DNA from: [Bacillus] enclensis
Lineage (GTDB): Bacteria; Bacillota; Bacilli; Bacillales; Bacillaceae_B
Length of the DNA: 64,000 nucleotides
Assembly: GCF_001456935.1 (NCBI RefSeq)
Contig: NZ_KQ758486.1
Location: forward strand, 1-64,000
Reading direction: 5' to 3'
Numbering within the stretch: the first letter of the stretch is position 1; every line of letters starts with the position of its first letter. A program made the translations under genes and the position numbers. The notes beneath the pieces were generated by a model. It was not told the origin of the DNA. It worked only from the letters and a program-made list of their open reading frames with translations, and did not search any database. Positions 1 through 64,000 of this stretch are shown piece by piece.

Positions 1-198
1 GAATCATTTCATGCGACAATCAAAAAAGAACTTATCTATCGTTCTAGATTTAAAACAAGGGATGAAGCGACAAAAGTCATTAACCACTATATTTCAAACC
101 GGTACAACGAGAGAAGAAAACATTCAAAGCTGGGGTATCTTTCCCCAAACAATTTTGAGAGAAATTATCAGCGTTCAAACCTGGACTCAATCTCATAA
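1..198 (+). pseudogene. IS3-family transposase (OrfB), C-terminal fragment
   Basis: The window opens inside a reading frame that runs without a start codon to TAA at 196-198. Its 65 residues begin ESFHATIKKEL and continue through NRYNERRKHSKLGYLSP, the typical end of the IS3/IS150-type DDE integrase core; the first Glu is probably the catalytic E of the DDE triad. The product would act on the ends of its own insertion sequence. Only the C-terminus is visible, so whether the element is intact depends on sequence to the left of the window. Confidence 0.8.
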
Positions 199-335
199 AT
201 TCATCTTAGGCGTTAGAGGCAATCAATCTTGGTTTTAGATTGATTGTTTCTAATGCCCCACCAAACGAAAGTGCGGTAGGGATTTCAGCTAAAACATTCT
301 CATTTTTAGGTGTCCATTTTCTTGACAGAAGTCCA
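1..335 (+). mobile_element. Right end of an IS3-family insertion sequence
   Basis: After the transposase stop comes about 110 bp of non-coding sequence and then a tract at 311-335 that starts TGTCCATTTTCTTGACAG and ends GTCCA. This looks like an IS3-type terminal inverted repeat ending in CA. The left end is outside the window, so the repeat cannot be checked against its partner. Confidence 0.55.
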
Positions 336-555
336 AAAATTAAAAGATTCCGCTCCCCAACCACACAGAACGGGGAGCCAATCAATCATATAGAGACCCT
401 AATCAACTATAAATCCAGTATGCAGCGGTAAACCTCCTTCCTTAACCTGGAAATCCCACAACATTGGCGGTAAAATCCCTCACTCTTACCAAAAAGCGCT
501 CCGAATTATGCTATGATAGTGGAAATCTAAGAACCGACACACATCAGGAGTGATT
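336..555. other. Intergenic region between the IS end and the SDR gene
   Basis: A GCTCCCC (352-358) / GGGGAGC (372-378) hairpin without a T-run lies just after the IS end. A good ribosome binding site, AGGAG at 546-550, precedes the next gene. I see no other gene or repeat here. Confidence 0.5.
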
Positions 556-1623
556 ATGTTGAATCTATTTTTAACAGGAGCTACAGGTTTTCTTGGCGGC
601 AGGCTCATCAAGAACCTTTTACTAGATAAACAGAATGAAATCTATATTTTAGTAAGAAATGTGCAGAAAGCAGAGACTCTTCGCGAATCATTCCCGACCA
701 CAGACCAACGCAGGATCCATATCTATCAAGGCGATATCACCCAGGCGATGGCAGGGCTGTCACCTGATGATATCGAATGGCTGACCAATAAAATCGACGC
801 TGTCTATCATCTGGCAGCGCTGGTGAAATTCGATCTCGATTTACGCGGCGAATTATTTGCAGCCAACTATGATGGCACGAAACATATTCTCGAATTGGCA
901 TCGCGACTAAATGCCAGTACGTTTTATTATGTAAGCACGGCCTACACAGTCGGGACGCTCCCGCATGGAGTGGAAGAACTTTATCCGACAGATGGAAGAT
1001 TCAACAACCCGTACGAAGAGAGCAAAGTGAAATCGGAACATCTCGTTTTTAGCTACCGCGACCAGATGGACATCTCCATTTTCCGGCCGGCCATCATCGT
1101 CGGGGATTCCAAAACCGGAGAAGCCGATTCACAGTTCACATTGTACGGATTCATGCGTGCCTTGGCTGTTTTTAAAAGAAAGACGGCGAGGAGAAGCAAC
1201 GAAGACCGCACATATAGACTGCTGGCTGCCAAAGAGGGAACTTCCAATCTCGTCCCGGTCGATTATGTCGCCGATATCCTGAGTCTGGCACCGCAAAAAG
1301 CAGAAAAGGATAAGATCTATCACATCACGAACCCAAATCCGCCGACAAACGCCGAACTCCTGCAGATGGTGAAAGAAGCCCTCGAGTTTCACAGTTTGTC
1401 TGTTGTGGAAAGTTCAGATGAGCAGCTGGATGAAGAAGAGATTCGCCTCAACAGTCTGATTGATGTGTTCAAAGTCTATCTTGCGGGGAACCTTAAATTT
1501 GATGATGGGAATACGCAGGAGCTGATCCAAGGGACTGACGTTAAGCACCTCAACATGACGGAAGCAATGATTGAGATGATTATCCGTGCCGGGTCCAGGG
1601 CGCCGGGGAAAGTTATGCTGTAA
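556..1623 (+). CDS. Extended SDR-family NAD(P)-dependent oxidoreductase/epimerase
   Basis: 355 residues. The N-terminal nucleotide-binding motif TGATGFLGG, the HLAA motif that ends the third strand of the fold, and a catalytic-type YEESK (YxxxK) after the serine-containing STAYT place it in the extended short-chain dehydrogenases, near the thioester-reductase/epimerase group. Substrate unknown. I start at ATG 556 because AGGAG at 546-550 overlaps the possible upstream GTG (550) and is correctly spaced for 556. It is a single gene closed by a terminator. Confidence 0.85.
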   Translation: MLNLFLTGATGFLGGRLIKNLLLDKQNEIYILVRNVQKAETLRESFPTTDQRRIHIYQGDITQAMAGLSPDDIEWLTNKIDAVYHLAALVKFDLDLRGELFAANYDGTKHILELASRLNASTFYYVSTAYTVGTLPHGVEELYPTDGRFNNPYEESKVKSEHLVFSYRDQMDISIFRPAIIVGDSKTGEADSQFTLYGFMRALAVFKRKTARRSNEDRTYRLLAAKEGTSNLVPVDYVADILSLAPQKAEKDKIYHITNPNPPTNAELLQMVKEALEFHSLSVVESSDEQLDEEEIRLNSLIDVFKVYLAGNLKFDDGNTQELIQGTDVKHLNMTEAMIEMIIRAGSRAPGKVML

Positions 1624-1634
1624 CCAAGAAAAAG

Positions 1635-1658
1635 CAGGGAGGCACCCCTGTTTTTTTT
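1635..1658 (+). terminator. Rho-independent terminator of the SDR gene
   Basis: CAGGG / CCCTG stem followed by eight T residues. Confidence 0.85.
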
Positions 1659-1770
1659 ATGGTTTACGAATAATAGGTTGTGACCATACTGCTAATACCT
1701 ACCTTTGACTACTCGGGAAATTCTAGTATCCTTTAAATTAACTAAACTTTTAAAAAGTTGAGGTTTTAGT

Positions 1771-4089
1771 ATGCCTGATTCTCAAATTTCTTATCAGCAG
1801 GTACTCAAAGAATGTGAGCGATTAAGACAGGAGAACCTTCGGCTGAAACAGCTTTTAAAGAAACATAAGATTCAATATGATCCGCAGCCAAACACCCCCG
1901 TCTCTTCTAAGCAGGAAATAATCAATGAACGAATGAAAATTTACAAACGTTACTTCAGGGGAAGGAACGATGTCTTTGCCCTCAGGTGGGAGTCCAAGAA
2001 AGGTCACTCGGGTTATTCTCCCGCCTGTGAACATGAATGGCATCCCACTATATGCAAGAAGCCCGAGATTAAATGCAGCGCATGTCCGCACCGAAGTTAC
2101 CTGCCCCTGACAGATTCAGTCCTGTATGACCATTTAAGCGGGCGTAAAACGGTTGGCATTTATCCGATCCTTGATGACGATACATGTTATTTTCTTGCGG
2201 TGGATTTTGATAAAGGGGGCTGGAAAGAGGATGTACGGGCCTTTATCGAAACATGCAGGTTTCACCGAATTCCTTGTGCGGTTGAGCGGTCTCGTTCTGG
2301 GAACGGTTGTCATGTATGGGTGTTTTTTAACGAAGCAATTCCGGCTTCGATGGCAAGAAAGATGGGGTCGCTTTTATTAACTAAGACGCTTGAAAAGCAT
2401 TATGCTTTAGGAATCGATTCCTACGACCGGCTTTTCCCAAATCAGGATAAGCTGCCTAAAGGAGGATTTGGAAATCTCATTGCACTCCCGCTTCAGGGGA
2501 GGTCCAGAAAAGAAGGGAACAGCTTATTTCTTGAAGATAATCTTGAACCCACCGCAGATCAATGGAGATATCTTGCTTCCATTCCTAAAATGAGCAGGGG
2601 GCAAATTCAGCAGTTTATTGCGAATGCCGGTGAGGAGACATTCACCCAAAAGCATACTCAAACAATGCCGGAAGAACTTATTATCGTCCTTAAAAACGGC
2701 ATCGCTATAAAAAAAGATAAACTTTCTTCTTCCCTTATTAAAAAACTCATAGATCTGACGGTTTTCAACAATCCTGCTTTCTACAAAGCTCAAGCCAATA
2801 GAATGTCCACCAGCCAAATTCCACGTCTGATCAAATGTTCCGGTGAGAACGAAAAGGAAATCATCCTGCCTCGGGGCTGTCTGGAAGAAGTTCTGAAGCT
2901 GTGTGAAGATCATGATATTAAACCTATTTTGCAAGATGAAACGATAAGGGAGTTGCATGAAATAGACTTCAATGGAAGCTTGTTTCCCCAACAACAGGAA
3001 GCTGTTGAAATGTTATCCGATCATAAGTATGGAGTATTGTCTGCCACTACCGGTTTCGGTAAGACGGTTGTCGGGGCTGCCATGATTAACAAGAGACAGA
3101 CCAATACTTTGATTATTGTCCATAGAAAACAGTTGCTCGAACAGTGGAAGGAAAGTCTGTCTGCTTTTCTTGGCTGTGAGAAAGATGAAATAGGCATTAT
3201 CGGCGGAGGAAAGAACAAGCCGAGCGGAAAGATTGATATCGCAACGATTCAGACGTTGACATCCAAACACGAAAATCTTATGAAAGTAAGAGGGTATGGC
3301 CATATCATTGTTGATGAGTGCCATCATATCTCTGCTTTTACGTTTGAAAAAGTGATGAAAGAAGCCCGCGCCGGCTTTGTGTTGGGATTGACCGCAACCC
3401 CGACGAGAAAAGACGGCCTGCACCCGATCATGACCATGCAATGCGGCCCGATCCGACATAAAGTAAATGCGAAATCACAGGCAAAGGTCCACCATTTCGA
3501 CCACTTGCTTATTCAAAGAAACACCGTCTTTCATTAAAAAAAAGAGACCATCCAGTCCCTGTTTAATGAGCTCCAAGAAGATGAGAAACGAAATGAGATG
3601 ATCTTCAATGATATTTTGAAATCTCTCGACGAGGACCGCAGTCCCATCGTTTTGACAGAGAGACAGAAACATATCGATATACTGACAGAGCGTCTGCAAG
3701 GTTTTGCCAAGAACGTTATCGTATTAAAAGGCGGCTTGAGTAAAAAAGACGAGAGGGCGAGGCTGCAGCGGTTGAAGGAGATTCCTGACTCTGAAGAAAG
3801 AATCATCATTGCCACAGGGAAATATATAGGTGAAGGATTTGACGATTCGAGACTGGATACATTGTTTCTGACCATGCCGGTCTCCTGGAAGGGAACCTTG
3901 CAGCAATATGGAGGCAGGCTCCACCGTATCCATCATCTAAAGCAGGATGTAAAGGTATATGACTATGTCGATCGAAAAATCCCGGTACTGAAGAAAATGT
4001 TCGAAAAAAGGTTGAAAGGCTACAACTCTTTAGGGTATAAAGTTCAACAGGAGAAGACGGATACGAGTGAGCAAATGCAGTTATTCTAA
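1771..4089 (+). pseudogene. TOTE-type primase-helicase, interrupted by an in-frame TAA
   Basis: One reading frame of 772 codons broken only by TAA at 3535-3537 (codon 589). The N-terminus has a short coiled coil and a Cys/His cluster. Next comes an archaeo-eukaryotic primase core with the AVDFD acidic motif (D145, D147) and GNGCHVW (H181), as in TOTE conflict-system primases. A superfamily II helicase follows: Walker A GFGKT (K431), DECHH (about 515-519), LTATPTRKDG, and motif VI QYGGRLHR (about 711-719), the last lying after the stop. The frame before and after the stop is the same and has no other lesion, so this is a recent nonsense change, a sequencing error, or a read-through. As written, the first product keeps the primase and helicase lobe 1 but loses lobe 2. 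Confidence 0.8.
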
Positions 4090-4096
4090 AATAATA

Positions 4097-4130
4097 TCCC
4101 GCCATAAATTTCACATGGCGGGATTCTTTA
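4097..4130 (+). terminator. Terminator after the primase-helicase
   Basis: Nine-base stem TCCCGCCAT / ATGGCGGGA followed by TTCTTTA. Confidence 0.8.
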
Positions 4131-4191
4131 TGGAGTATTCAATTTGAAGATATAAGAGGAATAATATTGAAGTGTTAAGAAGAAATCAGAA

Positions 4192-4602
4192 TCAGATCAA
4201 ATCCATCCCCACTCGCCGCTTCACCTTCTGAAGCTCTTTCTTGTGATCCCAATTTTCTTTCACGAGGGTCATGATGTTATCCTGGGTCTCGCGCTGGCTT
4301 TCATCGATGAGGTCCATTTTTGTTTCCAACTTGTCCATTCTGTTCTCAATGTTGTCCATCCGCACTTCCACCCCGTCCAGTCGATGCTCCAATTTATCCA
4401 TCCGGCTTTCCAGGTTATCCATTCGAACTTCTAAACTATCCATCCGGTTTTCCAAGTTAGCCATTCGACCTTCCAAACTATCCATGCGAGTTTCCAACTT
4501 GTCCATACGACCTTCCAGTCTATCAAATCGTTCATTCACATTGGCTTCAAATCGGGTCATCTGATCTTGCAGTTCTTTTATCGCCTGTAATACCTGATCC
4601 AT
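4192..4602 (-). CDS. Heptad-repeat coiled-coil protein of unknown function
   Basis: 136 residues, nearly all one coiled coil: about ten copies of a seven-residue unit of the form RMDxLEx, with variants such as RMDNLES, followed by a basic end (KKELQKVKRRVG). I do not recognise a family function; similar proteins of Bacilli and their phages are uncharacterised. On the minus strand AAGGAGGTG is followed by two in-frame ATGs; the second (4600-4602) has the better spacing, and the first would add two residues. The repeats are near-identical at DNA level, so the number of units may vary between strains. Confidence 0.75.
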   Translation of the reverse strand: MDQVLQAIKELQDQMTRFEANVNERFDRLEGRMDKLETRMDSLEGRMANLENRMDSLEVRMDNLESRMDKLEHRLDGVEVRMDNIENRMDKLETKMDLIDESQRETQDNIMTLVKENWDHKKELQKVKRRVGMDLI

Positions 4603-4839
4603 TATCATTCACCTCCTTCTACTAAAATCATACCATATATAAAATAACTTAGCCGCTTTTCCATCTGGTAAATTTCTTCCTTTTATTTGTCTTTCACACC
4701 GATATAAGATAAAATATGTACCATTTTCCTGTCTCCAAAAATCAACAAACTGACGAAAACGGCCGTGAAATATGGTACTATAAGAAAATGTAAAGAGTGA
4801 AATTCAATCATTAAAATACATAGAGTAAGGAGAATGATC

Positions 4840-5766
4840 ATGAGTAAAACACTTATTTTCGGTCACAAAAATCCTGATACGGATACAATCACTTCGGCAA
4901 TTGTATATGCCGACCTTAAATCCAAAATCGGCATGGACGTTGAGCCGGTCCGCCTGGGGGAAGTAAACGGTGAAACACAATACGCGCTGGACTATTTCAA
5001 GGTAGAGGCACCGCGTCTTGTTGAGACGGTTGCAAACGAAACGGATACGGTCATCCTTGTTGACCACAACGAGCGTCAGCAAAGTGCGAGTGACATCGAA
5101 GAAGTCCGTGTGCTCGAAGTCATCGACCACCACCGCATCGCGAACTTTGAGACAGCGGATCCGTTGTATTACCGCGCAGAGCCGGTTGGATGTACGGCAA
5201 CAATTTTAAATAAAATCTACAAAGAAAAAGGCGTTGAAGTAACAAAGCAAATGGCCGGATTGATGCTGTCAGCAATCATCTCGGATTCCCTGTTATTCAA
5301 ATCACCGACTTGCACAGACGAAGACGTAGCAGCAGCAAACGAACTGGCTGAAATCGCTGGAGTCGACGCTCAGGAATACGGCCTTGAAATGCTGAAAGCA
5401 GGAGCGGACATGAGCTCCAAGTCAATCGCAGAGCTTGTGACCCTTGATGCAAAAGAATTCTCCATGGGTACTTCCAAAGTGGAAGTCGCACAGGTGAACG
5501 TTGTTGATACAAATGATGTGCTTGGACGCCAGGCTGAGCTTGAGGCTGCAATGGAAACACTGATCAAGGAAAAAGGATTGGACCTTTTCTTATTGGTTGT
5601 GACAGATATCCTTGAAAACGACTCGACTGCATTGGCTCTTGGAAGCAAGCAGGCAGAAGTAGAGGAAGCGTTCAACGTAAAGCTTGAAAACAACACAGCA
5701 GTGTTGAAAGGTGTTGTTTCCCGTAAGAAGCAAATCGTACCTGTTTTGACGGATGCGATTAAGTAA
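4840..5766 (+). CDS. ppaC: Manganese-dependent inorganic pyrophosphatase
   Basis: 308 residues of the DHH superfamily, family II pyrophosphatases. It hydrolyses cytosolic pyrophosphate to two phosphates and so pulls biosynthetic reactions forward. Visible metal-binding motifs are GHKNPDTD near the N-terminus, VDHNE, DHH (in IDHHRI) and [10 protein letters not shown]; the C-terminal DHHA2 domain ends in the substrate-binding SRKKQ. I choose ATG 4840 ([13 protein letters not shown]) rather than 4834 because of the spacing from AAGGAG and the usual family N-terminus. It is a single gene with its own terminator. Confidence 0.95.
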
Positions 5767-5779
5767 TATGTTATGGGAG

Positions 5780-5810
5780 GAAGCGGTCTTTTTAGGCTGC
5801 TTCTTTTTTT
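5780..5810 (+). terminator. Terminator of ppaC
   Basis: GAAGCGG / CTGCTTC stem followed by seven T residues. Confidence 0.8.
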
Positions 5811-5837
5811 CGTAGTGATATTTCATCACGTACGCTG

Positions 5838-5940
5838 TTGTGCCAGGAACAAAAGGACGTGTTTGTGCCAGGCACAAATGCAGGGTTCTGTGTCTGGCAC
5901 AACTCCCTTACCACAACTACCCGCTATGGTGCCGGGCATC
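5838..5940. repeat. CC(A/T)GG palindrome array 1
   Basis: Units GTGCCAGGAAC, GTGCCAGGCAC and a TGTCTGGCAC variant have their cores at 5843, 5868 and 5893, exactly 25 bp apart; a GGTGCCGGGCA unit follows at 5932. This is the same family as the other six arrays in this window. Confidence 0.8.
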
Positions 5941-5965
5941 ACTATAAAACGCAAAGGGGATTACC

Positions 5966-6352
5966 ATGAACTTAAAACGCATTCACCATATTGCCATCAT
6001 ATGCTCGGACTACGAAGCATCAAAAGATTTTTATGTAAACAAACTGGGGCTGGAACCGATCAGAGAAATGTATAGAGAAGAAAGACAGTCATATAAATTG
6101 GACCTTGCTTTAAAATGGGAGTACGTCATCGAACTCTTTTCATTCGCGGAAGTCCCTGACCGGCCAAGTTACCCGGAAGCACGCGGTCTGCGCCACTTAG
6201 CGTTTGAGGTGGATGATATAGAAGAGTCCATCTCGGAACTGAAGCGGAACGGCATTGAGACCGAAGAAATCAGGCTGGATCCTTATACTGAAAAACGATT
6301 CACCTTTTTTCAAGATCCGGATGGTTTGCCTTTGGAGTTATATGAAAAATAG
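5966..6352 (+). CDS. VOC-family (glyoxalase I-like) metalloprotein, YaeR/SMU_1112c type
   Basis: 128 residues, one vicinal-oxygen-chelate domain. Candidate metal ligands are the His of KRIHHIAI, the Glu of YVIELF, the His of GLRHLAFEV and the Glu of PLELYE. The run RLDPYTEKRFTFFQDPDGLP closely matches the E. coli YaeR group, whose substrate is not known. It is presumably cytosolic. The start is ATG 5966 behind AAAGGGG. The upstream side is occupied by array 1. Confidence 0.9.
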   Translation: MNLKRIHHIAIICSDYEASKDFYVNKLGLEPIREMYREERQSYKLDLALKWEYVIELFSFAEVPDRPSYPEARGLRHLAFEVDDIEESISELKRNGIETEEIRLDPYTEKRFTFFQDPDGLPLELYEK

Positions 6353-6357
6353 GTCCA

Positions 6358-6417
6358 TAAAAAAGGACACTTCCCATAAAGAGAAGTGCCGTCAACAGGT
6401 ATTGTAATTTGTCGTTA
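6358..6417 (-). terminator. Minus-strand terminator-like hairpin, cassette copy 1
   Basis: CACTTC (6368-6373) / GAAGTG (6383-6388) with an A-run on the left, which is a T-run when read on the minus strand. The conserved block continues to GTCGTT at 6417 and recurs at 7463 and 8582, each time directly downstream of a gene. Confidence 0.6.
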
Positions 6418-6519
6418 TGGTTATTAAAACATAGATAAGAAATCCCTGCATTCTCATTCTCGGTCGATTAACTGTCGAAATGTCAGTCGATTTGAAATTT
6501 ATTTACGGTTATCTGGTAA

Positions 6520-6539
6520 AATATAAAGATATTAATATT
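6520..6539 (+). promoter_or_regulatory. Conserved promoter-proximal motif, copy 1
   Basis: AATATAAAGATATTAATATT lies about 20 bp before the start of regulator 1. The same 20-mer, with one base different, stands before regulators 2 and 3. It contains the palindrome AATATTAATATT or its core and is a candidate -10/operator element. Confidence 0.55.
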
Positions 6540-6559
6540 TAAAGAATGGAGGGATGGAC

Positions 6560-7462
6560 TTGGACTATTCAGCCATTGGGACAAAGATTCGTGAGCTAAG
6601 GAAAGAGGTTGGACTCACGCAGGGGGAGCTGGCAAAAGATATTTGTACCCAGGCATTGATCAGCCGTATCGAAAAAGGGGACATCTATCCAAGTGCTGCA
6701 TCTCTCTATCAGATATCCAAGAAATTAGGGGTGGATGTCAATTATTTCTTTGAAATTGGTTCTACACCGAGGCTGGATTATATCAAAGAAGTCGAACGTC
6801 AGTTAAGGGCCTTGAGAATTAAGTTGAAATACAACGAAATGATGGATGTTGTAAAACTGGAGGAAAGAAATCCCCTTTTTTATAATGAACCCGCTAATCT
6901 GCAGCTTCTTTTGTGGCATAAGAGCATTTTTCTCTTTGAAGTGGAAAAGAATCATGCGAAAGCGATCCAGCTTTTAAAAGAGGCATATGAACTCACTGCA
7001 GGACCCAAAAAGCTGCTGAGTGAACGGGAAATTGAAATCCTTATGACCCGCGGGGTTTTTGAATTTAATCTTGGTAACCTTGAAGAATCAATGGTCCTCT
7101 ATGAGCAAGTAAATGACGCCCTAAAAACGCTGGAGCATCTTGCTGATAAATCGATCAAAACAAGGCTCCTTTATAATATTGCCAGAAGTTTAACCCGTTC
7201 AGGGAAGTATGAGGAGTCAACCAAGTATTGTCAGGAAGGCATACGATGGTGTGTGGAAGAGGAGCATTTCTGGGGGCTGGGTGAACTCTATTATCATATC
7301 GGACACAACTATGAACAGGAAGGGAAGCTGGACGAGGCACTGCCCTTTATAGAAAAAGCAATGGTCATATTCGAAATGCGTAATAACAACGGATATCATT
7401 CATTCCTTGTGAAGAAAAAAGAGCAAATCATGGTTATGATGAAGGAGAGAGCCGAAGGTTAA
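6560..7462 (+). CDS. HTH-TPR transcriptional regulator, PlcR-like (RRNPP type), copy 1
   Basis: 300 residues. An N-terminal Xre-type helix-turn-helix (about residues 8-60; LTQGELAKDICTQALISRIE) is followed by a long TPR region with segments such as YNIARSLTRSGKYEESTKYC and YYHIGHNYEQEGKLDEALPF. This is the build of PlcR/NprR peptide-sensing regulators; binding of a signal peptide is inferred. I use TTG 6560 as start: GGAGGG at 6548-6553 touches ATG 6554 but is well spaced for 6560, and this gives MDYSAIG, which matches copies 2 and 3. Confidence 0.85.
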   Translation: MDYSAIGTKIRELRKEVGLTQGELAKDICTQALISRIEKGDIYPSAASLYQISKKLGVDVNYFFEIGSTPRLDYIKEVERQLRALRIKLKYNEMMDVVKLEERNPLFYNEPANLQLLLWHKSIFLFEVEKNHAKAIQLLKEAYELTAGPKKLLSEREIEILMTRGVFEFNLGNLEESMVLYEQVNDALKTLEHLADKSIKTRLLYNIARSLTRSGKYEESTKYCQEGIRWCVEEEHFWGLGELYYHIGHNYEQEGKLDEALPFIEKAMVIFEMRNNNGYHSFLVKKKEQIMVMMKERAEG

Positions 7463-7517
7463 AAAAGAGCACTTCCCATAAAGAGAAGTGCCGTCAACAG
7501 GTATTGTAATTTGTCGT
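7463..7517 (-). terminator. Minus-strand terminator-like hairpin, cassette copy 2
   Basis: GCACTTC (7469-7475) / GAAGTGC (7485-7491) preceded by an A-run, so a good terminator only when read on the minus strand. Same conserved block as at 6358 and 8582. Confidence 0.65.
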
Positions 7518-7621
7518 TACCTTCATTAAAACATATACAAACAAACCTTGAATTCACGAATATGGTGCATGTGCAGTGGTTAAGGGTGGTCTGAGGATTC
7601 TTTTTGGCTCTTTTCTCAAAC

Positions 7622-7641
7622 AATATAAAAATATTAATATT
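7622..7641 (+). promoter_or_regulatory. Conserved promoter-proximal motif, copy 2
   Basis: AATATAAAAATATTAATATT, 43 bp before regulator 2. Confidence 0.55.
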
Positions 7642-7684
7642 TCGTTTATAACGAAGAACTTTCATTTTCTGGGGAAGTGATTAA

Positions 7685-8581
7685 ATGGATTATTCATTGA
7701 TTGGCAAGAAAATAAAAGAGCTTAGGAATATCTCAGGATTGACCCAGGGTGAACTGGCTGAGGGGATTTGCACCCAGGCACTGATCAGCCGTATTGAAAA
7801 AGGAGCTGTCGATCCCAGTGCTGACGTTCTTTATAGAATTTCAACCAGACTTGGTGTTGATGTAAACTACTTTTTTGAAATCGGGTCTACTCCAAGATTG
7901 GATTATATCAGGGAAGTGGAGAGGCAGCTTCGGAAACTGAGGGGGAAATTATTATATGAGGATATTATGGACATCGTCAAAGCGGAAGAAAAAAATCCGT
8001 TGTTCATGAATGATGCTTATAATAAACAACTTCTCCTTTGGCACCGAGGCATTTACGCTCAAGAAATAGAAAAAGACGGGGATAAGGCGTATCGCTTGAT
8101 GGAAGACGCCTTGATGCTCACTTATGATCAGAAGAGAGCGATGTCAGAACGTGAAATGACCATTTCCATCAGTCTCGGCATCATTGAATTCAGCAGGTGT
8201 CATTATGAGGAAGCGCTGAAGATGTATGATAAAGTGGGGCAATCGATACGCCTTGCAGTGTATTTGCATGATAAATCGATAAAGACCCGTCTCTACTATA
8301 ATATCGCCAGGGTTTTTACGAGACAGGGGCGTTATAAGGAATCAATCGAATATTGCAAAGAGGCATTGAAATGGAATATTAAGGTGGAGAACTTATATGG
8401 ATTTGCCCATTTGAATTATCACATTGGTTATAATCTTGAACTGCAAGGGTTATGGGAAGAGGCCTTGCCATATCTCAACAAAGCAGAAATGCTTTTCAGA
8501 ATCCAGGGCAATCAGAAGCTCGTTTCCTTCATTCATTCAAAGAAGGAAGAGCTGTTAGAGAAAATAAAAGATAACACCTAA
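7685..8581 (+). CDS. HTH-TPR transcriptional regulator, PlcR-like (RRNPP type), copy 2
   Basis: 298 residues, a paralogue of the genes on both sides. The HTH core LTQGELAEGICTQALISRIEK and the following GVDVNYFFEIGSTPRLDYIREVERQL are almost unchanged, while the C-terminal TPR part is much more divergent, as expected if the copies see different ligands. The start MDYSLIGKK at ATG 7685 is well defined. It sits in a repeated cassette: motif AATATAAAAATATTAATATT upstream and the minus-facing hairpin downstream. Confidence 0.87.
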   Translation: MDYSLIGKKIKELRNISGLTQGELAEGICTQALISRIEKGAVDPSADVLYRISTRLGVDVNYFFEIGSTPRLDYIREVERQLRKLRGKLLYEDIMDIVKAEEKNPLFMNDAYNKQLLLWHRGIYAQEIEKDGDKAYRLMEDALMLTYDQKRAMSEREMTISISLGIIEFSRCHYEEALKMYDKVGQSIRLAVYLHDKSIKTRLYYNIARVFTRQGRYKESIEYCKEALKWNIKVENLYGFAHLNYHIGYNLELQGLWEEALPYLNKAEMLFRIQGNQKLVSFIHSKKEELLEKIKDNT

Positions 8582-8636
8582 AAAAAAGCACTTCCCATAA
8601 AGAGAAGTGCATCAACAGGTATTGTAATTTGTCGTT
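8582..8636 (-). terminator. Minus-strand terminator-like hairpin, cassette copy 3
   Basis: GCACTTC (8589-8595) / GAAGTGC (8604-8610) preceded by an A-run. The base after the hairpin differs from copies 1 and 2 by a one-base deletion (GTGCATC against GTGCCGTC). Confidence 0.65.
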
Positions 8637-8739
8637 GAATCTATTAAATCATAGTATGAAAGAAGATGGATTTGGACTCTGGCGTCATGAGAGGGGACTC
8701 CTGCTTCTTTTTCAAAGCAATCGACAGGTTTCCTTATAA

Positions 8740-8759
8740 AATATAAAAATATTAATATT
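8740..8759 (+). promoter_or_regulatory. Conserved promoter-proximal motif, copy 3
   Basis: AATATAAAAATATTAATATT, identical to copy 2, 41 bp before regulator 3. Confidence 0.55.
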
Positions 8760-8800
8760 CCACCTAACAAAGGCTGGGGAGAGTGAAGGGGAGTGGATGT

Positions 8801-9703
8801 GTGGATTATTCCTTGATAGGTACGAAAATCAATGAACTACGCAAGGTTGTCGGACTGACACAGGGGGAGCTTGCAGAAGGCATTTGCACTCAGGCCCTGA
8901 TCAGCCGGATTGAAAAGGGCGATATTTTTCCAAGCTCCACCACCCTTTATCAAATCTCCAGGAAACTGGGAGTGGACGTAAACTATTTCTTTGAAATCGG
9001 CACAACGCCAAGGCTTGATTATATAAAAGAGGTCGAGCGGCAGTTGAGGAAGCTGAGAATACAGCTTAGGTATGAAGAAATGGTGGAGGTGATTTGGGCC
9101 GAAGAGAAGAATCCCATCTTCTTCAAGGATGATTACAACCTGCAGCTCCTCCTTTGGCATAGGGGGATCTATACGTTTGAAATTGAAAAACAGCGAGAAA
9201 CCGCGATAACTATTTTCTGGGAAGCATTCCACCTCACTTATGACAGTAAAAAAGCGCTTTCTGAAAGAGAAATGGAAATTCTCCTCAGCATAGGTGCAAT
9301 GGAACTTACCGGCGAAAATTATGAAAAAGCACTGGAGATCTACAATAAAGTACGCCAAGGGTTAAAGAAGTTTGACCAATTAAATGATAAGTCAATAAAA
9401 ACAAGGATGCTTTATAATATAGCGAGAGTTCAAACCCGTCTGGGCAATTACGAGGAATCAACAGCACGGTGCCAGGAGGCAATCAGGTGGTGTCTTGAAG
9501 AAGAGAATTTATACGGATTGGGACAATTGCACTATCAAATCGGTTATAATTATGAATTGGAAGGGCAGTTCGAGAAAGCACTGGACTATCTGGAGAAGTC
9601 TATATTGATTTTCGAGATGGTTCAAGATGATCAGCACATGCCTTATTTGGTAAAGAAAAAGGAAGAGATCTTATCCAAGCTGGACGTACAGGAAGGAATT
9701 TAA
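8801..9703 (+). CDS. HTH-TPR transcriptional regulator, PlcR-like (RRNPP type), copy 3
   Basis: 300 residues, third paralogue. The HTH region (LTQGELAEGICTQALISRIEKGD) and linker match copies 1 and 2; the TPR part is closest to copy 1 (SIKTRMLYNIARVQTRLGNYEES). I start at GTG 8801 (VDYSLIGTK), aligned with its paralogues and 8 bp after AAGGGG; GTG 8783 would add six residues. It is followed after one base by the CBS-protein gene, so the two are surely co-transcribed. Confidence 0.85.
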   Translation: MDYSLIGTKINELRKVVGLTQGELAEGICTQALISRIEKGDIFPSSTTLYQISRKLGVDVNYFFEIGTTPRLDYIKEVERQLRKLRIQLRYEEMVEVIWAEEKNPIFFKDDYNLQLLLWHRGIYTFEIEKQRETAITIFWEAFHLTYDSKKALSEREMEILLSIGAMELTGENYEKALEIYNKVRQGLKKFDQLNDKSIKTRMLYNIARVQTRLGNYEESTARCQEAIRWCLEEENLYGLGQLHYQIGYNYELEGQFEKALDYLEKSILIFEMVQDDQHMPYLVKKKEEILSKLDVQEGI

Positions 9704-9704
9704 G

Positions 9705-10421
9705 ATGAATACAACGACCTACTCACTATCCGAGCGATACGAAGTGGCATTCAATCAAATCCATGATGCATTAAAAAAGCAGTTGAAATCCAGATCGGAC
9801 AGATTCACAAGCCTTGTTCATTCGGGGCGGCATCATAAGATCATCAGTACCTATCAGGATGAACTCTTTCAATATGCCAAACTGCGAAATGCGCTTGTTC
9901 ATGAAAAAACGGAGCTGGGCTATTACATAGCGGAACCCCATCCGGAAGTAGTGGAAAGAATCGAGAAAATCGCAAGGGTCTTACACAGCCCCAATTATGC
10001 ATTGACAATTGCGACAAAAGAAGTGATTTTCTTTCACCTGGAAGATCGTATAGAAGATGTCATCAGTGCGATAAAGGCATGTAACTATTCTCAATATCCA
10101 GTGTATGAAGGAAATAGATGCCTTGGTCTGCTCACCGCTAAAAGCATCGTGAAATGGCTCGCTGAGCGTATGATGGGAAGCATTGTCGATTTATCCGATG
10201 TCAAGATACAAGATGTATTTGAAGTTGAGAAGAGACCACCGTTAACGTTTCAGGCTAGAACCTCCACCATTTTTGATGTAGAAGAATGTTTTGAACACTA
10301 TCATCAGCAAAAACTGGACATTGAAGCCGTCATCATCACGGAAAATGGCAGGGATGATGAAACTCCACTTGGGATCGTCACAGCCTGGGATTTGATCGAA
10401 ATTGACTATACGTCAGACTAA
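9705..10421 (+). CDS. CBS-domain pair protein with N-terminal helical domain
   Basis: 238 residues. The first about 110 residues are helical (LFQYAKLRNALVHEK, reminiscent of RES/HEPN-like segments); then come two CBS modules, the first around VISAIKACNYSQYPVYEGNRCLGLLT and the second around IFDVEECFEHYHQQKLDIEAVIITE, ending LGIVTAWDLIEID. CBS pairs usually bind adenine nucleotides and modulate a partner. The start lies one base after the stop of regulator 3, which suggests a partnership, but no function is known to me. Confidence 0.8.
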   Translation: MNTTTYSLSERYEVAFNQIHDALKKQLKSRSDRFTSLVHSGRHHKIISTYQDELFQYAKLRNALVHEKTELGYYIAEPHPEVVERIEKIARVLHSPNYALTIATKEVIFFHLEDRIEDVISAIKACNYSQYPVYEGNRCLGLLTAKSIVKWLAERMMGSIVDLSDVKIQDVFEVEKRPPLTFQARTSTIFDVEECFEHYHQQKLDIEAVIITENGRDDETPLGIVTAWDLIEIDYTSD

Positions 10422-10453
10422 CCTTCTTGATTATTTTCAGGGAGGTTTTTTAT
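10420..10453 (+). terminator. Terminator after the CBS gene
   Basis: AACCTTC / GGGAGGTT stem then a T-run; it overlaps the stop codon. Confidence 0.75.
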
Positions 10454-10530
10454 TTAATCTCTGAATACCACATACGGGAGGGCAGTCCATCATAAAAATG
10501 ATTGTAAAAGATCAAGACAGGGGTGAAAGG

Positions 10531-10992
10531 ATGCGGAGACGGAAAAATCCGATTCCTCTTTTACTAATGGGCATCGTCGGTATGATTCTCCTCTTCCTTT
10601 TCGTAAGTGTGCTTGGGAGCGGTGAGGGGGATTCGCCTGAGCAAGTCATTGAGGAATTTTACGATTATGAGCGGAAGGGTGACTTTGGGAATTCGTGGGA
10701 GCTGTTTCATTCTGAAATGAAGAAGAAATTCGGAAAAGCATCTTATGTCCAAACGAAGAATCATGTGTTCCTCGGCCATATGGGAGTGGATTCCTTTGAA
10801 GTGGAAGTGGGGGACATCGAAGAAATAGAGGATTTTGAGTTCAGTAAAGATGGACCGACGTTCAAGGATGTGAGGTCTGCGAAGGTGGACCTGCTGTTTG
10901 ACAGCCAGTTTGGCGAGATGACGATCAGCCAGATTTGTTATGTGGCGCGGGAAAAAAATGAATGGAAAATTTTGTGGGACTATGATTTTTAA
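10531..10992 (+). CDS. Membrane-anchored protein with extracytoplasmic NTF2-like domain
   Basis: 153 residues. MRRRKNP then a hydrophobic stretch (IPLLLMGIVGMILLFLFVSV) forms an N-terminal anchor; the rest, beginning SPEQVIEEFYDYERKGDFGNSW and ending NEWKILWDYDF, looks like an NTF2/DUF4878-like fold exposed outside the membrane. No enzymatic motif is seen. ATG 10531 follows GGGGTGAAAGG with good spacing; ATG 10498 would add 11 polar residues and is less likely. Confidence 0.7.
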   Translation: MRRRKNPIPLLLMGIVGMILLFLFVSVLGSGEGDSPEQVIEEFYDYERKGDFGNSWELFHSEMKKKFGKASYVQTKNHVFLGHMGVDSFEVEVGDIEEIEDFEFSKDGPTFKDVRSAKVDLLFDSQFGEMTISQICYVAREKNEWKILWDYDF

Positions 10993-11065
10993 ACTTTTGA
11001 GTTTTAGAGTTTACTCGCTGGGTATACAGAAACTAACTAACCAATTTTAAAAGGAGGGCTAGGCT

Positions 11066-11191
11066 GTGTCCCTTTTATACGTGAAGGCCCGCGAAATGAT
11101 GGAATTCGATGCGAAAGTCCAGCAGTCGCAAAACACGAACATCCGCCTCTTCCGTAAACCGAAGCCTGCACCTGTTCAGAGAAATAAATAA
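11066..11191 (+). CDS. Small basic protein, 41 residues, unknown function
   Basis: GTG start 11066 preceded by a strong AAGGAGGG (11051-11058). The product begins MSLLYVKAREMMEFDAKV and ends with a basic, proline-rich tail (RLFRKPKPAPVQRNK). A perfect-looking terminator follows 20 bp later, so this is an independent short transcription unit. No family recognised; the ribosome binding site and terminator are the evidence that it is real. Confidence 0.65.
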   Translation: MSLLYVKAREMMEFDAKVQQSQNTNIRLFRKPKPAPVQRNK

Positions 11192-11210
11192 AGCCAGCGG
11201 AACCTTCAGG

Positions 11211-11238
11211 CAGTCTAATTTTATTAGGCTGTTTTTTT
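11211..11238 (+). terminator. Terminator of the 41-residue gene
   Basis: CAGTCTAA / TTAGGCTG stem and seven T residues. Confidence 0.85.
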
Positions 11239-11311
11239 ATGTCTGCAAGTCTTTTAAAGGTATTTCGTGTTTAATATAGAATGAATATAGAACGAAAAGG
11301 AGTGAAGGGAA

Positions 11312-11869
11312 ATGCCTGGACAAAAGGAAAGCCGTGTGGTGATAGGTGCAGGAGAGTATTCCAACAATCCAACATGGATGCAAACACAGGAAGAAGTACT
11401 TAACCTATTAAATCAAGAAGATTGGGCAGGTTTATTCAATGAGCACAGCATACAAGCTATCTTGGCAGAGCATGTATGGGAGCATTTGACTTATGAAGAA
11501 GGTGTGAAGGGTGCCAGGAATTGCTACACCTATTTAAAATCAGGTGGATACGTGCGTTGTGCGGTGCCGGATGGCAACTTTCCGAATGAAGAATATCAAA
11601 AGGGGGTTCAGGTTGGAGGGCCGGGACCAGCCGATCACCCAGCAGCAAGTCATAAAATTGTACATACTTATCAAACTCTTGCCAGGATGTTTGAAGAAGC
11701 CGGATTCGAAGTCCGGCTGTTGGAATATTGCAATGACAAGGGAGAATTCATTTATAATGATTGGGATGAAGAACACGGTTTTATTTATCGATCGAAACGC
11801 TTTGATCATCGGAATAAAAATGGGGAATTAGGTTTCGTATCCTTGATCGTCGATGCGGTGAAGAGATAA
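11312..11869 (+). CDS. SAM-methyltransferase-like protein (class I fold, short form)
   Basis: 185 residues. The segment AILAEHVWEHLTYEEGVKGARNCYTYLKSGGYVRCAVPDG is typical of predicted class I methyltransferases after the SAM site (the EH..EHL motif and the Gly-rich turn). The N-terminus is short, with VVIGAG as the only hint of the SAM-binding loop, so it may have another role. Good start behind AAAAGGAG. It converges on murB over a shared terminator. Confidence 0.7.
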   Translation: MPGQKESRVVIGAGEYSNNPTWMQTQEEVLNLLNQEDWAGLFNEHSIQAILAEHVWEHLTYEEGVKGARNCYTYLKSGGYVRCAVPDGNFPNEEYQKGVQVGGPGPADHPAASHKIVHTYQTLARMFEEAGFEVRLLEYCNDKGEFIYNDWDEEHGFIYRSKRFDHRNKNGELGFVSLIVDAVKR

Positions 11870-11870
11870 A

Positions 11871-11905
11871 AAAATCAGGGCCCACTAGTTGGGACCCTGA
11901 TTTTC
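11871..11905. terminator. Bidirectional terminator between the methyltransferase gene and murB
   Basis: AATCAGGGCCC / GGGACCCTGATT hairpin with A-run on the left and T-run on the right; it serves both convergent genes. Confidence 0.85.
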
Positions 11906-11909
11906 TTCT

Positions 11910-12830
11910 TTATTCCAAATCCTCACCAATGATACGGACTTCACGCTCCAGCTCCACATCGAACTTCTCTTTCACCGTCTTCTGCACATGCTCGATAAGT
12001 GAAATATAATCCTTCGCCGTTGCATTGTCTTTATTGACAATGAACCCGGCATGCTTTGTGGAAACCTCGGCACCGCCAAAGTTCGTCCCCTGCAGGCTGC
12101 TGTCCTGGATCAGTTTACCGGCAAAGTATCCCGGCGGTCGTTTAAAGACACTTCCGCAGGATGGATATTCAAGCGGCTGCTTCGATTCCCTTTTATACGT
12201 AAGGTCATCCATGACGGCCTTGATATCCTCGTATTCCCCCGGCTTTAAGCTGAAGGTAGCCTCAAGGACGATATCGCCATTTTCCGAGATATTGCTGTGA
12301 CGGTAATCAAGCTCGAGGTCCGCAGCCGTGCGTTTAACAAGTTCACCGTGACGGTCGACCACGTAGCAGTAGTCGAGTACGTCCTTGATTTCCCCGCCGT
12401 AAGCGCCGGCATTCATAAATAGCGCGCCGCCGACAGTACCAGGGATCCCGCATGCAAATTCAAGTCCTGTCAGGCGTTCAGCCAGAGCCCTTCTTGAAAC
12501 ATCAATGATCGCTGCCCCGCTCTGTGCCACGATCTGCTGGTCGTTTGACTTGATATCGTCGAAGTTTTTCAGGTGAAGCACAATCCCACGGATCCCGCCG
12601 TCCTTGACAATCAGGTTCGAGCCGTTCCCGAGCAGCGTGAACGGTACGTCCACCTTATTGGAAAGCTTCACGATGTTCTGCACTTCTTCATACGTTGTCG
12701 GAGTGAGGAAGAAATCGGCCTTCCCGCCAAGCTTCGTATAAAGATGGTCCCTCAGCATTTCATCGCGCTTGATATTCTCTTCATGCATCACATTCAATAA
12801 TTCTTTATAAACAGTTTCTTTATTGTACAT
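11910..12830 (-). CDS. murB: UDP-N-acetylenolpyruvoylglucosamine reductase
   Basis: 306 residues. NADPH- and FAD-dependent reduction of UDP-GlcNAc-enolpyruvate to UDP-MurNAc in peptidoglycan precursor synthesis, in the cytosol. FAD-binding features are [14 protein letters not shown] and [20 protein letters not shown]; the type II MurB segment [11 protein letters not shown] supplies the catalytic Ser, and the family Glu lies near the C-terminus ([12 protein letters not shown]). Length is normal for Bacilli. It stands alone here, outside any division cluster. Confidence 0.95.
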
Positions 12831-12960
12831 TCCTGATCAGTCCCATAATTAATTTTTCTCTGGTTATAAATTCTACCCTCCCATTATATGATGAAAACCC
12901 ATGAAAGTTAAATGGTTTCGATTGGCAGGGTGAAAACTACTTCTAAGGTAGGATGTTCAT

Positions 12961-13674
12961 TTATAGTCCGTCAGAAAAATAGTAAGCATCATTGAAGATA
13001 TGCCTGAAAGAAGTATTCCCGTCGAAGAATCGCGATTTGAGCCCTTCATCCGCATCCGGATCCTTCCCGTTTCTCGTGATGGCAATTCCGCTTATCGACT
13101 GAAAAACGGCTCCGTGGGTGAAATAAATCACGTCCCGGTCTGCTATGATGATCGAGTAAATGCCTCCGGATTCCCTCAGGCGCCCCATCTTGTCAATCGC
13201 CCTGGCTGATAAAATAGGTCTTAGTTTTTCCTGGTCATATGTATGTGTAGAGAATTCATCTCCAATGCTGATCTGCCCATTATCTACTGCCTGAAACAAG
13301 GCATCGGAAACAGTTGTATAGTCAGCCTTATGGAATATGAAGGTTGTCTCCTGGTTTAGTCCGATTAAAAACAGGAAGGGAGTAATAAAACAAAATGCTG
13401 TGGTCTTCAGCAGTTTTTTCCCAATCCCTTTCTTCCCCACACTCAAAATGAAAAGCCATAAGAGGGCTACTCCAAGAATGCCGAGAGCGGGCAGGATGAG
13501 CAGAAATGTGATAAAGAATTCCCCGACAGCCAGTTTTGCATACAACACCATGAAAGTTCCGCCCATATAAAGGAGAAGGGGTACTTTGATTCTGTTCCAA
13601 TCGCTCTTTCCGTTTAGTAAAAAAGCGATATATCCAAGGAGCAATGTGACGAATAAAATCAGTATTACAATCAT
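12961..13674 (-). CDS. Membrane protein of unknown function
   Basis: 237 residues. About four hydrophobic segments in the first 110 residues (MIVILILFVTLLLGYIAFLL, then VPLLLYMGGTFMVLYA, FFITFLLILPALGILGVALL and a fourth), followed by a soluble domain with FIFHKADYTTVSDALFQAVDNG. I recognise no family. The start is behind AGAGAGGTAG. No T-run terminator is visible after it. Confidence 0.7.
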   Translation of the reverse strand: MIVILILFVTLLLGYIAFLLNGKSDWNRIKVPLLLYMGGTFMVLYAKLAVGEFFITFLLILPALGILGVALLWLFILSVGKKGIGKKLLKTTAFCFITPFLFLIGLNQETTFIFHKADYTTVSDALFQAVDNGQISIGDEFSTHTYDQEKLRPILSARAIDKMGRLRESGGIYSIIIADRDVIYFTHGAVFQSISGIAITRNGKDPDADEGLKSRFFDGNTSFRHIFNDAYYFSDGL

Positions 13675-13734
13675 CGATTCTACCTCTCTCAGTTTATATT
13701 AACCCCAGTCTAACAGTTTGAAGGAGATAAATGT

Positions 13735-13764
13735 AAAAAGAACCCCCGTCAGGAGGTTCTTTTC
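13735..13764 (-). terminator. Terminator of the nucleotidase gene
   Basis: Read on the minus strand: AGAACC / GGTTCT stem followed by a T-run. Confidence 0.8.
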
Positions 13765-13766
13765 TG

Positions 13767-15839
13767 CTATTTAATGAAGTTAAACGTCTGCGCAACGGAA
13801 GAGATGAAGTTTGTCAGGAAATTCCCTTTGGACTCTTTCTTTTCCTGTCCCGGATTGGTTGCATCGCTTTGCTTGAACTTGATGGAGTACTTGGCAAAAC
13901 CGCTGTCTTCTGTTCCGAGATACTTAAACGTTCTGGAATCATGGATATATTTCTGCGCCTCAGGTGAACTTTGGAATACGACATTCACATCATCTTTGAT
14001 GGCAGCGAAATTCCAGTTGCCGTCCGCCTCAGGGTTGATTGTGCCTTTCTCCATGATATAGTCGATGATGACGTTTCTATTCTCGTCCGGCGACTGGATG
14101 ATGATATTCGAGCCGTCGATGCCAGGGAAGTGACCGCCGCCGCTTGCACGGTAGTTATTCGTCGCGACGATGAATTTTTGATCGGGATCAATCGCTTGTC
14201 CATTGTATTTAAGGTTCTTGATTCTATGTGAATCTTCATTAATCAATTTTCCGTCAGTATTATATCGGAGTGGTTTTGTCACATCGATTTCATATGTCAC
14301 TCCGTCGATGACATCAAAGTTATAGGACCTGAAATCCCCATTAACCAGCGGCTGCTCTTCGGTCGTTGAAGTGTTGATTTGATTGAACTGACCTGCTGAC
14401 ATTTCGAGCCATTCCTTCACCTGTGCACCATCGATCAGCACGGCTTGGAGTGTATTAGGATATAAATACAGGTCTGCAACGTTTTTGATGGCAAGTTCGC
14501 CTGCCGGGATATCCGTGTAATAGGAAGCGTCACCGCGTGTACCCGCTTTGAACGGTGCACCTGCTGAGAGCACCGGGATGCCTTCATATTCAGTGCCCTG
14601 GATGTATTTCTCTACGTACCATTTCTGCGCATTCGTCACGATCTGGATGGAGGGATCGTCCTTTACCTGAGCAAAATAACTGTTGATTGGTGCTTCGGTT
14701 TCCCCGACGGCACTTCTGACCCAGTCGATTGTGTGATTGTGATCTTCTTCAATTGCGCCGAATACTTCTTCGTCACGGTCGACCAATGGATTGCCGTCTT
14801 TATCTGCAATTCCACGGGTGGATGATTGTGAATCGGCCACGGACCATTCCCCATTATTAAGCTGAAGTTCTAAATCAACCAGGCCGAGATGGCTTCCCCA
14901 GTAGCCGGGCATGACGGATGCAGTGCCATTGATCGTGCCTTTCGCAGTATCGACACCTTCAATCCCTGCATATGATTCAGATGGGAAAACCCCGTGAGAA
15001 TGACCGAACAGGATTGCATCGATGCCGTCCACTTTTGACAGGGAATACGTGACGTTCTCTTCCATGCCTTCATCCGTGACGCTGCCGATACCGGAGTGAG
15101 GGATTGCAACGATGATATCGGCTCCTTCTGCCTTCATCTGCGGAACGAATTTATTGGCCGTCTCTACGATATCTTTTGTGATCACTTTTCCTTCGAGGTT
15201 GGCCTTGTCCCACTGCATGATCTGAGGCGGAGTGAATCCGATGACGCCAACCTTCAAAGTGTGTTTTTCACCGTCTTCATCGACGACTTCCTTATCAAGG
15301 ATTGTATAAGGGTTAAAATAGTTTTCGTCGTTGGTCGGGTCACTGTCCCCGTCATCCTTGTATACATTCGCATTGACATAAGGGAAGTTGGATCCCTTCA
15401 ATGATTTTCCGAGAAAGTCCAGACCGTAGTTGAACTCATGATTTCCGATATTCGCTGCGTCGTAATCAAGGAGGTTCATCGCTTTATATACAGGGTGGGT
15501 TTCCCCATCCTGAAGCGGGTCTACTTTGGCAACATAATCACCAAGCGGATTTCCCTGGAGGAGGTCTCCGTTGTCGAACAGAAGGCTGTTGGCGGCTTCT
15601 TTTCGTGCATTTTTAATGAGGGTGGCTGTTTTCACAAGGCCATAGCTGTTTGTCTCTTTATCCTGGTAATAATCATAATTGGCAAGGTTTACATGTATAT
15701 CCGTCGTTTCAAGGATACGAAGCTTCACCACATCCTGGTCCATCACATCTGCGTACGTTATGGAAGGTGCGGCTGCAGGGATAATAAGTCCTAAGGCTAG
15801 AGCGGCAGAGGCTGCTTTTTTCATGTTCTTCTTCATCAT
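13767..15839 (-). CDS. Secreted 2',3'-cyclic-nucleotide 2'-phosphodiesterase/3'-nucleotidase (CpdB-like)
   Basis: 690 residues with a signal peptide (KKNMKKAASAALALGLIIPAAA, cleavage near ITYA-D). The metallophosphoesterase domain shows TDIHVN, DNGDLLQGN, GNHEFNYG, IPHSG and GHSHG metal-binding motifs; the C-terminal 5'-nucleotidase domain follows (YRASGGGHFPG). It releases nucleosides and phosphate from nucleotides outside the cell. No LPXTG anchor or S-layer domain is visible, so it is probably released or loosely wall-bound. It belongs to the same family as one half of B. subtilis YfkN. Confidence 0.92.
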   Translation of the reverse strand: MMKKNMKKAASAALALGLIIPAAAPSITYADVMDQDVVKLRILETTDIHVNLANYDYYQDKETNSYGLVKTATLIKNARKEAANSLLFDNGDLLQGNPLGDYVAKVDPLQDGETHPVYKAMNLLDYDAANIGNHEFNYGLDFLGKSLKGSNFPYVNANVYKDDGDSDPTNDENYFNPYTILDKEVVDEDGEKHTLKVGVIGFTPPQIMQWDKANLEGKVITKDIVETANKFVPQMKAEGADIIVAIPHSGIGSVTDEGMEENVTYSLSKVDGIDAILFGHSHGVFPSESYAGIEGVDTAKGTINGTASVMPGYWGSHLGLVDLELQLNNGEWSVADSQSSTRGIADKDGNPLVDRDEEVFGAIEEDHNHTIDWVRSAVGETEAPINSYFAQVKDDPSIQIVTNAQKWYVEKYIQGTEYEGIPVLSAGAPFKAGTRGDASYYTDIPAGELAIKNVADLYLYPNTLQAVLIDGAQVKEWLEMSAGQFNQINTSTTEEQPLVNGDFRSYNFDVIDGVTYEIDVTKPLRYNTDGKLINEDSHRIKNLKYNGQAIDPDQKFIVATNNYRASGGGHFPGIDGSNIIIQSPDENRNVIIDYIMEKGTINPEADGNWNFAAIKDDVNVVFQSSPEAQKYIHDSRTFKYLGTEDSGFAKYSIKFKQSDATNPGQEKKESKGNFLTNFISSVAQTFNFIK

Positions 15840-16075
15840 GATCTCCCCTAAAATATGTATTTAGTTGCAAACACTTACATAGTAGCATTTTGTTGTAAAA
15901 ATAGAATGGTTGAAAAGTAGTGTTTTTGTAATTGTTTGTAAATGCGGGGTGTAAATTGGGGCTACCTTTCAGGGGGAAAATAAGATAGGATGGAAAATAT
16001 ATAGTATAACATCTATTTAACTATTAAATTGTACAACGTAAACATACACTTAAAGATAAGAAAGGAGGCGCCGCC

Positions 16076-16978
16076 ATGGCACGCCTATACACAGCCTTAA
16101 TCGGACTCAGTCTCATCTGGGGTATGTCCTTCGTCTTCATCAAATGGCTCATCGAACCGGCCGGCGTCTGGGGTACGGTATTTCTTCGCTGCATCGCGGG
16201 GGCGCTTGTGCTGCTGCCGATCTTCTTCATTCAAAGACGAAAAGGGGAGAGAAAGCCGCTTCCAATATGGAAACTGATTGTGGTGGGCATTGGGAACGCA
16301 GCCCTTCCATGGACGCTGATTGCACTCAGCGAAACGCAGATTAACAGCAACACCGCGTCGATCCTGAACGCAACGACCCCGATCTGGACCGGGCTCCTCG
16401 GATTCCTGCTGTTCTCAGCCGTGCTGACAAGCTTTCAGTGGATCGGCATCCTAGTCGGCTTCTTCGGCATTTTAGTGTTGATGAATTTTGAAGTGAGCGG
16501 GATCTTCAGTTCTGATTTCGTCGGCGTGGGGACGATGATTCTGGCCACCGTGAGCTACGCATTTTCCTCTCATTTCACAAAAAAATACCTGGCCGGAACA
16601 AGCGTCGTGACCATCTCGACTTTTCAGCTGCTGATCGGTGCCGCGATTGGTTTCATCGGGATACTTGTGACCCAGCCGATTGATGTTGGCAGCCTTTTAA
16701 CGGGGGAAGCATTACTCGGTATCATCGGTCTTGGCTGCTTCGGATCGGGAATTGCTACATTATTGTATTTTTATATCATGACCAACGGAAGTCCCGAGTT
16801 CGCCTCGACGGTTACATACCTGATCCCGGGAACGGCGATGATCTGGGGATTTTTGCTGCTGGGGGAACCGGTCACGCATAACCTGATCCTCGGCCTTCTC
16901 ATCATTTTTGCAGGGGTATTTTTATCATCCCGGAAGTCGAAAAAAACGATCGCTTCCCTTACGGTGGGGACGCGGTGA
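16076..16978 (+). CDS. EamA/DMT-family transporter
   Basis: 300 residues with about ten hydrophobic segments arranged as two EamA repeats (first LYTALIGLSLIWGMSFVFIK, second starting near GVGTMILATVSYAFSS). Drug/metabolite transporters of this type export amino acids or small metabolites across the inner membrane; the substrate is not predictable. Ideal AAGGAGG ribosome binding site. Two CAAACGTTTG palindromes lie directly downstream, ahead of degV. Confidence 0.88.
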   Translation: MARLYTALIGLSLIWGMSFVFIKWLIEPAGVWGTVFLRCIAGALVLLPIFFIQRRKGERKPLPIWKLIVVGIGNAALPWTLIALSETQINSNTASILNATTPIWTGLLGFLLFSAVLTSFQWIGILVGFFGILVLMNFEVSGIFSSDFVGVGTMILATVSYAFSSHFTKKYLAGTSVVTISTFQLLIGAAIGFIGILVTQPIDVGSLLTGEALLGIIGLGCFGSGIATLLYFYIMTNGSPEFASTVTYLIPGTAMIWGFLLLGEPVTHNLILGLLIIFAGVFLSSRKSKKTIASLTVGTR

Positions 16979-16982
16979 GAAT

Positions 16983-17055
16983 TTAAACAAACGTTTGATT
17001 AAAGTCTGAAACCTCAGTGTTGACGGGGTTACCGGACTTAAACAAACGTTTGTTT
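16983..17055. promoter_or_regulatory. Pair of AAACAAACGTTTG palindromes (possible TetR-type operators)
   Basis: CAAACGTTTG at 16988-16997 and 17043-17052, each preceded by TTAAA; the second extends to the perfect 16-mer AAACAAACGTTTGTTT. The centres are 55 bp apart. They lie between the EamA gene and degV. Confidence 0.5.
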
Positions 17056-17218
17056 TATTTTCAGGGTGGTTGTTCTTCGGGAAAGAGGTGCATTCGAAAC
17101 AACTTTCATATAAAATGGTTAAGATACATAGGTTAGAGTAGACGAGCTGTCGGCAGGTGCTTATTAGGGCATGCTGCCGATCGACATAAAAGACTAAAGA
17201 ATAAGAGAGGTAACTATT

Positions 17219-18070
17219 ATGAAAACGGCAATTGTAACGGATAGTACAGCCTACATCCCGAAAGAATTGCGCGAGTCTCTAAACATACACATGATCCCGC
17301 TGAGCGTCATCCTCGGCGGCGAATCATATCGCGAAGAAATTGACATCACAGCCGGTGAATTCTATGAAGAAGTCACAAACCAGGACAAGCTCCCGACCAC
17401 ATCCCAGCCGCCGGTCGGCGAATTCGTCGAGCTGTTCGAAAAATTGTCCCGTGACTATGATGCGGTCATTTCCGTACACCTTTCAAGCGGCATCAGCGGT
17501 ACCTATCAGGGAGCCGTGCAGGCAGGCGAAATGGTGGACGGAATCAAGGTCTATCCTTATGATTCGGAAATCAGCTGCATGATACAAGGGTTTTATGCTC
17601 TTGAAGGTGCCAAGCTTGCGCGTGAAGGCAAGGGAGCCGAAGAGATCGTTCGGCTGTTGGATGAAATGAAGGAGACGGTCCAAGCATACTTCATGGTTGA
17701 TGACCTGGCGCACTTGCAGCGCGGTGGACGTTTGTCGCAGGCTCAGGCGATCATAGGAAGTCTGCTGCAGGTAAAACCTTTGCTGCACTTTGTGGATAAA
17801 GTGATCGTTCCTTTTGAGAAGATCCGTACTCGTAAGAAGGCGTTGAAAAGGGTGGAAGGATTGCTGGAGGATGCAGTGAAGGACGGAGGATCTTATCAGG
17901 CTTCGATCATACATGCGAATCGTGAGGAAGAAGCGATTGAGTGGATGAAGGAACTGGCTGAGAAGTATCCTAATGTTGAGTTTAATGTGAGTTATTTTGG
18001 TCCGGTGATCGGTACCCATTTGGGTGAAGGCTCGATGGGGATGGGCTGGGCTAAGAGGCTGGCGGAATAG
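17219..18070 (+). CDS. degV: DegV-family fatty-acid-binding protein
   Basis: 283 residues. MKTAIVTDSTAYIPKEL and the loops TSQPPVGEF and SVHLSSGISGTY are characteristic of DegV proteins, which bind a long-chain fatty acid between two domains and can act as FakB-type partners of a fatty-acid kinase. In B. subtilis degV lies next to comFA, which supports the assignment; here a RAYT and two repeat arrays separate them. A 5' hairpin (CGGCAG...CTGCCG, about 17153-17177) lies in the leader. Confidence 0.9.
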   Translation: MKTAIVTDSTAYIPKELRESLNIHMIPLSVILGGESYREEIDITAGEFYEEVTNQDKLPTTSQPPVGEFVELFEKLSRDYDAVISVHLSSGISGTYQGAVQAGEMVDGIKVYPYDSEISCMIQGFYALEGAKLAREGKGAEEIVRLLDEMKETVQAYFMVDDLAHLQRGGRLSQAQAIIGSLLQVKPLLHFVDKVIVPFEKIRTRKKALKRVEGLLEDAVKDGGSYQASIIHANREEEAIEWMKELAEKYPNVEFNVSYFGPVIGTHLGEGSMGMGWAKRLAE

Positions 18071-18081
18071 GTTGTTTGGGG

Positions 18082-18113
18082 GTCAGGTGCTGGTTTGGGT
18101 GCCTGGCTTTTTT
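18082..18113 (+). terminator. Terminator of degV
   Basis: GTCAGG / CCTGGC stem then TTTTTT. Its arms resemble the repeat units that follow, so the terminator may itself derive from one. Confidence 0.7.
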
Positions 18114-18118
18114 GTGGA

Positions 18119-18235
18119 GTTGTGCCAGGAACAAAACGGGGTGATTGTGCCAGGAACAATTCAGGTGGTTTGTGCCAGGAACAAATACGACAAATTATGC
18201 CTGGCACAAATCGACCAATCTGTGCCAGACACAGA
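18119..18235. repeat. CC(A/T)GG palindrome array 2 (left of the RAYT gene)
   Basis: Five units with cores at 18125, 18150, 18175, 18200 and 18225, exactly 25 bp apart. Arms are mostly GTGCC/GGAAC and ATGCC/GGCAC. The ten or so bases between units are all different. Confidence 0.88.
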
Positions 18236-18320
18236 CTTTATTTAATATGAAAAGCAGGAAAATGAAGAAGAGTGTCGAATATATGTAGTTGGTCATTATT
18301 AATCTAGAAAGGATGATTCA

Positions 18321-18872
18321 ATGGGAAGAAAACCTCGAGTATGGTCACCTGGTACGATTTATCACATTACTGCACGAGGGAACAGGAAAAATAATATTTT
18401 TAGGGAAAGCAAGGATTACCACCACTATCTATCACTTCTATTAAGAGCAAAACTCCGAATGCCCTTCATCTTACACTCTTTCTGCCTAATGCCTAACCAT
18501 ATCCATTTAGTAATCGAAACCATCAATCATTCCCCTACTGAGATCATTCATTATATCCATTCCATCTATGCAAGATATTTCAATAGAAAATACAATTATG
18601 TTGGACATGTGTTTCAAGGTCGCTACTATTCCAAGGAAATTAAAAATATGAAGCAGCTTCTGGATACCAGCAGCTATGTTCACTTAAACCCTGTGAAATC
18701 CAGGAATTCTAATATGCCTGAGGAATACCGCTGGAGTAATTATAAGAGTTATATCAGTAAGTTTGATGACAAACTTACTGATAAGGAAAAGCTCTATGAG
18801 ACTTTAGGTGAAAATCCCCAGCAAAAGTATCAGTTCTATGTTGAATCAAAATTGAAAATTAAAGATTGGTAG
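18321..18872 (+). CDS. REP-associated tyrosine transposase (RAYT, IS200/IS605-like Y1 HUH)
   Basis: 183 residues. N-terminal GTIYHITARGNRKNNIF, the HUH metal-binding motif MPNHIHLV, and the single nucleophilic Tyr probably in LLDTSSYVHLNPVKS are those of the Y1 transposase/RAYT family. Such proteins nick and join single-stranded DNA at REP hairpins and are single-copy, domesticated genes rather than IS. The gene is flanked closely on both sides by arrays of the same palindromic family, the usual RAYT arrangement. It interrupts the degV-comFA synteny. The frame is intact, so activity is possible. Confidence 0.9.
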   Translation: MGRKPRVWSPGTIYHITARGNRKNNIFRESKDYHHYLSLLLRAKLRMPFILHSFCLMPNHIHLVIETINHSPTEIIHYIHSIYARYFNRKYNYVGHVFQGRYYSKEIKNMKQLLDTSSYVHLNPVKSRNSNMPEEYRWSNYKSYISKFDDKLTDKEKLYETLGENPQQKYQFYVESKLKIKDW

Positions 18873-18910
18873 AAAACACCTACTTAGAATATTGAAGATT
18901 TGCATTTGCT

Positions 18911-19001
18911 GGGGCCAGGCACAATTAACATGTATTGTTCCTGGCACAAAACGTCCAAATTGTGCCAGGAACAAATAGGGCATTCTGTGCCAGGCACCAC
19001 C
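18911..19001. repeat. CC(A/T)GG palindrome array 3 (right of the RAYT gene)
   Basis: Cores at 18915, 18940, 18965 and 18990, exactly 25 bp apart, beginning GGGGCCAGGCAC and ending GCCAGGCACCAC. It ends 34 bp before comFA. Confidence 0.88.
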
Positions 19002-19034
19002 CCTTGAATTTACTTAACCAAAGGAGGAACCAAA

Positions 19035-20519
19035 ATGAGGTTTAAACAAGAATCCACCCACCTAACCCCAGAACAGCTACTCCCCAACCAATCAACACCT
19101 CTCAAAAAAATCTCCACGATACAAATCCCGCCACCAACCCCACCAAACCCATCATTCCAGTATTCCACCGAACTCCAACACTACCTATCCGGCCGCTCCC
19201 TCCTCCCAGACGAACTGTCATTCTCGATAGAGGACCTCCACGAACACTACCTCAACGGATACATCACTTACGGAAAAGGGCTGAATAACTATCACTGCCA
19301 CCGCTGCGGCAATAGAAAAAAACATTTATTTGCACGTTTTAACTGTTTTCGCTGTCAGGGAGAGTGCACCTACTGCAGAAACTGCATCATGATGGGGAGG
19401 GTATCGGAGTGCACCCCACTTATTTCCTGGACTGGACCACCGCCGACCTCCGTCAATTTAACGCTCTTTGACTGGACCGGCACCCTCTCCAAAGCACAGC
19501 AGGAAGCATCAAATAGAGTAGTAGACACTGTCAAAACCAACGACAATCTACTAGTCTGGGCAGTCTGCGGAGCAGGAAAAACGGAAGTCCTGTTCCAAGG
19601 TATCCACGAAGCTCTCTCCAAAAACAAGCGGGTCTGCATCGCAGCCCCGAGGACCGATGTCATACTCGAACTTTCTCCGCGTCTTCAAAAAGTCTTTCCC
19701 AACACATCTATCACCACCCTGTACGGAGGCTCTGATGACCGTCACGAATACGGCCAGCTCGTCCTCACAACTAGCCATCAGCTGTTCCGATACAAAAGAG
19801 CCTTTGACTTCATCGTCATAGACGAAGTAGATGCCTTTCCCTACAGTTACGACCCAACACTGAAATACGCTGTGGAAAAAGCGCGCAAATCCAAGTCGGC
19901 CATTGTCTATTTAACAGCGACCCCTGACTCCCAGACCCAGAAAAACTGCTCTTCAAAAAAGCAAAACCACATCCGCATCCCAGCCCGTTACCACCGACAT
20001 CGCATCCCTATGCCCCGGCTCGTCTGGTGCGGCAATTGGAATAAGGCTTTTGAGAAAAACAGAATCCCATCCATATTGAAAAAATGGACGCTTCAAAGAC
20101 TCCAGCAAAACAAACAGGCCTTTATCTTTTTTCCTTCAGTGAAAATAATGGAAAAGGCACTCCCTCTTTTTCAAAAGTTGAATCCCGCCATAGAAGCTGT
20201 GCATGCAGAAGAACCCCACCGAAAAGAGAAAGTTCAAAAGATGAGAAGCGGGGAAACCCCGATCCTTCTCACCACCACCATTCTAGAAAGGGGTGTTACC
20301 ATTCCCAATATCGATGTCGCCGTATTGGGAGCTGAAGAATCTATTTTCACCGAAAGTGCTCTCGTCCAAATTGCTGGCAGGGCAGGGAGAAGTGCCGAAT
20401 ATCCAAAAGGGGATGTGGTCTATTTTCATTACGGTAAAACAAAAGGAATGATTAATGCCATCATGCACATTTACAGCATGAACAAAGAAGCAGGGAAGCG
20501 GGGGTTGATCGATGGGTAA
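19035..20519 (+). CDS. comFA: ComFA, ATP-dependent helicase of DNA uptake
   Basis: 494 residues. It drives import of single-stranded DNA through ComEC during transformation. A four-cysteine zinc-finger region (CHRCGNRKK, then FRCQGECTYCRNC) is followed by a superfamily II helicase core: AVCGAGKTEV (Walker A), DEVDAFPY (Walker B) and LTATPDS, with motif VI QIAGRAGRS. The first about 70 codons are unusually poor in G and rich in A- and C-ending codons, giving a Pro/Thr/Ser-rich N-terminus. The gene starts right after array 3 and overlaps comFC by 8 bp. Confidence 0.93.
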   Translation: MRFKQESTHLTPEQLLPNQSTPLKKISTIQIPPPTPPNPSFQYSTELQHYLSGRSLLPDELSFSIEDLHEHYLNGYITYGKGLNNYHCHRCGNRKKHLFARFNCFRCQGECTYCRNCIMMGRVSECTPLISWTGPPPTSVNLTLFDWTGTLSKAQQEASNRVVDTVKTNDNLLVWAVCGAGKTEVLFQGIHEALSKNKRVCIAAPRTDVILELSPRLQKVFPNTSITTLYGGSDDRHEYGQLVLTTSHQLFRYKRAFDFIVIDEVDAFPYSYDPTLKYAVEKARKSKSAIVYLTATPDSQTQKNCSSKKQNHIRIPARYHRHRIPMPRLVWCGNWNKAFEKNRIPSILKKWTLQRLQQNKQAFIFFPSVKIMEKALPLFQKLNPAIEAVHAEEPHRKEKVQKMRSGETPILLTTTILERGVTIPNIDVAVLGAEESIFTESALVQIAGRAGRSAEYPKGDVVYFHYGKTKGMINAIMHIYSMNKEAGKRGLIDG

Positions 20520-21213
20520 TCATTGTCTGTACTGCCAAAGTACCATTAAAGAAATCATCACATGGAAAGGTCTCTTTCGCAGCGATCCTCAATACCTTTG
20601 TGGGGAATGTCAAAAAGGACTGCAGCCGATAGAGGGACAGAGGTGCTCCTACTGCTCACGCTCGCTTGAAAAACTTCCGGATGAATTGAAAAAAGATGAG
20701 GTGTGTTTAGACTGCTACCGTTGGGAGGAAGAGCCAAGCTGGAAAGGCATCCTTCAAAAAAATACATCGCTCCTTGAATACAACGACTTCCTCAAGGAAT
20801 ATCTAGCACGATATAAATACCGGGGCGACTACATACTGGCAAAAGCATTCGGAACTCAACTTGCTAATCACCTTAAGCCACTCCAATTCGACCACATCAT
20901 CCCCATCCCACTCAGTAACGAACGCCAATACGAACGAGGATTCAACCAATCAGCTGCCCTTTTAGAAGAAGCAGGAATCTCTCTCACGCATCTCCTAACC
21001 AGATCACACTCCGAAAAACAATCCAAAAAATCACGCCAAGAAAGGTTGCAACAGAAACAGATTTTCACTCTAACTGAAGTAAACCTCACCGGCCAATCCA
21101 TCCTCCTCTTCGACGACATTTACACCACTGGCACCACCCTGAGACAAGCAGCCAAACTGCTAAAAGAAGCGGGTGCCAAACAAGTCACATCCCTAACTCT
21201 CGCACGGGGCTAA
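20512..21213 (+). CDS. comFC: ComFC, ComF-family phosphoribosyltransferase-like protein
   Basis: 233 residues. N-terminal Cys motifs (CLYCQ, LCGEC, CSYC, CLDC) form a zinc site; the PRPP-type loop LLFDDIYTTGTTL marks the phosphoribosyltransferase fold. It works with ComFA in DNA uptake and after-entry processing. It overlaps comFA, as in an operon; comFB, present between them in B. subtilis, is absent. The stop codon overlaps the -35 of the next promoter. Confidence 0.93.
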   Translation: MGNHCLYCQSTIKEIITWKGLFRSDPQYLCGECQKGLQPIEGQRCSYCSRSLEKLPDELKKDEVCLDCYRWEEEPSWKGILQKNTSLLEYNDFLKEYLARYKYRGDYILAKAFGTQLANHLKPLQFDHIIPIPLSNERQYERGFNQSAALLEEAGISLTHLLTRSHSEKQSKKSRQERLQQKQIFTLTEVNLTGQSILLFDDIYTTGTTLRQAAKLLKEAGAKQVTSLTLARG

Positions 21214-21238
21214 CAGATTTCATTTTCCTTCCGATATA
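21211..21238 (+). promoter_or_regulatory. Sigma-D-type promoter ahead of yvyF
   Basis: TAAC, 16 bp, CCGATATA: one mismatch to the sigma-D consensus TAAA-N14-16-GCCGATAT. The -35 overlaps the comFC stop codon. Confidence 0.6.
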
Positions 21239-21277
21239 AGATATAAGAAGAAAGAAGAACACCGGGAGGAAACCAAG

Positions 21278-21685
21278 ATGTCAGAAATCACAAATTGCCC
21301 GCGCTGTAATGCGCTTTTTATGAAAAATAAATTCCGAGATGTATGCGAGAACTGTTTTAAAGAAGATGAGAAGATGTATGAGAAGGTATATCAATTTTTA
21401 AAGAAAAGAGAGAACCGTGCGGCAACGATGGAGACGGTCATCTCCCAAACTGGGGTTGAAGAAGAACTTCTATATAAATGGGTGAAAAAGGGACGGATTC
21501 AGACGAAACTGTTCCCGAATCTGGGTTATCCTTGTGATAAATGTGGAAAGGTTATAAATAGTGGCAAGCTATGTCAGGGATGTACGGATTCATTGAAGAG
21601 AGACTTGCAGCAGTTTGAGGCGAATAATGAATGGAAAGAAAAGATGAAGGAACAGCGTACGTACTATACGACACGTGACAAGTGA
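21278..21685 (+). CDS. yvyF: YvyF, flagellar-region zinc-ribbon protein (TIGR03826 family)
   Basis: 135 residues. Two CxxC pairs near the N-terminus (CPRCN, CENC) and two more near residue 90 (CDKCG, CQGC) frame a helical, HTH-like middle (ETVISQTGVEEELLYKWVKKGRI). It is found next to flgM in Bacilli; the function is not well defined, with a regulatory role in flagellar expression inferred from position. Good AGGAGG-like ribosome binding site. Confidence 0.88.
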   Translation: MSEITNCPRCNALFMKNKFRDVCENCFKEDEKMYEKVYQFLKKRENRAATMETVISQTGVEEELLYKWVKKGRIQTKLFPNLGYPCDKCGKVINSGKLCQGCTDSLKRDLQQFEANNEWKEKMKEQRTYYTTRDK

Positions 21686-21726
21686 ACCAGAATGAAAAAT
21701 AGGAAGAACTCACCAGTCGAGAATCC

Positions 21727-21754
21727 TAAACAAATTCGGAAGATTACCGATATA
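21727..21754 (+). promoter_or_regulatory. Sigma-D promoter ahead of flgM
   Basis: TAAA, 16 bp, CCGATATA, 46 bp before the flgM start. Confidence 0.8.
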
Positions 21755-21799
21755 CTTATATAGAGACACTTTGAGCGTGAGGAAAGCGAGGGAAACAAT

Positions 21800-22063
21800 A
21801 TGAAAATCAATAATATTGGGAACCAGAATATCAATCCGTATCAGCGAAACATGAATAAGCTAAATGCAGCGGAGAAATCAGGGAAATCACCTTCTGATAA
21901 AATCGAGATTTCGACTGCTGCGAAAGAGATGCAGGAAGTTTCAAAGCTTGGCAAGGAACGTCAGGCAAAGGTAGAGGCACTGAAGGATCAGGTACAGAGC
22001 GGGAATTACACCATCGATCCGAAAGCCATTGCCAAAGGGCTCAAGAATTTTTACCAAAGCTAG
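21800..22063 (+). CDS. flgM: Anti-sigma-D factor FlgM
   Basis: 87 residues. It binds sigma-D and keeps it inactive until the hook-basal body is complete and FlgM is removed. MKINNIGNQNINPYQ and the C-terminal VEALKDQVQSGNYTIDPKAIAKGL are diagnostic of the family. Its own sigma-D promoter gives autoregulation. First gene of the flgM-flgN-flgK-flgL-yviE-fliW-csrA run. Confidence 0.95.
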   Translation: MKINNIGNQNINPYQRNMNKLNAAEKSGKSPSDKIEISTAAKEMQEVSKLGKERQAKVEALKDQVQSGNYTIDPKAIAKGLKNFYQS

Positions 22064-22075
22064 GAGAGAGCGGAC

Positions 22076-22570
22076 ATGTCAGCATCCACATTAATCGCGA
22101 CACTTGAAAAACTGTATAAGCTGAACAAAAGTTTGCTTGATCTATCTGTAAGGAAAACAGATGCGGTTAAGAGCGGCGATATGAAAGGGCTCGACGAACT
22201 GTTAAAAGATGAGCAGAAGCATATCGCTGCGATCAATACGGTCGAGAACGAGCGGCAGCGGCAATCTGCAGGATACCTGACTTCACTCGGTCTGCTGACA
22301 GAAGCGCCGCCGACCCTATCTCAATGCATTGAGTACAGTAAACCTGACGATCAGGCCGTACTCCTTGATTGGCAGCGCAAAATGACAGAGTTGATCTCCC
22401 AATTGAAAGAACGGAATGAACTGAATCAGAAACTTGTCTATCAATCCCTGCAGTTTGTGAATATGAATCTATCAATCATGCAGCCGCAGGACCAGCAGAC
22501 AACCTACGCCCGGCCAAACGGGGAGAAAAAGTCACCCCGGCAGCGATCACTCTTTGATTCACAGGCTTAA
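22076..22570 (+). CDS. flgN: Flagellar export chaperone FlgN
   Basis: 164 residues, mainly helical (TLIATLEKLYKLNKSLLDLSVRKTDAV, then NERQRQSAGYLTSLGL). It binds the C-termini of the hook-filament junction proteins FlgK and FlgL and delivers them to the export gate. It is placed directly before flgK and 12 bp after flgM. The C-terminal tail (RPNGEKKSPRQRSLFD) is polar and disordered-looking. Confidence 0.9.
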   Translation: MSASTLIATLEKLYKLNKSLLDLSVRKTDAVKSGDMKGLDELLKDEQKHIAAINTVENERQRQSAGYLTSLGLLTEAPPTLSQCIEYSKPDDQAVLLDWQRKMTELISQLKERNELNQKLVYQSLQFVNMNLSIMQPQDQQTTYARPNGEKKSPRQRSLFDSQA

Positions 22571-22593
22571 AACTTTGAAACGGAGGCACCACC

Positions 22594-24150
22594 ATGCGAT
22601 CTACTTTCCACGGCCTTGAAACCGCGAAACGCGGCATGTACACACAGCAAGGCGCCCTTTATACGACAGGCCACAACATTTCCAATGCGAACACGCCAGG
22701 CTACAGCCGCCAACGTGTGAATTTTGAACAGACGACACCTTACCCGGCTCCATCCATGAACAGACCTGATATCCCTGGCCAAATGGGAACAGGGGTTGAA
22801 GCAGGGTCTATTCAGCGTGTGCGCGATTCGTTCCTTGATGTTCAATACCGCGGTGAAAATAACAAGCTTGGGTATTGGGAGTCGAAGATGGAAGCGATGA
22901 AGAAAATGGAGGAAGTTATGAACGAGCCGTCAGAGTCCGGCTTGTCCAAAACGATGGACATGTTCTGGCAGTCACTCCAGGATCTTGCCGTCAATCCCAC
23001 GAATGCAGGTGCCCGTTCGGTTGTCCGTGAAAGAGGTATCGCAGTTGCCAATACTTTTAATTATTTGTCGACATCTCTTACAGGGGTGCGCGGTGATTTG
23101 AAGAATGAGCTGTCCGTCACCGAAAAGCAGATCAACTCACTGACAAGCCAGATCGATAAAATAAACAAGCAGATCGCCGATGTCGAACCGCATGGCTATT
23201 TACCGAATGATCTCTATGATGAACGAGACCGTCTACTGGATGAACTATCACAGCATGTCACCATCCAAACGAGCTATCAGTCAAGCGGCGGAGCATCTTC
23301 ACCGATTGCAGAAGGACAGGTGACCGTGAACCTGGTCGGCAAGGATGGGAATTTCGCCGTAAATCTGGTTGGGAAAAACGGTGTGAACTCATTAAAGATA
23401 ACCTCTGAAGGACCGCAGGGTACAGTGGATTCCGTGACCATCGGAAATCAGAAGCTGGACGTGAACGACTTCTTATCCCAAGGTGAAGGGAAGCTAAGGG
23501 CCCTCATCGATACATATGGATACACAGACAAAAACGGTGAAGCAAAAGGTTCTTATATCACCATGCTGAATGAACTCGACAGAATGGCATATGAATTCGC
23601 GAAGGCTTTTAACGAGCAGCACCAAAAAGGGGTGTCACCGGCTCAGCTCAAAGACCCAAGTATTGAAACACCGAAGTTCTTCCAGGATGCCAAGAATGCT
23701 TCTGCTGACTTGGAAGACGTTGATAAAGCAGGGTTTGCACAGCGTATGCAAATTGCGGATGAACTTAGCAATCTGGATATGATCGCAACGGCAAGTGCTG
23801 ACAATCCCACTCTCGGTGACGCAGCCAATGTGAGTGCACTAGCTGATATCATAACAACGACCGAGCTTCCATACGGTGAAAAGCCTGCAACTTTCAGGGC
23901 TCACTTCGAATCGGTTATCGGCTCAATGGCAGTCGAATCACAGGAAACAGTCCGTCTGACTCAGAACTCAGGAGTCCTGCGCGGTGCGGTGGAAGAACGG
24001 AGGATGTCCGTGAGCGGCGTTTCGCTTGATGAAGAAATGACGGATATGATCAAATTCCAGCATGCCTACAACGCCTCTGCAAGAATGATCACACTCCAGG
24101 ACGAAATGCTTGATAAAATCATCAACGGCATGGGGACCGTAGGAAGATAG
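22594..24150 (+). CDS. flgK: Flagellar hook-associated protein 1, FlgK
   Basis: 518 residues. Hook-filament junction protein. The N-terminal rod/hook motif (TTGHNISNANTPGYSRQRV) and the C-terminal helical segment with VSLDEEMTDMIKFQHAYNASARMI form the paired D0 coiled coil shared by axial proteins. Normal length. It is followed after 15 bp by flgL. Confidence 0.96.
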   Translation: MRSTFHGLETAKRGMYTQQGALYTTGHNISNANTPGYSRQRVNFEQTTPYPAPSMNRPDIPGQMGTGVEAGSIQRVRDSFLDVQYRGENNKLGYWESKMEAMKKMEEVMNEPSESGLSKTMDMFWQSLQDLAVNPTNAGARSVVRERGIAVANTFNYLSTSLTGVRGDLKNELSVTEKQINSLTSQIDKINKQIADVEPHGYLPNDLYDERDRLLDELSQHVTIQTSYQSSGGASSPIAEGQVTVNLVGKDGNFAVNLVGKNGVNSLKITSEGPQGTVDSVTIGNQKLDVNDFLSQGEGKLRALIDTYGYTDKNGEAKGSYITMLNELDRMAYEFAKAFNEQHQKGVSPAQLKDPSIETPKFFQDAKNASADLEDVDKAGFAQRMQIADELSNLDMIATASADNPTLGDAANVSALADIITTTELPYGEKPATFRAHFESVIGSMAVESQETVRLTQNSGVLRGAVEERRMSVSGVSLDEEMTDMIKFQHAYNASARMITLQDEMLDKIINGMGTVGR

Positions 24151-24165
24151 GAAGGTGAAATCTAA

Positions 24166-25071
24166 ATGCGCGTAACACAAAGCATGTTAACCAATAATTC
24201 AATGAGAAATCTGAGCTCCTCCTATGCCCGTATGGGACAGCTCCAGGACCAGCTCGCCACTGGTAAAAAAATCACCAAGCCCTCCGACGATCCGGTTGTT
24301 GCGATGAAGGGGATGTTCTACCGGTCGAATTTGACAGGGATCGAACAGTATAAGCGAAATCTTTCAGAACTTTATTTATGGATGGATAATTCTGAAGCTG
24401 GGATCGACCAAGCCAATCAGGGGCTTCAGCGTGTACGGGAACTGACGCTGCAAGGTAAGAACGGCACGTTAAGTGAAGAGGATATGAAAGCAGTTGCAGT
24501 AGAAATCGGGCAGATTAAGGCGGACCTGGTCGGAGTGGCAGAAACGAAGGTTGCAGGACGGTACATTTTTCACGGGACTGATGTAGACAATTCACCTATA
24601 AAAGATGGAAATCCGGCAGACGGCACTGCCCCTCAGGTTGCAAATAATCTGACAAGTGCCGTGATTGGTAATTATAATGTTGAAGTTTCACAGGGTGTAT
24701 CCTTAAAAGCCAACGTAAACCCGGGCAATGTTTTCAGCCAGAAGCTGTTTGATACGGTCCATAATATTCAAAAAGCGTTGGAAACAGGGGATACGGATGC
24801 TCTTGATACAGAACTTGGGAACTTGGACGATGTCATGGAAACCCTGTCTGCAGAGCGCTCAGAACTGGGTGCCCGTTACAACCGCCTGGAAATGATCGAC
24901 GACCGCCTTGGTCAGCAGGAAGTAGTGGCTAATCGAATCCTGTCTGACAACGAAGATGCAGATATCGAACGGGTCATCACCGATTTGAAAACCCAGGAAA
25001 GCGTCCATCGTGCTGCCCTGGGGGTCGGAGCAAGAATCATCCAGCCTTCACTAATGGACTTTTTAAGATAA
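24166..25071 (+). CDS. flgL: Flagellar hook-associated protein 3, FlgL
   Basis: 301 residues. Second junction protein, flagellin-like. N-terminal MRVTQSMLTNNSMRNLSSSY with QLATGKKITKPSDDP and the C-terminal helical region (ARYNRLEMIDDRLGQQEVVANRILSDNEDADIERVI) are typical. It is co-transcribed with flgK. A long hairpin lies between it and yviE. Confidence 0.96.
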   Translation: MRVTQSMLTNNSMRNLSSSYARMGQLQDQLATGKKITKPSDDPVVAMKGMFYRSNLTGIEQYKRNLSELYLWMDNSEAGIDQANQGLQRVRELTLQGKNGTLSEEDMKAVAVEIGQIKADLVGVAETKVAGRYIFHGTDVDNSPIKDGNPADGTAPQVANNLTSAVIGNYNVEVSQGVSLKANVNPGNVFSQKLFDTVHNIQKALETGDTDALDTELGNLDDVMETLSAERSELGARYNRLEMIDDRLGQQEVVANRILSDNEDADIERVITDLKTQESVHRAALGVGARIIQPSLMDFLR

Positions 25072-25076
25072 ATGCT

Positions 25077-25127
25077 AGGGGACCAACCCTTTAAGGTGTT
25101 TCGTCACCTAAGGGGGTGGTCCCCTTT
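25077..25127 (+). terminator. Long hairpin with T-tract between flgL and yviE
   Basis: AGGGGACCAACCCTT pairs with AAGGGGGTGGTCCCCT around a second stem AGGTG/CACCT, then TTTT. It is a terminator or attenuator inside the flagellar operon that would lower expression of yviE-fliW-csrA. Confidence 0.7.
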
Positions 25128-25146
25128 TGAATAGAGGAGAGATACG

Positions 25147-25737
25147 ATGAACTTTCCACAGATACGGCTTCAATCCACACCCGCCTCCATCGAGATAAAA
25201 ACAACACCGGGCAAGCTGGAAGTTGAAACACCTCCGCCTGCCCTCGATATCCAGCAGCCGGAAGCGAAGATGGAAATAGAACGCCGACCATCAAAGCTGA
25301 CGATTGATCAGACGGAAGCGCGAGCCGATATGGATTTGAAATCCGTGCGGCGCAGGATAGAGGATTTCTCAAGACAGGGGTATGAAGACTGGTTATCCGG
25401 TCTCGCCCGCATGGCGCAGGACGGCGACGAGCTCATGATGATTGAAAACGGCGGAAACGCGGTTGCAGAACAGGCAAAACGAAACAGTGAAGGCCCGATG
25501 TATGACTTTAATATCGGCTGGATCCCTTCGGCGGGGAGTGTGAAAATCCAATACGATCCAGGTGAGGTGAAGGTCCGGTTTGAACCTCAGAAAGTGATTA
25601 ATAATACACAGGTTGTAAAGCCGAACGTAAATGTGTCTAAGGCACAAGTAGATATAAGCCTGCAGAGATATGCCGATTTGGAAATCGATTTTGTGAACCT
25701 TAAGCATGTAGGCGTCAATTACGAACAGGAAATATAA
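25147..25737 (+). CDS. yviE: YviE, DUF6470-family flagellar-region protein
   Basis: 196 residues, a beta-rich, acidic repeat-like N-terminus (PQIRLQSTPASIEIKTTPGKLEVETPPPALDIQQ) and a central helix. It is found between flgL and fliW in Bacilli; the function is unknown. The position in the operon and the sequence identify it. Confidence 0.88.
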   Translation: MNFPQIRLQSTPASIEIKTTPGKLEVETPPPALDIQQPEAKMEIERRPSKLTIDQTEARADMDLKSVRRRIEDFSRQGYEDWLSGLARMAQDGDELMMIENGGNAVAEQAKRNSEGPMYDFNIGWIPSAGSVKIQYDPGEVKVRFEPQKVINNTQVVKPNVNVSKAQVDISLQRYADLEIDFVNLKHVGVNYEQEI

Positions 25738-25754
25738 GATAAAGGAATGAGAGT

Positions 25755-26201
25755 ATGAAAATCAATACGAAGTACCATGGCGAGATAGAAGTGAAAAAAG
25801 AAGACATCCTGAAGTTTGAGCAGGGGATACCCGGATTTGCAGAAGAGAAAGGGTTTATGTTGCTGCCGCTGCCGGAGAACGATTGGTTTCATATCCTGCA
25901 GTCAGTCTCCACACCGCAGCTTGGATTCGTTGTAACCGATCCGTTCTTGTTTACAAATGAGTATGATTTTGAGTTGGAAGCGGAAAGCGTCGACTTACTG
26001 GGTCTTACCTCCGAAAAAGATGTAAAAGTACTCACCATTTTAACGATGAAAGAAGCACTGAACGATTCAACAGCCAACCTCCAGGCCCCGATCATTATCA
26101 ATCTAGCCAGCAACAAAGCAAAACAAGTGATCCTGAACAACACGAACTACAAAACAAAACATTTCATCTTTGCTCAGCCAGAGCAATCCGGTAAGGAGTG
26201 A
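25755..26201 (+). CDS. fliW: Flagellar assembly factor FliW
   Basis: 148 residues. It binds cytosolic flagellin and, when released, binds CsrA and so relieves repression of hag translation. The family motifs FEQGIPGF and FHILQSV, and the FVVTDPFLF segment, are present. It ends 4 bp before csrA, and hag follows, so the whole Hag-FliW-CsrA homeostatic loop sits together. Confidence 0.95.
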
Positions 26202-26205
26202 GACG

Positions 26206-26427
26206 ATGCTGGTACTGACAAGAAAAACAGGTGAAGCCATCCAAATCGGGGAAGATATCGAAATCAGTGTGGTATCGGTAAAAGGAGATCAAGTGAAACT
26301 CGGCATCAACGCACCGAAGAACGTCGAAATCCACCGAAAAGAAATCTACCTAACCATCCAGGAAGAAAACACCGAAGCCTCCAAAGGAATCGACAACCTC
26401 CTCAACATTTTGCCGAAAAAACAATAA
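26206..26427 (+). CDS. csrA: Carbon storage regulator CsrA (translational repressor)
   Basis: 73 residues starting [15 protein letters not shown] at ATG 26206, 8 bp after AAGGAG; upstream in-frame starts lie inside fliW and are not used. RNA-binding dimer; it represses hag by covering its ribosome binding site. The C-terminal extension ([10 protein letters not shown]) is as in B. subtilis. A matching target site lies in the hag leader at 26540-26570. Confidence 0.96.
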
Positions 26428-26444
26428 TTTTTCTATAAATCTAT

Positions 26445-26471
26445 TAAACCCTGATAAAAACGACCGATAAT
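26445..26471 (+). promoter_or_regulatory. Sigma-D promoter of hag
   Basis: TAAA, 15 bp, CCGATAAT. It gives a leader of about 100 nt. Confidence 0.85.
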
Positions 26472-26539
26472 AACCATGTAAGCAAGGAAGAAAAGGGCGG
26501 CCGACCTTTCTGTTCTTTGTAAACCAAATACTAAACAGT

Positions 26540-26570
26540 TCACAAGGATGTGGACTTACTTTCAAGGAGG
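26540..26570 (+). promoter_or_regulatory. CsrA-binding sites in the hag leader
   Basis: TCACAAGGATGT (26540-26551) matches 10 of 12 positions of the CsrA consensus RUACARGGAUGU. A second GGA-containing site, TTCAAGGAGG (26561-26570), is the hag ribosome binding site itself. Paired sites, one overlapping the ribosome binding site, are the known B. subtilis arrangement. Confidence 0.7.
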
Positions 26571-26580
26571 AAATTTTGTA

Positions 26581-27799
26581 ATGAGAATTAATCATAATAT
26601 TGCTGCTTTGAATACTTATCGTCAGCTTAATAGTGCAAATGTAGCACAAGGAAAATCAATGGAGAAATTGTCTTCTGGTCTTCGTATTAACCGTGCTGGA
26701 GATGATGCAGCTGGTCTTGCGATCTCCGAGAAAATGCGTGGTCAAATTCGTGGATTAGATCAAGCATCTCGTAACTCTCAAGATGCAATTTCTTTAATTC
26801 AAACTGGTGAAGGTGCATTAAATGAAACACATGATATTCTCCAACGAATGAGAGAACTAGTAGTTCAAGCAGGAAACACAGGAACTAATGAAACAGAGGA
26901 TTTACAAGCAGTTCAGGATGAAATTACTGAGTTGATTAATGAAGTAGACGGAATAGGCGATCGTACACAATTTAATGGAAAGACATTGCTTGATGGTAGT
27001 TGGGATGGAACAGCTGGAGATGGTACTGATGATTTAGTGTTTCAAATTGGAGCTAATCAAACCCAACAACTGACATTAAATCTTAACAGTATGAAGGCTG
27101 CAGATTTAGGTACAACTACAACAATTGCTAACATTGATGTAACGGACTTTGCCACTACTTCTTTTGATAATCAGCTAGCGGGTATTGATGAGGCAATTAA
27201 TTCTGTTTCAGCAGAACGTTCTAAAATGGGCGCATATCAAAATCGATTAGAGCATACTATTAATAACCTAGGTACTTCGTCTGAAAACCTAACTGCTGCA
27301 GAATCACGTATTCGTGACGTAGATTATGCTTTAGCTGCTTAGCAGCGACAAGCACAGTCGTCCTGACTGGGAACGGTCAGAGATCATAATTGGGTGAATT
27401 GCTGGAAACCCCTAAGAGCTTTTCTTGCCACAACGTAGTTGGAAACGACAAGCGTGATGGTTAGATAAAAGAAAAGATTGGGCAATCAGCAGCCAAGCTC
27501 CTGTGAGGAAACTCTGGAGAAGGTTCAACGACTAGGATAGACCATCTAAGGCGAAAGCTATGGTGATGAAATCCGTAGGTGAAACAATGGTCATCAGCAT
27601 TGTGAATCCGAAGTGCCCAACCCCTACTGGAATGCCAGAGGGTGAAGATATAGTCTGGTCATTTATGAAAGTAAATGTTCGCACGATGGCGAAAGAAATG
27701 ATGAACCAAACAAAGAATTCTATTCTTGCACAAGCATCTCAAGCAATGTTGGCTCAATCCAATCAAATGCCTCAAGGAGTTTTACAACTTCTGAGATAA
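26581..27799 (+). CDS. hag: Flagellin, interrupted by group I intron 1
   Basis: Filament subunit. Exon 1 (26581-27324, 248 codons) runs from MRINHNIAALNTYRQLN to SRIRDVD. Unspliced RNA would add YALAA and stop at 27340-27342, losing the C-terminal D0 helix. Joining 27324 to 27686 restores DVD-MAKEMMNQTKNSILAQASQAMLAQ and ends QSNQMPQGVLQLLR at TAA 27797-27799. A second intron and a second copy of the last codons follow before the hag terminator. If intron 2 is also removed (27754 joined to 28127) the tail is QANQQPQGVLQLLR and the protein has 285 residues. D1/D0 domains are complete and the D2-D3 part is absent, as in short Bacillus flagellins. Sigma-D promoter and CsrA sites upstream. Confidence 0.9.
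27325..27685 (+). ncRNA. Group I self-splicing intron 1 in hag
   Basis: 361 nt. The 5' exon ends in T (27324) and the intron in G (27685), as group I rules require. Core signs: TGGGTGAATTGCTGG (27391-27405), GGTTCAACGACTA with P7 strand GACTA (27530-27534) pairing with TAGTC (27651-27655) of GAAGATATAGTC, and a P9-like hairpin CATTTA/TAAATG (27660-27677). No endonuclease gene inside. I could not fix the P1/internal guide pairing, so the 5' end rests on restoring the flagellin frame. Group I introns in hag are known from Geobacillus stearothermophilus. Confidence 0.85.
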
Positions 27800-28126
27800 T
27801 TGATTAGAGGGCGTCCAGTTTTGGTAACGAGCTGGAGTATAACTGGGTGAATTGCTGGAACTTCCTAAAGCTTCATCAACCACAACGTAACTGGAAACGG
27901 TAAGCGTGTTGGTTTGAAAATGATGAGGATGATACAATGGATAATCAGCAGCCAAGCTCCTGTGAGGAAACTCTGGAGAAGGTTCAACGACTAGAATGTA
28001 CTGTCTAAGGCAATCGTTATGACAATGAGATTCGTAGGGTGATGGAAATCATTCGAAGTGCCCAGCCCCTTACATATAAGGGTGAAGATATAGTCTATTC
28101 TATGATCGAAAGACATAGTCGCAAAG
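27755..28126 (+). ncRNA. Group I intron 2 (second, tandem copy of the family)
   Basis: A 52-nt block (27943-27994) is identical to 27484-27535 of intron 1; TGGGTGAATTGCTGG recurs at 27844-27858. P7 strands are GACTA (27989-27993) and TAGTC (28091-28095), P9 is CTATG/CATAG (28100-28118), and the end ...TCGCAAAG aligns with the end of intron 1. The 3' end at 28126 is fairly firm. The 5' end at 27755 (after GCT) is inferred from restoring LA-QANQQ; the predicted intron would then start with a second set of C-terminal flagellin codons and a stop, which is odd. The intron could also begin nearer 27800. Confidence 0.75.
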
Positions 28127-28171
28127 CAAGCGAACCAACAACCACAAGGAGTTTTACAACTTCTTCGTTAA
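28127..28171 (+). other. Second copy of the flagellin C-terminal codons (exon 3)
   Basis: CAAGCG... to TAA at 28169-28171 codes for QANQQPQGVLQLLR, the usual end of flagellin. Twenty bases (CAAGGAGTTTTACAACTTCT) are identical to the first copy at 27773-27792. It lies before the hag terminator, so it is in the hag transcript. Confidence 0.75.
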
Positions 28172-28191
28172 TTTTAAGTTGTTATTTGAAA

Positions 28192-28225
28192 GAACCCCAA
28201 ACCTTAATGTTCGGGGTTCTTTTTT
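28192..28225 (+). terminator. Terminator of hag
   Basis: GAACCCC / GGGGTTC stem and six T residues, after the second C-terminal copy. Confidence 0.9.
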
Positions 28226-28252
28226 GCCTGCATATGTAATGTTAATTAGCTC

Positions 28253-28280
28253 TAAACTTTCCCCCAACTCTTCCGATATA
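28253..28280 (+). promoter_or_regulatory. Sigma-D promoter ahead of flaG
   Basis: TAAA, 16 bp, CCGATATA, 29 bp before the flaG start. Confidence 0.8.
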
Positions 28281-28309
28281 ACCCATATAACCCCAAGGAG
28301 GATCAAACA

Positions 28310-28666
28310 ATGATTGAAAAAGTGACAGGCACCATCCAACCCACACAATCATTTACCAAACTTGAAAACAATCAAAACGAAGCAGTGACATACATACAAG
28401 GACAGGAACGACTCCAAGAAGAAACCAACAACCAGCCTGTAACGCGAGAAAAAGTGGAGGATGTCATTCAGGGGATGAATGAGTTTTTGCATGCTTCCAA
28501 TACCCATCTCAAATTTGAATTTCATGATAAATTGAAGGAATACTATGTAACGATCGTTGATGAGCAGACGAAGGAAATCGTCCGGGAGATCCCGGCAAAG
28601 AAAATGCTAGATATGTATGCGGCGATGACTGAGTTTGTTGGACTGATCGTTGATAAAAAGATATAA
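28310..28666 (+). CDS. flaG: FlaG family protein (YvyC)
   Basis: 118 residues. A variable N-terminus, then the conserved FlaG core (LKFEFHDKLKEYYVTIVDEQTKEIVREIPAKKMLDMYAAM). FlaG proteins influence filament length; the mechanism is unclear. First gene of flaG-fliD-fliS-fliT, as in B. subtilis. Confidence 0.93.
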   Translation: MIEKVTGTIQPTQSFTKLENNQNEAVTYIQGQERLQEETNNQPVTREKVEDVIQGMNEFLHASNTHLKFEFHDKLKEYYVTIVDEQTKEIVREIPAKKMLDMYAAMTEFVGLIVDKKI

Positions 28667-28681
28667 GGAAGGTGATTCTTA

Positions 28682-30214
28682 ATGGCAGATATGAGAATCG
28701 GCGGGCTTGCGAGCGGAATGGACACCGATCAGATGATAAAGGATTTAATGAAGGCGGAACGTATCCCACTTGATAAATTGCAGCAAAAAAAGCAGTATCT
28801 TGAATGGCAGCGTGATGATTACCGGGATATGAACAAGATGATGTTTGATTTTAGTAATCTTATATTTGACGGAGTCATGAAGAAGTCTACTTATATACAG
28901 AAGTCAGTCACTATTTCAGACCCAAATGAGGTTTCGGTGAAGAATATAAATGCTACCGGCGATTTTTCCGGAACAATCAAAGTGGAATCATTGGCTACCG
29001 CAGCCACGATGTACAGTTCAGCCGCTATCACTCAATCGGACGGAGGGGCTTTTGACCCTAAGAAGAAGTTGAGTGAGTCATTCGGTTTGACAGGCGAACA
29101 AACGATCAGAGTCAAAGCCATCCAGAAAGACGGCACGATGGCAGCTGATTTTACTGAAATCAAGTTTGATCCTGCGGAAGAGAGCATGGACAGCCTTGTG
29201 ACAAAAATAAATAATCAAACCGGTGTCACGATGTTCTATGACTCACAGACTAAACAAATGTCAGTGATGAGTAAGAATACCGGAAGCAACGGGGCAGGAG
29301 CCGAGATTGAATTGCAGGGCTCATTGTTCAGTACTCATCTGAAGCTGGATGCAGACAATGACACTGCTGAAGCTGCCGGCAGGGGTTCAGCTGGTGAGAA
29401 CGCAGTATTTGCCTATAATGGGATGAAGACGGAACGGGCTTCCAATACATTCACCATAAATGGTTTTGAGTTGACGTTGAAAAATGCGTCAAACACGAAT
29501 GTATCATTCAGTTCACAACCCGACACCGACAAAATCCTAGAAAAAATCGTCAAATTCGTAGACGAATACAACAAGCTGATTGAAAAGGTAAACGGCGAAC
29601 TCAACGAAAAGAATTACCGTGACTTCAAGCCTCTGACCGCCGAACAAAAAGAAGCAATGGAAGAAAAAGAGATTGAGTTGTGGGAAGAAAAGGCACGGAG
29701 CGGAACCCTTCGCAACGATTCGGTTCTTTCTTCTGCGATGAACAAAATGCGGATGAATATTTACACGCCAGTTTCGGGCGGTACGTCAGGGACCGACCAG
29801 CTGTCTCAGATCGGTATCAAGACTTCCAGCAACTATTTGGAACGCGGAAAATTGATCATCGATGAAGCCAAGCTGCGGGAGGTCATTTCAAAAGACCCCA
29901 ATGCCATTTATGAGATTTTCGCAAAAGACGGTGCAACAACGGGTGAACAGGGAATCGCACGCCGCTTGCGGGAGACATTGAAGGATACGATAGACAGTGT
30001 AGAGAAAAAAGCAGGTAAAGCCTCCAGTACGAATAATACCTTCGCTTTGGGACGTTTGTTAAACAATACAGACAATCAAATCGACCGCTTCGAAGACCGC
30101 ATGATCCAAGTGGAAGACCGCTACTGGCGTCAATTCACCGCGATGGAGAAAGCGATCCAGCGGGCGAATCAGCAGTCCATGTACCTGATGCAGCAATTCG
30201 GCGGAGGTATGTAA
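28682..30214 (+). CDS. fliD: Flagellar filament cap protein FliD (HAP2)
   Basis: 510 residues. N-terminal MRIGGLASGMDTDQMIKDLMKAERIPLDKLQQKK is the FliD N domain; the C-terminal FliD_C region includes YNKLIEKVNGELNEKNYRDFKPLTAEQKEAM and a final coiled coil (DRFEDRMIQVEDRYWRQFTAMEKAI). It caps the filament tip and folds incoming flagellin. It is followed by its partner genes fliS and fliT. Confidence 0.96.
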   Translation: MADMRIGGLASGMDTDQMIKDLMKAERIPLDKLQQKKQYLEWQRDDYRDMNKMMFDFSNLIFDGVMKKSTYIQKSVTISDPNEVSVKNINATGDFSGTIKVESLATAATMYSSAAITQSDGGAFDPKKKLSESFGLTGEQTIRVKAIQKDGTMAADFTEIKFDPAEESMDSLVTKINNQTGVTMFYDSQTKQMSVMSKNTGSNGAGAEIELQGSLFSTHLKLDADNDTAEAAGRGSAGENAVFAYNGMKTERASNTFTINGFELTLKNASNTNVSFSSQPDTDKILEKIVKFVDEYNKLIEKVNGELNEKNYRDFKPLTAEQKEAMEEKEIELWEEKARSGTLRNDSVLSSAMNKMRMNIYTPVSGGTSGTDQLSQIGIKTSSNYLERGKLIIDEAKLREVISKDPNAIYEIFAKDGATTGEQGIARRLRETLKDTIDSVEKKAGKASSTNNTFALGRLLNNTDNQIDRFEDRMIQVEDRYWRQFTAMEKAIQRANQQSMYLMQQFGGGM

Positions 30215-30248
30215 TATTTTTAAACAGTAGCAAAAAAGGAGTGTCAAT

Positions 30249-30653
30249 ATGGCCATCAACAACCCGTATGCAGCCTATCAGAATAACTCGGTCTCTACGG
30301 CGTCACCGGGTGAGCTCACGCTTATGCTTTATAACGGAAGCCTGAAGTTCATTCATATAGCAAAGAAAGCCATTGAAGAGAAAAACATTGAATTGAAGAA
30401 CACCAACATCCAAAAAGCACAGGCCATCGTCAGCGAGCTGATGGTCACGCTTAATACGAATCTTGAAATATCACAGAATCTCATGTCACTTTACGACTAT
30501 ATCAATCGCCGCTTAACGGATGCGAATGTGAAAAACGATTGTGCTATTTTAGAAGAGGTCGAGGGTTTGATTACTGAATTCCGCGATACTTGGAAGCAGG
30601 TCATCCAGCTTAACCGGCAGAAACAGCATGCAGGGCAAGGCGGGCAGGCATAA
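30249..30653 (+). CDS. fliS: Flagellin export chaperone FliS
   Basis: 134 residues, four-helix chaperone; NPYAAYQNNSVSTASPGELTLMLYNGSLKF is the family signature. It binds the disordered C-terminus of flagellin and prevents early polymerisation. The target helix of flagellin is exactly the part encoded after the hag introns. It overlaps fliT by one base (TAATG). Confidence 0.96.
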   Translation: MAINNPYAAYQNNSVSTASPGELTLMLYNGSLKFIHIAKKAIEEKNIELKNTNIQKAQAIVSELMVTLNTNLEISQNLMSLYDYINRRLTDANVKNDCAILEEVEGLITEFRDTWKQVIQLNRQKQHAGQGGQA

Positions 30654-31000
30654 TGAGCTCGGTTCTGCTCTGCCACTCGATTACCAAGCAGCTAAAAGAA
30701 GCCGTTGAAGGACTGGCAGATGCTGATCGTGAATCAATCATCGAAACAATTGAGAAGCTGCTGGCGGAAAGACAAACTCTTCTGGGCAGCATAAAGCCTC
30801 CATTTTCAGTAGATGAGCAGCTGCTCGGCAAGGAAATGATGGAATGGAATCAGGAAATCGACCGGAAGTTGATTCTCCTGCGTACAGAAATCAAGCGCGA
30901 CATGAACGGTTTAAACAAGAAAAAATCTTCTGCCCAGAGATACACGAATCCTTACCAATCCCTGCAGCATGACGGAATGTTCTACGATAAAAAGAAATAG
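30653..31000 (+). CDS. fliT: Flagellar protein FliT
   Basis: 115 residues, helical, low conservation; the Bacillus form acts as a FliD export chaperone. It is identified by position after fliS (one-base overlap) and by the C-terminal SAQRYTNPYQSLQHDGMFYDKKK, common in Bacillus FliT. Confidence 0.85.
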   Translation: MSSVLLCHSITKQLKEAVEGLADADRESIIETIEKLLAERQTLLGSIKPPFSVDEQLLGKEMMEWNQEIDRKLILLRTEIKRDMNGLNKKKSSAQRYTNPYQSLQHDGMFYDKKK

Positions 31001-31010
31001 GTGATTCTCT

Positions 31011-31406
31011 TTGACCAGCACAGTAATACTGGATGAGAAGCAGTTTGAGTTATTGCAGCGATATGTTGGTATGCTTGAGACAATCGAGGAAGCTTTGACG
31101 TATGTAACGGATAGTTTTAAAGAGATTGAAAAAACAGAAGGTGACCGCGTCCTGGCTGATGTATTCGAGTCATTTGGGCAAGTATCCGAGAGTAATGAGC
31201 TTATTAAAGCGTTATTTGAGAAAAGCCCTGAAGTTGTAAGTGTGCTGAGCCGGTTCAAGCAGGTCATCGATCAGACAATGAAACTGGACGGTCACTTGGG
31301 AGAGAGCAATATAAAAGAAGAAATCGTGAAGGGCAAACTTTCGCCTGCATTTTCTGCGTGGAAGCTGGAGATTGATCGAGTCCTGAAACCACTATTGAAT
31401 AATTAA
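31011..31406 (+). CDS. Helical protein at the end of the flagellar operon, unknown function
   Basis: 131 residues starting at TTG 31011 behind AGGTGATTC. It is all-helical in appearance (QFELLQRYVGMLETIEEALTYVTDSFKEIEKTEGDRVLADVFESF). I recognise no family. It is 10 bp after fliT and before the operon terminator, so it is expressed with the filament genes and may be another chaperone-like or regulatory factor; this is inference. Confidence 0.75.
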   Translation: MTSTVILDEKQFELLQRYVGMLETIEEALTYVTDSFKEIEKTEGDRVLADVFESFGQVSESNELIKALFEKSPEVVSVLSRFKQVIDQTMKLDGHLGESNIKEEIVKGKLSPAFSAWKLEIDRVLKPLLNN

Positions 31407-31411
31407 GTACG

Positions 31412-31444
31412 GTCCCGAAATTAATCGGGGCTTTTCTTTTTTTT
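31412..31444 (+). terminator. Terminator of the flaG-fliT operon
   Basis: GTCCCGA / TCGGGGC stem, then a long T-rich tract. Confidence 0.85.
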
Positions 31445-31663
31445 AGTCACAAACCTGTCTCAAAACATCCACCAATCTTTCAAAAATATCCCGATTACCA
31501 TCCGGATTCAGTGAGATAATAATAGTAGAAAGAGTGATTGTTCACTAACCAGCTCCACACCCTTTCACTCTTCCCATTCTTCAATCCCTTATGTACCAAC
31601 ACTTTCGACATATTTCAAAGTCCTGCAACAAAATTCCTTTTGAAATGACAAAAAATTTTGAAA
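31445..31663. other. Intergenic region before the hpf promoter
   Basis: A/T- and C-rich sequence with no credible gene, repeat or strong hairpin on either strand. Confidence 0.5.
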
Positions 31664-31696
31664 GTTTAAGCAGGAATATTTGAGGGAATGAAGAAT
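31664..31696 (+). promoter_or_regulatory. Overlapping sigma-B and sigma-H promoters of hpf
   Basis: Sigma-B type: GTTTAA, 14 bp, GGGAAT (31664-31689). Sigma-H type: GCAGGAATA, 11 bp, GAAGAAT in the same stretch. B. subtilis yvyD (hpf) is known to be controlled by both sigma factors. Confidence 0.7.
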
Positions 31697-31735
31697 ATAT
31701 ACAACATAGCTTTATTTTTAAAAGGAGGAGTTTAC

Positions 31736-32314
31736 ATGTTGAATTACAACATTCGAGGCGAGAACATTGAGGTAACTCCAGCGATTCGCGAACACGTGGA
31801 GAAGAAGATTGGCAAGTTAGATCGTTACTTTAATGAAACTCCTGATGCAAATGTACATGTTAATCTGAAAGTGTACCCTGATAAAAATACTAAAGTTGAA
31901 GTGACTATTCCAATGCCGCACCTGGTCCTTCGCGCGGAGGAACGCAACACGGACATGTATGCGGCCATTGATTTAATAGTGGATAAATTAGAACGCCAGA
32001 TCCGCAAGCATAAAACAAGGGTGAACCGCAAAATGCGTGAAAAAGGCAGCCCGAAGGAGTTCTTTGCAGCTCAGGAGGACCTGAACCATGTTTCTCCAAA
32101 TGGAGCCGCTTCCATTCAAGTTGAGGACGAGACTGATTCAGAAGTAGTGCGTACAAAGCAGTTCAACCTGAAGCCGATGGACAGTGAAGAAGCCATCCTG
32201 CAGATGGACCTGCTCGGTCACAGTTTCTTCGTTTTCACGGATGCCGAAACAAACGCGACTAACATTGTGTACAAGCGTCGCGACGGTAAATATGGATTAA
32301 TTGAAACGAACTGA
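31736..32314 (+). CDS. hpf: Long-form ribosome hibernation promoting factor
   Basis: 192 residues. The N-terminal domain ([28 protein letters not shown]) binds the ribosome; a basic linker precedes the C-terminal dimerisation domain ([36 protein letters not shown]), making 100S ribosome dimers in stationary phase. Start at ATG 31736 behind AAAGGAGGAG. Same position as yvyD of B. subtilis between the fli genes and secA. Confidence 0.96.
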
Positions 32315-32327
32315 TTATACAATCGAA

Positions 32328-32361
32328 AATCCTGCAGTCACTTTTGACTGCAGGATTTTTT
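32328..32361 (+). terminator. Terminator of hpf
   Basis: Perfect AATCCTGCAGTCA / TGACTGCAGGATT hairpin, then T-run. Confidence 0.92.
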
Positions 32362-32434
32362 GCAGGCTCGATAGAGGGTTTTTCCAATTTTTGTCGAAAA
32401 TTAGACAGTAGACAAAAATAGAGGGGGAACCAAA

Positions 32435-33565
32435 GTGAGAGATCCACGATTAGGGAAATTGGCTGAAGTCTTGCTGACGCATTCATTGAAAATGAAAGAA
32501 GGAGAAAAGCTGCTGATTACAGGTGAATATACTACGAAGCCGCTCGTGAAGGAACTGCTTCGTAAAGCATATGATTTGGGCGTCATCCCGTATTTTGAAT
32601 TCGGAGATCAGGAATTGACTCGCATCATGGCGACAAATGCGAAAGAGGAACAGATGATCCTGATGAACAAATGGAATATGGACAAGTATCAGGATCTCGA
32701 TGCATTCATCAGCATATCGAGCGACCCGAACGATGCCGAGATGAGTGAGGTCCCGGGCGAGCAGTGGCAGCTCCTCATGCCTCTCGTAAAAGAATCAAAT
32801 GATTACCTTGTCCAGAAAAAGAAATGGGTTCTATTAAACTATCCGAATCCGGCACTTGCCCAGAAAGCAAAGATGAGCTATGAAACGTTTTTCGACTATC
32901 TTCTTGAAGTATGCACCGTCGACTACAAACAGATGGAAGAGGCCCAAAAGCCGCTCAAGGATTTGATGGACCGCACGGATAAAGTGAGGATCACCGGAGA
33001 GGGGACGGACCTTACTTTTTCCATAAAAGATATCCCGTCGGTCATGTGCTTCGGGGAAAGGAACATCCCGGACGGGGAAGTGTATACGGCTCCGGTCAAG
33101 GATAGCGTGAATGGTACGATCACTTACAACACGCCAACGCTGTACCGCGGTTTTTCGTTTGACAATATATCACTGACATTTCAAAGCGGGCAGATCGTGA
33201 AAGCGACAGCTGATAAAACAAAAGAACTCAATGAAATTCTGGACACCGATGAGGGAGCCCGGTTTATCGGGGAGTTCGCAATCGGTGTGAACCCGAAGAT
33301 CAAGGAGCCGATGCTGGATATCCTTTTTGATGAAAAAATCGAAGGGAGCTTCCACTTCACCCCGGGACAGGCTTATGAGGGAGCGGATAACGGGAACCGT
33401 TCCAGCGTGCACTGGGATATGGTATGCATCCAGCGTCCCGAGTACGGCGGAGGCGAAATTTACTTTGATGACGTGTTGATTCGGAAGGATGGACTGTTTG
33501 TTATAGAAGAATTGAAAGGGTTGAATCCGGACGACCTTACTGCAGGAGCAACCGTGGAAGTTTAA
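32435..33565 (+). CDS. M29-family metallo-aminopeptidase
   Basis: 376 residues starting at GTG 32435. Thermophilic-aminopeptidase (AmpS/AmpII/PepS) family, a dinuclear metal enzyme that trims N-terminal residues from peptides in the cytosol. Recognisable segments are CFGERNIPDGEVYTAPV (metal ligand Glu), GARFIGEFAIGVNP and the catalytic-type histidine stretch EGSFHFTPGQAYEGADNGNRSSVHWDMV. It is 29 bp ahead of the DUF1028 gene, so probably in an operon with it. Inserted between hpf and secA relative to B. subtilis. Confidence 0.92.
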   Translation: MRDPRLGKLAEVLLTHSLKMKEGEKLLITGEYTTKPLVKELLRKAYDLGVIPYFEFGDQELTRIMATNAKEEQMILMNKWNMDKYQDLDAFISISSDPNDAEMSEVPGEQWQLLMPLVKESNDYLVQKKKWVLLNYPNPALAQKAKMSYETFFDYLLEVCTVDYKQMEEAQKPLKDLMDRTDKVRITGEGTDLTFSIKDIPSVMCFGERNIPDGEVYTAPVKDSVNGTITYNTPTLYRGFSFDNISLTFQSGQIVKATADKTKELNEILDTDEGARFIGEFAIGVNPKIKEPMLDILFDEKIEGSFHFTPGQAYEGADNGNRSSVHWDMVCIQRPEYGGGEIYFDDVLIRKDGLFVIEELKGLNPDDLTAGATVEV

Positions 33566-33594
33566 GAGAGTCAGAATAAAAGGAGGACGTCAAC

Positions 33595-34431
33595 ATGACA
33601 TATTCCATCGTCGGATATGATCCTGAAGAGAAAGAATGGGGAATTGCCGTTCAGTCCAAGTTTCTTGGTGTCGGCTCGGTCGTCCCGTTTGCCAAAGCAG
33701 GCGTCGGGGCGGTGGCAACCCAGTCCTATGCCAACACGGCATATGGCCCCCATGCGCTGCAGCTGATGGAAGAAGGGAAGACGGCAGAAGAAGCACTGGA
33801 CATCATCAGGAAAGATGATCCAGAGCGTCATCTCAGACAGGTAGGGTTGATCGATGCCTGGGGTCATTCGGCGACTTTCACAGGAGAAGGTTGTTATGAC
33901 TGGGCAGGCGGAATGACGGGTAAGTATTTTACGGCGCAGGGAAATATTTTAGTAGATGAAAATACGGTCAAAGCGATGGCGGAAACCTTTGAATCCACGG
34001 AAGGCAGCCTGGCTGAAAGGCTGCTTCACGCACTCGATGCCGGACAGGATGCAGGCGGGGACTCCCGCGGCATGCAGTCTGCTGCTCTTTTAGTCGTAAA
34101 GGAAAAAGGCGGATACGGCGGATTCAACGACCGTTACATTGATCTGCGGGTTGATGATCATTCATCTCCTATTAAAGAGTTGAAGAGAATCTATCTGATG
34201 CATCAACTCTATTTTAAAGAATCAGATCCCGGGAGAGTGGTCCTCCTGGAAGGCGAAGTTCGGGATGCCCTTGAAAAAGAACTGAAACGCCATGGCTATG
34301 CTGATGGGAGCAACTCCCTGCACCAGGCATTGAAGGACTACCTGCACACCGAGAACTTCGAAATGCGCGAGCAGGAAGAGAATTATATTGATTTGGATGT
34401 ATTGGATTATATGAAGAAACAGGGTAGATAA
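33595..34431 (+). CDS. DUF1028 protein (Ntn-hydrolase-like)
   Basis: 278 residues. MTYSIVGYDPEEKEWGIAVQSKFLGVGSVVPFAKAGVGAVATQSYAN is the DUF1028 signature, a predicted Ntn-hydrolase fold. The usual C-terminal part is longer here and helical. Substrate unknown; pairing with an aminopeptidase gene hints at peptide or amide turnover (inference). Ideal AGGAGG ribosome binding site. Confidence 0.85.
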   Translation: MTYSIVGYDPEEKEWGIAVQSKFLGVGSVVPFAKAGVGAVATQSYANTAYGPHALQLMEEGKTAEEALDIIRKDDPERHLRQVGLIDAWGHSATFTGEGCYDWAGGMTGKYFTAQGNILVDENTVKAMAETFESTEGSLAERLLHALDAGQDAGGDSRGMQSAALLVVKEKGGYGGFNDRYIDLRVDDHSSPIKELKRIYLMHQLYFKESDPGRVVLLEGEVRDALEKELKRHGYADGSNSLHQALKDYLHTENFEMREQEENYIDLDVLDYMKKQGR

Positions 34432-34442
34432 GTTAGATAAAA

Positions 34443-34488
34443 AGTTATTCTTTAGGTTATTGGTTAACCTAAAGAATAGCTTTTTTTA
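34443..34488 (+). terminator. Terminator after the DUF1028 gene
   Basis: ATTCTTTAGGTTA / TTAACCTAAAGAAT hairpin and seven T residues. Confidence 0.9.
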
Positions 34489-34561
34489 TTTTTAGTATGA
34501 AACTCATCATTCATTAATACTATTAACTTAAGAGATAAAATTAAATAAGGTAGGTGTTCCC

Positions 34562-34930
34562 ATGAAAAATCTGTTTTCTAAAGTTGTTGTCATAACCGTC
34601 ATCCTTACTTTTGTCATTGGAGGAGCAGCAGGGGCACTTGTTTATCATGTGAATGATGCGGCAGAGGTGTTAAAAAAAGATTATGAGTCCAAGGTATCTG
34701 CTTATTTTTCTGAAAGAGATGGAAAAATAAAAAACGATGTAGAGGGACTTACACAAAGTGAAATCCAGAGACTTAAAGATGAAACGAATCAATACCTCAC
34801 TAGTAAACTCAATGAGGATTACCAAGGTGAATTGAACCAGAAATCAAATGAAATCACCCAGGTGACCGATCAGAAAATCGAAGAAATAAAGCAGTACATC
34901 GACGGGCTGATAAAAAGTAAGAACCAATAG
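34562..34930 (+). CDS. Small membrane-anchored coiled-coil protein
   Basis: 122 residues: one N-terminal membrane segment (VVVITVILTFVIGGAAGALVYH), then a charged, helical domain (DVEGLTQSEIQRLKDETNQYLTSKLNEDYQGELNQKSNEITQVTDQKIEEIKQYIDGL) that should lie outside the membrane. No known family. Single gene with its own terminator. Confidence 0.7.
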   Translation: MKNLFSKVVVITVILTFVIGGAAGALVYHVNDAAEVLKKDYESKVSAYFSERDGKIKNDVEGLTQSEIQRLKDETNQYLTSKLNEDYQGELNQKSNEITQVTDQKIEEIKQYIDGLIKSKNQ

Positions 34931-34943
34931 GATAATGATGTTG

Positions 34944-34985
34944 GAGCCGTTTTTAAGGGGTGTGCCCTTAGAAACGGCTCTTTTC
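34944..34985 (+). terminator. Terminator of the 122-residue gene
   Basis: GAGCCGTTTTTAAGGG / CCCTTAGAAACGGCTC hairpin then TTTTCT. Confidence 0.88.
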
Positions 34986-35017
34986 TATGGGTGAAAATAG
35001 ATATCAGTCATCTCCAG

Positions 35018-35141
35018 CTTTTGATTGTAGTGCAAGACGAATACTCCTGCGGGAAACGCGAGACTAGTGAGACCGGGAGCGCGGCGACGAGGAGCTCACC
35101 GTCCGCCCGCGGAAAGCGAAGTCCTGCATGGAGATCAAAAG
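35018..35141. repeat. Palindromic 130-bp element, copy A
   Basis: Terminal arms CTTTTGAT...ATCAAAAG enclose TAGTGCAAGAC...GTCCTGCATG and a core with ACTCCTGCGGGAAA and CCCGCGGAAAGCGAAG. Four copies in this window differ in the outer arms but keep pairing. Confidence 0.85.
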
Positions 35142-35288
35142 CGGATTAGAAGGGGATTAACAGTACTAATCCGCGTTTCAGCACCACTGGTTGTATTTAC
35201 ATCCTTCAAAACAGTTTAACCAAACCCAAAAGTGTTATATAATGAACATTTGTGAACGGGACTCAACAATTCGGAGGTAAGAACAAGC

Positions 35289-36398
35289 ATGAGTACAGTC
35301 GGAAGAAATGAACCGTGTCCTTGCGGGAGCGGTAAGAAATATAAGAAATGCTGTGAAAAAGAAAATGTCGTGAATATAGATTCAATGGTGAACCAGGAGC
35401 TTGACGTGCTGCAGGCGCAGCTCTATGATTTCATCGCCACTGCGCAGGATCCCAAGATGGAGGAAGCGTACCATGAATATCTGAAGAAGATGGACCTGAT
35501 GAAGGCCGATCCGGATATTTATGAAATGGCGTTCGTCAGCTGGTACGGATCTACTCAAAAAGATGAAGAAGGAGTTCGTCTGATCGACCGCTTTATCGAT
35601 AAGTCGGATGGTACGGTGACCCGCCCGCAAACGGCTGCCGTCCTTGAATCCTGGAGAAATCTGCGTGTGACTGCTGGTACGGTTGAAAAAGTCGATGACA
35701 GCACGCTTCATGTTGAAGAAGTCATCACGGGTGAAAAATTGGTCGTAAAAGAGAGATTTGGCAATCTGGAAGAAAACAGTTTCTTCCTTGCACTTCTTTT
35801 ACCGAACGGAGACAAGTATCTCCCATTTGCCCAGTATTTCATCTACCCATCGATTGAAAAAGCAGCAACGGAACTAGTGAAGATCCGCTTTGAACAGGGG
35901 GAATTCGAGAATCTGCAGGATTACCTGGCAGATCAATATATGATACTTGCCGACGTCGGATTTGTTTTATACAGTGCGGAAAAGAAAAAATCCGGCAAGA
36001 AGGCTGCAGTTGATTCGGAAGGTACTGAAATCGAAGCACCGGCTGAAGCGGAAGCCCCTATCGAAGGCGTGGAAATCTGGATGACGCCTGAATATAACGA
36101 AGCGATCACTTCCCTGAAAACTTTCCTTACTGAAAAAGGGGAAGACAAAGCGGAAAGCGAATTGCTCGTTTCTGTTCTGGAGAAATACTTCTACACAGAA
36201 CGCCCGACGATCCGCAACCCGAAAATCTATTCAGGCGCCCTCGTCGACATGGCCAAGAACATCGACGAAATCAGCATCCGCCACGTCCAAAAGGAACTCG
36301 CCGAATACTTTGACGTATCCGCCAACAGCATCTCCAGACGAAGCAAACAGATCTGGGAAAGCTATCAGGATACAGTTTATGAACTGTTAAAGAAATAA
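35289..36398 (+). CDS. SEC-C motif protein, unknown function
   Basis: 369 residues. An N-terminal SEC-C zinc motif ([19 protein letters not shown]) is nearly identical to the SecA C-terminus encoded 3 kb downstream. The rest is helical with an Ala/Glu/Pro linker (GTEIEAPAEAEAPIEG) and a C-terminal HTH-like segment (VQKELAEYFDVSANSISRRSKQIWE). It may be a transcriptional or translational regulator or an adaptor; that is inference. Ribosome binding site GGAGG. Confidence 0.85.
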   Translation: MSTVGRNEPCPCGSGKKYKKCCEKENVVNIDSMVNQELDVLQAQLYDFIATAQDPKMEEAYHEYLKKMDLMKADPDIYEMAFVSWYGSTQKDEEGVRLIDRFIDKSDGTVTRPQTAAVLESWRNLRVTAGTVEKVDDSTLHVEEVITGEKLVVKERFGNLEENSFFLALLLPNGDKYLPFAQYFIYPSIEKAATELVKIRFEQGEFENLQDYLADQYMILADVGFVLYSAEKKKSGKKAAVDSEGTEIEAPAEAEAPIEGVEIWMTPEYNEAITSLKTFLTEKGEDKAESELLVSVLEKYFYTERPTIRNPKIYSGALVDMAKNIDEISIRHVQKELAEYFDVSANSISRRSKQIWESYQDTVYELLKK

Positions 36399-36433
36399 AA
36401 TAGTCCATAAGAGACTGCATTAAGTTTAATTAA

Positions 36434-36486
36434 AACCCGAACTAACAGGAATCACTGAATTCCTATTAGTTCGGGTTATTTAGTTT
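36434..36486 (+). terminator. Terminator of the SEC-C gene
   Basis: AACCCGAACTAACAGGA / TCCTATTAGTTCGGGTT hairpin, then TTTAGTTTT. Confidence 0.85.
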
Positions 36487-36498
36487 TAGGTAATCCCA

Positions 36499-36755
36499 GC
36501 GGTTGATTGGAGTGCAAGGCGAATACTCCTGCGGGAAAAGTGACTAATGTGAGACTTGTCTAGTTGCGGGGCTTAGAGGCACATGTCATAAGCCAAACCG
36601 ACCAAGAAAGCAAAGAACGCCTTCGTGGCCGATTCGTCTTATGCCACACGCCTCTGAGCAAAGCCCCTCCACTTTTCCTTCCCACAAGAGCGCATGCGAT
36701 GAGGAGGCTCATGGGTCACCCGCGGAAAGCGAAGTCTTGCACGGAAATCAACCGC
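36499..36755. repeat. Palindromic 130-bp element, copy B, with an inserted second element
   Basis: Outer arms GCGGTTGAT...ATCAACCGC and the GTGCAAGGC...GTCTTGCAC inner arms match the other copies, but the centre holds about 134 bp of unrelated hairpin sequence. Confidence 0.82.
36555..36688. repeat. Hairpin element nested in copy B
   Basis: Begins CTTGTCTAG and ends CACAAG. GGGGCTTAGAGGC pairs with GCCTCT(GAGCAA)AGCCCC, and inside it CATAAG pairs with CTTATG. It resembles TGTCTAG-type hairpin repeats seen in other Bacillaceae intergenic regions. Confidence 0.65.
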
Positions 36756-37010
36756 GGCATTAGAAGCCTAAACAAAAATTCACGACTAAAACGCCCCCAT
36801 CCCCCTTAAGTTGTAACAGGGTAACGTTAATGGTAGAATTAACAGGAATGAATTGTTTTTGAAGCAGGATTTACAGGGCTTTTAGCGAATGTGTAGTAGA
36901 GATGTTTTAAGACTGGGAAATTTATCTTTTCTCATGGAATTCTCATTTACTTTCGCTATAGTGATGAGTGTAATTAGGCTCTACTTATACAGGATAAAGG
37001 AGCGTTATAC
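36756..37010. other. Region upstream of secA
   Basis: 255 bp with no gene. It must contain the secA promoter; I see no clear -35/-10 pair that I would defend. Confidence 0.4.
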
Positions 37011-39521
37011 ATGCTTGGGATTTTAAACAAAGTGTTTGATGCGAATAAAAGAGAGATCAAAAGGCTTGAAAAGATAGCCGATCAAATAGAAGAACTGGCT
37101 CCGGAAATGGAACGCCTCTCGGATGATCAGATCCGAGAGAGAACGGAACGCTTTAAGGAACGTTTTCAAAAAGGCGAGGACCTTGACGGTATGCTTGTCG
37201 AAGCATTCGCGGTCGTACGCGAAGCTGCACGCCGTGTCCTCGGTCTTTATCCATACCGCGTCCAGCTGATGGGTGGGGCATCCCTACACGGCGGTAACAT
37301 TTCCGAGATGAAAACCGGTGAAGGTAAAACCCTTACGGCAACGATGCCTGTTTACCTGAACGCGATCACTGGAAAAGGCGTTCATGTTGTAACGGTCAAC
37401 GAATACCTTGCCAGCCGTGACGCCGAGGAAATGGGCCAGCTTTACAACTTCCTTGGACTGACTGTCGGGTTGAACCTCAACTCCATGTCAAAAGAAGAGA
37501 AGCGTGAAGCATACAAAGCGGATATCACATATGGAACGAACAACGAGTTCGGTTTCGACTATCTTCGTGACAATATGGTCCTTTACAAAGACCAGATGGT
37601 TCAGCGCCCGCTGCACTTCGCCGTAATCGATGAAGTTGATTCGATTTTAATTGACGAAGCACGTACACCACTGATCATTTCCGGTAACGCACAGCGCACG
37701 CCTCAGCTTTATATCCAGGCGAATGCGGTTGTGCGCACACTGAAAAAAGACGAAGACTTCACCTATGATGAGAAAACCAAAGGTGTTCAACTGACTGAAG
37801 ATGGTATTACAAAAGTGGAGAAAGCCTTCCACATCGATAACCTTTTCGATATTTCACACGTCACCCTTAACCACCACATCAACCAGGCGCTGAAGGCACA
37901 CGTCAGCATGCACCGCGATGTTGATTATGTGGTTCAGGAAGGCGAAATTGTCATTGTTGATTCCTTCACGGGACGTCTGATGAAAGGACGCCGTTACAGT
38001 GATGGTCTTCACCAGTCCATCGAGGCAAAAGAAGGACTCGAGATTCAGAACGAAAGCATGACGATGGCAACGATCACGTTCCAGAACTACTTCCGTATGT
38101 ACGAAAAGCTCTCCGGTATGACCGGTACGGCGAAGACGGAAGAAGAGGAATTCCGCAACATCTATAACATGAACGTCATCGTGATTCCAACGAATAAACC
38201 GATCGTCCGTGATGACCGTGCCGATCTGATCTACGCTTCCATGGAAGGTAAATTCATGGCGGTCGTAGAGGATATCAAGGAACGCTATGAAAAGGGACAG
38301 CCTGTTCTTGTCGGTACAGTGGCCGTCGAAACGTCAGAGCTGATTTCCAAACTTTTAACAAAAAAAGGCGTACGTCATAACGTATTGAATGCGAAGAATC
38401 ACGGCCGCGAAGCCGAAATTATTTTAGAGGCAGGCCAAAGAGGCGCGGTTACGATCGCGACGAACATGGCCGGCCGTGGTACGGATATCAAGCTTGGCGA
38501 AGGCGTGATCGATCTTGGCGGTCTTGCCGTCATCGGTACAGAGCGTCACGAATCCCGCCGTATCGATAACCAGCTCCGCGGGCGTTCAGGACGTCAAGGG
38601 GATCCTGGTGTGACTCAATTCTACCTCTCAATGGAAGATGAATTGATGCGCCGCTTCGGTTCCGACAATATGAAGACAATGATGACCCGCCTCGGCATGG
38701 ATGATTCCCAGCCAATCCAGAGTAAGATGGTCAGCCGTGCCGTTGAATCCGCCCAGAAACGAGTGGAAGGAAACAACTTCGATGCACGTAAGCAGCTCCT
38801 TCAATATGATGATGTCCTTCGTCAGCAGCGCGAAATCATCTACAAGCAGCGTTACGATGTCATCGAATCAGAGGACCTGCGCGAAATTGTTGAAGGTATG
38901 ATCAAATCCGTCATCGAGCGCCAGGTTGCCGCCCATACGGCCAACGAAGAAATCGACAGCTGGAACCTGCAGGGTATCATTGATTACGTCAATGCGAATC
39001 TTCTTCCTGAAGGGGACGTCACAGTTGACGACCTCCGCGGGAAAGAAGCAGACGAAATCATGGATCTCATCTGGGAAGACGTGAAAGTCCGCTACGATGA
39101 AAAACAAGAAGAAATGGGCGCAGAACAAATGCGTGAATTCGAAAAAGTCATCCTTCTCCGCGCGGTCGATACGAAATGGATCGATCACATCGATGCGATG
39201 GATCAGCTCCGTCAGGGTATCCACCTGCGGGCATACGGTCAAAATGATCCGCTTCGCGAATACCAGCATGAAGGGTTCGCCATGTTTGAAAGCATGGTAT
39301 TGGCCATCGAAGAAGATGCTGCCAAATATGTCATGAAAGCCGAAATCAGAAACAACCTTCAGCGCCAGGAAGTAGCCAAAGGCCAAGCCGTCAACCCGAA
39401 AGAAGAAGGCGGCAAAGCCAAGAAGAAACCTGTGCGCAAAGAAGAAGAAGTCGGCCGCAACGAACCATGCCCATGCGGCAGCGGCAAAAAATACAAACAC
39501 TGCCACGGCAGAATGGGATAA
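37011..39521 (+). CDS. secA: Preprotein translocase ATPase SecA
   Basis: 836 residues. Motor ATPase that pushes preproteins through SecYEG. Visible: MKTGEGKTL (Walker A), [18 protein letters not shown] (Walker B), the preprotein cross-linking domain, [15 protein letters not shown] and RGRSGRQGD (helicase motif VI), and the C-terminal zinc tail [16 protein letters not shown]. Full length for Bacilli. prfB follows it, as in B. subtilis, though two repeat elements lie between. Confidence 0.97.
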
Positions 39522-39539
39522 ATGCTAGACCGGAGAGGA

Positions 39540-39574
39540 TACCTGGTACTTACTTAGGAGTGCCAGGTACTTTT
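39540..39574 (+). terminator. Terminator-like hairpin after secA
   Basis: TACCTGG (39540-39546) / CCAGGTA (39563-39569) then TTTTCC; the arms are of the CC(A/T)GG repeat type. Confidence 0.65.
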
Positions 39575-39609
39575 CCGTTTTAATGCGGGGACTCGTTTTT
39601 GCAGGGTTT

Positions 39610-39728
39610 TGGTGCCGGGCACAGATCGACTGAATTGTGCCAGGAACAACCGGCCCTTTTTGTGCCAGACACAGTGACTGGCAGAATTTTGAGCCTGGCT
39701 CAATTTCGATGTTTTGAGCCAGGTTCGG
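39610..39728. repeat. CC(A/T)GG palindrome array 4
   Basis: Cores at 39615, 39640, 39665, 39694 and 39719 (spacing 25, 25, 29, 25). Arms switch from GTGCC/GGCAC type to GAGCC/GGCTC within the array. Confidence 0.85.
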
Positions 39729-39824
39729 AATCGGAATGCCTGTCCCCGTTACATTAAATCGAGGCTTACCTGGTACCCTCTCATAAAAATAATGCAGTGT
39801 GATTTTATAATGCAGCACAAACCA

Positions 39825-39955
39825 GCTGGTGATTGGAGTGCAAGACGAAGACTCCTGCGGGAAAAGCGAAGCTGGGGAGACCCCGCAGGAGCGCAGCTCC
39901 GAGGAGGCTCCCCGCTCGCCCGCGGAAAGCGAAGTCTTGCACGGAAATCACCAGC
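39825..39955. repeat. Palindromic 130-bp element, copy C
   Basis: Arms GCTGGTGAT...ATCACCAGC around GTGCAAGAC...GTCTTGCAC, with core ACTCCTGCGGG and ACCCCGCAGGAGCG. Confidence 0.88.
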
Positions 39956-40016
39956 GGCATTTAATACAGTAAGATAAGATAAATAAATATCAAAATAACC
40001 ACAGAGGTGACCAATC

Positions 40017-41118
40017 ATGGAACTAGCAGAAATCAGATCAGAGTTAGAAAAAACAGCTAAGACATTAGCGGACTTCAGGGGGTCTCTTTGACTTAGAAAA
40101 CAAAGAGGCACGAATCCAGGAACTTGATGAAATTATGGTAGAACCCGATTTCTGGGATGACCAGCAAAAAGCGCAGGGACTCATTAATGAAGGAAACGGA
40201 CTTAAAGCCCTCGTGAATGATTACAAAGCAATGCTCGAAACGCAGGAAAACCTTGAACTCACGCTTGAACTTATAAAAGAAGAGCCGGATGAGGATCTTC
40301 AGCAGGACCTAGAAGAAGAACTCGGCGACCTCATGAAGCGCCTGAGCGACTATGAACTTCAGCTTCTTCTCAGCGAAGAATACGATAAAAACAACGCCAT
40401 CCTTGAGCTTCACCCGGGGGCCGGCGGAACCGAGTCACAGGACTGGGGCTCCATGCTGCTTCGTATGTATACACGCTGGGCTGAAAAAAGAGGATTCAAA
40501 GTCGAGACTCTTGATTACCTTCCAGGCGATGAAGCAGGTATCAAGAGTGTCACTCTCGGAATCAAAGGCCATAACGCATATGGCTATCTGAAAGCGGAAA
40601 AAGGTGTACACCGTCTTGTGCGTATTTCTCCCTTCGATTCTTCCGGACGCCGTCACACATCCTTCGTTTCATGCGAAGTGATGCCGGAGTTTAATGAAGA
40701 AATCGAAATCGATATTCGCACAGAAGATCTTAAAATCGACACGTATCGTGCGAGCGGTGCCGGCGGTCAGCATATCAATACGACCGACTCGGCTGTCCGT
40801 ATCACCCACTTGCCGACCAATGTCGTAGTGACATGTCAGTCAGAACGTTCGCAGATCAAGAACCGTGAATCTGCCATGAAGATGCTGAAAGCAAAGCTAT
40901 ATCAGAAGCGAATCGAAGAGCAGGAACAGGAACTGGCTGAAATCCGCGGCGAGCAAAAAGAAATTGGCTGGGGAAGCCAGATCCGTTCTTACGTGTTCCA
41001 CCCGTATTCCATGGTCAAGGACCACAGAACCAACACAGAATCCGGAAACGTACAAGGCGTGATGGACGGCGATCTAGATCCGTTTATCAATGCGTATCTG
41101 CGTTCGAAAATTCAGTAA
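40017..41118 (+). CDS. prfB: Peptide chain release factor 2 with programmed +1 frameshift
   Basis: 366 residues after frameshifting. Codons 1-24 run from ATG 40017 ([17 protein letters not shown]) to CTT; TGA at 40089-40091 follows in the classic slippery context AGG GGG TCT CTT TGA C. A +1 shift reads GAC at 40090 and continues to 41118. RF2 recognises UGA and UAA; low RF2 makes ribosomes pause at the UGA and shift, giving autoregulation. The GGQ motif ([20 protein letters not shown]) and the anticodon-like [13 protein letters not shown] region are intact. Same place as in B. subtilis. Confidence 0.97.
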
Positions 41119-41123
41119 TATAC

Positions 41124-41166
41124 AAAGCTGAACCATCCTGTCAGGGAGGTTCAGCTTTTTTGTTTT
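41124..41166 (+). terminator. Terminator of prfB
   Basis: AAGCTGAACC / GGTTCAGCTT hairpin then TTTTTGTTTT. Confidence 0.92.
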
Positions 41167-41182
41167 AAAATTTGGGAAGCGG

Positions 41183-41325
41183 TTGTGCCTGGAACAAATC
41201 ACATACTCTGTGTCTGGCACCGAAACCGTAAATCGAGCCAGGCTCAATCCACCCAATCTGAGCCTGGCTCAAACGCACCGAATTGACCCTGGCTCAAATC
41301 CACCATTTTGAGCCAGGCACCACCA
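41183..41325. repeat. CC(A/T)GG palindrome array 5
   Basis: Six units with cores at 41188, 41213, 41238, 41263, 41288 and 41313: exactly 25 bp each. Arms change from GTGCC type to GAGCC/GGCTC type; the last unit ends GCCAGGCACCACC. Confidence 0.9.
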
Positions 41326-41681
41326 CGGAAGGGAGCGGCACCACACCCTGGCCACCCCCCGCCAAAGCACCCCAATCCAACCCTACTACCAACCAAACAC
41401 CACCCCATCCCACTAATGCTTCACCACGTCACCTCAATGTCATTTACACGTTTCGACACCCATGCTATACTCTCAAAGGTTGTGACAGAGCAAGCCTCGA
41501 GCCCAATGTCAACGCGACATGGCAGCAACTCACAATTAAAAATCAACTAATAAATGATAAAGAGTAATAAGCAATTCCCCATTCAATGGAAGGTCAGCAA
41601 ACGACGGCTACCAGTGATAAGGGATGATTTACCCTGCTTGTACTCATACTATCAATACATATACAGAAGGAGTCGTACGGA
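41326..41681. other. G-poor tract and yvjA upstream region
   Basis: The first 100 bp after array 5 are very rich in C and A and nearly free of G. The rest holds the upstream region of the next gene with a GAAGGAG ribosome binding site. No gene is supported. Confidence 0.5.
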
Positions 41682-42554
41682 ATGGGTTTGAAGCAAAAAC
41701 GTCGAGAGCAGTCATTTAATCCGAGGAAAGAGAAGTTTTTGGAGTATTTGTTTGTTGTAGCAGGGTCAGCGATTGTGGCCATTGCATTCAATGTGTTCCT
41801 GCTTCCGAATGAGGTGGCATCGGGAGGAGTCAGCGGGATTTCTACTATATTAAAGGGGCTGTTTGATTGGAAGCCTGCATTCGTGCAGTGGGCATTCAAT
41901 ATTCCGCTTTTCATTGCGGGGCTCATCTTCCTGGGGCTTCAATTTGGAGTGAAAACAGCAATCGGTACTGTGTTTTTACCGTTAGTCGTTTACCTCACAG
42001 AAGACTGGCAGCCGTGGACAGAGGATCCGCTGCTTGGTGCGTTGTTCGGTGGAATCGGAGTGGGACTTGGGCTTGGAATCGTGTTCCGTGGTAAAGCTTC
42101 GACCGGGGGGACCGACCTTGCCGCCCAGATCGTAAATAAATTCACAGGTCTTTCACTCGGAACCTGTGTGGCGATGATTGATGGGATGATCGTATTATCT
42201 GCGGCAATCGTGTTTGATATCGAAAGAGGACTGTATGCGCTGATCGGCCTTTATGTGACGAGTAAAACGATCGACCTCGTACAGGTCGGGGTGAGCCGTT
42301 CCAAGATGGCACTTATCATCACGAACCGCCAGGAAGAAGTTCGTGAAGGAATCTTGAATAAAATCGACCGCGGTGTGACAAAACTATCAGCATACGGCGG
42401 ATATACGGATGATGAACGTCCGATTCTGATGGTCGTGGTCGATCAGACAGAATTCACAAAACTGAAACAACTGGTTAAAAGCATTGATGCCTCTGCATTT
42501 GTGGTCACTATGGACGCTTCAGAGGTATTGGGCGAAGGTTTCAAACGGGTTTAA
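41682..42554 (+). CDS. yvjA: YitT-family membrane protein YvjA
   Basis: 290 residues. Six predicted membrane segments (YitT_membrane domain; LPNEVASGGVSGISTILKG and FRGKASTGGTDLAAQI are typical loops) followed by a C-terminal DUF2179 soluble domain (RPILMVVVDQTEFTKLKQLVKSIDASAFVVT). Function unknown. Position between prfB and cccB is as in B. subtilis. Confidence 0.92.
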   Translation: MGLKQKRREQSFNPRKEKFLEYLFVVAGSAIVAIAFNVFLLPNEVASGGVSGISTILKGLFDWKPAFVQWAFNIPLFIAGLIFLGLQFGVKTAIGTVFLPLVVYLTEDWQPWTEDPLLGALFGGIGVGLGLGIVFRGKASTGGTDLAAQIVNKFTGLSLGTCVAMIDGMIVLSAAIVFDIERGLYALIGLYVTSKTIDLVQVGVSRSKMALIITNRQEEVREGILNKIDRGVTKLSAYGGYTDDERPILMVVVDQTEFTKLKQLVKSIDASAFVVTMDASEVLGEGFKRV

Positions 42555-42634
42555 GCTTGGTATAATTATCTATAGGAGAGAGAATTCACCACGGTCTATT
42601 CTTACTCTGAAATTTTTTCCTAGGAGGAGAAAAC

Positions 42635-42952
42635 ATGAAGAAAAAGCTTTTAGGCATTCTTTTAGGAACTTCATTGGTGCTTGCAGCTTGCGGCGGCAAT
42701 GACGGCGGCGACAGCAAGGAAACGAGCTCCGGCGGTGTCGATGCTGAAAAAATCGTGAACAACAAATGTACCAGCTGCCACGGCGGTAATCTGGAAGGCG
42801 GTATGGGGCCGGCTCTTAAAGACGTTGGTTCCCGATTGGATAAAGATCAAATCCTCGAAATCCTTAAAAACGGTAAAGGTCAAATGCCCGCAGGTCTTGT
42901 AGAAGGTGAAGAGGCGGACGCAGTAGCTGAATGGCTGGCAAATAAAAAGTAA
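42635..42952 (+). CDS. cccB: Membrane-anchored cytochrome c-551 (lipoprotein)
   Basis: 105 residues. Lipoprotein signal LLGTSLVLAAC (lipidated Cys), a flexible Gly/Ser linker, then a small class I cytochrome c domain with heme site CTSCH and the Met ligand in GQMPAGL. It carries electrons on the outer face of the membrane. Same neighbour order (yvjA-cccB-ftsE) as B. subtilis. Confidence 0.95.
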   Translation: MKKKLLGILLGTSLVLAACGGNDGGDSKETSSGGVDAEKIVNNKCTSCHGGNLEGGMGPALKDVGSRLDKDQILEILKNGKGQMPAGLVEGEEADAVAEWLANKK

Positions 42953-42965
42953 GCATGGAAAAGGG

Positions 42966-42994
42966 GGAATCCTGTATAGGATTCTTCTTTTTTT
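42966..42994 (+). terminator. Terminator of cccB
   Basis: GAATCCT / AGGATTC stem then a T-rich tract. Confidence 0.85.
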
Positions 42995-43270
42995 ATGGAT
43001 AAAGCACTTATTCACAACTATTTGCATTTTCTTTTTTAAAACTATGTGACAAAATTTGATATTATCCTTTTCCTCTTAATTCTCTCCCTGACTCCCTCTA
43101 TCAATGAGATTGGAAGCAATCCCCATCTATCTTTTTTACTTGTTGTTAGTACCTGTTACTAGGAATAAAATACTATATAAATATCGAGTTTTAGGTATAA
43201 TCGGCAATAAAAAAGGTAAATATTTCTCAAAAAGTGTAGTTTTGAAATGAAACTGTAATAATATTTTTCC
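42995..43270. other. A/T-rich region between cccB and the ftsE promoter
   Basis: No gene or repeat seen on either strand; low-complexity A/T with short C-rich patches. Confidence 0.5.
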
Positions 43271-43298
43271 TTAACATCGTAAGAAGTGATGTTATAAT
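43271..43298 (+). promoter_or_regulatory. Sigma-A-type promoter of ftsEX
   Basis: TTAACA, 16 bp, TATAAT; the best vegetative promoter in the 480-bp gap, giving a leader of about 130 nt. Confidence 0.55.
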
Positions 43299-43432
43299 AT
43301 TTTCGTGAGCGAAATTCGAGCAATTTCACCATTTTATGTCTAATTTGGTAAAGACGATGAATTTCATATCACACACATAGATACTACACAGCCAAGAGGG
43401 GAACTACATACTACAAATTAGGTGATTTAATA

Positions 43433-44119
43433 ATGATAGAAATGAAAGACGTCTATAAGCAGTATAATAACGGTGTTATGGCTGCGAATGGGTTTAACGT
43501 CCACATAAAGCAAGGCGAGTTTGTTTATGTCGTGGGTCCGAGTGGCGCAGGAAAGACAACGTTCATCAAGATGATGTACCGGGAAGTGAAACCTTCTAAA
43601 GGTGATATCATCGTAAATGGAATAAATTTGGCGAAAATAAGGAACGGCAAAGTACCTCAACTTCGACGAAATATAGGGGTGGTCTTCCAGGATTTCAAAC
43701 TGCTTCCTACATTGACGATCTATGAAAATATTGCATTTGCACTCGAGGTAATTGAAGAGCAGCCGAAACAGATCAAGAAGCGTGTAATGGATGTACTTGA
43801 GCTGGTAGGCCTTAAACATAAAGCAAGGATGCTTCCGAATGAGCTTTCAGGTGGAGAGCAGCAGAGGGTCTCGATTGCGAGGTCGATTGTCAATACACCG
43901 AAGCTGGTGATTGCGGACGAGCCTACAGGGAATCTCGATCCTGAAACCTCTTGGGACATCATGAATATCCTTGAGGAAATTGCAAACCGCGGTACTACCG
44001 TGATCATGGCTACACATAACCGTGAAATCGTAAATACAATCAAGCATCGGGTAATCGCCATCGAGAATGGCCGGATTGTCCGTGATGAACAGCGAGGTGA
44101 TTACGGTTATGAAGGCTAG
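43433..44119 (+). CDS. ftsE: Cell-division ABC transporter ATPase FtsE
   Basis: 228 residues. ABC ATPase: GPSGAGKTTF (Walker A), LSGGEQQRVSIARSIV (signature), KLVIADEPTGNLD (Walker B), ATHNREIV (H-loop). With FtsX it transmits ATP hydrolysis to a peptidoglycan hydrolase outside the membrane. The gene overlaps ftsX by 11 bp. Confidence 0.96.
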   Translation: MIEMKDVYKQYNNGVMAANGFNVHIKQGEFVYVVGPSGAGKTTFIKMMYREVKPSKGDIIVNGINLAKIRNGKVPQLRRNIGVVFQDFKLLPTLTIYENIAFALEVIEEQPKQIKKRVMDVLELVGLKHKARMLPNELSGGEQQRVSIARSIVNTPKLVIADEPTGNLDPETSWDIMNILEEIANRGTTVIMATHNREIVNTIKHRVIAIENGRIVRDEQRGDYGYEG

Positions 44120-44993
44120 AACGTTTGCCCGTCACTTCAGGGAAAGTTTTAAGAGCATCGGCCGAAACGGCTGGATGACCTTCGCATCCGTCAGTGCAGT
44201 AACCGTCACATTATTACTTGTTGGTGTTTTTATCGTCTTGATGCTAAACATGAACAAGGTGGCAACCGATATAGAGAAAGATGTCGAAATTCGCGTACTT
44301 CTCGAAATTGGGACGAAGAAAGAAGAAGTTAAAGTCATAGAAGACAAGATTGATAAAATAAGTGGAGTCGAAACCGTCGAATATTCCTCCAAAGAGGAAG
44401 AACTTCAGAATCTGGTAAAAGATCTCGGTGACGATTTCAGATTATTCGAGCAAGATAACCCGCTTTATGATGTATTCATCGTTAAAGCGAAAGATCCCCG
44501 TGATACAGGCAAGATTGCCGCTGAAATAGGCAAGTATGAAAATGTCAACGAAGCATTATACGGGGAAGCGAAAATCGAAAAGTTATTCAATATCCTTGAA
44601 ATGAGCAGAAACGTCGGATTGGTGCTGATCATCGGTCTATTGTTCACAGCGATGTTCCTCATCTCAAATACGATAAAAATAACGATCGTCGCTAGAAGAA
44701 GAGAAATCGAGATAATGAAACTCGTGGGTGCAACCAACTGGTTCGTCCGCTGGCCGTTCGTCCTTGAAGGATTATGGCTTGGTGTTTTAGGTTCTATTAT
44801 CCCGATTGCTCTTGTTACAACTGGTTATTACTACGCTTACAATTTTATTGAGCCAAAACTTCAAAATAACTTTATTCAGATATTGGACTTTACCCCGTTC
44901 ATCTATCAGGTAAACGGATTGATCCTCTTAATGGGATGCCTGATCGGCGCCTGGGGAAGCTTCATGTCTGTACGTAAATTCTTAAAAGTCTAA
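44109..44993 (+). CDS. ftsX: Cell-division ABC transporter permease FtsX
   Basis: 294 residues. N-terminal ARTFARHFRESFKSIGRNGWMTFASVSAV with the first membrane helix, a large extracytoplasmic loop, then three helices (VLIIGLLFTAMFLISNTIKIT onward). FtsX does not transport; it activates a coiled-coil peptidoglycan hydrolase. Start ATG 44109 inside the end of ftsE; in-frame GTG 44097 is possible. The candidate partner hydrolase is the next gene. Confidence 0.95.
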   Translation: MKARTFARHFRESFKSIGRNGWMTFASVSAVTVTLLLVGVFIVLMLNMNKVATDIEKDVEIRVLLEIGTKKEEVKVIEDKIDKISGVETVEYSSKEEELQNLVKDLGDDFRLFEQDNPLYDVFIVKAKDPRDTGKIAAEIGKYENVNEALYGEAKIEKLFNILEMSRNVGLVLIIGLLFTAMFLISNTIKITIVARRREIEIMKLVGATNWFVRWPFVLEGLWLGVLGSIIPIALVTTGYYYAYNFIEPKLQNNFIQILDFTPFIYQVNGLILLMGCLIGAWGSFMSVRKFLKV

Positions 44994-45030
44994 ATTAACA
45001 GGTTGATAGAAGCTGAAAGGAGCGAGCCGC

Positions 45031-46374
45031 TTGAACAAGAAGCATTTTGTATCATTAGCAATTGCAGCAGCATTAACAATCGGCAGTTTCCCGGCAATGG
45101 GAACAACGGCCAACGCTACATCCGTAGAGGATCTGAAGAAGAAACAAGGAGAGGTTTCTTCTCAAAAAGATAAAATCAACGGTGAAATTAATAAAAAGAA
45201 ATCAGAAATCAACGCAAACATCAGCAAGCAGCAGGAAATCAAAGCGAAAATCGCTGAGTTCGATGCGAAGATAAGAGATACAGAAAATAAAATCGCTGAA
45301 AAAGCGAAAGAGATCGATGAAACAAATGCAGAAATCGATCAGTTAAAAGAAGAAATCAAAGAGCTCGAAGAAAAAATCAAAGAGCGTAACGAACTTTTAA
45401 AAGAACGTGCACGTGCGATTCAGGAAAAAGGCGGCTCTGCAAACTATCTTGACGTCCTTCTCGGCGCTGAAAGCTTCGGTGACTTCATCAACCGAGTCAC
45501 TGCAGTAAACACGATTGTGAGTGCAGATAAAAAAATCATGGACGAGCAAAAGAGAGACCAGGAAGAATTAGAGAAGAAGAAATCACAAGTTGAAACGAAA
45601 TTAGCAGAATTAGAAAGCGATAAAGCAAGCCTTGAAACATTGAAGCAAGACCTTAACAGCGAAAAAGCCCAAAAAGCTGAATTGTTCAAGCAGCTTGAAA
45701 AGCAGCAGGCTTCACTTGAAAAAGAAAAAGTGAACTTGCAAAAAGAATCTAACGAATTAGCTAAAATGGAACAGCAAATCGGCGGAGAAATCCAAGCAGA
45801 ACAGGCCCGTTTGGCTGAACTTGCCCGCCAGCGCGAGCTTGAGAAGAAGAGACAGGCAGAAGCTGCAGCTGCAGCGGCGGCCAAGAAAGCCCAGGCATCA
45901 GCAAGCAGCAGCGGCGGCGGCTCTTCCGCATCGGCTTCAGCACCAGCAAGCGTTCCTGTAAGTTCCGGAGCATGGACAAGACCAGCATCCGGTGCCATCA
46001 CGACTGAATTTGGTTGGGATACTTTGAACGGGGAATCCCGCTACCACTACGGTACGGATATTGCAGCTCGCGGAACTGTTCCAGTTGTTGCAGCAGCAGA
46101 TGGATATGTCATCAAGAGTCATTACAGCTCAAGTTACGGAAACGTTGTATACATCACGCACTCAATCAATGGACAAACCTTTACTACAGTGTATGCCCAT
46201 ATGTCTTCTGCCCTGGTAAGCTCAGGACAGCCTATCGATAAAGGTCAGCAAATCGGTTACATGGGTAATACAGGATATTCTTTCGGACAGCATCTTCACT
46301 TCGAACTTCACCAAGGTTCTTGGAATGCGGCGAAATCAAATGCTATAAACCCGCGTAGATATATCAATCTTTAA
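45031..46374 (+). CDS. Secreted coiled-coil peptidoglycan hydrolase with M23 domain (probable FtsEX effector)
   Basis: 447 residues from TTG 45031 behind AAAGGAGCG. Signal peptide (KKHFVSLAIAAALTIGSFPAM), a long N-terminal coiled coil like CwlO/PcsB (residues about 30-280), an Ala/Ser/Gly linker, and a C-terminal LytM/M23 zinc endopeptidase with YHYGTDIAA (H and D ligands) and GQHLHFEL (HxH). The coiled coil is the part that binds FtsX in related systems. B. subtilis CwlO carries NlpC/P60 instead, so here the same role seems to be taken by an EnvC-like enzyme encoded right next to ftsEX. Confidence 0.92.
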   Translation: MNKKHFVSLAIAAALTIGSFPAMGTTANATSVEDLKKKQGEVSSQKDKINGEINKKKSEINANISKQQEIKAKIAEFDAKIRDTENKIAEKAKEIDETNAEIDQLKEEIKELEEKIKERNELLKERARAIQEKGGSANYLDVLLGAESFGDFINRVTAVNTIVSADKKIMDEQKRDQEELEKKKSQVETKLAELESDKASLETLKQDLNSEKAQKAELFKQLEKQQASLEKEKVNLQKESNELAKMEQQIGGEIQAEQARLAELARQRELEKKRQAEAAAAAAAKKAQASASSSGGGSSASASAPASVPVSSGAWTRPASGAITTEFGWDTLNGESRYHYGTDIAARGTVPVVAAADGYVIKSHYSSSYGNVVYITHSINGQTFTTVYAHMSSALVSSGQPIDKGQQIGYMGNTGYSFGQHLHFELHQGSWNAAKSNAINPRRYINL

Positions 46375-46393
46375 TAGAATAGCAGCTTGAGAG

Positions 46394-46428
46394 AATCCTG
46401 CCATAGGTTTATGGCAGGATTTTTTTGG
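46394..46428 (+). terminator. Terminator after the M23 hydrolase gene
   Basis: AATCCTGCCAT / ATGGCAGGATT hairpin with seven T residues. Confidence 0.92.
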
Positions 46429-46640
46429 ATAAAAACATACCAAAAGAAACCCTTATCCTTGAGGATATTCATAAAAGAATAATTCCTTCCCCTTACAAAC
46501 CATACGCAATCATGTATAATGAAATTAATGTCGAAAAAAGAAAATTTTCACACAAAAAACACTTTTAAAACATGGGTAATGCTGGCACTATAGTATTATT
46601 ATAAAAACTCAAATACACATCATTTGTACTACGTATCAAC

Positions 46641-46732
46641 CTGCGATAAAGGCAAACTAATTCGAAAGATTAGGACGCAAAGCCACGGATCTAACGTTTT
46701 TTTGAAACTATGACCGCCGGGCTGCCGAAAAG
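46641..46732 (+). ncRNA. Cyclic di-GMP-I riboswitch (GEMM-I)
   Basis: The conserved pieces are in order: GATAAAGGCAAAC, a GAAA-type tetraloop stem (CTAATTCGAAAGATTAG), GGACGCAAAGCCACGG, and ATGACCGCCGGGCTGCCG. This is the c-di-GMP-binding class I aptamer. The expression platform is the terminator at 46767-46798, and the regulated gene is the 90-residue orphan at 46863. A -10-like TATAAT lies at 46515-46520, with TTACAA 16 bp before. Confidence 0.92.
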
Positions 46733-46766
46733 GATTGGAAGATAAATGACGCTGTTTCATCATTTA

Positions 46767-46798
46767 TTGCCTGCCATTCTTTTTGGCGGGCAATTTTT
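46767..46798 (+). terminator. Riboswitch expression platform terminator
   Basis: TTGCCTGCC / GGCGGGCAA hairpin plus TTTTT between aptamer and gene. Confidence 0.85.
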
Positions 46799-46862
46799 AT
46801 TTTAGATTAGCCTACTGTCTCTGAAGCCTAAGGAAGTTCAGGTTTAGAAAGGAGAAGTGAAG

Positions 46863-47132
46863 ATGGAACAAGGGAATATTTCTGACATAAGAAGACAGTT
46901 GCGCAGCTTTTGCCGGAGAAACCGTTCCACTTTGAAAAAGTTCAGCTCCTACACTGCAGAAGAAATCAGTGACATGGTATTAAGCAGGCTGGGTTATGAA
47001 GAGGTTAAGAGGATCGTGGACGACATCAAGGTGATCGACCGCCGCGGAGGCAACACAGGCTTTTACTTAATGATGATCCTGGAAGCACTGAAAGGATCCC
47101 AATCGGCCGATTCAAAAGATAGAGCCATTATA
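46863..47132 (+). CDS. 90-residue protein of unknown function under c-di-GMP control
   Basis: MEQGNISDIRRQLRSFCRRN begins a basic N-terminal part, followed by helical FSSYTAEEISDMVLSRLGYEEVKRIVDDIKVIDRRGG. No membrane helix, signal peptide or known motif. ATG 46863 is 8 bp from AAAGGAG; GTG 46857 is too close. With c-di-GMP control it may link motility or biofilm state to some output; this is inference. The gene is alone, closed by a terminator. Confidence 0.75.
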
Positions 47133-47141
47133 TGATAAACT

Positions 47142-47172
47142 CCGGGTGTCCACTTTGACAGCCGGTTTTTTT
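47142..47172 (+). terminator. Terminator of the 90-residue gene
   Basis: CCGGGTGTC / GACAGCCGG stem then seven T residues. Confidence 0.88.
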
Positions 47173-47344
47173 GATTCCTGAGAGCAATTACTTGATTGCC
47201 TGAAAGATACATATCATACTCTAATACATAAAGGGGTATCGTAAGGCGATTTTCCTTTTAAAAGTCTATTTACCAGGAAAAACGAAGACAATAGAGAAAT
47301 AAGCAGTCTATGGAAACGTATCTTATTAACAGGAGGGACCAATC

Positions 47345-47920
47345 ATGGAAGGACACGGACATTTATTCGAACATCACAAAGCTTCAAAACTGCTCGATCC
47401 AAAGCGTCAGGAAATGGTGCCGGTGGAAAAAGTACTTCAGCTTCTTCAATTAAAAAAAGATGACCTCGTCGCAGACCTCGGCTGCGGAAACGGCTATTTG
47501 ACACTGCCGATCGCGAAGGAAGTCGATACCAAAGTACATGCCGTCGACCTGCAGCAGGAAATGCTCGAATATCTCCAGCACCGTGCAGGGGAAGCTGGCG
47601 TAACGAACATCGAATATGAAAAATCTTCGCTAGAATACCTAAGCTTCAACAAGAAGACCTTGGATAAAATCGTATCTGGCTTTGTTTTACATGAAGTGCC
47701 CAATCTCACCAAAGTATTCCAAGACCTTAGCGACATGCTGAAAGACGAAGGACTCTGGCTGATCCTGGACTGGGAGGCAGTGGAGTCAGAAATGGGACCG
47801 CCGCTGGAAGAGCGGATTCCATCTGGTGAACTGACACAGCAGCTCGAGACAGCCGGATTCGAAACAGAAGTCGGGCATTTGCACCCTTCAGTGTATTATA
47901 TTGTGGTGCGTAAGGGCTAA
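47345..47920 (+). CDS. Class I SAM-dependent methyltransferase
   Basis: 191 residues. Complete class I motifs: VADLGCGNGYLTLPIA (motif I), VHAVDLQQEMLEY (acidic end of strand 2), LDKIVSGFVLHEVPNL (motif IV region). UbiE/Methyltransf_11 type; substrate unknown. Short His-rich start (MEGHGHLFEHHKASKLLDP). Ribosome binding site AGGAGG. It ends just before array 6. Confidence 0.88.
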   Translation: MEGHGHLFEHHKASKLLDPKRQEMVPVEKVLQLLQLKKDDLVADLGCGNGYLTLPIAKEVDTKVHAVDLQQEMLEYLQHRAGEAGVTNIEYEKSSLEYLSFNKKTLDKIVSGFVLHEVPNLTKVFQDLSDMLKDEGLWLILDWEAVESEMGPPLEERIPSGELTQQLETAGFETEVGHLHPSVYYIVVRKG

Positions 47921-47934
47921 GGATGGAGGGTTGC

Positions 47935-48143
47935 TGGTGCCAGGAACAAATAGGCCGGATTGTGCCTGGCACAATAAGCCGGTTTTGTTCCAGGCACAAA
48001 TCACCCAATCTGTGCCTGGCACCAATAATGCAGAATGTGTACCTGGTACAAACCGCTGGAATTGTACCAGGTACAAAATCGAGCCAGGCTCAATCCCCCG
48101 TAATTGAGCCTGGCTCAAAACACCGAATCTGAGCCAGGCACCA
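47935..48143. repeat. CC(A/T)GG palindrome array 6
   Basis: Nine units with cores at 47940, 47965, 47990, 48015, 48042, 48067, 48084, 48109 and 48134 (25,25,25,27,25,17,25,25). The arm class changes in blocks: units 1-4 GTGCC/GGCAC type, 5-6 GTACC/GGTAC, 7-9 GAGCC/GGCTC. It starts with GGTGCC and ends with GGCACC. Confidence 0.92.
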
Positions 48144-48273
48144 CCCCCCACGCAACCACGACAACCAACACATCCCAACCCCCCCAATCCTAAACAACAA
48201 AAAAATCCCCACCCCTTAACAATCCCTTAACATTCCCCCGCCATACTATTGGTATAAAAGGAGTGAACAATGT

Positions 48274-48987
48274 ATGGTAGAAGTATCAATTTGGTTTGCG
48301 CTCGCAGCAGGGGCGCTGTCGTTTTTCTCGCCTTGTGTGTTTCCGCTCTTGCCGGCTTATGTGAGTCATTTGACCGGCGGCCAGGCGGAGGGAGGAAGGA
48401 TTCAGGTGGAGAGGAAAGTGGTGTTTATCCGGTCATTCGGTTTCATCGCCGGTTTTTCTTTCATCTTCATTCTGATGGGGGCTTCCGCAAGCCTGCTCGG
48501 AGGGTTATTTTCGGAATACAGATTATACATAGAACAGATCGCCGGGATCCTCATTATCGTCTTCGGCCTGCAGATGATGGGCTGGATTTCGTTTTCCTTC
48601 CTGATGAAGGGAGGGAAGCAGTTTGAGGTGAAGAAAAAAGGGACCGCCTTCGGTTCCGTTATGCTTGGAATGGCATTTGCGAGCGGATGGTCCCCGTGCG
48701 TTGGGATCACGTTATCATCAATCCTGCTGCTTGCCGGGGCCAGCTCGACCCTGACGCAGGGAATACTGCTCCTCATCGTGTATTCACTGGGACTCGCGCT
48801 TCCGTTCCTGATCATTTCACTGATGATTACGAAGACATTCACCGTGATGAAAAAGGTGAACAGGATCCTGCCGAAGCTTGCGAAGTTCAACGGGGCCCTG
48901 ATGGTTGCGATGGGGCTGCTTGTTTTCAGCGGTAAGATGCAGCAGATTTCTGCTTATCTGTCTGTGTTCAGTTTGTTTTCAACATAG
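48274..48987 (+). CDS. ccdA: Thiol-disulfide membrane transporter CcdA
   Basis: 237 residues, six membrane helices. The two redox cysteines are in FFSPCVFPLLPAYV and GWSPCVGITL. It moves reducing equivalents from cytosolic thioredoxin to outside thioredoxin-like proteins, for cytochrome c maturation or spore work. It heads a probable operon with a two-component system, a membrane protein and a ResA-like protein, the likely electron acceptor. Confidence 0.93.
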   Translation: MVEVSIWFALAAGALSFFSPCVFPLLPAYVSHLTGGQAEGGRIQVERKVVFIRSFGFIAGFSFIFILMGASASLLGGLFSEYRLYIEQIAGILIIVFGLQMMGWISFSFLMKGGKQFEVKKKGTAFGSVMLGMAFASGWSPCVGITLSSILLLAGASSTLTQGILLLIVYSLGLALPFLIISLMITKTFTVMKKVNRILPKLAKFNGALMVAMGLLVFSGKMQQISAYLSVFSLFST

Positions 48988-48999
48988 GAGGAAATTGTC

Positions 49000-49686
49000 G
49001 TGAACGTTCAGAATAAGAGCATCCTTGTCGTGGAGGATGATGCTAAGATCAGGAAACTGATCAGGATTTTTCTTGAAAAAGAAGGCTATGAAGTATTCGA
49101 GGCAGAGGACGGAGAAGAAGGGAAGCGTCTGTTTAAGGAGTGCGATCCCTGCTTTGCGATCCTCGACTTGATGCTGCCGAAGATCCAGGGTGAAGAGCTG
49201 TGCACCTGGATCCGCGAGGAGGAAAAAAGCGATATCGGCATCATCATGGTGACGGCGAAAACAAGTGAATTCGACCGGATAACGGGGTTGAAGACAGGGG
49301 CGGATGACTACGTCACAAAGCCCTTCAGTCCGAGCGAGCTTGTGACCCGGGTCGAAACGGTCCTCCGCAGAACATCCGACCGCTGTCAAAAGCTGAGCCG
49401 GAACGGTCTTGTACTCAAAGCCAAAAAAGGTGAAGTGTCATATAAGGGGAATCCCATAGATCTCACTGGTTTCGAATTCAGGATCCTGCACCTTCTCATG
49501 AAGCATCCGGGACAGATCATCTCACGTCAGCAAATCCTGGACAACCTGTATGAACTCCACGAAAAAGTGGTTTCGGAACGGACGATCGATGTTCACATCC
49601 GGCACCTCCGGCAAAAACTCCAGGCGTGTACGAGCATGAATTTTATTGAAACGGTAAGGGGAATGGGGTATAAATTCAATGGATAA
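49000..49686 (+). CDS. OmpR-family response regulator
   Basis: 228 residues from GTG 49000. Receiver with acidic pocket EDD, phospho-Asp D56 (AILDLMLP), MVTAK and a TKPF Lys; then a winged-helix DNA-binding domain (FEFRILHLLMKHPGQIISRQQILDNLYE, ending SMNFIETVRGMGYKF). It overlaps the kinase gene by 8 bp. Confidence 0.94.
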   Translation: MNVQNKSILVVEDDAKIRKLIRIFLEKEGYEVFEAEDGEEGKRLFKECDPCFAILDLMLPKIQGEELCTWIREEEKSDIGIIMVTAKTSEFDRITGLKTGADDYVTKPFSPSELVTRVETVLRRTSDRCQKLSRNGLVLKAKKGEVSYKGNPIDLTGFEFRILHLLMKHPGQIISRQQILDNLYELHEKVVSERTIDVHIRHLRQKLQACTSMNFIETVRGMGYKFNG

Positions 49687-50767
49687 CCGCAGAAAACCGG
49701 GCAGTCTCCTGACCCAGCTCACGTTTCTGAACACGATCATCATTGGGGCCGTCATCCTGATTGCCGGATTCACCGTGAAAAATTATGCCTGCAATCTCGT
49801 GAATCAGCAGCAGATCACAGGCTCGAACCTTGAAAGTCTGCTGAATGACTATCTGATCAAAGTGAGTCTGCTCGCGTTCATCCTGGCCGGGGGATTTCAT
49901 TTCTTTTTTATAAAATGGCTCACCAACCCATTGAAGAAGCTGACGGAAGCCACTCAAGTCCTGAAAAAGGGAGGGAATCCGGAGCGGTTGAAGCAGCCTC
50001 TTATCTATGAAGTGAAGGAGCTGAGTGAAGCGTTCAATGAGCTTTCGGAGACGACGGCACATGTGAAGGCGAGGCAAAACCGACTGCTCCGCGACCTGTC
50101 GCATGAGCTTAGGACGCCGCTCACCAATCTGACCGGCTACCTCGAAGGGCTTGAAAAAGGAATCATAGAAGGGGACAGGGAAATTTACCGCTCCCTCCAG
50201 GAAGAATCCGGTCGCATCGAGCGGCTCTTAGAACAGCTTGTACATATCAACCAGTGGACTGCCGATACCGATTACAATCAGGAAGTGCTTCATATTCATG
50301 AACTGTTAAAAAGAAGGCTCACGGCATTTCAACTGAAATTCATGCAAAAAGGGATCGAGGTAGAGACGGATCTCGTTCCTTGCTCCCTTCAAGGGGACAG
50401 CGACGGCCTTCAGCAGGTATTCAACAATCTGCTTCAGAATATCGCCGACTATGACGTCGGAAAGAAGCTGTCGGTAAAAGGATTTGTGCAAGGTCATGAT
50501 TATGTCGTACAATTTTCTCATCAAGGAAAAGAGATTCCCGCAGAAGAAGAAGAACTTATTTTTGAACGGTTCTACCGGGTCGATCCATCCCGTTCGACCA
50601 TGACCGGTGGAGCGGGACTTGGCCTGGCGATATCGAAGGAAATCGTGGAGTCGCACGGAGGATCCCTGACCCTTCAAAGTGACGGGGAGCACCACGTATT
50701 CGAAGTGCGCCTCGGAATCCCTCCACATGATAAAAAGGAGAATCATCATGAACCAACAATGGTATAA
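49679..50767 (+). CDS. Sensor histidine kinase
   Basis: 362 residues. Two membrane helices with a short outside loop of about 40 residues, a HAMP-like linker, dimerisation domain with phospho-acceptor H142 in DLSHELRTPLTN, and the ATPase domain (QVFNNLLQNIADY, GGAGLGLAISKEIVESHGG). The short sensor loop contains one Cys (NYACNLVNQ). A redox or envelope-thiol signal is tempting given its ccdA neighbour, but is inference only. Confidence 0.93.
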   Translation: MDNRRKPGSLLTQLTFLNTIIIGAVILIAGFTVKNYACNLVNQQQITGSNLESLLNDYLIKVSLLAFILAGGFHFFFIKWLTNPLKKLTEATQVLKKGGNPERLKQPLIYEVKELSEAFNELSETTAHVKARQNRLLRDLSHELRTPLTNLTGYLEGLEKGIIEGDREIYRSLQEESGRIERLLEQLVHINQWTADTDYNQEVLHIHELLKRRLTAFQLKFMQKGIEVETDLVPCSLQGDSDGLQQVFNNLLQNIADYDVGKKLSVKGFVQGHDYVVQFSHQGKEIPAEEEELIFERFYRVDPSRSTMTGGAGLGLAISKEIVESHGGSLTLQSDGEHHVFEVRLGIPPHDKKENHHEPTMV

Positions 50768-51362
50768 CATCGGCGCATTCACGTTCCCCGGTTCATGGGC
50801 AGCGGTCATAGCCTCGTTCCTTCTGACCTTCCTGTTCCTCTTTTTCTGGAACAGAAAAGCGGGCGACTGGTATTCGAACGCCGTCTTTTATTTCATCCTG
50901 ACCTGGAAACTGAGCATCATCATCGTAGACTTCCAAACGGTCATCAAGCACCCGCTCACGATCCTTTATTTTCATGGAGGAACATTCGGATATTGGCTAG
51001 GCATCGCCGTTGTTTTGATTTATACATTTGTTAAAAAAGAAAATCCTTATCATGCGGCCGCTGCCTGGATGTTGACCGTGCTTGTATATGAAGGCGTGTT
51101 CGACTTCCTGCATGGGTCTTATATGACAGGCGGTCTTCAGCTGGCGGTTAACCTGATTCTGTTTTTGTTTTTACTGAAAAAAATCGGCGGGGAGGATAAG
51201 CGGATTTGGTCGATTCAAATTCTGACCATTTTCACCCTGGCCCAGCTGTTATTGAACGCATTCGGCGGTTTTGAAATCGGTACGCACCTTTTGACCTACA
51301 TCACGGTTTCCGCCGTTCTGCTTTTGCTACTTATAAAACAAGGAGGAAAATCCAGTGAATAA
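50748..51362 (+). CDS. Polytopic membrane protein between the kinase and ResA-like genes
   Basis: 204 residues with about six hydrophobic segments (e.g. WAAVIASFLLTFLFLFFW, YWLGIAVVLIYTFV, LLTYITVSAVLLLLLI). No cysteine pair. I do not recognise the family. It starts at ATG 50748 behind AAAAGGAG, overlapping the kinase by 20 bp, and overlaps the next gene by 8 bp, so it is tightly coupled to the thiol-redox genes. Confidence 0.75.
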   Translation: MNQQWYNIGAFTFPGSWAAVIASFLLTFLFLFFWNRKAGDWYSNAVFYFILTWKLSIIIVDFQTVIKHPLTILYFHGGTFGYWLGIAVVLIYTFVKKENPYHAAAAWMLTVLVYEGVFDFLHGSYMTGGLQLAVNLILFLFLLKKIGGEDKRIWSIQILTIFTLAQLLLNAFGGFEIGTHLLTYITVSAVLLLLLIKQGGKSSE

Positions 51363-51942
51363 ACGTAACTTTGCTTTGGCCATCGTGGCACTCCTGGTCG
51401 GGATTTTCCTGGTGAACCTATTTCAGGATCAACAGGAAAAGAAAGAAAAGGAAGAAGCAGCGCAGCTAGCCAAGGAATCGATGGACCTTTCCAATGCGGC
51501 CGCTGAAGAAGGACTTTCAAAAGGCGCAAGTGCCCCGGATTTCGAGCTTACGACGCTGAACGGCGAGAAAGTGAAGCTTTCCGATTACAAGGGCAAAAAA
51601 GTGATCCTCAACTTCTGGGCGACATGGTGCCCGCCGTGTAAGGCGGAAATGCCTCATATGCAGAAGTACTACGAAAAAAATGCTGAAAAGGAAAACGTCG
51701 AGATCCTCGCGGTGAACCTCACCAGCATGGATGACGGCAAGGACAAAGTCCAGGAATTCGCGGATGGCTATGAACTCACATTCCCGATCCCGCTTGATGT
51801 GGACGGGGCAATCGGCGAAGAATACCGGGCCTTCACCATCCCGACCACCTATATGGTCGACACCAAAGGGCTGATCCAGCACAAAATCGTCGGCCCGATG
51901 AACGAAGACATGATGGCTGAAATGGTCTCCGGAATGGACTGA
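51355..51942 (+). CDS. Membrane-anchored thioredoxin-like protein (TlpA/ResA family)
   Basis: 195 residues from GTG 51355. One N-terminal membrane anchor (FALAIVALLVGIFLVNLF), a charged linker, then an AhpC/TSA-Redoxin domain with active site WATWCPPCKAEMP. It reduces disulfides, for example of apocytochrome c, on the outer face, taking electrons from CcdA at the start of this operon. Confidence 0.93.
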   Translation: MNKRNFALAIVALLVGIFLVNLFQDQQEKKEKEEAAQLAKESMDLSNAAAEEGLSKGASAPDFELTTLNGEKVKLSDYKGKKVILNFWATWCPPCKAEMPHMQKYYEKNAEKENVEILAVNLTSMDDGKDKVQEFADGYELTFPIPLDVDGAIGEEYRAFTIPTTYMVDTKGLIQHKIVGPMNEDMMAEMVSGMD

Positions 51943-51957
51943 CGCATTAATCCACTG

Positions 51958-51996
51958 AGGGACGGGCCTTTAGCTCGCTAAAGGCCCGTCCCTGTG
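51958..51996 (+). terminator. Terminator after the ResA-like gene
   Basis: AGGGACGGGCCTTTAG / CTAAAGGCCCGTCCCT long perfect hairpin; the T-run is short (TGTGTTT). Confidence 0.8.
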
Positions 51997-52089
51997 TTTA
52001 ACTATATACGCCTTGAGGTATGTAACAAGTATGCAATCGATTATCTTGCAGAAACTATGTTTGGATAGAAATCGAAGGAGGAATCTTGA

Positions 52090-52470
52090 ATGTTTCACTA
52101 CACAAAAGAAGTATCAATGTCTGTGAAGGAAGCGTCTGAAAAGGTGGAGGCATCCCTGAAGGAAGAAAGCTTCGGCGTACTTTGGAATCTGGATCTTGCC
52201 GGCAAGCTTGAGGAAAAAGGCCTCGATTTTAACGAAGAAGTGGTCATCCTTGAAGTATGCAATCCGAAGGAAGCGAAGAAAGTACTGGAGCAGAGCATGC
52301 TCGTCAGCTATTTCCTGCCTTGCAAGATCAGCATCTATACCGAAAACGGCACGACCAAAGTCGGAATGGCGAAGCCGAGCAAGCTGATTGAACTGGTCGA
52401 TAATGAAGAATTGAAAAATATTGCGCTGGATATTGAAGAGCGATTGATTGCTTGTATCGAAAAAGTATAA
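52090..52470 (+). CDS. DUF302-family protein
   Basis: 126 residues, a single DUF302 domain (SFGVLWNLDLAGKLEEKGLDFNEEVVILEVCNPKEAKKVLEQ). Probably cytosolic. Function unknown; the domain is often found near thiol-redox or metal-stress genes. Ribosome binding site AAGGAGG. Single gene. Confidence 0.88.
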   Translation: MFHYTKEVSMSVKEASEKVEASLKEESFGVLWNLDLAGKLEEKGLDFNEEVVILEVCNPKEAKKVLEQSMLVSYFLPCKISIYTENGTTKVGMAKPSKLIELVDNEELKNIALDIEERLIACIEKV

Positions 52471-52480
52471 GAATGAGGAG

Positions 52481-52510
52481 CATCTGTTGCATCGGCGGCA
52501 GGTGTTTTTT
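52481..52510 (+). terminator. Terminator of the DUF302 gene
   Basis: CATCTGTTG / CGGCAGGTG stem with G-T pairs, then six T residues. Confidence 0.75.
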
Positions 52511-52633
52511 ATTTGTTAACATCTGAATTTCCATAAAAAATAATACGTCACCCGAAACATTTCTCTTCCTCCGAATCTTCTGAATATGGTACACTCTTTA
52601 AAATACCAACCGCAAAGAGGAAGGATGACACAC

Positions 52634-53770
52634 ATGAAATTCACAACGAAAGTCGTACATAGCCAGCTGAAAGGCACCGAAGAAATCCGCAGCAAGACCA
52701 CACCGATTTACCAGACTTCGGCGTTTTCATTCAAATCGTTGGAGGAACTTGAAGGATTCTATGAAGGGAAATCCCCTTATCTTTATACACGGACGGGAAA
52801 TCCGAATACGGACGAGCTCGGCGGGATGGTCGCTGCCCTCGAGGGGGCCCCGGCCGGTGTCGCCACGTCATCCGGTTTGTCGGCGATCCTTGCCGCCGTG
52901 CTTGCCGTCGTCCAGTCAGGCGACCACATCATCGCAGCGGAAGACCTGTACGGAGGCACCTTCCATATGCTGAAAGAAGAGCTGAAAGGCTTCGGAATTG
53001 AAACGACATTCGTCGATTTCACGAGCCGAGAGGAAATTGAACAGGCCATCACGCCCCGGACCAAATTGCTCTACAGTGAAACGGTCACCAACCCGTTCAT
53101 GAGAGTGGAGGATATCCAGCAGCTCGTCGAACTTGCTGAAAAACATAACCTCAAAACGATCATCGACAACACCTTCGCCACACCATACCTTCGCCAGCCG
53201 TATCTTGAAGGTGTAGATCTGGTGGCCCACAGCGCCACCAAATACATCGGCGGCCACAGCGATATCACCGCAGGCGTGGTGACAGGAAAGGAAGAGCTGG
53301 TAAAAAAAGCACGGGAAAAAGTGGTAAACATGGGCTCCAACTTAAGCCCGTTCGAAGCATGGCTCACGGCTAGGGGAGCAAAGACGCTCGGCCTCAGGAT
53401 GGAAGCCCAGGCCCGCAATTCCGGCATCCTGGCAGACAACTTGCGATCGAACCAGCATATCAAGCACGTATACTATCCGGACAATCTGTCCGAAAAAGGA
53501 CACGGTGCCATCGTCACCATCGAACTCGACGCGTCCTGCAACATCAGCGCATTTTTCAAATCGCTCGGCTGGATCAAAATCGTGCCGACCCTGGCAGGAG
53601 TCGAAACCACCGTCTCCTACCCACTAGGCACCTCCCACCGGGCCCTGCCCAAAGAAGCCCAGCAAAAACTCGGCATCAACACCCACGTCGTCCGCATCTC
53701 CCTCGGAATAGAAGACGCCGAAGACATCGTGGCCCAGTTCAACGAAGCAATCGAAAAATCTGTTGGTTAG
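52634..53770 (+). CDS. Cys/Met-metabolism PLP enzyme (cystathionine gamma-synthase/lyase type)
   Basis: 378 residues. TTPIYQTSAF, YTRTGNPN, ATSSGLSAI and the PLP lysine in AHSATKYIGGHSD define the trans-sulfuration family; length and sequence fit MetI/MccB-like enzymes. Whether it makes or cleaves cystathionine cannot be read from the motifs. ATG 52634 behind GAGGAAGG. It lacks its own S-box but lies close to the S-box-controlled metY-metX. Confidence 0.88.
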   Translation: MKFTTKVVHSQLKGTEEIRSKTTPIYQTSAFSFKSLEELEGFYEGKSPYLYTRTGNPNTDELGGMVAALEGAPAGVATSSGLSAILAAVLAVVQSGDHIIAAEDLYGGTFHMLKEELKGFGIETTFVDFTSREEIEQAITPRTKLLYSETVTNPFMRVEDIQQLVELAEKHNLKTIIDNTFATPYLRQPYLEGVDLVAHSATKYIGGHSDITAGVVTGKEELVKKAREKVVNMGSNLSPFEAWLTARGAKTLGLRMEAQARNSGILADNLRSNQHIKHVYYPDNLSEKGHGAIVTIELDASCNISAFFKSLGWIKIVPTLAGVETTVSYPLGTSHRALPKEAQQKLGINTHVVRISLGIEDAEDIVAQFNEAIEKSVG

Positions 53771-53877
53771 TATGTTTTTGAAATTTTCTATGAGGTTTTT
53801 TAAGGCTGCTGAGTGGCAGGGAAATTTGTTTTTTAATAATTTTTTTTGAAGCATAAAACTATATTTCACCGCTTCCA

Positions 53878-54008
53878 GCAGTTGATTGGAGTGCAAGACG
53901 AAGACTCCTGCGGGAAGAGTAGCTGATGTGAGACCCCGCAGGAACGAAGTGACGAGGAGGCTCACGGGCTACCCGCGGAAAGCGTAGTCCTGCACGGAAA
54001 TCAACTGC
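53878..54008. repeat. Palindromic 130-bp element, copy D
   Basis: Arms GCAGTTGAT...ATCAACTGC around GTGCAAGAC...GTCCTGCAC, core ACTCCTGCGGG and ACCCCGCAGGAACG. Confidence 0.88.
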
Positions 54009-54148
54009 GTATAAAGAACCCCCTATCCAAGTAAACGAAAATAATCAAAATACCAAAATAATAAAAAAAATCAGAAAATACTCTTGACGATGAAACAATC
54101 AGCCTTTATAATTCATCTCAACGCACTACTTAAAAAACAACTAAATCG

Positions 54149-54271
54149 CTCTTATCCAGAGAGGCGGAGGGACTAGGCCCGATGAAGCCCGGCAACCTTC
54201 ATGCCTGCGAACAACTCGCAGCTGCATGAAAAGGTGCTAATTCCTGCAGACGAAAGTCTGAAAGATAAGAG
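54149..54271 (+). ncRNA. SAM-I riboswitch (S-box)
   Basis: P1 strands CTCTTATC and GATAAGAG, with the S-box core AGAGGCGGAGGGA, GGCCCGATGAAGCCCGGCAACC and AAGGTGCTAATTCC in order. It binds S-adenosylmethionine and stops transcription of metY-metX when SAM is high. Confidence 0.96.
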
Positions 54272-54290
54272 GAGGACCCTATTAAATTAG

Positions 54291-54316
54291 ACCCTCTTCT
54301 TAGGAAGGGGGTTTTT
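54291..54316 (+). terminator. S-box terminator
   Basis: ACCCTCTT / AAGGGGGT stem, then TTTTT. Confidence 0.88.
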
Positions 54317-54477
54317 CATTTTCCTCTTCTTTCAACACTCCTAGAAGGATGGCCGGCCCGGTCAAGCCAGCTGAAAGTACCAGCTGAAACGAAACCGGCA
54401 GCGTCCATCGCAAGCCAATACCCTAAAAACCAAATTAGCAATGGAATCCAAAAACCAAACCCAGGGAGGAATTAACA

Positions 54478-55773
54478 ATGACAAAACAATTCGATATCGA
54501 AACAGTATTACTGCACGGAGGCCAGGCACCGGATCCGTCGACAGGTTCACGCGCCGTCCCGATCTACCAGACAACATCGTACGTTTTCGACAACAGCGAG
54601 CATGCAGCAAAATTATTCGGGCTGGAGGAAGAAGGGAACATCTACTCCCGTATCATGAATCCGACGGTGGACGTCCTTGAAAAACGGATCGCCCTTTTGG
54701 AAGGTGGAATCGGGGCGCTCGGCGTTTCGTCCGGAATGGCCGCAATCTCGCTGTCCATCCTGAATATCGCAGGAGCGGGGGATGAAATCGTAGCTGCGAC
54801 TAATCTTTACGGAGGCACGTACAACCTGTTCTCCACGACGCTTCCGAAATACGGCATCAAGGTGCATTTCGTCGACCCTACAGATCCGGAGAACTTCCGC
54901 AATGCGATCACGCCGAAGACGAAGGCCGTTTTTGCCGAAACGATCGGGAATCCAAGTCTTCACGTGCTGGACATCGAAGCGGTGGCGAAAGTCGCGCATG
55001 ACAATGAAATCCCGCTCATCATCGACAACACCTTCGCTACACCGTATCTGACGAAGCCGATTGAATGGGGCGCTGACATCGTCATCCACTCAGCCACGAA
55101 ATGGATCGGAGGCCACGGCACGGCGATCGGCGGACTCGTGGTTGATGGAGGGAAATTCAATTGGAACAACAAAAAATTCCCGGGCTTCGTGGAAGAAGAC
55201 CCGAGCTATAACGGAATCCGCTTTGGAATCGATGTCGGCGAAGCAGCCTTCATCACCAAACTGCGGGTGCAGCTGCTGCGTGATTTCGGTGCCTGCCTGA
55301 GCCCGCAGAACGCATTCCTGCTGCTGCAGGGGCTTGAAACACTGCATCTCCGGATCGAAAGACACACGGAAAACGCACAGAAAATCGCCGAGCATCTCGA
55401 TCAGCACAGCGGAGTGGCGTGGGTATCCTACCCGGGCCTCGCTCAGCACCCGTCCCACTCACTGACGCAGAAATACCTGAAAAAAGGTGCCGGCTCGATC
55501 GTCGTCTTCGGCATTAAAGGGGGCAGGGACTCAGGCCGGAAAGTGGTCGACAACATCACACTCTGGTCACATGTGGCGAACGTCGGCGATGCGAAATCAC
55601 TCATCATCCATCCGGCTTCGACGACACACCAGCAGCTGAACGAACAGGAACTGCGCTCAACCGGCGTAACCGAAGAATTGGTGAGGTTGTCAGTCGGACT
55701 GGAATCAGCCAAAGATTTGATTGAAGACCTGGATCACGCAATCGAAGCGGCACTTGCAGCGTCACCGGTATAA
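54478..55773 (+). CDS. metY: O-acetylhomoserine sulfhydrylase (homocysteine synthase)
   Basis: 431 residues, longer than its relative at 52634 because of the MetY-specific insertion ([12 protein letters not shown]...). PLP lysine in [13 protein letters not shown]. It makes homocysteine from O-acetylhomoserine and sulfide; the substrate is supplied by the next gene. Behind an S-box riboswitch. Confidence 0.93.
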
Positions 55774-55846
55774 TCAATATTTTTAAAAAGGGAGATCCGG
55801 CCCGAAAAGCCGTCTCCCTCAATTACTGAAAAAAGGAGGCGGCGGA

Positions 55847-56929
55847 ATGGAGAATCCCCACACCCGAGCGGCCCGATACGAAGTCAACTCCATTACGATC
55901 CCAACCCTGACGCTTGAAAGCGGGGAGACCCTGAAGGGGGTCGAGCTTGCCTATGAAAAAACAGGATCAGCAAACGGCCCGGTCATCCTCATTTGCCACG
56001 CCCTTACAGGGAATCATATTGTAAAAGGGACGCCGGGCACCAAAGGCTGGTGGGACGGACTCATCGGCCCGGGTTCGTACCTGGATACCGATGAATATAC
56101 GATTCTTTCATTCAATGTCCTTGGCGGCAACGACGGCAGCACGGGTCCGGCATCGATCGACCCGCCGACCGGCAGGCGGTATGGCCGGGAGTTTCCGGGC
56201 GTCACCGTTAGGGACATGGTGAAAGCTCAATACCTGGCGTTGAAGGAACTGAACATCCCGCACGTTCACGCAGTCATCGGCGGTTCACTCGGCGGGATGC
56301 AGGCACTCGAATGGGGGATGATGTTCCCGTCCTTCGTCGATAAAGTGTTCGCCCTTGCCGTCACACCGACTCTCAGCGACTACGGCCTTGCCTTCAATCA
56401 TATCGGCATCCAGGCGATCGAATCGGATCCCGATTTTCAAAACGGTCAATACCCCGAAGGCGCACATATAAAAGGTTTGGAGATTGCGAGGATGGCCGGC
56501 ATGGTCACATACAGGACGCCGCTCCTTTTCGACGACCGTTTCAAGCGTGAAGAAGCGCAGTCCGGTTTTCAAGTGGAAAGCTATTTGAACTACCAGGGCA
56601 GGAAGCTTGCATCTCGATTCGATCCAAACAGCTACCTCACCCTCCTGAAAGCCATGAACTCGCATGACTTGAGCAGGGGCCGCGGCTGCACGCTCGATGA
56701 CATCGCCGAACACTATCCAACCGAGCTGATCACCATCAGTTATGAGGGCGACCTCATCTACTCCCCGGAATACATGGAACGTTTTACAAAACGGGTGCGG
56801 TCGGGGAGGCATTATTTCGTTTCCACAGCTTTCGGCCACGACGGGTTTCTGGTCGAATTCGAAAAATGGGGCAGCATGATTTCCTCCCATTTGAAAAATG
56901 TTCAGACAAAACGGGTTGTGAACGGCTGA
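55847..56929 (+). CDS. metX: Homoserine O-acetyltransferase
   Basis: 360 residues, alpha/beta hydrolase fold. Nucleophile Ser in IGGSLGGMQALEWG, oxyanion and substrate loop FNVLGGNDGSTGPASIDP, and the catalytic His in FGHDGFLVE. It forms O-acetylhomoserine for MetY. AAAGGAGG ribosome binding site. A GGGAGA/TCTCCC hairpin without T-run (55790-55818) lies between the two genes and may tune their ratio. Confidence 0.94.
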   Translation: MENPHTRAARYEVNSITIPTLTLESGETLKGVELAYEKTGSANGPVILICHALTGNHIVKGTPGTKGWWDGLIGPGSYLDTDEYTILSFNVLGGNDGSTGPASIDPPTGRRYGREFPGVTVRDMVKAQYLALKELNIPHVHAVIGGSLGGMQALEWGMMFPSFVDKVFALAVTPTLSDYGLAFNHIGIQAIESDPDFQNGQYPEGAHIKGLEIARMAGMVTYRTPLLFDDRFKREEAQSGFQVESYLNYQGRKLASRFDPNSYLTLLKAMNSHDLSRGRGCTLDDIAEHYPTELITISYEGDLIYSPEYMERFTKRVRSGRHYFVSTAFGHDGFLVEFEKWGSMISSHLKNVQTKRVVNG

Positions 56930-56971
56930 CGTATCATAACCCGTCCCCCTCCGGCATATAGTTTAATAAGC

Positions 56972-57020
56972 AAAGACATCGCACCGCGGAATCGCGCGTT
57001 TTTGTGCGGTGTCTTTTTTA
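56972..57020 (+). terminator. Terminator of metYX
   Basis: AAAGACATCGCAC / GTGCGGTGTCTTT hairpin with T-run. Confidence 0.9.
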
Positions 57021-57173
57021 TAAAAAAATGGTGAGTGTCCGGCTCGATTAAGGTACTCAGGATGTGTTTGCCCCGGACAGGCAGTCAGCCCGCGGCTGAT
57101 AAAAGGACAAACCATCCCTCGCGCATGCCGGCGCTTTTCGTATCAGCCATGACAACAAGTTGGAGGGGGAAAT

Positions 57174-58646
57174 ATGGAGTTGAAAGGCAGAAAGCTTATC
57201 ATCACAATCCTGATCAGCATGCTGATCGGGGCAGGCGGAATGTACGGCGGATTCACCCTGTTTGATTTCGGCAATTCAGGGGACGAGCTCACAGAGTACA
57301 GCGGTAACGGGGATGTCGCTGACAAACTCCACAAAGTGGAAGTGGCCTATGACCTCATCAGCGAGAAATTTTTTCAGGACGTGAATAAAGGGGAACTAGT
57401 GGAAGGGGCCATCCAGGGAATGCTGAAAACCCTGAATGATCCCTACTCGGTCTACATGAACGCCGAGACGGCTTCACAGTTCAACGATGCGCTCGACTCT
57501 TCCTTCGAAGGGATCGGGGCGGAGGTCACGATGATGGACGGGAAACTGGTCATCGTTGCACCTTTTAAAAATTCACCTGCAGAAGAAGCTGGGCTGAAAC
57601 CTAATGACCGCATTGTCAAAATCGATGGCAGCAGCATCGACGGCCTCGATTTATATGAGGCGACTCTTAAGATAAGAGGGAAAAAAGGAACCGAAGTGAA
57701 ATTGGAATTGCTGAGGGAAGGCGTCTCCGAACCGATCGAAGTCTCCGTCAAACGCGATGAGATCCCGGTCGAAACCGTCCACTCGGATGTGAAAAAAGTG
57801 AACGGAACCAAAACAGGCTATATCCAGATCACCACCTTCTCTGAAAACACCGCCGCAGACTTCAAGAAGCAGCTGGCAGAACTCGAAAAGGATAAGGTGA
57901 AGGGACTTGTCATCGACGTTCGCGGCAACCCGGGCGGACTGTTATCCAGCGTCGAACAGATCCTTCAGGAGTTCGTCACAGGGAAGAAGCCTTATATCCA
58001 AATCCAGGAACGAAACGGCGAAGTCATGAAATCCTTCTCTGATAAAAAAGAAAAGAAAGCCTATCCGGTCGTCGTCCTCATCGATGAAGGAAGCGCATCC
58101 GCCTCCGAAATCCTTGCCGGGGCACTCAAGGAAACGGAAGGCTATCCGCTTATCGGGACAAAGAGCTTCGGAAAAGGAACCGTCCAGCAGGCCGTTCCGA
58201 TGGGAGACGGCAGCAACATCAAGCTGACAATGTACAAATGGCTCACACCGAACGGAAACTGGATCCACAAAAAAGGGATCAGACCAGACGTCGCAGTGAA
58301 GCAGCCGGCTTACTACTACGCCCACCCGCTTCAAATCGAAAAACCGCTGAAGCCCGAAATGAACAACGAGCAGGTGAAAAATGCACAGGAAATGCTGAAA
58401 GGCCTCGGATTCATGCTCGACCGCTCCGACGGTTACTACAGCAAGAAAACAGAACAGGCCGTCAAGGAATTCCAAATCCAGCAGGGTCTCGACTCTAACG
58501 GCATCATCGACAGCAAAACAGCCGAACACCTGCAGGCCGAAATCTACCAGCAAATCCAAAACGAAAAGAACGACCTCCAGCTCCAAGCCGCCATCGAATA
58601 CGTAAACCGCATCGCAAAGGCCCAGGCAGCGAGAGGGTCGGAATAG
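57174..58646 (+). CDS. ctpB: S41-family C-terminal processing protease CtpB
   Basis: 490 residues. N-terminal membrane anchor, PDZ domain (GIGAEVTMMDGKLVIVAPFKNSPAEEAGLKPND), protease core with Ser in GSASASEILAG and Lys in GTKSFGKGTVQ, and a C-terminal peptidoglycan-binding domain (VKNAQEMLKGLGF). In B. subtilis CtpB cleaves SpoIVFA and times pro-sigma-K processing in sporulation. It is in the expected place after ftsEX, with inserted genes between. Confidence 0.93.
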   Translation: MELKGRKLIITILISMLIGAGGMYGGFTLFDFGNSGDELTEYSGNGDVADKLHKVEVAYDLISEKFFQDVNKGELVEGAIQGMLKTLNDPYSVYMNAETASQFNDALDSSFEGIGAEVTMMDGKLVIVAPFKNSPAEEAGLKPNDRIVKIDGSSIDGLDLYEATLKIRGKKGTEVKLELLREGVSEPIEVSVKRDEIPVETVHSDVKKVNGTKTGYIQITTFSENTAADFKKQLAELEKDKVKGLVIDVRGNPGGLLSSVEQILQEFVTGKKPYIQIQERNGEVMKSFSDKKEKKAYPVVVLIDEGSASASEILAGALKETEGYPLIGTKSFGKGTVQQAVPMGDGSNIKLTMYKWLTPNGNWIHKKGIRPDVAVKQPAYYYAHPLQIEKPLKPEMNNEQVKNAQEMLKGLGFMLDRSDGYYSKKTEQAVKEFQIQQGLDSNGIIDSKTAEHLQAEIYQQIQNEKNDLQLQAAIEYVNRIAKAQAARGSE

Positions 58647-58660
58647 TAAGTTGGGATGAT

Positions 58661-58688
58661 CGCCTTCCTTTGGGGAGGCGGTTTTTTT
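58661..58688 (+). terminator. Terminator of ctpB
   Basis: CGCCTTCC / GGAGGCG stem, then seven T residues. Confidence 0.9.
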
Positions 58689-58697
58689 GTGCGTTTT

Positions 58698-58993
58698 GTG
58701 TGTACCTGGTACAGGGAGCTTTGATTGTACCTGGTACAATGACTGCTTCGTGTACCTGGTATACTGCCCGCCGATTGTACCTGGTACAAAAAAGCGGATC
58801 CTGTACCCTGGTACACAACCGTAAAACCGGTGGCCATCGGCTGTTCCTGGCACAAAACCGGTGATTTGTGCCAGGAACAAAACCACCCGATTGTGCCTGG
58901 CACCAAATAAAAAACCGCTCCATCCCCCGCGAGCCAGGCTCAAACACCCCAATCTGAGCCAGGCTCAAAACCCCCAAATCGAGCCAGGCACCC
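58698..58993. repeat. CC(A/T)GG palindrome array 7
   Basis: Eleven units; cores at 58705, 58730, 58755, 58780, 58807, 58846, 58871, 58896, 58934, 58959 and 58984. Within the blocks the spacing is 25, with jumps of 27, 39 and 38 where the arm class changes: five GTACC/GGTAC, three GTGCC/GGCAC-type, three GAGCC/GGCTC. Confidence 0.92.
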
Positions 58994-59140
58994 CCAACTC
59001 ACCCACAACTCATTCCCATCCTCTCCCCATCACAGGCAAATCAATCATTTCTACCCATCCACCCGTGAATCTATGCACTATTTCTCAACCAAAATCTATT
59101 ATATAGAGTGAAACAATTTTAATAGAAAGGAGGCAAATAC

Positions 59141-59902
59141 ATGTTTGATATAAAAGGAAAAGTGGCGGTTGTGACGGGAGGCGGAAGGGGCCTCGGGAAA
59201 GAGATGGCGCTTGGCCTGGGTGAAGCGGGTGCGCATGTTGTAGTGTGCTCTAGGAATCTGGCAGCCTGCGAAGAAGTGCGGGATTCCCTGATGGCACTGG
59301 GTGTGAAGTCTCTTGCTTTCTCCTGTGATGTCACGAAAAAAGAAGATGTCGTCCATATAATAGAAGAAACAGTGAAAGAGTTTGGCAGGATTGATATTTT
59401 GATCAATAACAGCGGGACTTCGTGGGCGGGTCCGTTTTTGGATGTGCCTGCTGATAAATGGGACAAGGTCATGGATGTGAATGTGAAGGGGACGTTCCTG
59501 TTTTCGCAGGAAGCGGCGAAGGTGATGGTGAAGCAGAAGTCGGGAAAGATCATCAATATCGCATCGGTGTCAGGTTTTGGGGGTACGGATCCAAGGCTGA
59601 TGGACACCGTTCCTTACAATGCTAGTAAAGGTGCGGTCATCACGCTTACAAAGGATCTTGCCGTTAAACTTGCCTCTCATAATATCCAGGTGAATGCGAT
59701 TGCGCCGGGCTTCTTCCCTACTAAAATCACCAAACAGCTTTTTGCAGAGCAGGGGAATGCGATCATGCAGCATATCCCAGCGAAACGATTCGGTGAAGGA
59801 GAAGACCTGCGCGGGATTGCTGTCTTTCTTTCATCGGCTGCCTCTCAGTATGTGAATGGCCATATTCTAATCGTGGACGGCGGAATATCCGCCCAGGCAT
59901 AA
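59141..59902 (+). CDS. SDR-family oxidoreductase (FabG/PhaB-like)
   Basis: 253 residues, classical short-chain dehydrogenase: TGGGRGLGKE (NADP loop), NNSG, catalytic Ser in IASVSG and YNASK (YxxxK). Given the PhaC-like neighbour, acetoacetyl-CoA reduction is a reasonable guess. First gene of a four-gene operon. Ribosome binding site AAAGGAGG. Confidence 0.88.
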   Translation: MFDIKGKVAVVTGGGRGLGKEMALGLGEAGAHVVVCSRNLAACEEVRDSLMALGVKSLAFSCDVTKKEDVVHIIEETVKEFGRIDILINNSGTSWAGPFLDVPADKWDKVMDVNVKGTFLFSQEAAKVMVKQKSGKIINIASVSGFGGTDPRLMDTVPYNASKGAVITLTKDLAVKLASHNIQVNAIAPGFFPTKITKQLFAEQGNAIMQHIPAKRFGEGEDLRGIAVFLSSAASQYVNGHILIVDGGISAQA

Positions 59903-59917
59903 AAGGAGAAATGAAGA

Positions 59918-60130
59918 ATGGATGAATGGTATAGAGAATTAAAGGTTGCGGGGACGCGTGCCGAGTTTGAGATCAATCAGGCAATCAAAGCCGAAATCAA
60001 TCAGAGGGAAGTCATTGAAGCATACAAAACGGTGACGGAAACGATCATGAGTATTCTTCAAATCCTGACTTTTGTGCTGCTGTTTGTCGAATTTCTCAAT
60101 CAAAGAATGCTGATCGAACATGTCAGCTAA
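59918..60130 (+). CDS. Small helical/membrane protein in the PhaC-like operon
   Basis: 70 residues. A charged first half (MDEWYRELKVAGTRAEFEINQAIKAEINQREV) is followed by a hydrophobic helix (SILQILTFVLLFVEFL). No family recognised. Fifteen bp after the SDR gene and 14 bp before the PhaC-like gene, so co-expressed; it could have a granule- or membrane-targeting role like PhaR or phasins, but this is a guess. Confidence 0.75.
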   Translation: MDEWYRELKVAGTRAEFEINQAIKAEINQREVIEAYKTVTETIMSILQILTFVLLFVEFLNQRMLIEHVS

Positions 60131-60144
60131 GGGGGGTGAAGCGA

Positions 60145-61173
60145 ATGGAAGATAATCTGGACTTACTAAAAGAAATAGAGCGGTGGAAAGGGTTTTTCAG
60201 TACGATCTCAATGAATGAGGAATGGAAACCGAACTTCCCTAGGGAGGCTATCTGGAAAAAGGGGACATGCACGCTCTGGCACTACCGGCAGGAAGAACCC
60301 AACGGCAAGATCCCGATGTTCTTGCTGTATTCACCGATCAACAAACCGAGCATTCTCGATTTGACTAAGGATTACAGCATGGTCGGAGGGTTCCTCGAGG
60401 AAGGATATGATGTATACCTTTTTGAATTCGGAGCACCGTCGCAGGAGGACCGTTCCATCGGTCTCGAAGAATACTTGTTTCAGTACATTGATCAGGCGAT
60501 AAAACAGATGCTGGTGCACAGCGGGCAAGCCAAGATGTCCCTTGCCGGTTTCTGTCTGGGTGGGACGCTTGCAGCCATCTATGCATCCCTGCGGCCGGAC
60601 ATCGTGAAAAACCTGCTCCTTTTCGTCACACCGGTCGATTTTCAGTCGGTGCCGGAATTCAGCGAATGGATTGAAGCGCTGAAAAGCGGGGAGCTGGATT
60701 TCAGACCGCTGATTGAACAGAGCGGGACGATACCGGCTCACGTAATGAAAGCAGGAATGCGTCTGTTGACTTCCCCGGTCTATTTTTCACCCTATCTGTC
60801 CCTGTTGACGAAATCCTATGATCCGGGGCATGCCTATTATTGGTATCGTTTCAATCAGTGGACCAACGACCATATCCCGATGACAGGAGCTTTCGCACTG
60901 GATATAACCGAGTACTTTGTGAAAAGGAATGTCCTTTTGAATGGAGGCTTCGAGCTCGGCGGGGAAACGGTCGATTTGAAGAATATCACTTCGAATATGT
61001 ACATGATTTCATCAAGGTACGATCAAATGGTCCCCAGCGATATTTCGTCCCCGCTGATGACTCTCGTTTCCAGCCGTGACACGCACCTGGAACTGGTGGA
61101 AGGCGGGCATGCAAGCTTGATAAAAAACAGCATTTCCCAACATCTGAAAGAGTGGCTTGGGGAACGCGCATAA
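60145..61173 (+). CDS. PhaC-like alpha/beta hydrolase (class III/IV PHA synthase family)
   Basis: 342 residues. AIWKKGTCTLWHYR, LLYSPINKPSILDLT and GYDVYLFEFGAPS match the class III/IV synthase pattern; the nucleophile box is GFCLGG (GxCxG with Cys). A likely catalytic Asp (SRYDQMVPS) and His (EGGHASLI) are present. It would polymerise hydroxyacyl-CoA or act on a related acyl thioester. ATG 60145 behind AAGGGGGG. No phaR or phaP homologue of normal size is visible nearby. Confidence 0.82.
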   Translation: MEDNLDLLKEIERWKGFFSTISMNEEWKPNFPREAIWKKGTCTLWHYRQEEPNGKIPMFLLYSPINKPSILDLTKDYSMVGGFLEEGYDVYLFEFGAPSQEDRSIGLEEYLFQYIDQAIKQMLVHSGQAKMSLAGFCLGGTLAAIYASLRPDIVKNLLLFVTPVDFQSVPEFSEWIEALKSGELDFRPLIEQSGTIPAHVMKAGMRLLTSPVYFSPYLSLLTKSYDPGHAYYWYRFNQWTNDHIPMTGAFALDITEYFVKRNVLLNGGFELGGETVDLKNITSNMYMISSRYDQMVPSDISSPLMTLVSSRDTHLELVEGGHASLIKNSISQHLKEWLGERA

Positions 61174-61185
61174 AGGAGGGAAGCC

Positions 61186-61281
61186 ATGTATCACGTAGAA
61201 ATTGAGGACGATTTCCCGTACGGTTATCTGGGCTTTGCGTTTGTCGTGTTCAAACAATTTTGGACACAATATATCCAGTAG
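61186..61281 (+). CDS. 31-residue protein at the end of the PhaC-like operon
   Basis: ATG 61186 follows a strong AAAGGAGGG (61173-61180) 12 bp after the PhaC-like stop. MYHVEIEDDFPYGYLGFAFV continues to FKQFWTQYIQ: acidic start, aromatic, hydrophobic middle. A terminator follows at once. No known family; the ribosome binding site and position support translation. Confidence 0.65.
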   Translation: MYHVEIEDDFPYGYLGFAFVVFKQFWTQYIQ

Positions 61282-61288
61282 AAGAATG

Positions 61289-61323
61289 AGCCGGAGGAGA
61301 TTTCTCCTTCCCGGCTGATTTTT
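61289..61323 (+). terminator. Terminator of the PhaC-like operon
   Basis: AGCCGG / CCGGCT with inner pairing GGAGA/TCTCC, then GATTTTT. Confidence 0.88.
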
Positions 61324-61524
61324 ACATAGGGGAGAAATTCCGACATCATTTCCCGGGAAAATATCGGGTTTGCTGTCGAAATAACCGAAGGCTTTGCGTA
61401 TATCCGGGAAATTCCCCGCGTGGATTTCCGGTTGTAATAGAATCAGAATAAAATTGCAATAGGTTTTGGAGGGGGATTTTGATAAAATAATAGATAACAG
61501 TTTAAAAGAGGGGGTGACGTTTCA

Positions 61525-62721
61525 TTGGTCGAGGTTTGGTTACTGGACGTCTTGAAGGCTTTGGGTAAATTCATTCTGCATCCGGTATTATTTTTATCGG
61601 TGCTGCTGGCAATTATGACGGGTTATTTTCGCGTGAAAAGGGAACGAAGGGATTTTCATACGCGGCTTCTGGATGGATATAATGATCTGCGTGTCCTTTT
61701 ATCGTATGGAATCGCAGTCGGGCTGGTATTTTCATTGATCACCATAGGAGCGGGGCTGGTCATCCCGGTGTTTGCCCTGACGCTCATTGGTGCTTTGAGT
61801 GTGCTCTTTGCACTCACAAGGAATTTTCATCTTGTGTCTGCAGCGATCACTACCGGATTTTCTTATTTCCTTCTTGTAACGGTCCATTATTTTGACTTGG
61901 AAATACCTTTTGTACATACGTATTTGGAAGATTTGAATCTAGGGCTCCTCAGTTCGGTCATGGTCCTAGCGGGGGTTCTTACCCTTATTGAAGGGATCCT
62001 AATCAAACTGAACGGATGGAAACATACTTCCCCGCGCCTGATCAAAAGTGAGAGGGGACTGAAAGTCGGGGTCCACAAAAGCAAGAAGCTTTGGCTGGTG
62101 CCAATGTTCGTGCTGCTTCCGACAGGCAATCTGACACTGCCATTCGACTGGTGGCCGGTGTTCACACTCGGCACAGAGAGTTATTCGCTGCTGTGCGTCC
62201 CATTCCTGCTCGGTTTTCAGCAGCTTGTGAAAAGCACCCTGCCCGAGGTCGCCATCAAGCAAATGGGCTCTCATGTATTCTGGCTCGGAGCCTTCATCCT
62301 GACACTTGCAGTCACGGGCTTCTGGGCACCGATGTTTTCAGTGGCAGCAGGAGTGATCGCGATCCTGGGCCGAGCCTGGCTCATATATCGCCACCGATCC
62401 GCCGAAGATTCCAAGCCTTATTATTACAAAAGGCAGTCGAAAGGCGTCATGATCCTCGGAATCCTTCCAGGTACACCGGCCGAAAAATTGTCACTCAGTA
62501 TCGGGGAAATCATTTTAAAAGTGAACGGAACAGACGTGAATACGGAAAGGGGATTCTATGAAGCCCTCCAGAAAAACGGTGCCTACTGCAAACTCGAGGT
62601 CCTCGGCACGAACGGGGAAAACCGGTTTGAACAGGGCGCGCTGTACGAAGGGGATCACCACGAACTCGGGATCCTGTTCGCCGATCAGGATTCAGGCTGG
62701 GAACGTCATCATGTTTCATAA
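61525..62721 (+). CDS. minJ: Division-site topological factor MinJ
   Basis: 398 residues from TTG 61525 behind AGAGGGGGTG. Eight or so membrane helices followed by a C-terminal PDZ domain (GVMILGILPGTPAEKLSLSIGEIILKVNG). MinJ bridges DivIVA and MinCD at the poles and septum. It ends the same block as in B. subtilis (ctpB - swrA - minJ); swrA is not seen here. Confidence 0.92.
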   Translation: MVEVWLLDVLKALGKFILHPVLFLSVLLAIMTGYFRVKRERRDFHTRLLDGYNDLRVLLSYGIAVGLVFSLITIGAGLVIPVFALTLIGALSVLFALTRNFHLVSAAITTGFSYFLLVTVHYFDLEIPFVHTYLEDLNLGLLSSVMVLAGVLTLIEGILIKLNGWKHTSPRLIKSERGLKVGVHKSKKLWLVPMFVLLPTGNLTLPFDWWPVFTLGTESYSLLCVPFLLGFQQLVKSTLPEVAIKQMGSHVFWLGAFILTLAVTGFWAPMFSVAAGVIAILGRAWLIYRHRSAEDSKPYYYKRQSKGVMILGILPGTPAEKLSLSIGEIILKVNGTDVNTERGFYEALQKNGAYCKLEVLGTNGENRFEQGALYEGDHHELGILFADQDSGWERHHVS

Positions 62722-62757
62722 AAAAAGCTTGCAGAATCAATTTCTGCAAGCTTTTTT
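62721..62757. terminator. Bidirectional terminator between minJ and the symporter gene
   Basis: AAAAAAGCTTGCAGA / TCTGCAAGCTTTTTT perfect hairpin. Confidence 0.93.
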
Positions 62758-62765
62758 ACATTTAC

Positions 62766-63992
62766 TTAAGTGGAACGGTCTTCTTTTTTCTCTGTCTTAT
62801 CAATGATCGCGGTCCCGACAAGGTCACCTGTCACATTCAGGGCCGTTGCCCCCATGCCGACAAGAGCGTCGATGGCCGTCAACAGCGCCACGGTTTCCAT
62901 CGGCAGGCCGAGCTGTGCAAAGACCGTGGCGATCATGACGATACCGGCGCCCGGAACCCCGGCAGTCCCGATCGATGCGAGTGTCCCGATCAACACGACG
63001 ACAAGCATCTCCGTCAGCGTCAGCGGTTCACCGATTACATTTGCAGCAAAAACGGCGGAGACTGCAATGCGTATCGCTGCCCCGTCCATATTGATCGTTG
63101 CCCCGAGCGGAAGGCTGAAGCCGTACAGGCTTTTTGACAAGCCAAGATTTTTCGCGGCATCCAGCGTCAGCGGAAGCGTCCCTGAGCTGCTTTGTGTGAC
63201 AAACGCAGTGATCATTGGCGTGCGTGCCTGTTTGAAAAATTTCCCCGGACTGATCTTGAAGAAGATCATGAACAGGATATAGAGTCCAATCTGAACGGCT
63301 ATCGCCGCGTAAAGGACGAGCACCATATTGCCCAGCGATACGAGTGTGTCCAAGCCTTGATTCCCGACCGTATTTGCCATGATGGCAAAAATCCCGATCG
63401 GAACGTATTGCAGGACGGCTTTCATGATCACAAGCACCGCTTCATTCAATCCTTCAGCGAGCTTGTACACATGCTCACCCAATTCATGAAACTGTTCACT
63501 CGATCGCAGCCACGAGATCGCAATCCCAAAGGTGAGGGCGGTGAAGATGATCCCGAGGAGGTTAAACTCTGAAAAAGCAGTCACGATGTTTTCCGGGATG
63601 ATATTCAATAATACACTCACGAGTCCCGGGTTTTCAGGTACTTTGAACGATTCGTCCGTATTGAGCGTCATCCCGGTCCCCGGATTGAACAGACTGGCGA
63701 CGGCAATGCCGACGATGATCGCCAGTGCAGAAGTAAGAACATAGTATAAGAACATTTTTCCACCCATGCGGCCGAGACTGCTCACGTTTGTCTGGTTGAC
63801 CCCGACAATCAGCGTAAACAGGATCAGCGGCAGGATGACGAACTTAAGGAGCCTTAGCAGGACGTCGCCAAGCGGTGTGAGGACGGACGCATCTTTTCCG
63901 AAAATGAGCCCGGCAATCACACCGAGCACGAGAGCCACGGTGATTTTTAAAATAAGGGATGTTTCGAGGTATCCCTTCCATATCGCTTTCAT
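62766..63992 (-). CDS. Dicarboxylate/amino acid:cation symporter (DAACS family)
   Basis: 408 residues. GltP/DctA-type sodium- or proton-coupled uptake of glutamate/aspartate or C4-dicarboxylates. The signature serine-rich TQSSSGTLPLTLD, NMDGAAIRIAVSAVFAAN and the GTAGVPGAGIVM hairpin loop are present, with eight helices and two re-entrant loops. The probable start is 8 bp from the window edge, so upstream control is not visible. Confidence 0.93.
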   Translation of the reverse strand: MKAIWKGYLETSLILKITVALVLGVIAGLIFGKDASVLTPLGDVLLRLLKFVILPLILFTLIVGVNQTNVSSLGRMGGKMFLYYVLTSALAIIVGIAVASLFNPGTGMTLNTDESFKVPENPGLVSVLLNIIPENIVTAFSEFNLLGIIFTALTFGIAISWLRSSEQFHELGEHVYKLAEGLNEAVLVIMKAVLQYVPIGIFAIMANTVGNQGLDTLVSLGNMVLVLYAAIAVQIGLYILFMIFFKISPGKFFKQARTPMITAFVTQSSSGTLPLTLDAAKNLGLSKSLYGFSLPLGATINMDGAAIRIAVSAVFAANVIGEPLTLTEMLVVVLIGTLASIGTAGVPGAGIVMIATVFAQLGLPMETVALLTAIDALVGMGATALNVTGDLVGTAIIDKTEKKEDRST

Positions 63993-64000
63993 AAAATTCC

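Follow-up and report, generated by a model that had tools for sequence, protein, structure and literature searches.

Two tandem group I introns in a flagellin gene of [Bacillus] enclensis begin with an in-frame ssrA-like tag and a spare C-terminus

The flagellin locus and its two introns

The stretch of DNA analyzed here, 64,000 nt of the [Bacillus] enclensis genome (hereafter the window), carries the flagellin gene hag, which is interrupted by two group I introns (Table 1). A preliminary description of this DNA had proposed two tandem group I introns in the flagellin gene and asked for a covariance-model search with the Rfam group I model RF00028. That search was run and bears the proposal out, as both introns score above the curated gathering threshold of 50 bits (intron 1: 27353–27677, 86.0 bits, E 1.6e-20; intron 2: 27780–28118, 75.4 bits, E 2.5e-17) and both alignments span the conserved ribozyme core. 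Several of its more detailed readings were also correct: the unspliced flagellin frame reaches a stop at 27342 unless a 361-nt segment (27325–27685) is removed, both segments end in G (27685 and 28126), and both contain an identical block of 52 nt, starting at 27484 and 27943. The 5′ exons end in U at both introns (GTAGAT at site 1 and TTGGCT at site 2). Removal of both introns gives a flagellin of 285 aa that aligns over its full length with five intronless homologues at 66–73% identity.

A genome-wide search returned two Flagellin_N matches, one at 26587, which is hag, and one at 24178, which we take to be FlgL from its place in the operon; hag therefore appears to be the sole flagellin gene. 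Of the five RF00028 matches in the genome, two are those in hag and a third, at 74.6 bits, lies in nrdE; the remaining two, at 38.1 and 26.7 bits, fall short of the threshold. The weaker of these last two (L005, C1:1304554–1304810, minus strand) lies in an apparent split tRNA gene that adjoins an intact tRNA. Elsewhere in the window we also noted two riboswitch aptamers on the plus strand, c-di-GMP-I at 46641–46729 (82 bits) and SAM at 54149–54271 (91.6 bits).

Table 1. Features of the interrupted flagellin gene, in window coordinates.
Feature	Position	Strand	Evidence
hag exon 1, ends ...AESRIRDVD	26581..27324	+	ORF; Flagellin_N match at 26587
Group I intron 1, 361 nt, U precedes, G last	27325..27685	+	RF00028, 86 bits; 54 distinct same-site 5′ regions
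ssrA-like in-frame tag TAT GCT TTA GCT GCT TAG (Y A L A A stop)	27325..27342	+	Read from first intron base
P1 and its extension	27322..27359	+	Fold of L001; extension covaries in 54 introns
Flagellin exon 2, MAKEMMNQTKNSILAQASQAMLA	27686..27754	+	Reading frame
Group I intron 2, 372 nt, U precedes, G last	27755..28126	+	RF00028, 75.4 bits; GCU/GGC guide pairing
Spare C-terminus in intron 2, QSNQMPQGVLQLLR stop	27755..27799	+	Reading frame
Flagellin exon 3, QANQQPQGVLQLLR stop	28127..28171	+	pN/pS 0.08 over 17 distinct exon-3 copies of 26 relatives

What the unspliced RNA encodes

The gene has 37 codons left at intron 1 and 14 at intron 2. The preliminary description overlooked the YALAA-stop at the start of intron 1 and the full flagellin C-terminus at the start of intron 2, both of which emerge when the flagellin frame is read into the introns. 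Unspliced hag RNA encodes a protein of 253 aa that ends ...RIRDVD-YALAA, the five extra residues being read from the first base of the intron. RNA that has lost only intron 1 encodes a 285-aa protein ending QSNQMPQGVLQLLR, and RNA that has lost both introns encodes one of the same length ending QANQQPQGVLQLLR; the predicted C-terminal peptides are SNQMPQGVLQLLR when intron 2 is kept and ANQQPQGVLQLLR when it is spliced. The start of intron 2 is thus a recoded copy of the 14 residues that the intron displaces. Read in this way, intron 1 contributes an ssrA tag ending, and intron 2 a spare set of 14 residues. The preliminary description had also suggested that filament assembly depends on splicing, which on sequence grounds holds for intron 1 and does not hold for intron 2, since RNA that retains intron 2 still encodes a full-length flagellin.

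YALAA has the features of an ssrA-type degron, with a C-terminal Ala-Ala, Leu at position −3 and Tyr at position −5. The E. coli ssrA tag is AANDENYALAA, of which the last two alanines matter most for ClpXP, and E. coli ClpXP degrades GFP-YALAA and does not degrade GFP-LAA (PMC7652416). ClpX is present in the window's genome, as is a tmRNA that encodes the tag GKSNNNLALAA; this tmRNA was located in L004 by the Rfam model RF00023 and was missed there by ARAGORN. This tmRNA gene (L004 1172–1777, C5 at about 154 kb) is itself interrupted by the group I match of 38.1 bits, which is below threshold. Introns are known in other tmRNA genes, and some tmRNAs are reported to encode a tag that consists of Ala-Ala alone (PMC11915505). 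The tag of intron 1 is written into the flagellin reading frame by the intron, rather than being encoded by tmRNA for addition to stalled ribosomes, and so it would act like a tmRNA tag without being one.

Introns at site 1 in relatives

Loci in relatives were gathered from three sources: a flagellin scan of genome contigs, from which the best 80 of 582 relatives were taken; a BLAST search of the intron core against 36 genomes of the family, 28 of which matched, some of them through nrdE introns; and core patterns sought in 397 genomes of the order (67 matching) and 398 of the class (40 matching). The tag sequence was absent from all of the queries. The window sequence itself was included as locus L001, the copy used in the folds and surveys. 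Site-1 introns were found in hosts that include Fictibacillus, Paucisalibacillus, Anoxybacillus, Thalassobacillus, Metabacillus, Neobacillus, Halobacillus and Paenibacillus.

The last residue before the stop is Ala in all 54 distinct site-1 introns, written with four different codons (GCC 25, GCT 16, GCA 7, GCG 6), and the residue before it is Ala in 51, Val in 2 and Thr in 1. The whole tag YALAA, with all of its degron features, occurs in 30 of the 54. It is important to note that introns entered this list only if a stop lay no more than 8 codons from the site; a recount without the stop-distance condition found the Ala-stop in 52 of 52 true site-1 introns. The 54 introns belong to one related family and are counted without correction for the tree, so they do not represent 54 independent origins. 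Chance was rejected as an explanation for YALAA, as the Ala-stop is kept in every site-1 intron counted while its codons change synonymously.

In the fold of L001, P1 of intron 1 is formed by GATT (27322–27325) with AGTC (27356–27359) and places a U.G pair at the splice site, TGCTT (27327–27331) pairs with AAGCA (27350–27354) as the P1 extension, and GCTGC (27334–27338) pairs with GCAGC (27342–27346) to form a hairpin that holds the tag. The exon and guide triplets at site 1 are GAU/GUC in 54 of 54 introns, and the outer stem of the P1 extension covaries (TGCT/AAGC 28, TGCC/AGGC 5, TGAC/AGTC 3, TGTC/AGAC 2, and others). The tag hairpin is perfectly paired in 37 of the 54. Since the tag codons sit in a hairpin stem, part of the Ala-Ala conservation is structural. 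With that said, the coding arm of this hairpin has 4 versions against 17 for the best-fitting partner arm, a contrast somewhat inflated because the non-coding partner was picked by best fit. Both the RNA and the peptide are, on this comparison, constrained at site 1, and the peptide seems to be held more tightly than the stem requires.

Introns at site 2 in relatives

The survey of site 2 covered 45 distinct introns at or adjoining the site, including that of the window, and was made without any choice by ending pattern. A complete flagellin C-terminus is encoded at the start of 43 of these introns, and the remaining two encode a short tag instead (...AML-DEMAA in L054 and ...AMLA-QLLVA in L688). 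Flagellins of Exiguobacterium (L007, L060) and Peribacillus (L063) are among those that have site-2 introns with spare C-termini. Exon 3 is intact by pattern in 41 of the 45 and by eye in one more (L060); the pattern also missed L693, L694 and L696, which resemble site-2 introns with spare C-termini.

A narrower set of 26 relatives, selected for an LL-type ending together with a second pattern of residues and without the window's own copy, was used to compare the two C-terminal copies. The pN/pS ratio is 0.16 among the intron-encoded copies (25 distinct) and 0.08 among the exon-3 copies, and between the two copies of one gene it is 0.13 over the last 8 codons. Residues specific to a lineage tend, judging from these alignments, to occur in both copies: AV is common to both copies in 2 loci and GV in 24, and the final residue is Q in both copies in 2 loci and R in both in 23, with one K/R mismatch. 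Because the loci were chosen by their ending pattern, this table of 26 could show no exceptions. L679 and L681 speak against shared residues, since in each of these two loci one copy has QSV where the other has QQV.

The exon and guide triplets at site 2 are GCU/GGC in 24 of the 26 relatives and UCU/GGA in 2, the latter being a compensatory change across the splice site, and a G precedes exon 3 (CAAGC...) in all 26. In the window, the exon GCU at 27752–27754 can pair with a guide GGC at 27810–27812, so that the terminal U of the 5′ exon is paired with a guide G at site 2 as it is at site 1. The idea that intron 2 is a dead relic at the 3′ end of the gene was rejected on two grounds: purifying selection acts on exon 3, and the bases paired at the splice site covary.

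Tandem pairs and their distribution

Among 148 distinct flagellin genes in the gathered loci, 33 have an intron at site 1 only, 24 at site 2 only, 19 at both and 72 at neither. The count skips genes with fewer than 1000 bases left in the locus (L054, for example), and L688 is counted as site 2 only, although its site-2 intron is close enough to site 1 to fall inside the 160-nt search range. The preliminary description had called two introns in tandem unusual. This stands only in part: tandem pairs recur, and we rejected the view that they are rare, though 19 of 148 is not a frequency in nature because the sample is enriched for introns by construction. Within the window's genus, species differ in whether they have these introns, a pattern to be expected if introns are gained and lost.

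Introns outside flagellin

We scanned viral contigs for core strings and read the longest host ORF into each intron. Across all gathered loci, flagellin included, there were 672 anchors: 32 lay too close to an end, 101 lacked the J6/7 string, 81 were duplicates, 223 had no clear host ORF and 235 were kept. Of those kept, 155 fell into 97 non-flagellin clusters. The host ORF ends in Ala-Ala-stop (AA-stop) in 13 of these 97 clusters, mostly from phage, or 11.2 if members are weighted. In the background, this ending closes 41 of 1923 open frames of at least 120 codons from the same loci, and it is absent both from the 188 stops read in the two alternative frames and from the 69 in-frame stops that come next; the enrichment among the 97 clusters gives Fisher values of 7e-7 and 5e-7. 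The share of 13 in 97 is diluted, because some of the ORFs are endonuclease ORFs and not true hosts. The other 84 clusters have no AA-stop, and the tag is therefore not a general need of group I introns. A stricter first filter, which asked for a P7-like string, lost 307 of the 672 anchors and left 86 clusters; under it, with the four commonest ends per cluster considered, AA-stop was found in at least 9 of the 85 clusters besides the main flagellin one.

An Rfam group I match lies at the tagged place in 10 of 14 non-flagellin introns with an AA tag, and the other four (L168, L182, L234 and L472) are below threshold. The hosts of these 14 include seven major head protein genes and one tail sheath gene. 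The 84 untagged hosts, among the 25 of 105 families listed, include ribonucleotide reductase (7), DNA polymerase (5) and major head protein (4, 3 and 2), with terminase, photosystem II D1 and endonucleases among the further families. Fisher values for the association of the tag with head proteins (0.0003 and 0.0015) are too kind, as 25 of the 105 families are listed and a member is possibly counted twice, and we regard the link as weak. On these weak counts, tagged introns may perhaps be commoner in genes for filament and shell proteins, which would fit a role in keeping broken subunits out of assemblies.

In Bacillus phage SP-15 the major capsid gene, annotated as split, reads into ...ALYAFDAA-stop just before an intron core string; this intron was recognized by the annotation and the core string, not by an Rfam score. 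Phages YMC13/03/R2096 and ICP1 showed no host ORF at an anchor. The window's genome also has an intron (L003, C1:1007153–1007478, minus strand) in a gene that, from its protein sequence, is presumably nrdE, and there the read-through ends GSRRG-KAA stop. Across nrdE introns the read-through ends are KAA in this genome and KVA, KTA and K elsewhere, with GSR in four others, which might represent a weaker series of tags. In five viral contigs (L174, L178, L209, L236 and L255), the read-through of an intron-bearing gene, which we assume to be photosystem II D1 (psbA), ends ...RRGPVLAI stop, where LAI is not the usual AA.

A proposed role for the intron starts, and alternatives to it

Both introns have splice sites located by pairing and covariation, and the peptides read from their starts are conserved in many relatives. 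We consider it probable, from the sequences compared here, that the intron starts are an evolved safeguard at the protein level against translation outrunning splicing, with intron 1 providing a tag and intron 2 a spare end. Both segments would be group I ribozymes that excise themselves from the flagellin mRNA. Because translation is coupled to transcription, some flagellin would be translated into the intron: a ribosome following close behind the polymerase would meet each 5′ splice site before the ribozyme is complete, and we infer that such unspliced translation is frequent. At intron 1, the ribosome would make a truncated flagellin (253 aa, without its C-terminal helix) and add YALAA before stopping inside the P1 hairpin. 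The missing helix is needed for filament assembly, and we predict that the tagged protein is destroyed, probably by ClpXP. At intron 2, the 14 recoded codons and their stop would complete the protein whether or not the intron is spliced. The presumed advantage is that the cell is spared a poisonous or wasteful partial filament protein.

It is possible to read the introns as regulatory switches instead, in which filament output follows the spliced fraction, itself under the control of temperature, GTP or growth state, and the degron cleans up after the off state. Temperature-dependent splicing is cited for the flagellin intron of a thermophile (PMC4853749), and splicing of T4 introns is said to fail in stationary-phase hosts and under translation arrest (PMC11878797). 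We nevertheless think this reading unlikely, given that species of one genus differ in whether they have the introns and that the product is almost unchanged by intron 2, which disfavours a needed switch.

A further possibility is that the tag is a by-product of RNA structure, where a P1-extension hairpin with a stop in its loop was selected to halt the ribosome before the core and its GC-rich stems happen to read Ala-Ala. The tag does lie within a hairpin in the folded flagellin introns, the stop is in or adjoins the loop in many of them, several phage tags have a C-GUAA-G loop, and group I introns are known to contain in-frame stops (PMC3984707). Against this, a search in all frames near the intron start placed every GCNGCN-stop in the frame of the host gene (14 of 14 cases outside flagellin and 29 of 29 within it). 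The few forms of the coding arm relative to its partner, although that partner was chosen by fit, also argue for selection on the peptide. The stems of L054 and L688 look quite different by eye, that of L688 being an A+U-rich hairpin unlike that of intron 1, and yet they encode DEMAA and LLVA. Finally, 12 of the 14 non-flagellin tags have I, L, V or F at −3 (2.5e-5, assuming a chance of 0.3). We reject pure RNA structure as the source of the tag on the evidence of host frame, arm variety and position −3, and hold the by-product reading to be decidedly improbable. It is most improbable of all that intron 2 lies behind the true gene end, with QSNQMPQGVLQLLR as the native C-terminus, the downstream copy a relic of another flagellin allele and no splicing of intron 2 needed: RNA retaining intron 2 does encode a complete flagellin and recombination between alleles could leave such a copy, but the copy is intact in nearly every locus surveyed, and in the 26 relatives compared it is under strong purifying selection, the splice pairs covary and a G always precedes it.

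Relation to known systems

Group I introns in flagellin genes of thermophilic Bacillus and Geobacillus have already been published (cited in PMC3984707 and PMC4853749). The introns described here share with them their class and their host gene; relative to those accounts, as they are known via the citing papers, the present gene has two introns, and in-frame tags or spare C-termini lie at the intron starts. A stop just inside the intron is likewise known for group I introns, where it is thought to aid ribozyme folding by stalling the ribosome (PMC3984707). Compared with plain in-frame stops as covered there, in hag the codons before the stop are conserved as well, as a degron or a spare end.

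The tag of intron 1 shares its end, YALAA, with the tmRNA tag of E. coli, and the tag of the organism's own tmRNA ends LALAA, so that all are of the C-terminal Ala-Ala kind. It differs from a tmRNA tag in being encoded in cis and made by ordinary translation to an ordinary stop, with no ribosome rescue. A closer parallel in this respect is found in the repressors of mycobacteriophages with integration-dependent immunity, which, in the accounts available (PMC13314858, PMC4557955), also carry a cis-encoded ssrA-like tag on one form of the protein. In those phages DNA integration removes the tag, whereas in hag RNA splicing would do so. Among the literature matches listed, whose coverage leaves out bioRxiv and most subscription journals, we found no earlier description of intron-encoded degradation tags or spare protein ends.

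Implications

Introns in bacterial protein genes have been argued to be selected against because translation is coupled to transcription (PMC3984707). The hag introns suggest an answer to this cost, in that an unspliced message would still make a safe product. Extending this beyond hag, it is likely, going by the read-through ends, that group I introns in genes for abundant self-assembling proteins carry a degron or a spare end that renders a failure of splicing harmless. The genes in question would be those for flagellin, the phage major head protein and the tail sheath, and in them, we expect with similar confidence, the main cost of an intron would be removed. Any bacterial or phage intron can be examined from its sequence, by reading the host frame through to an AA-stop or to a copy of the displaced end. 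If the proposal is true, RNA splicing and the ClpXP protease would be connected, and a mobile RNA element would have a new and directly testable way to reduce its cost.
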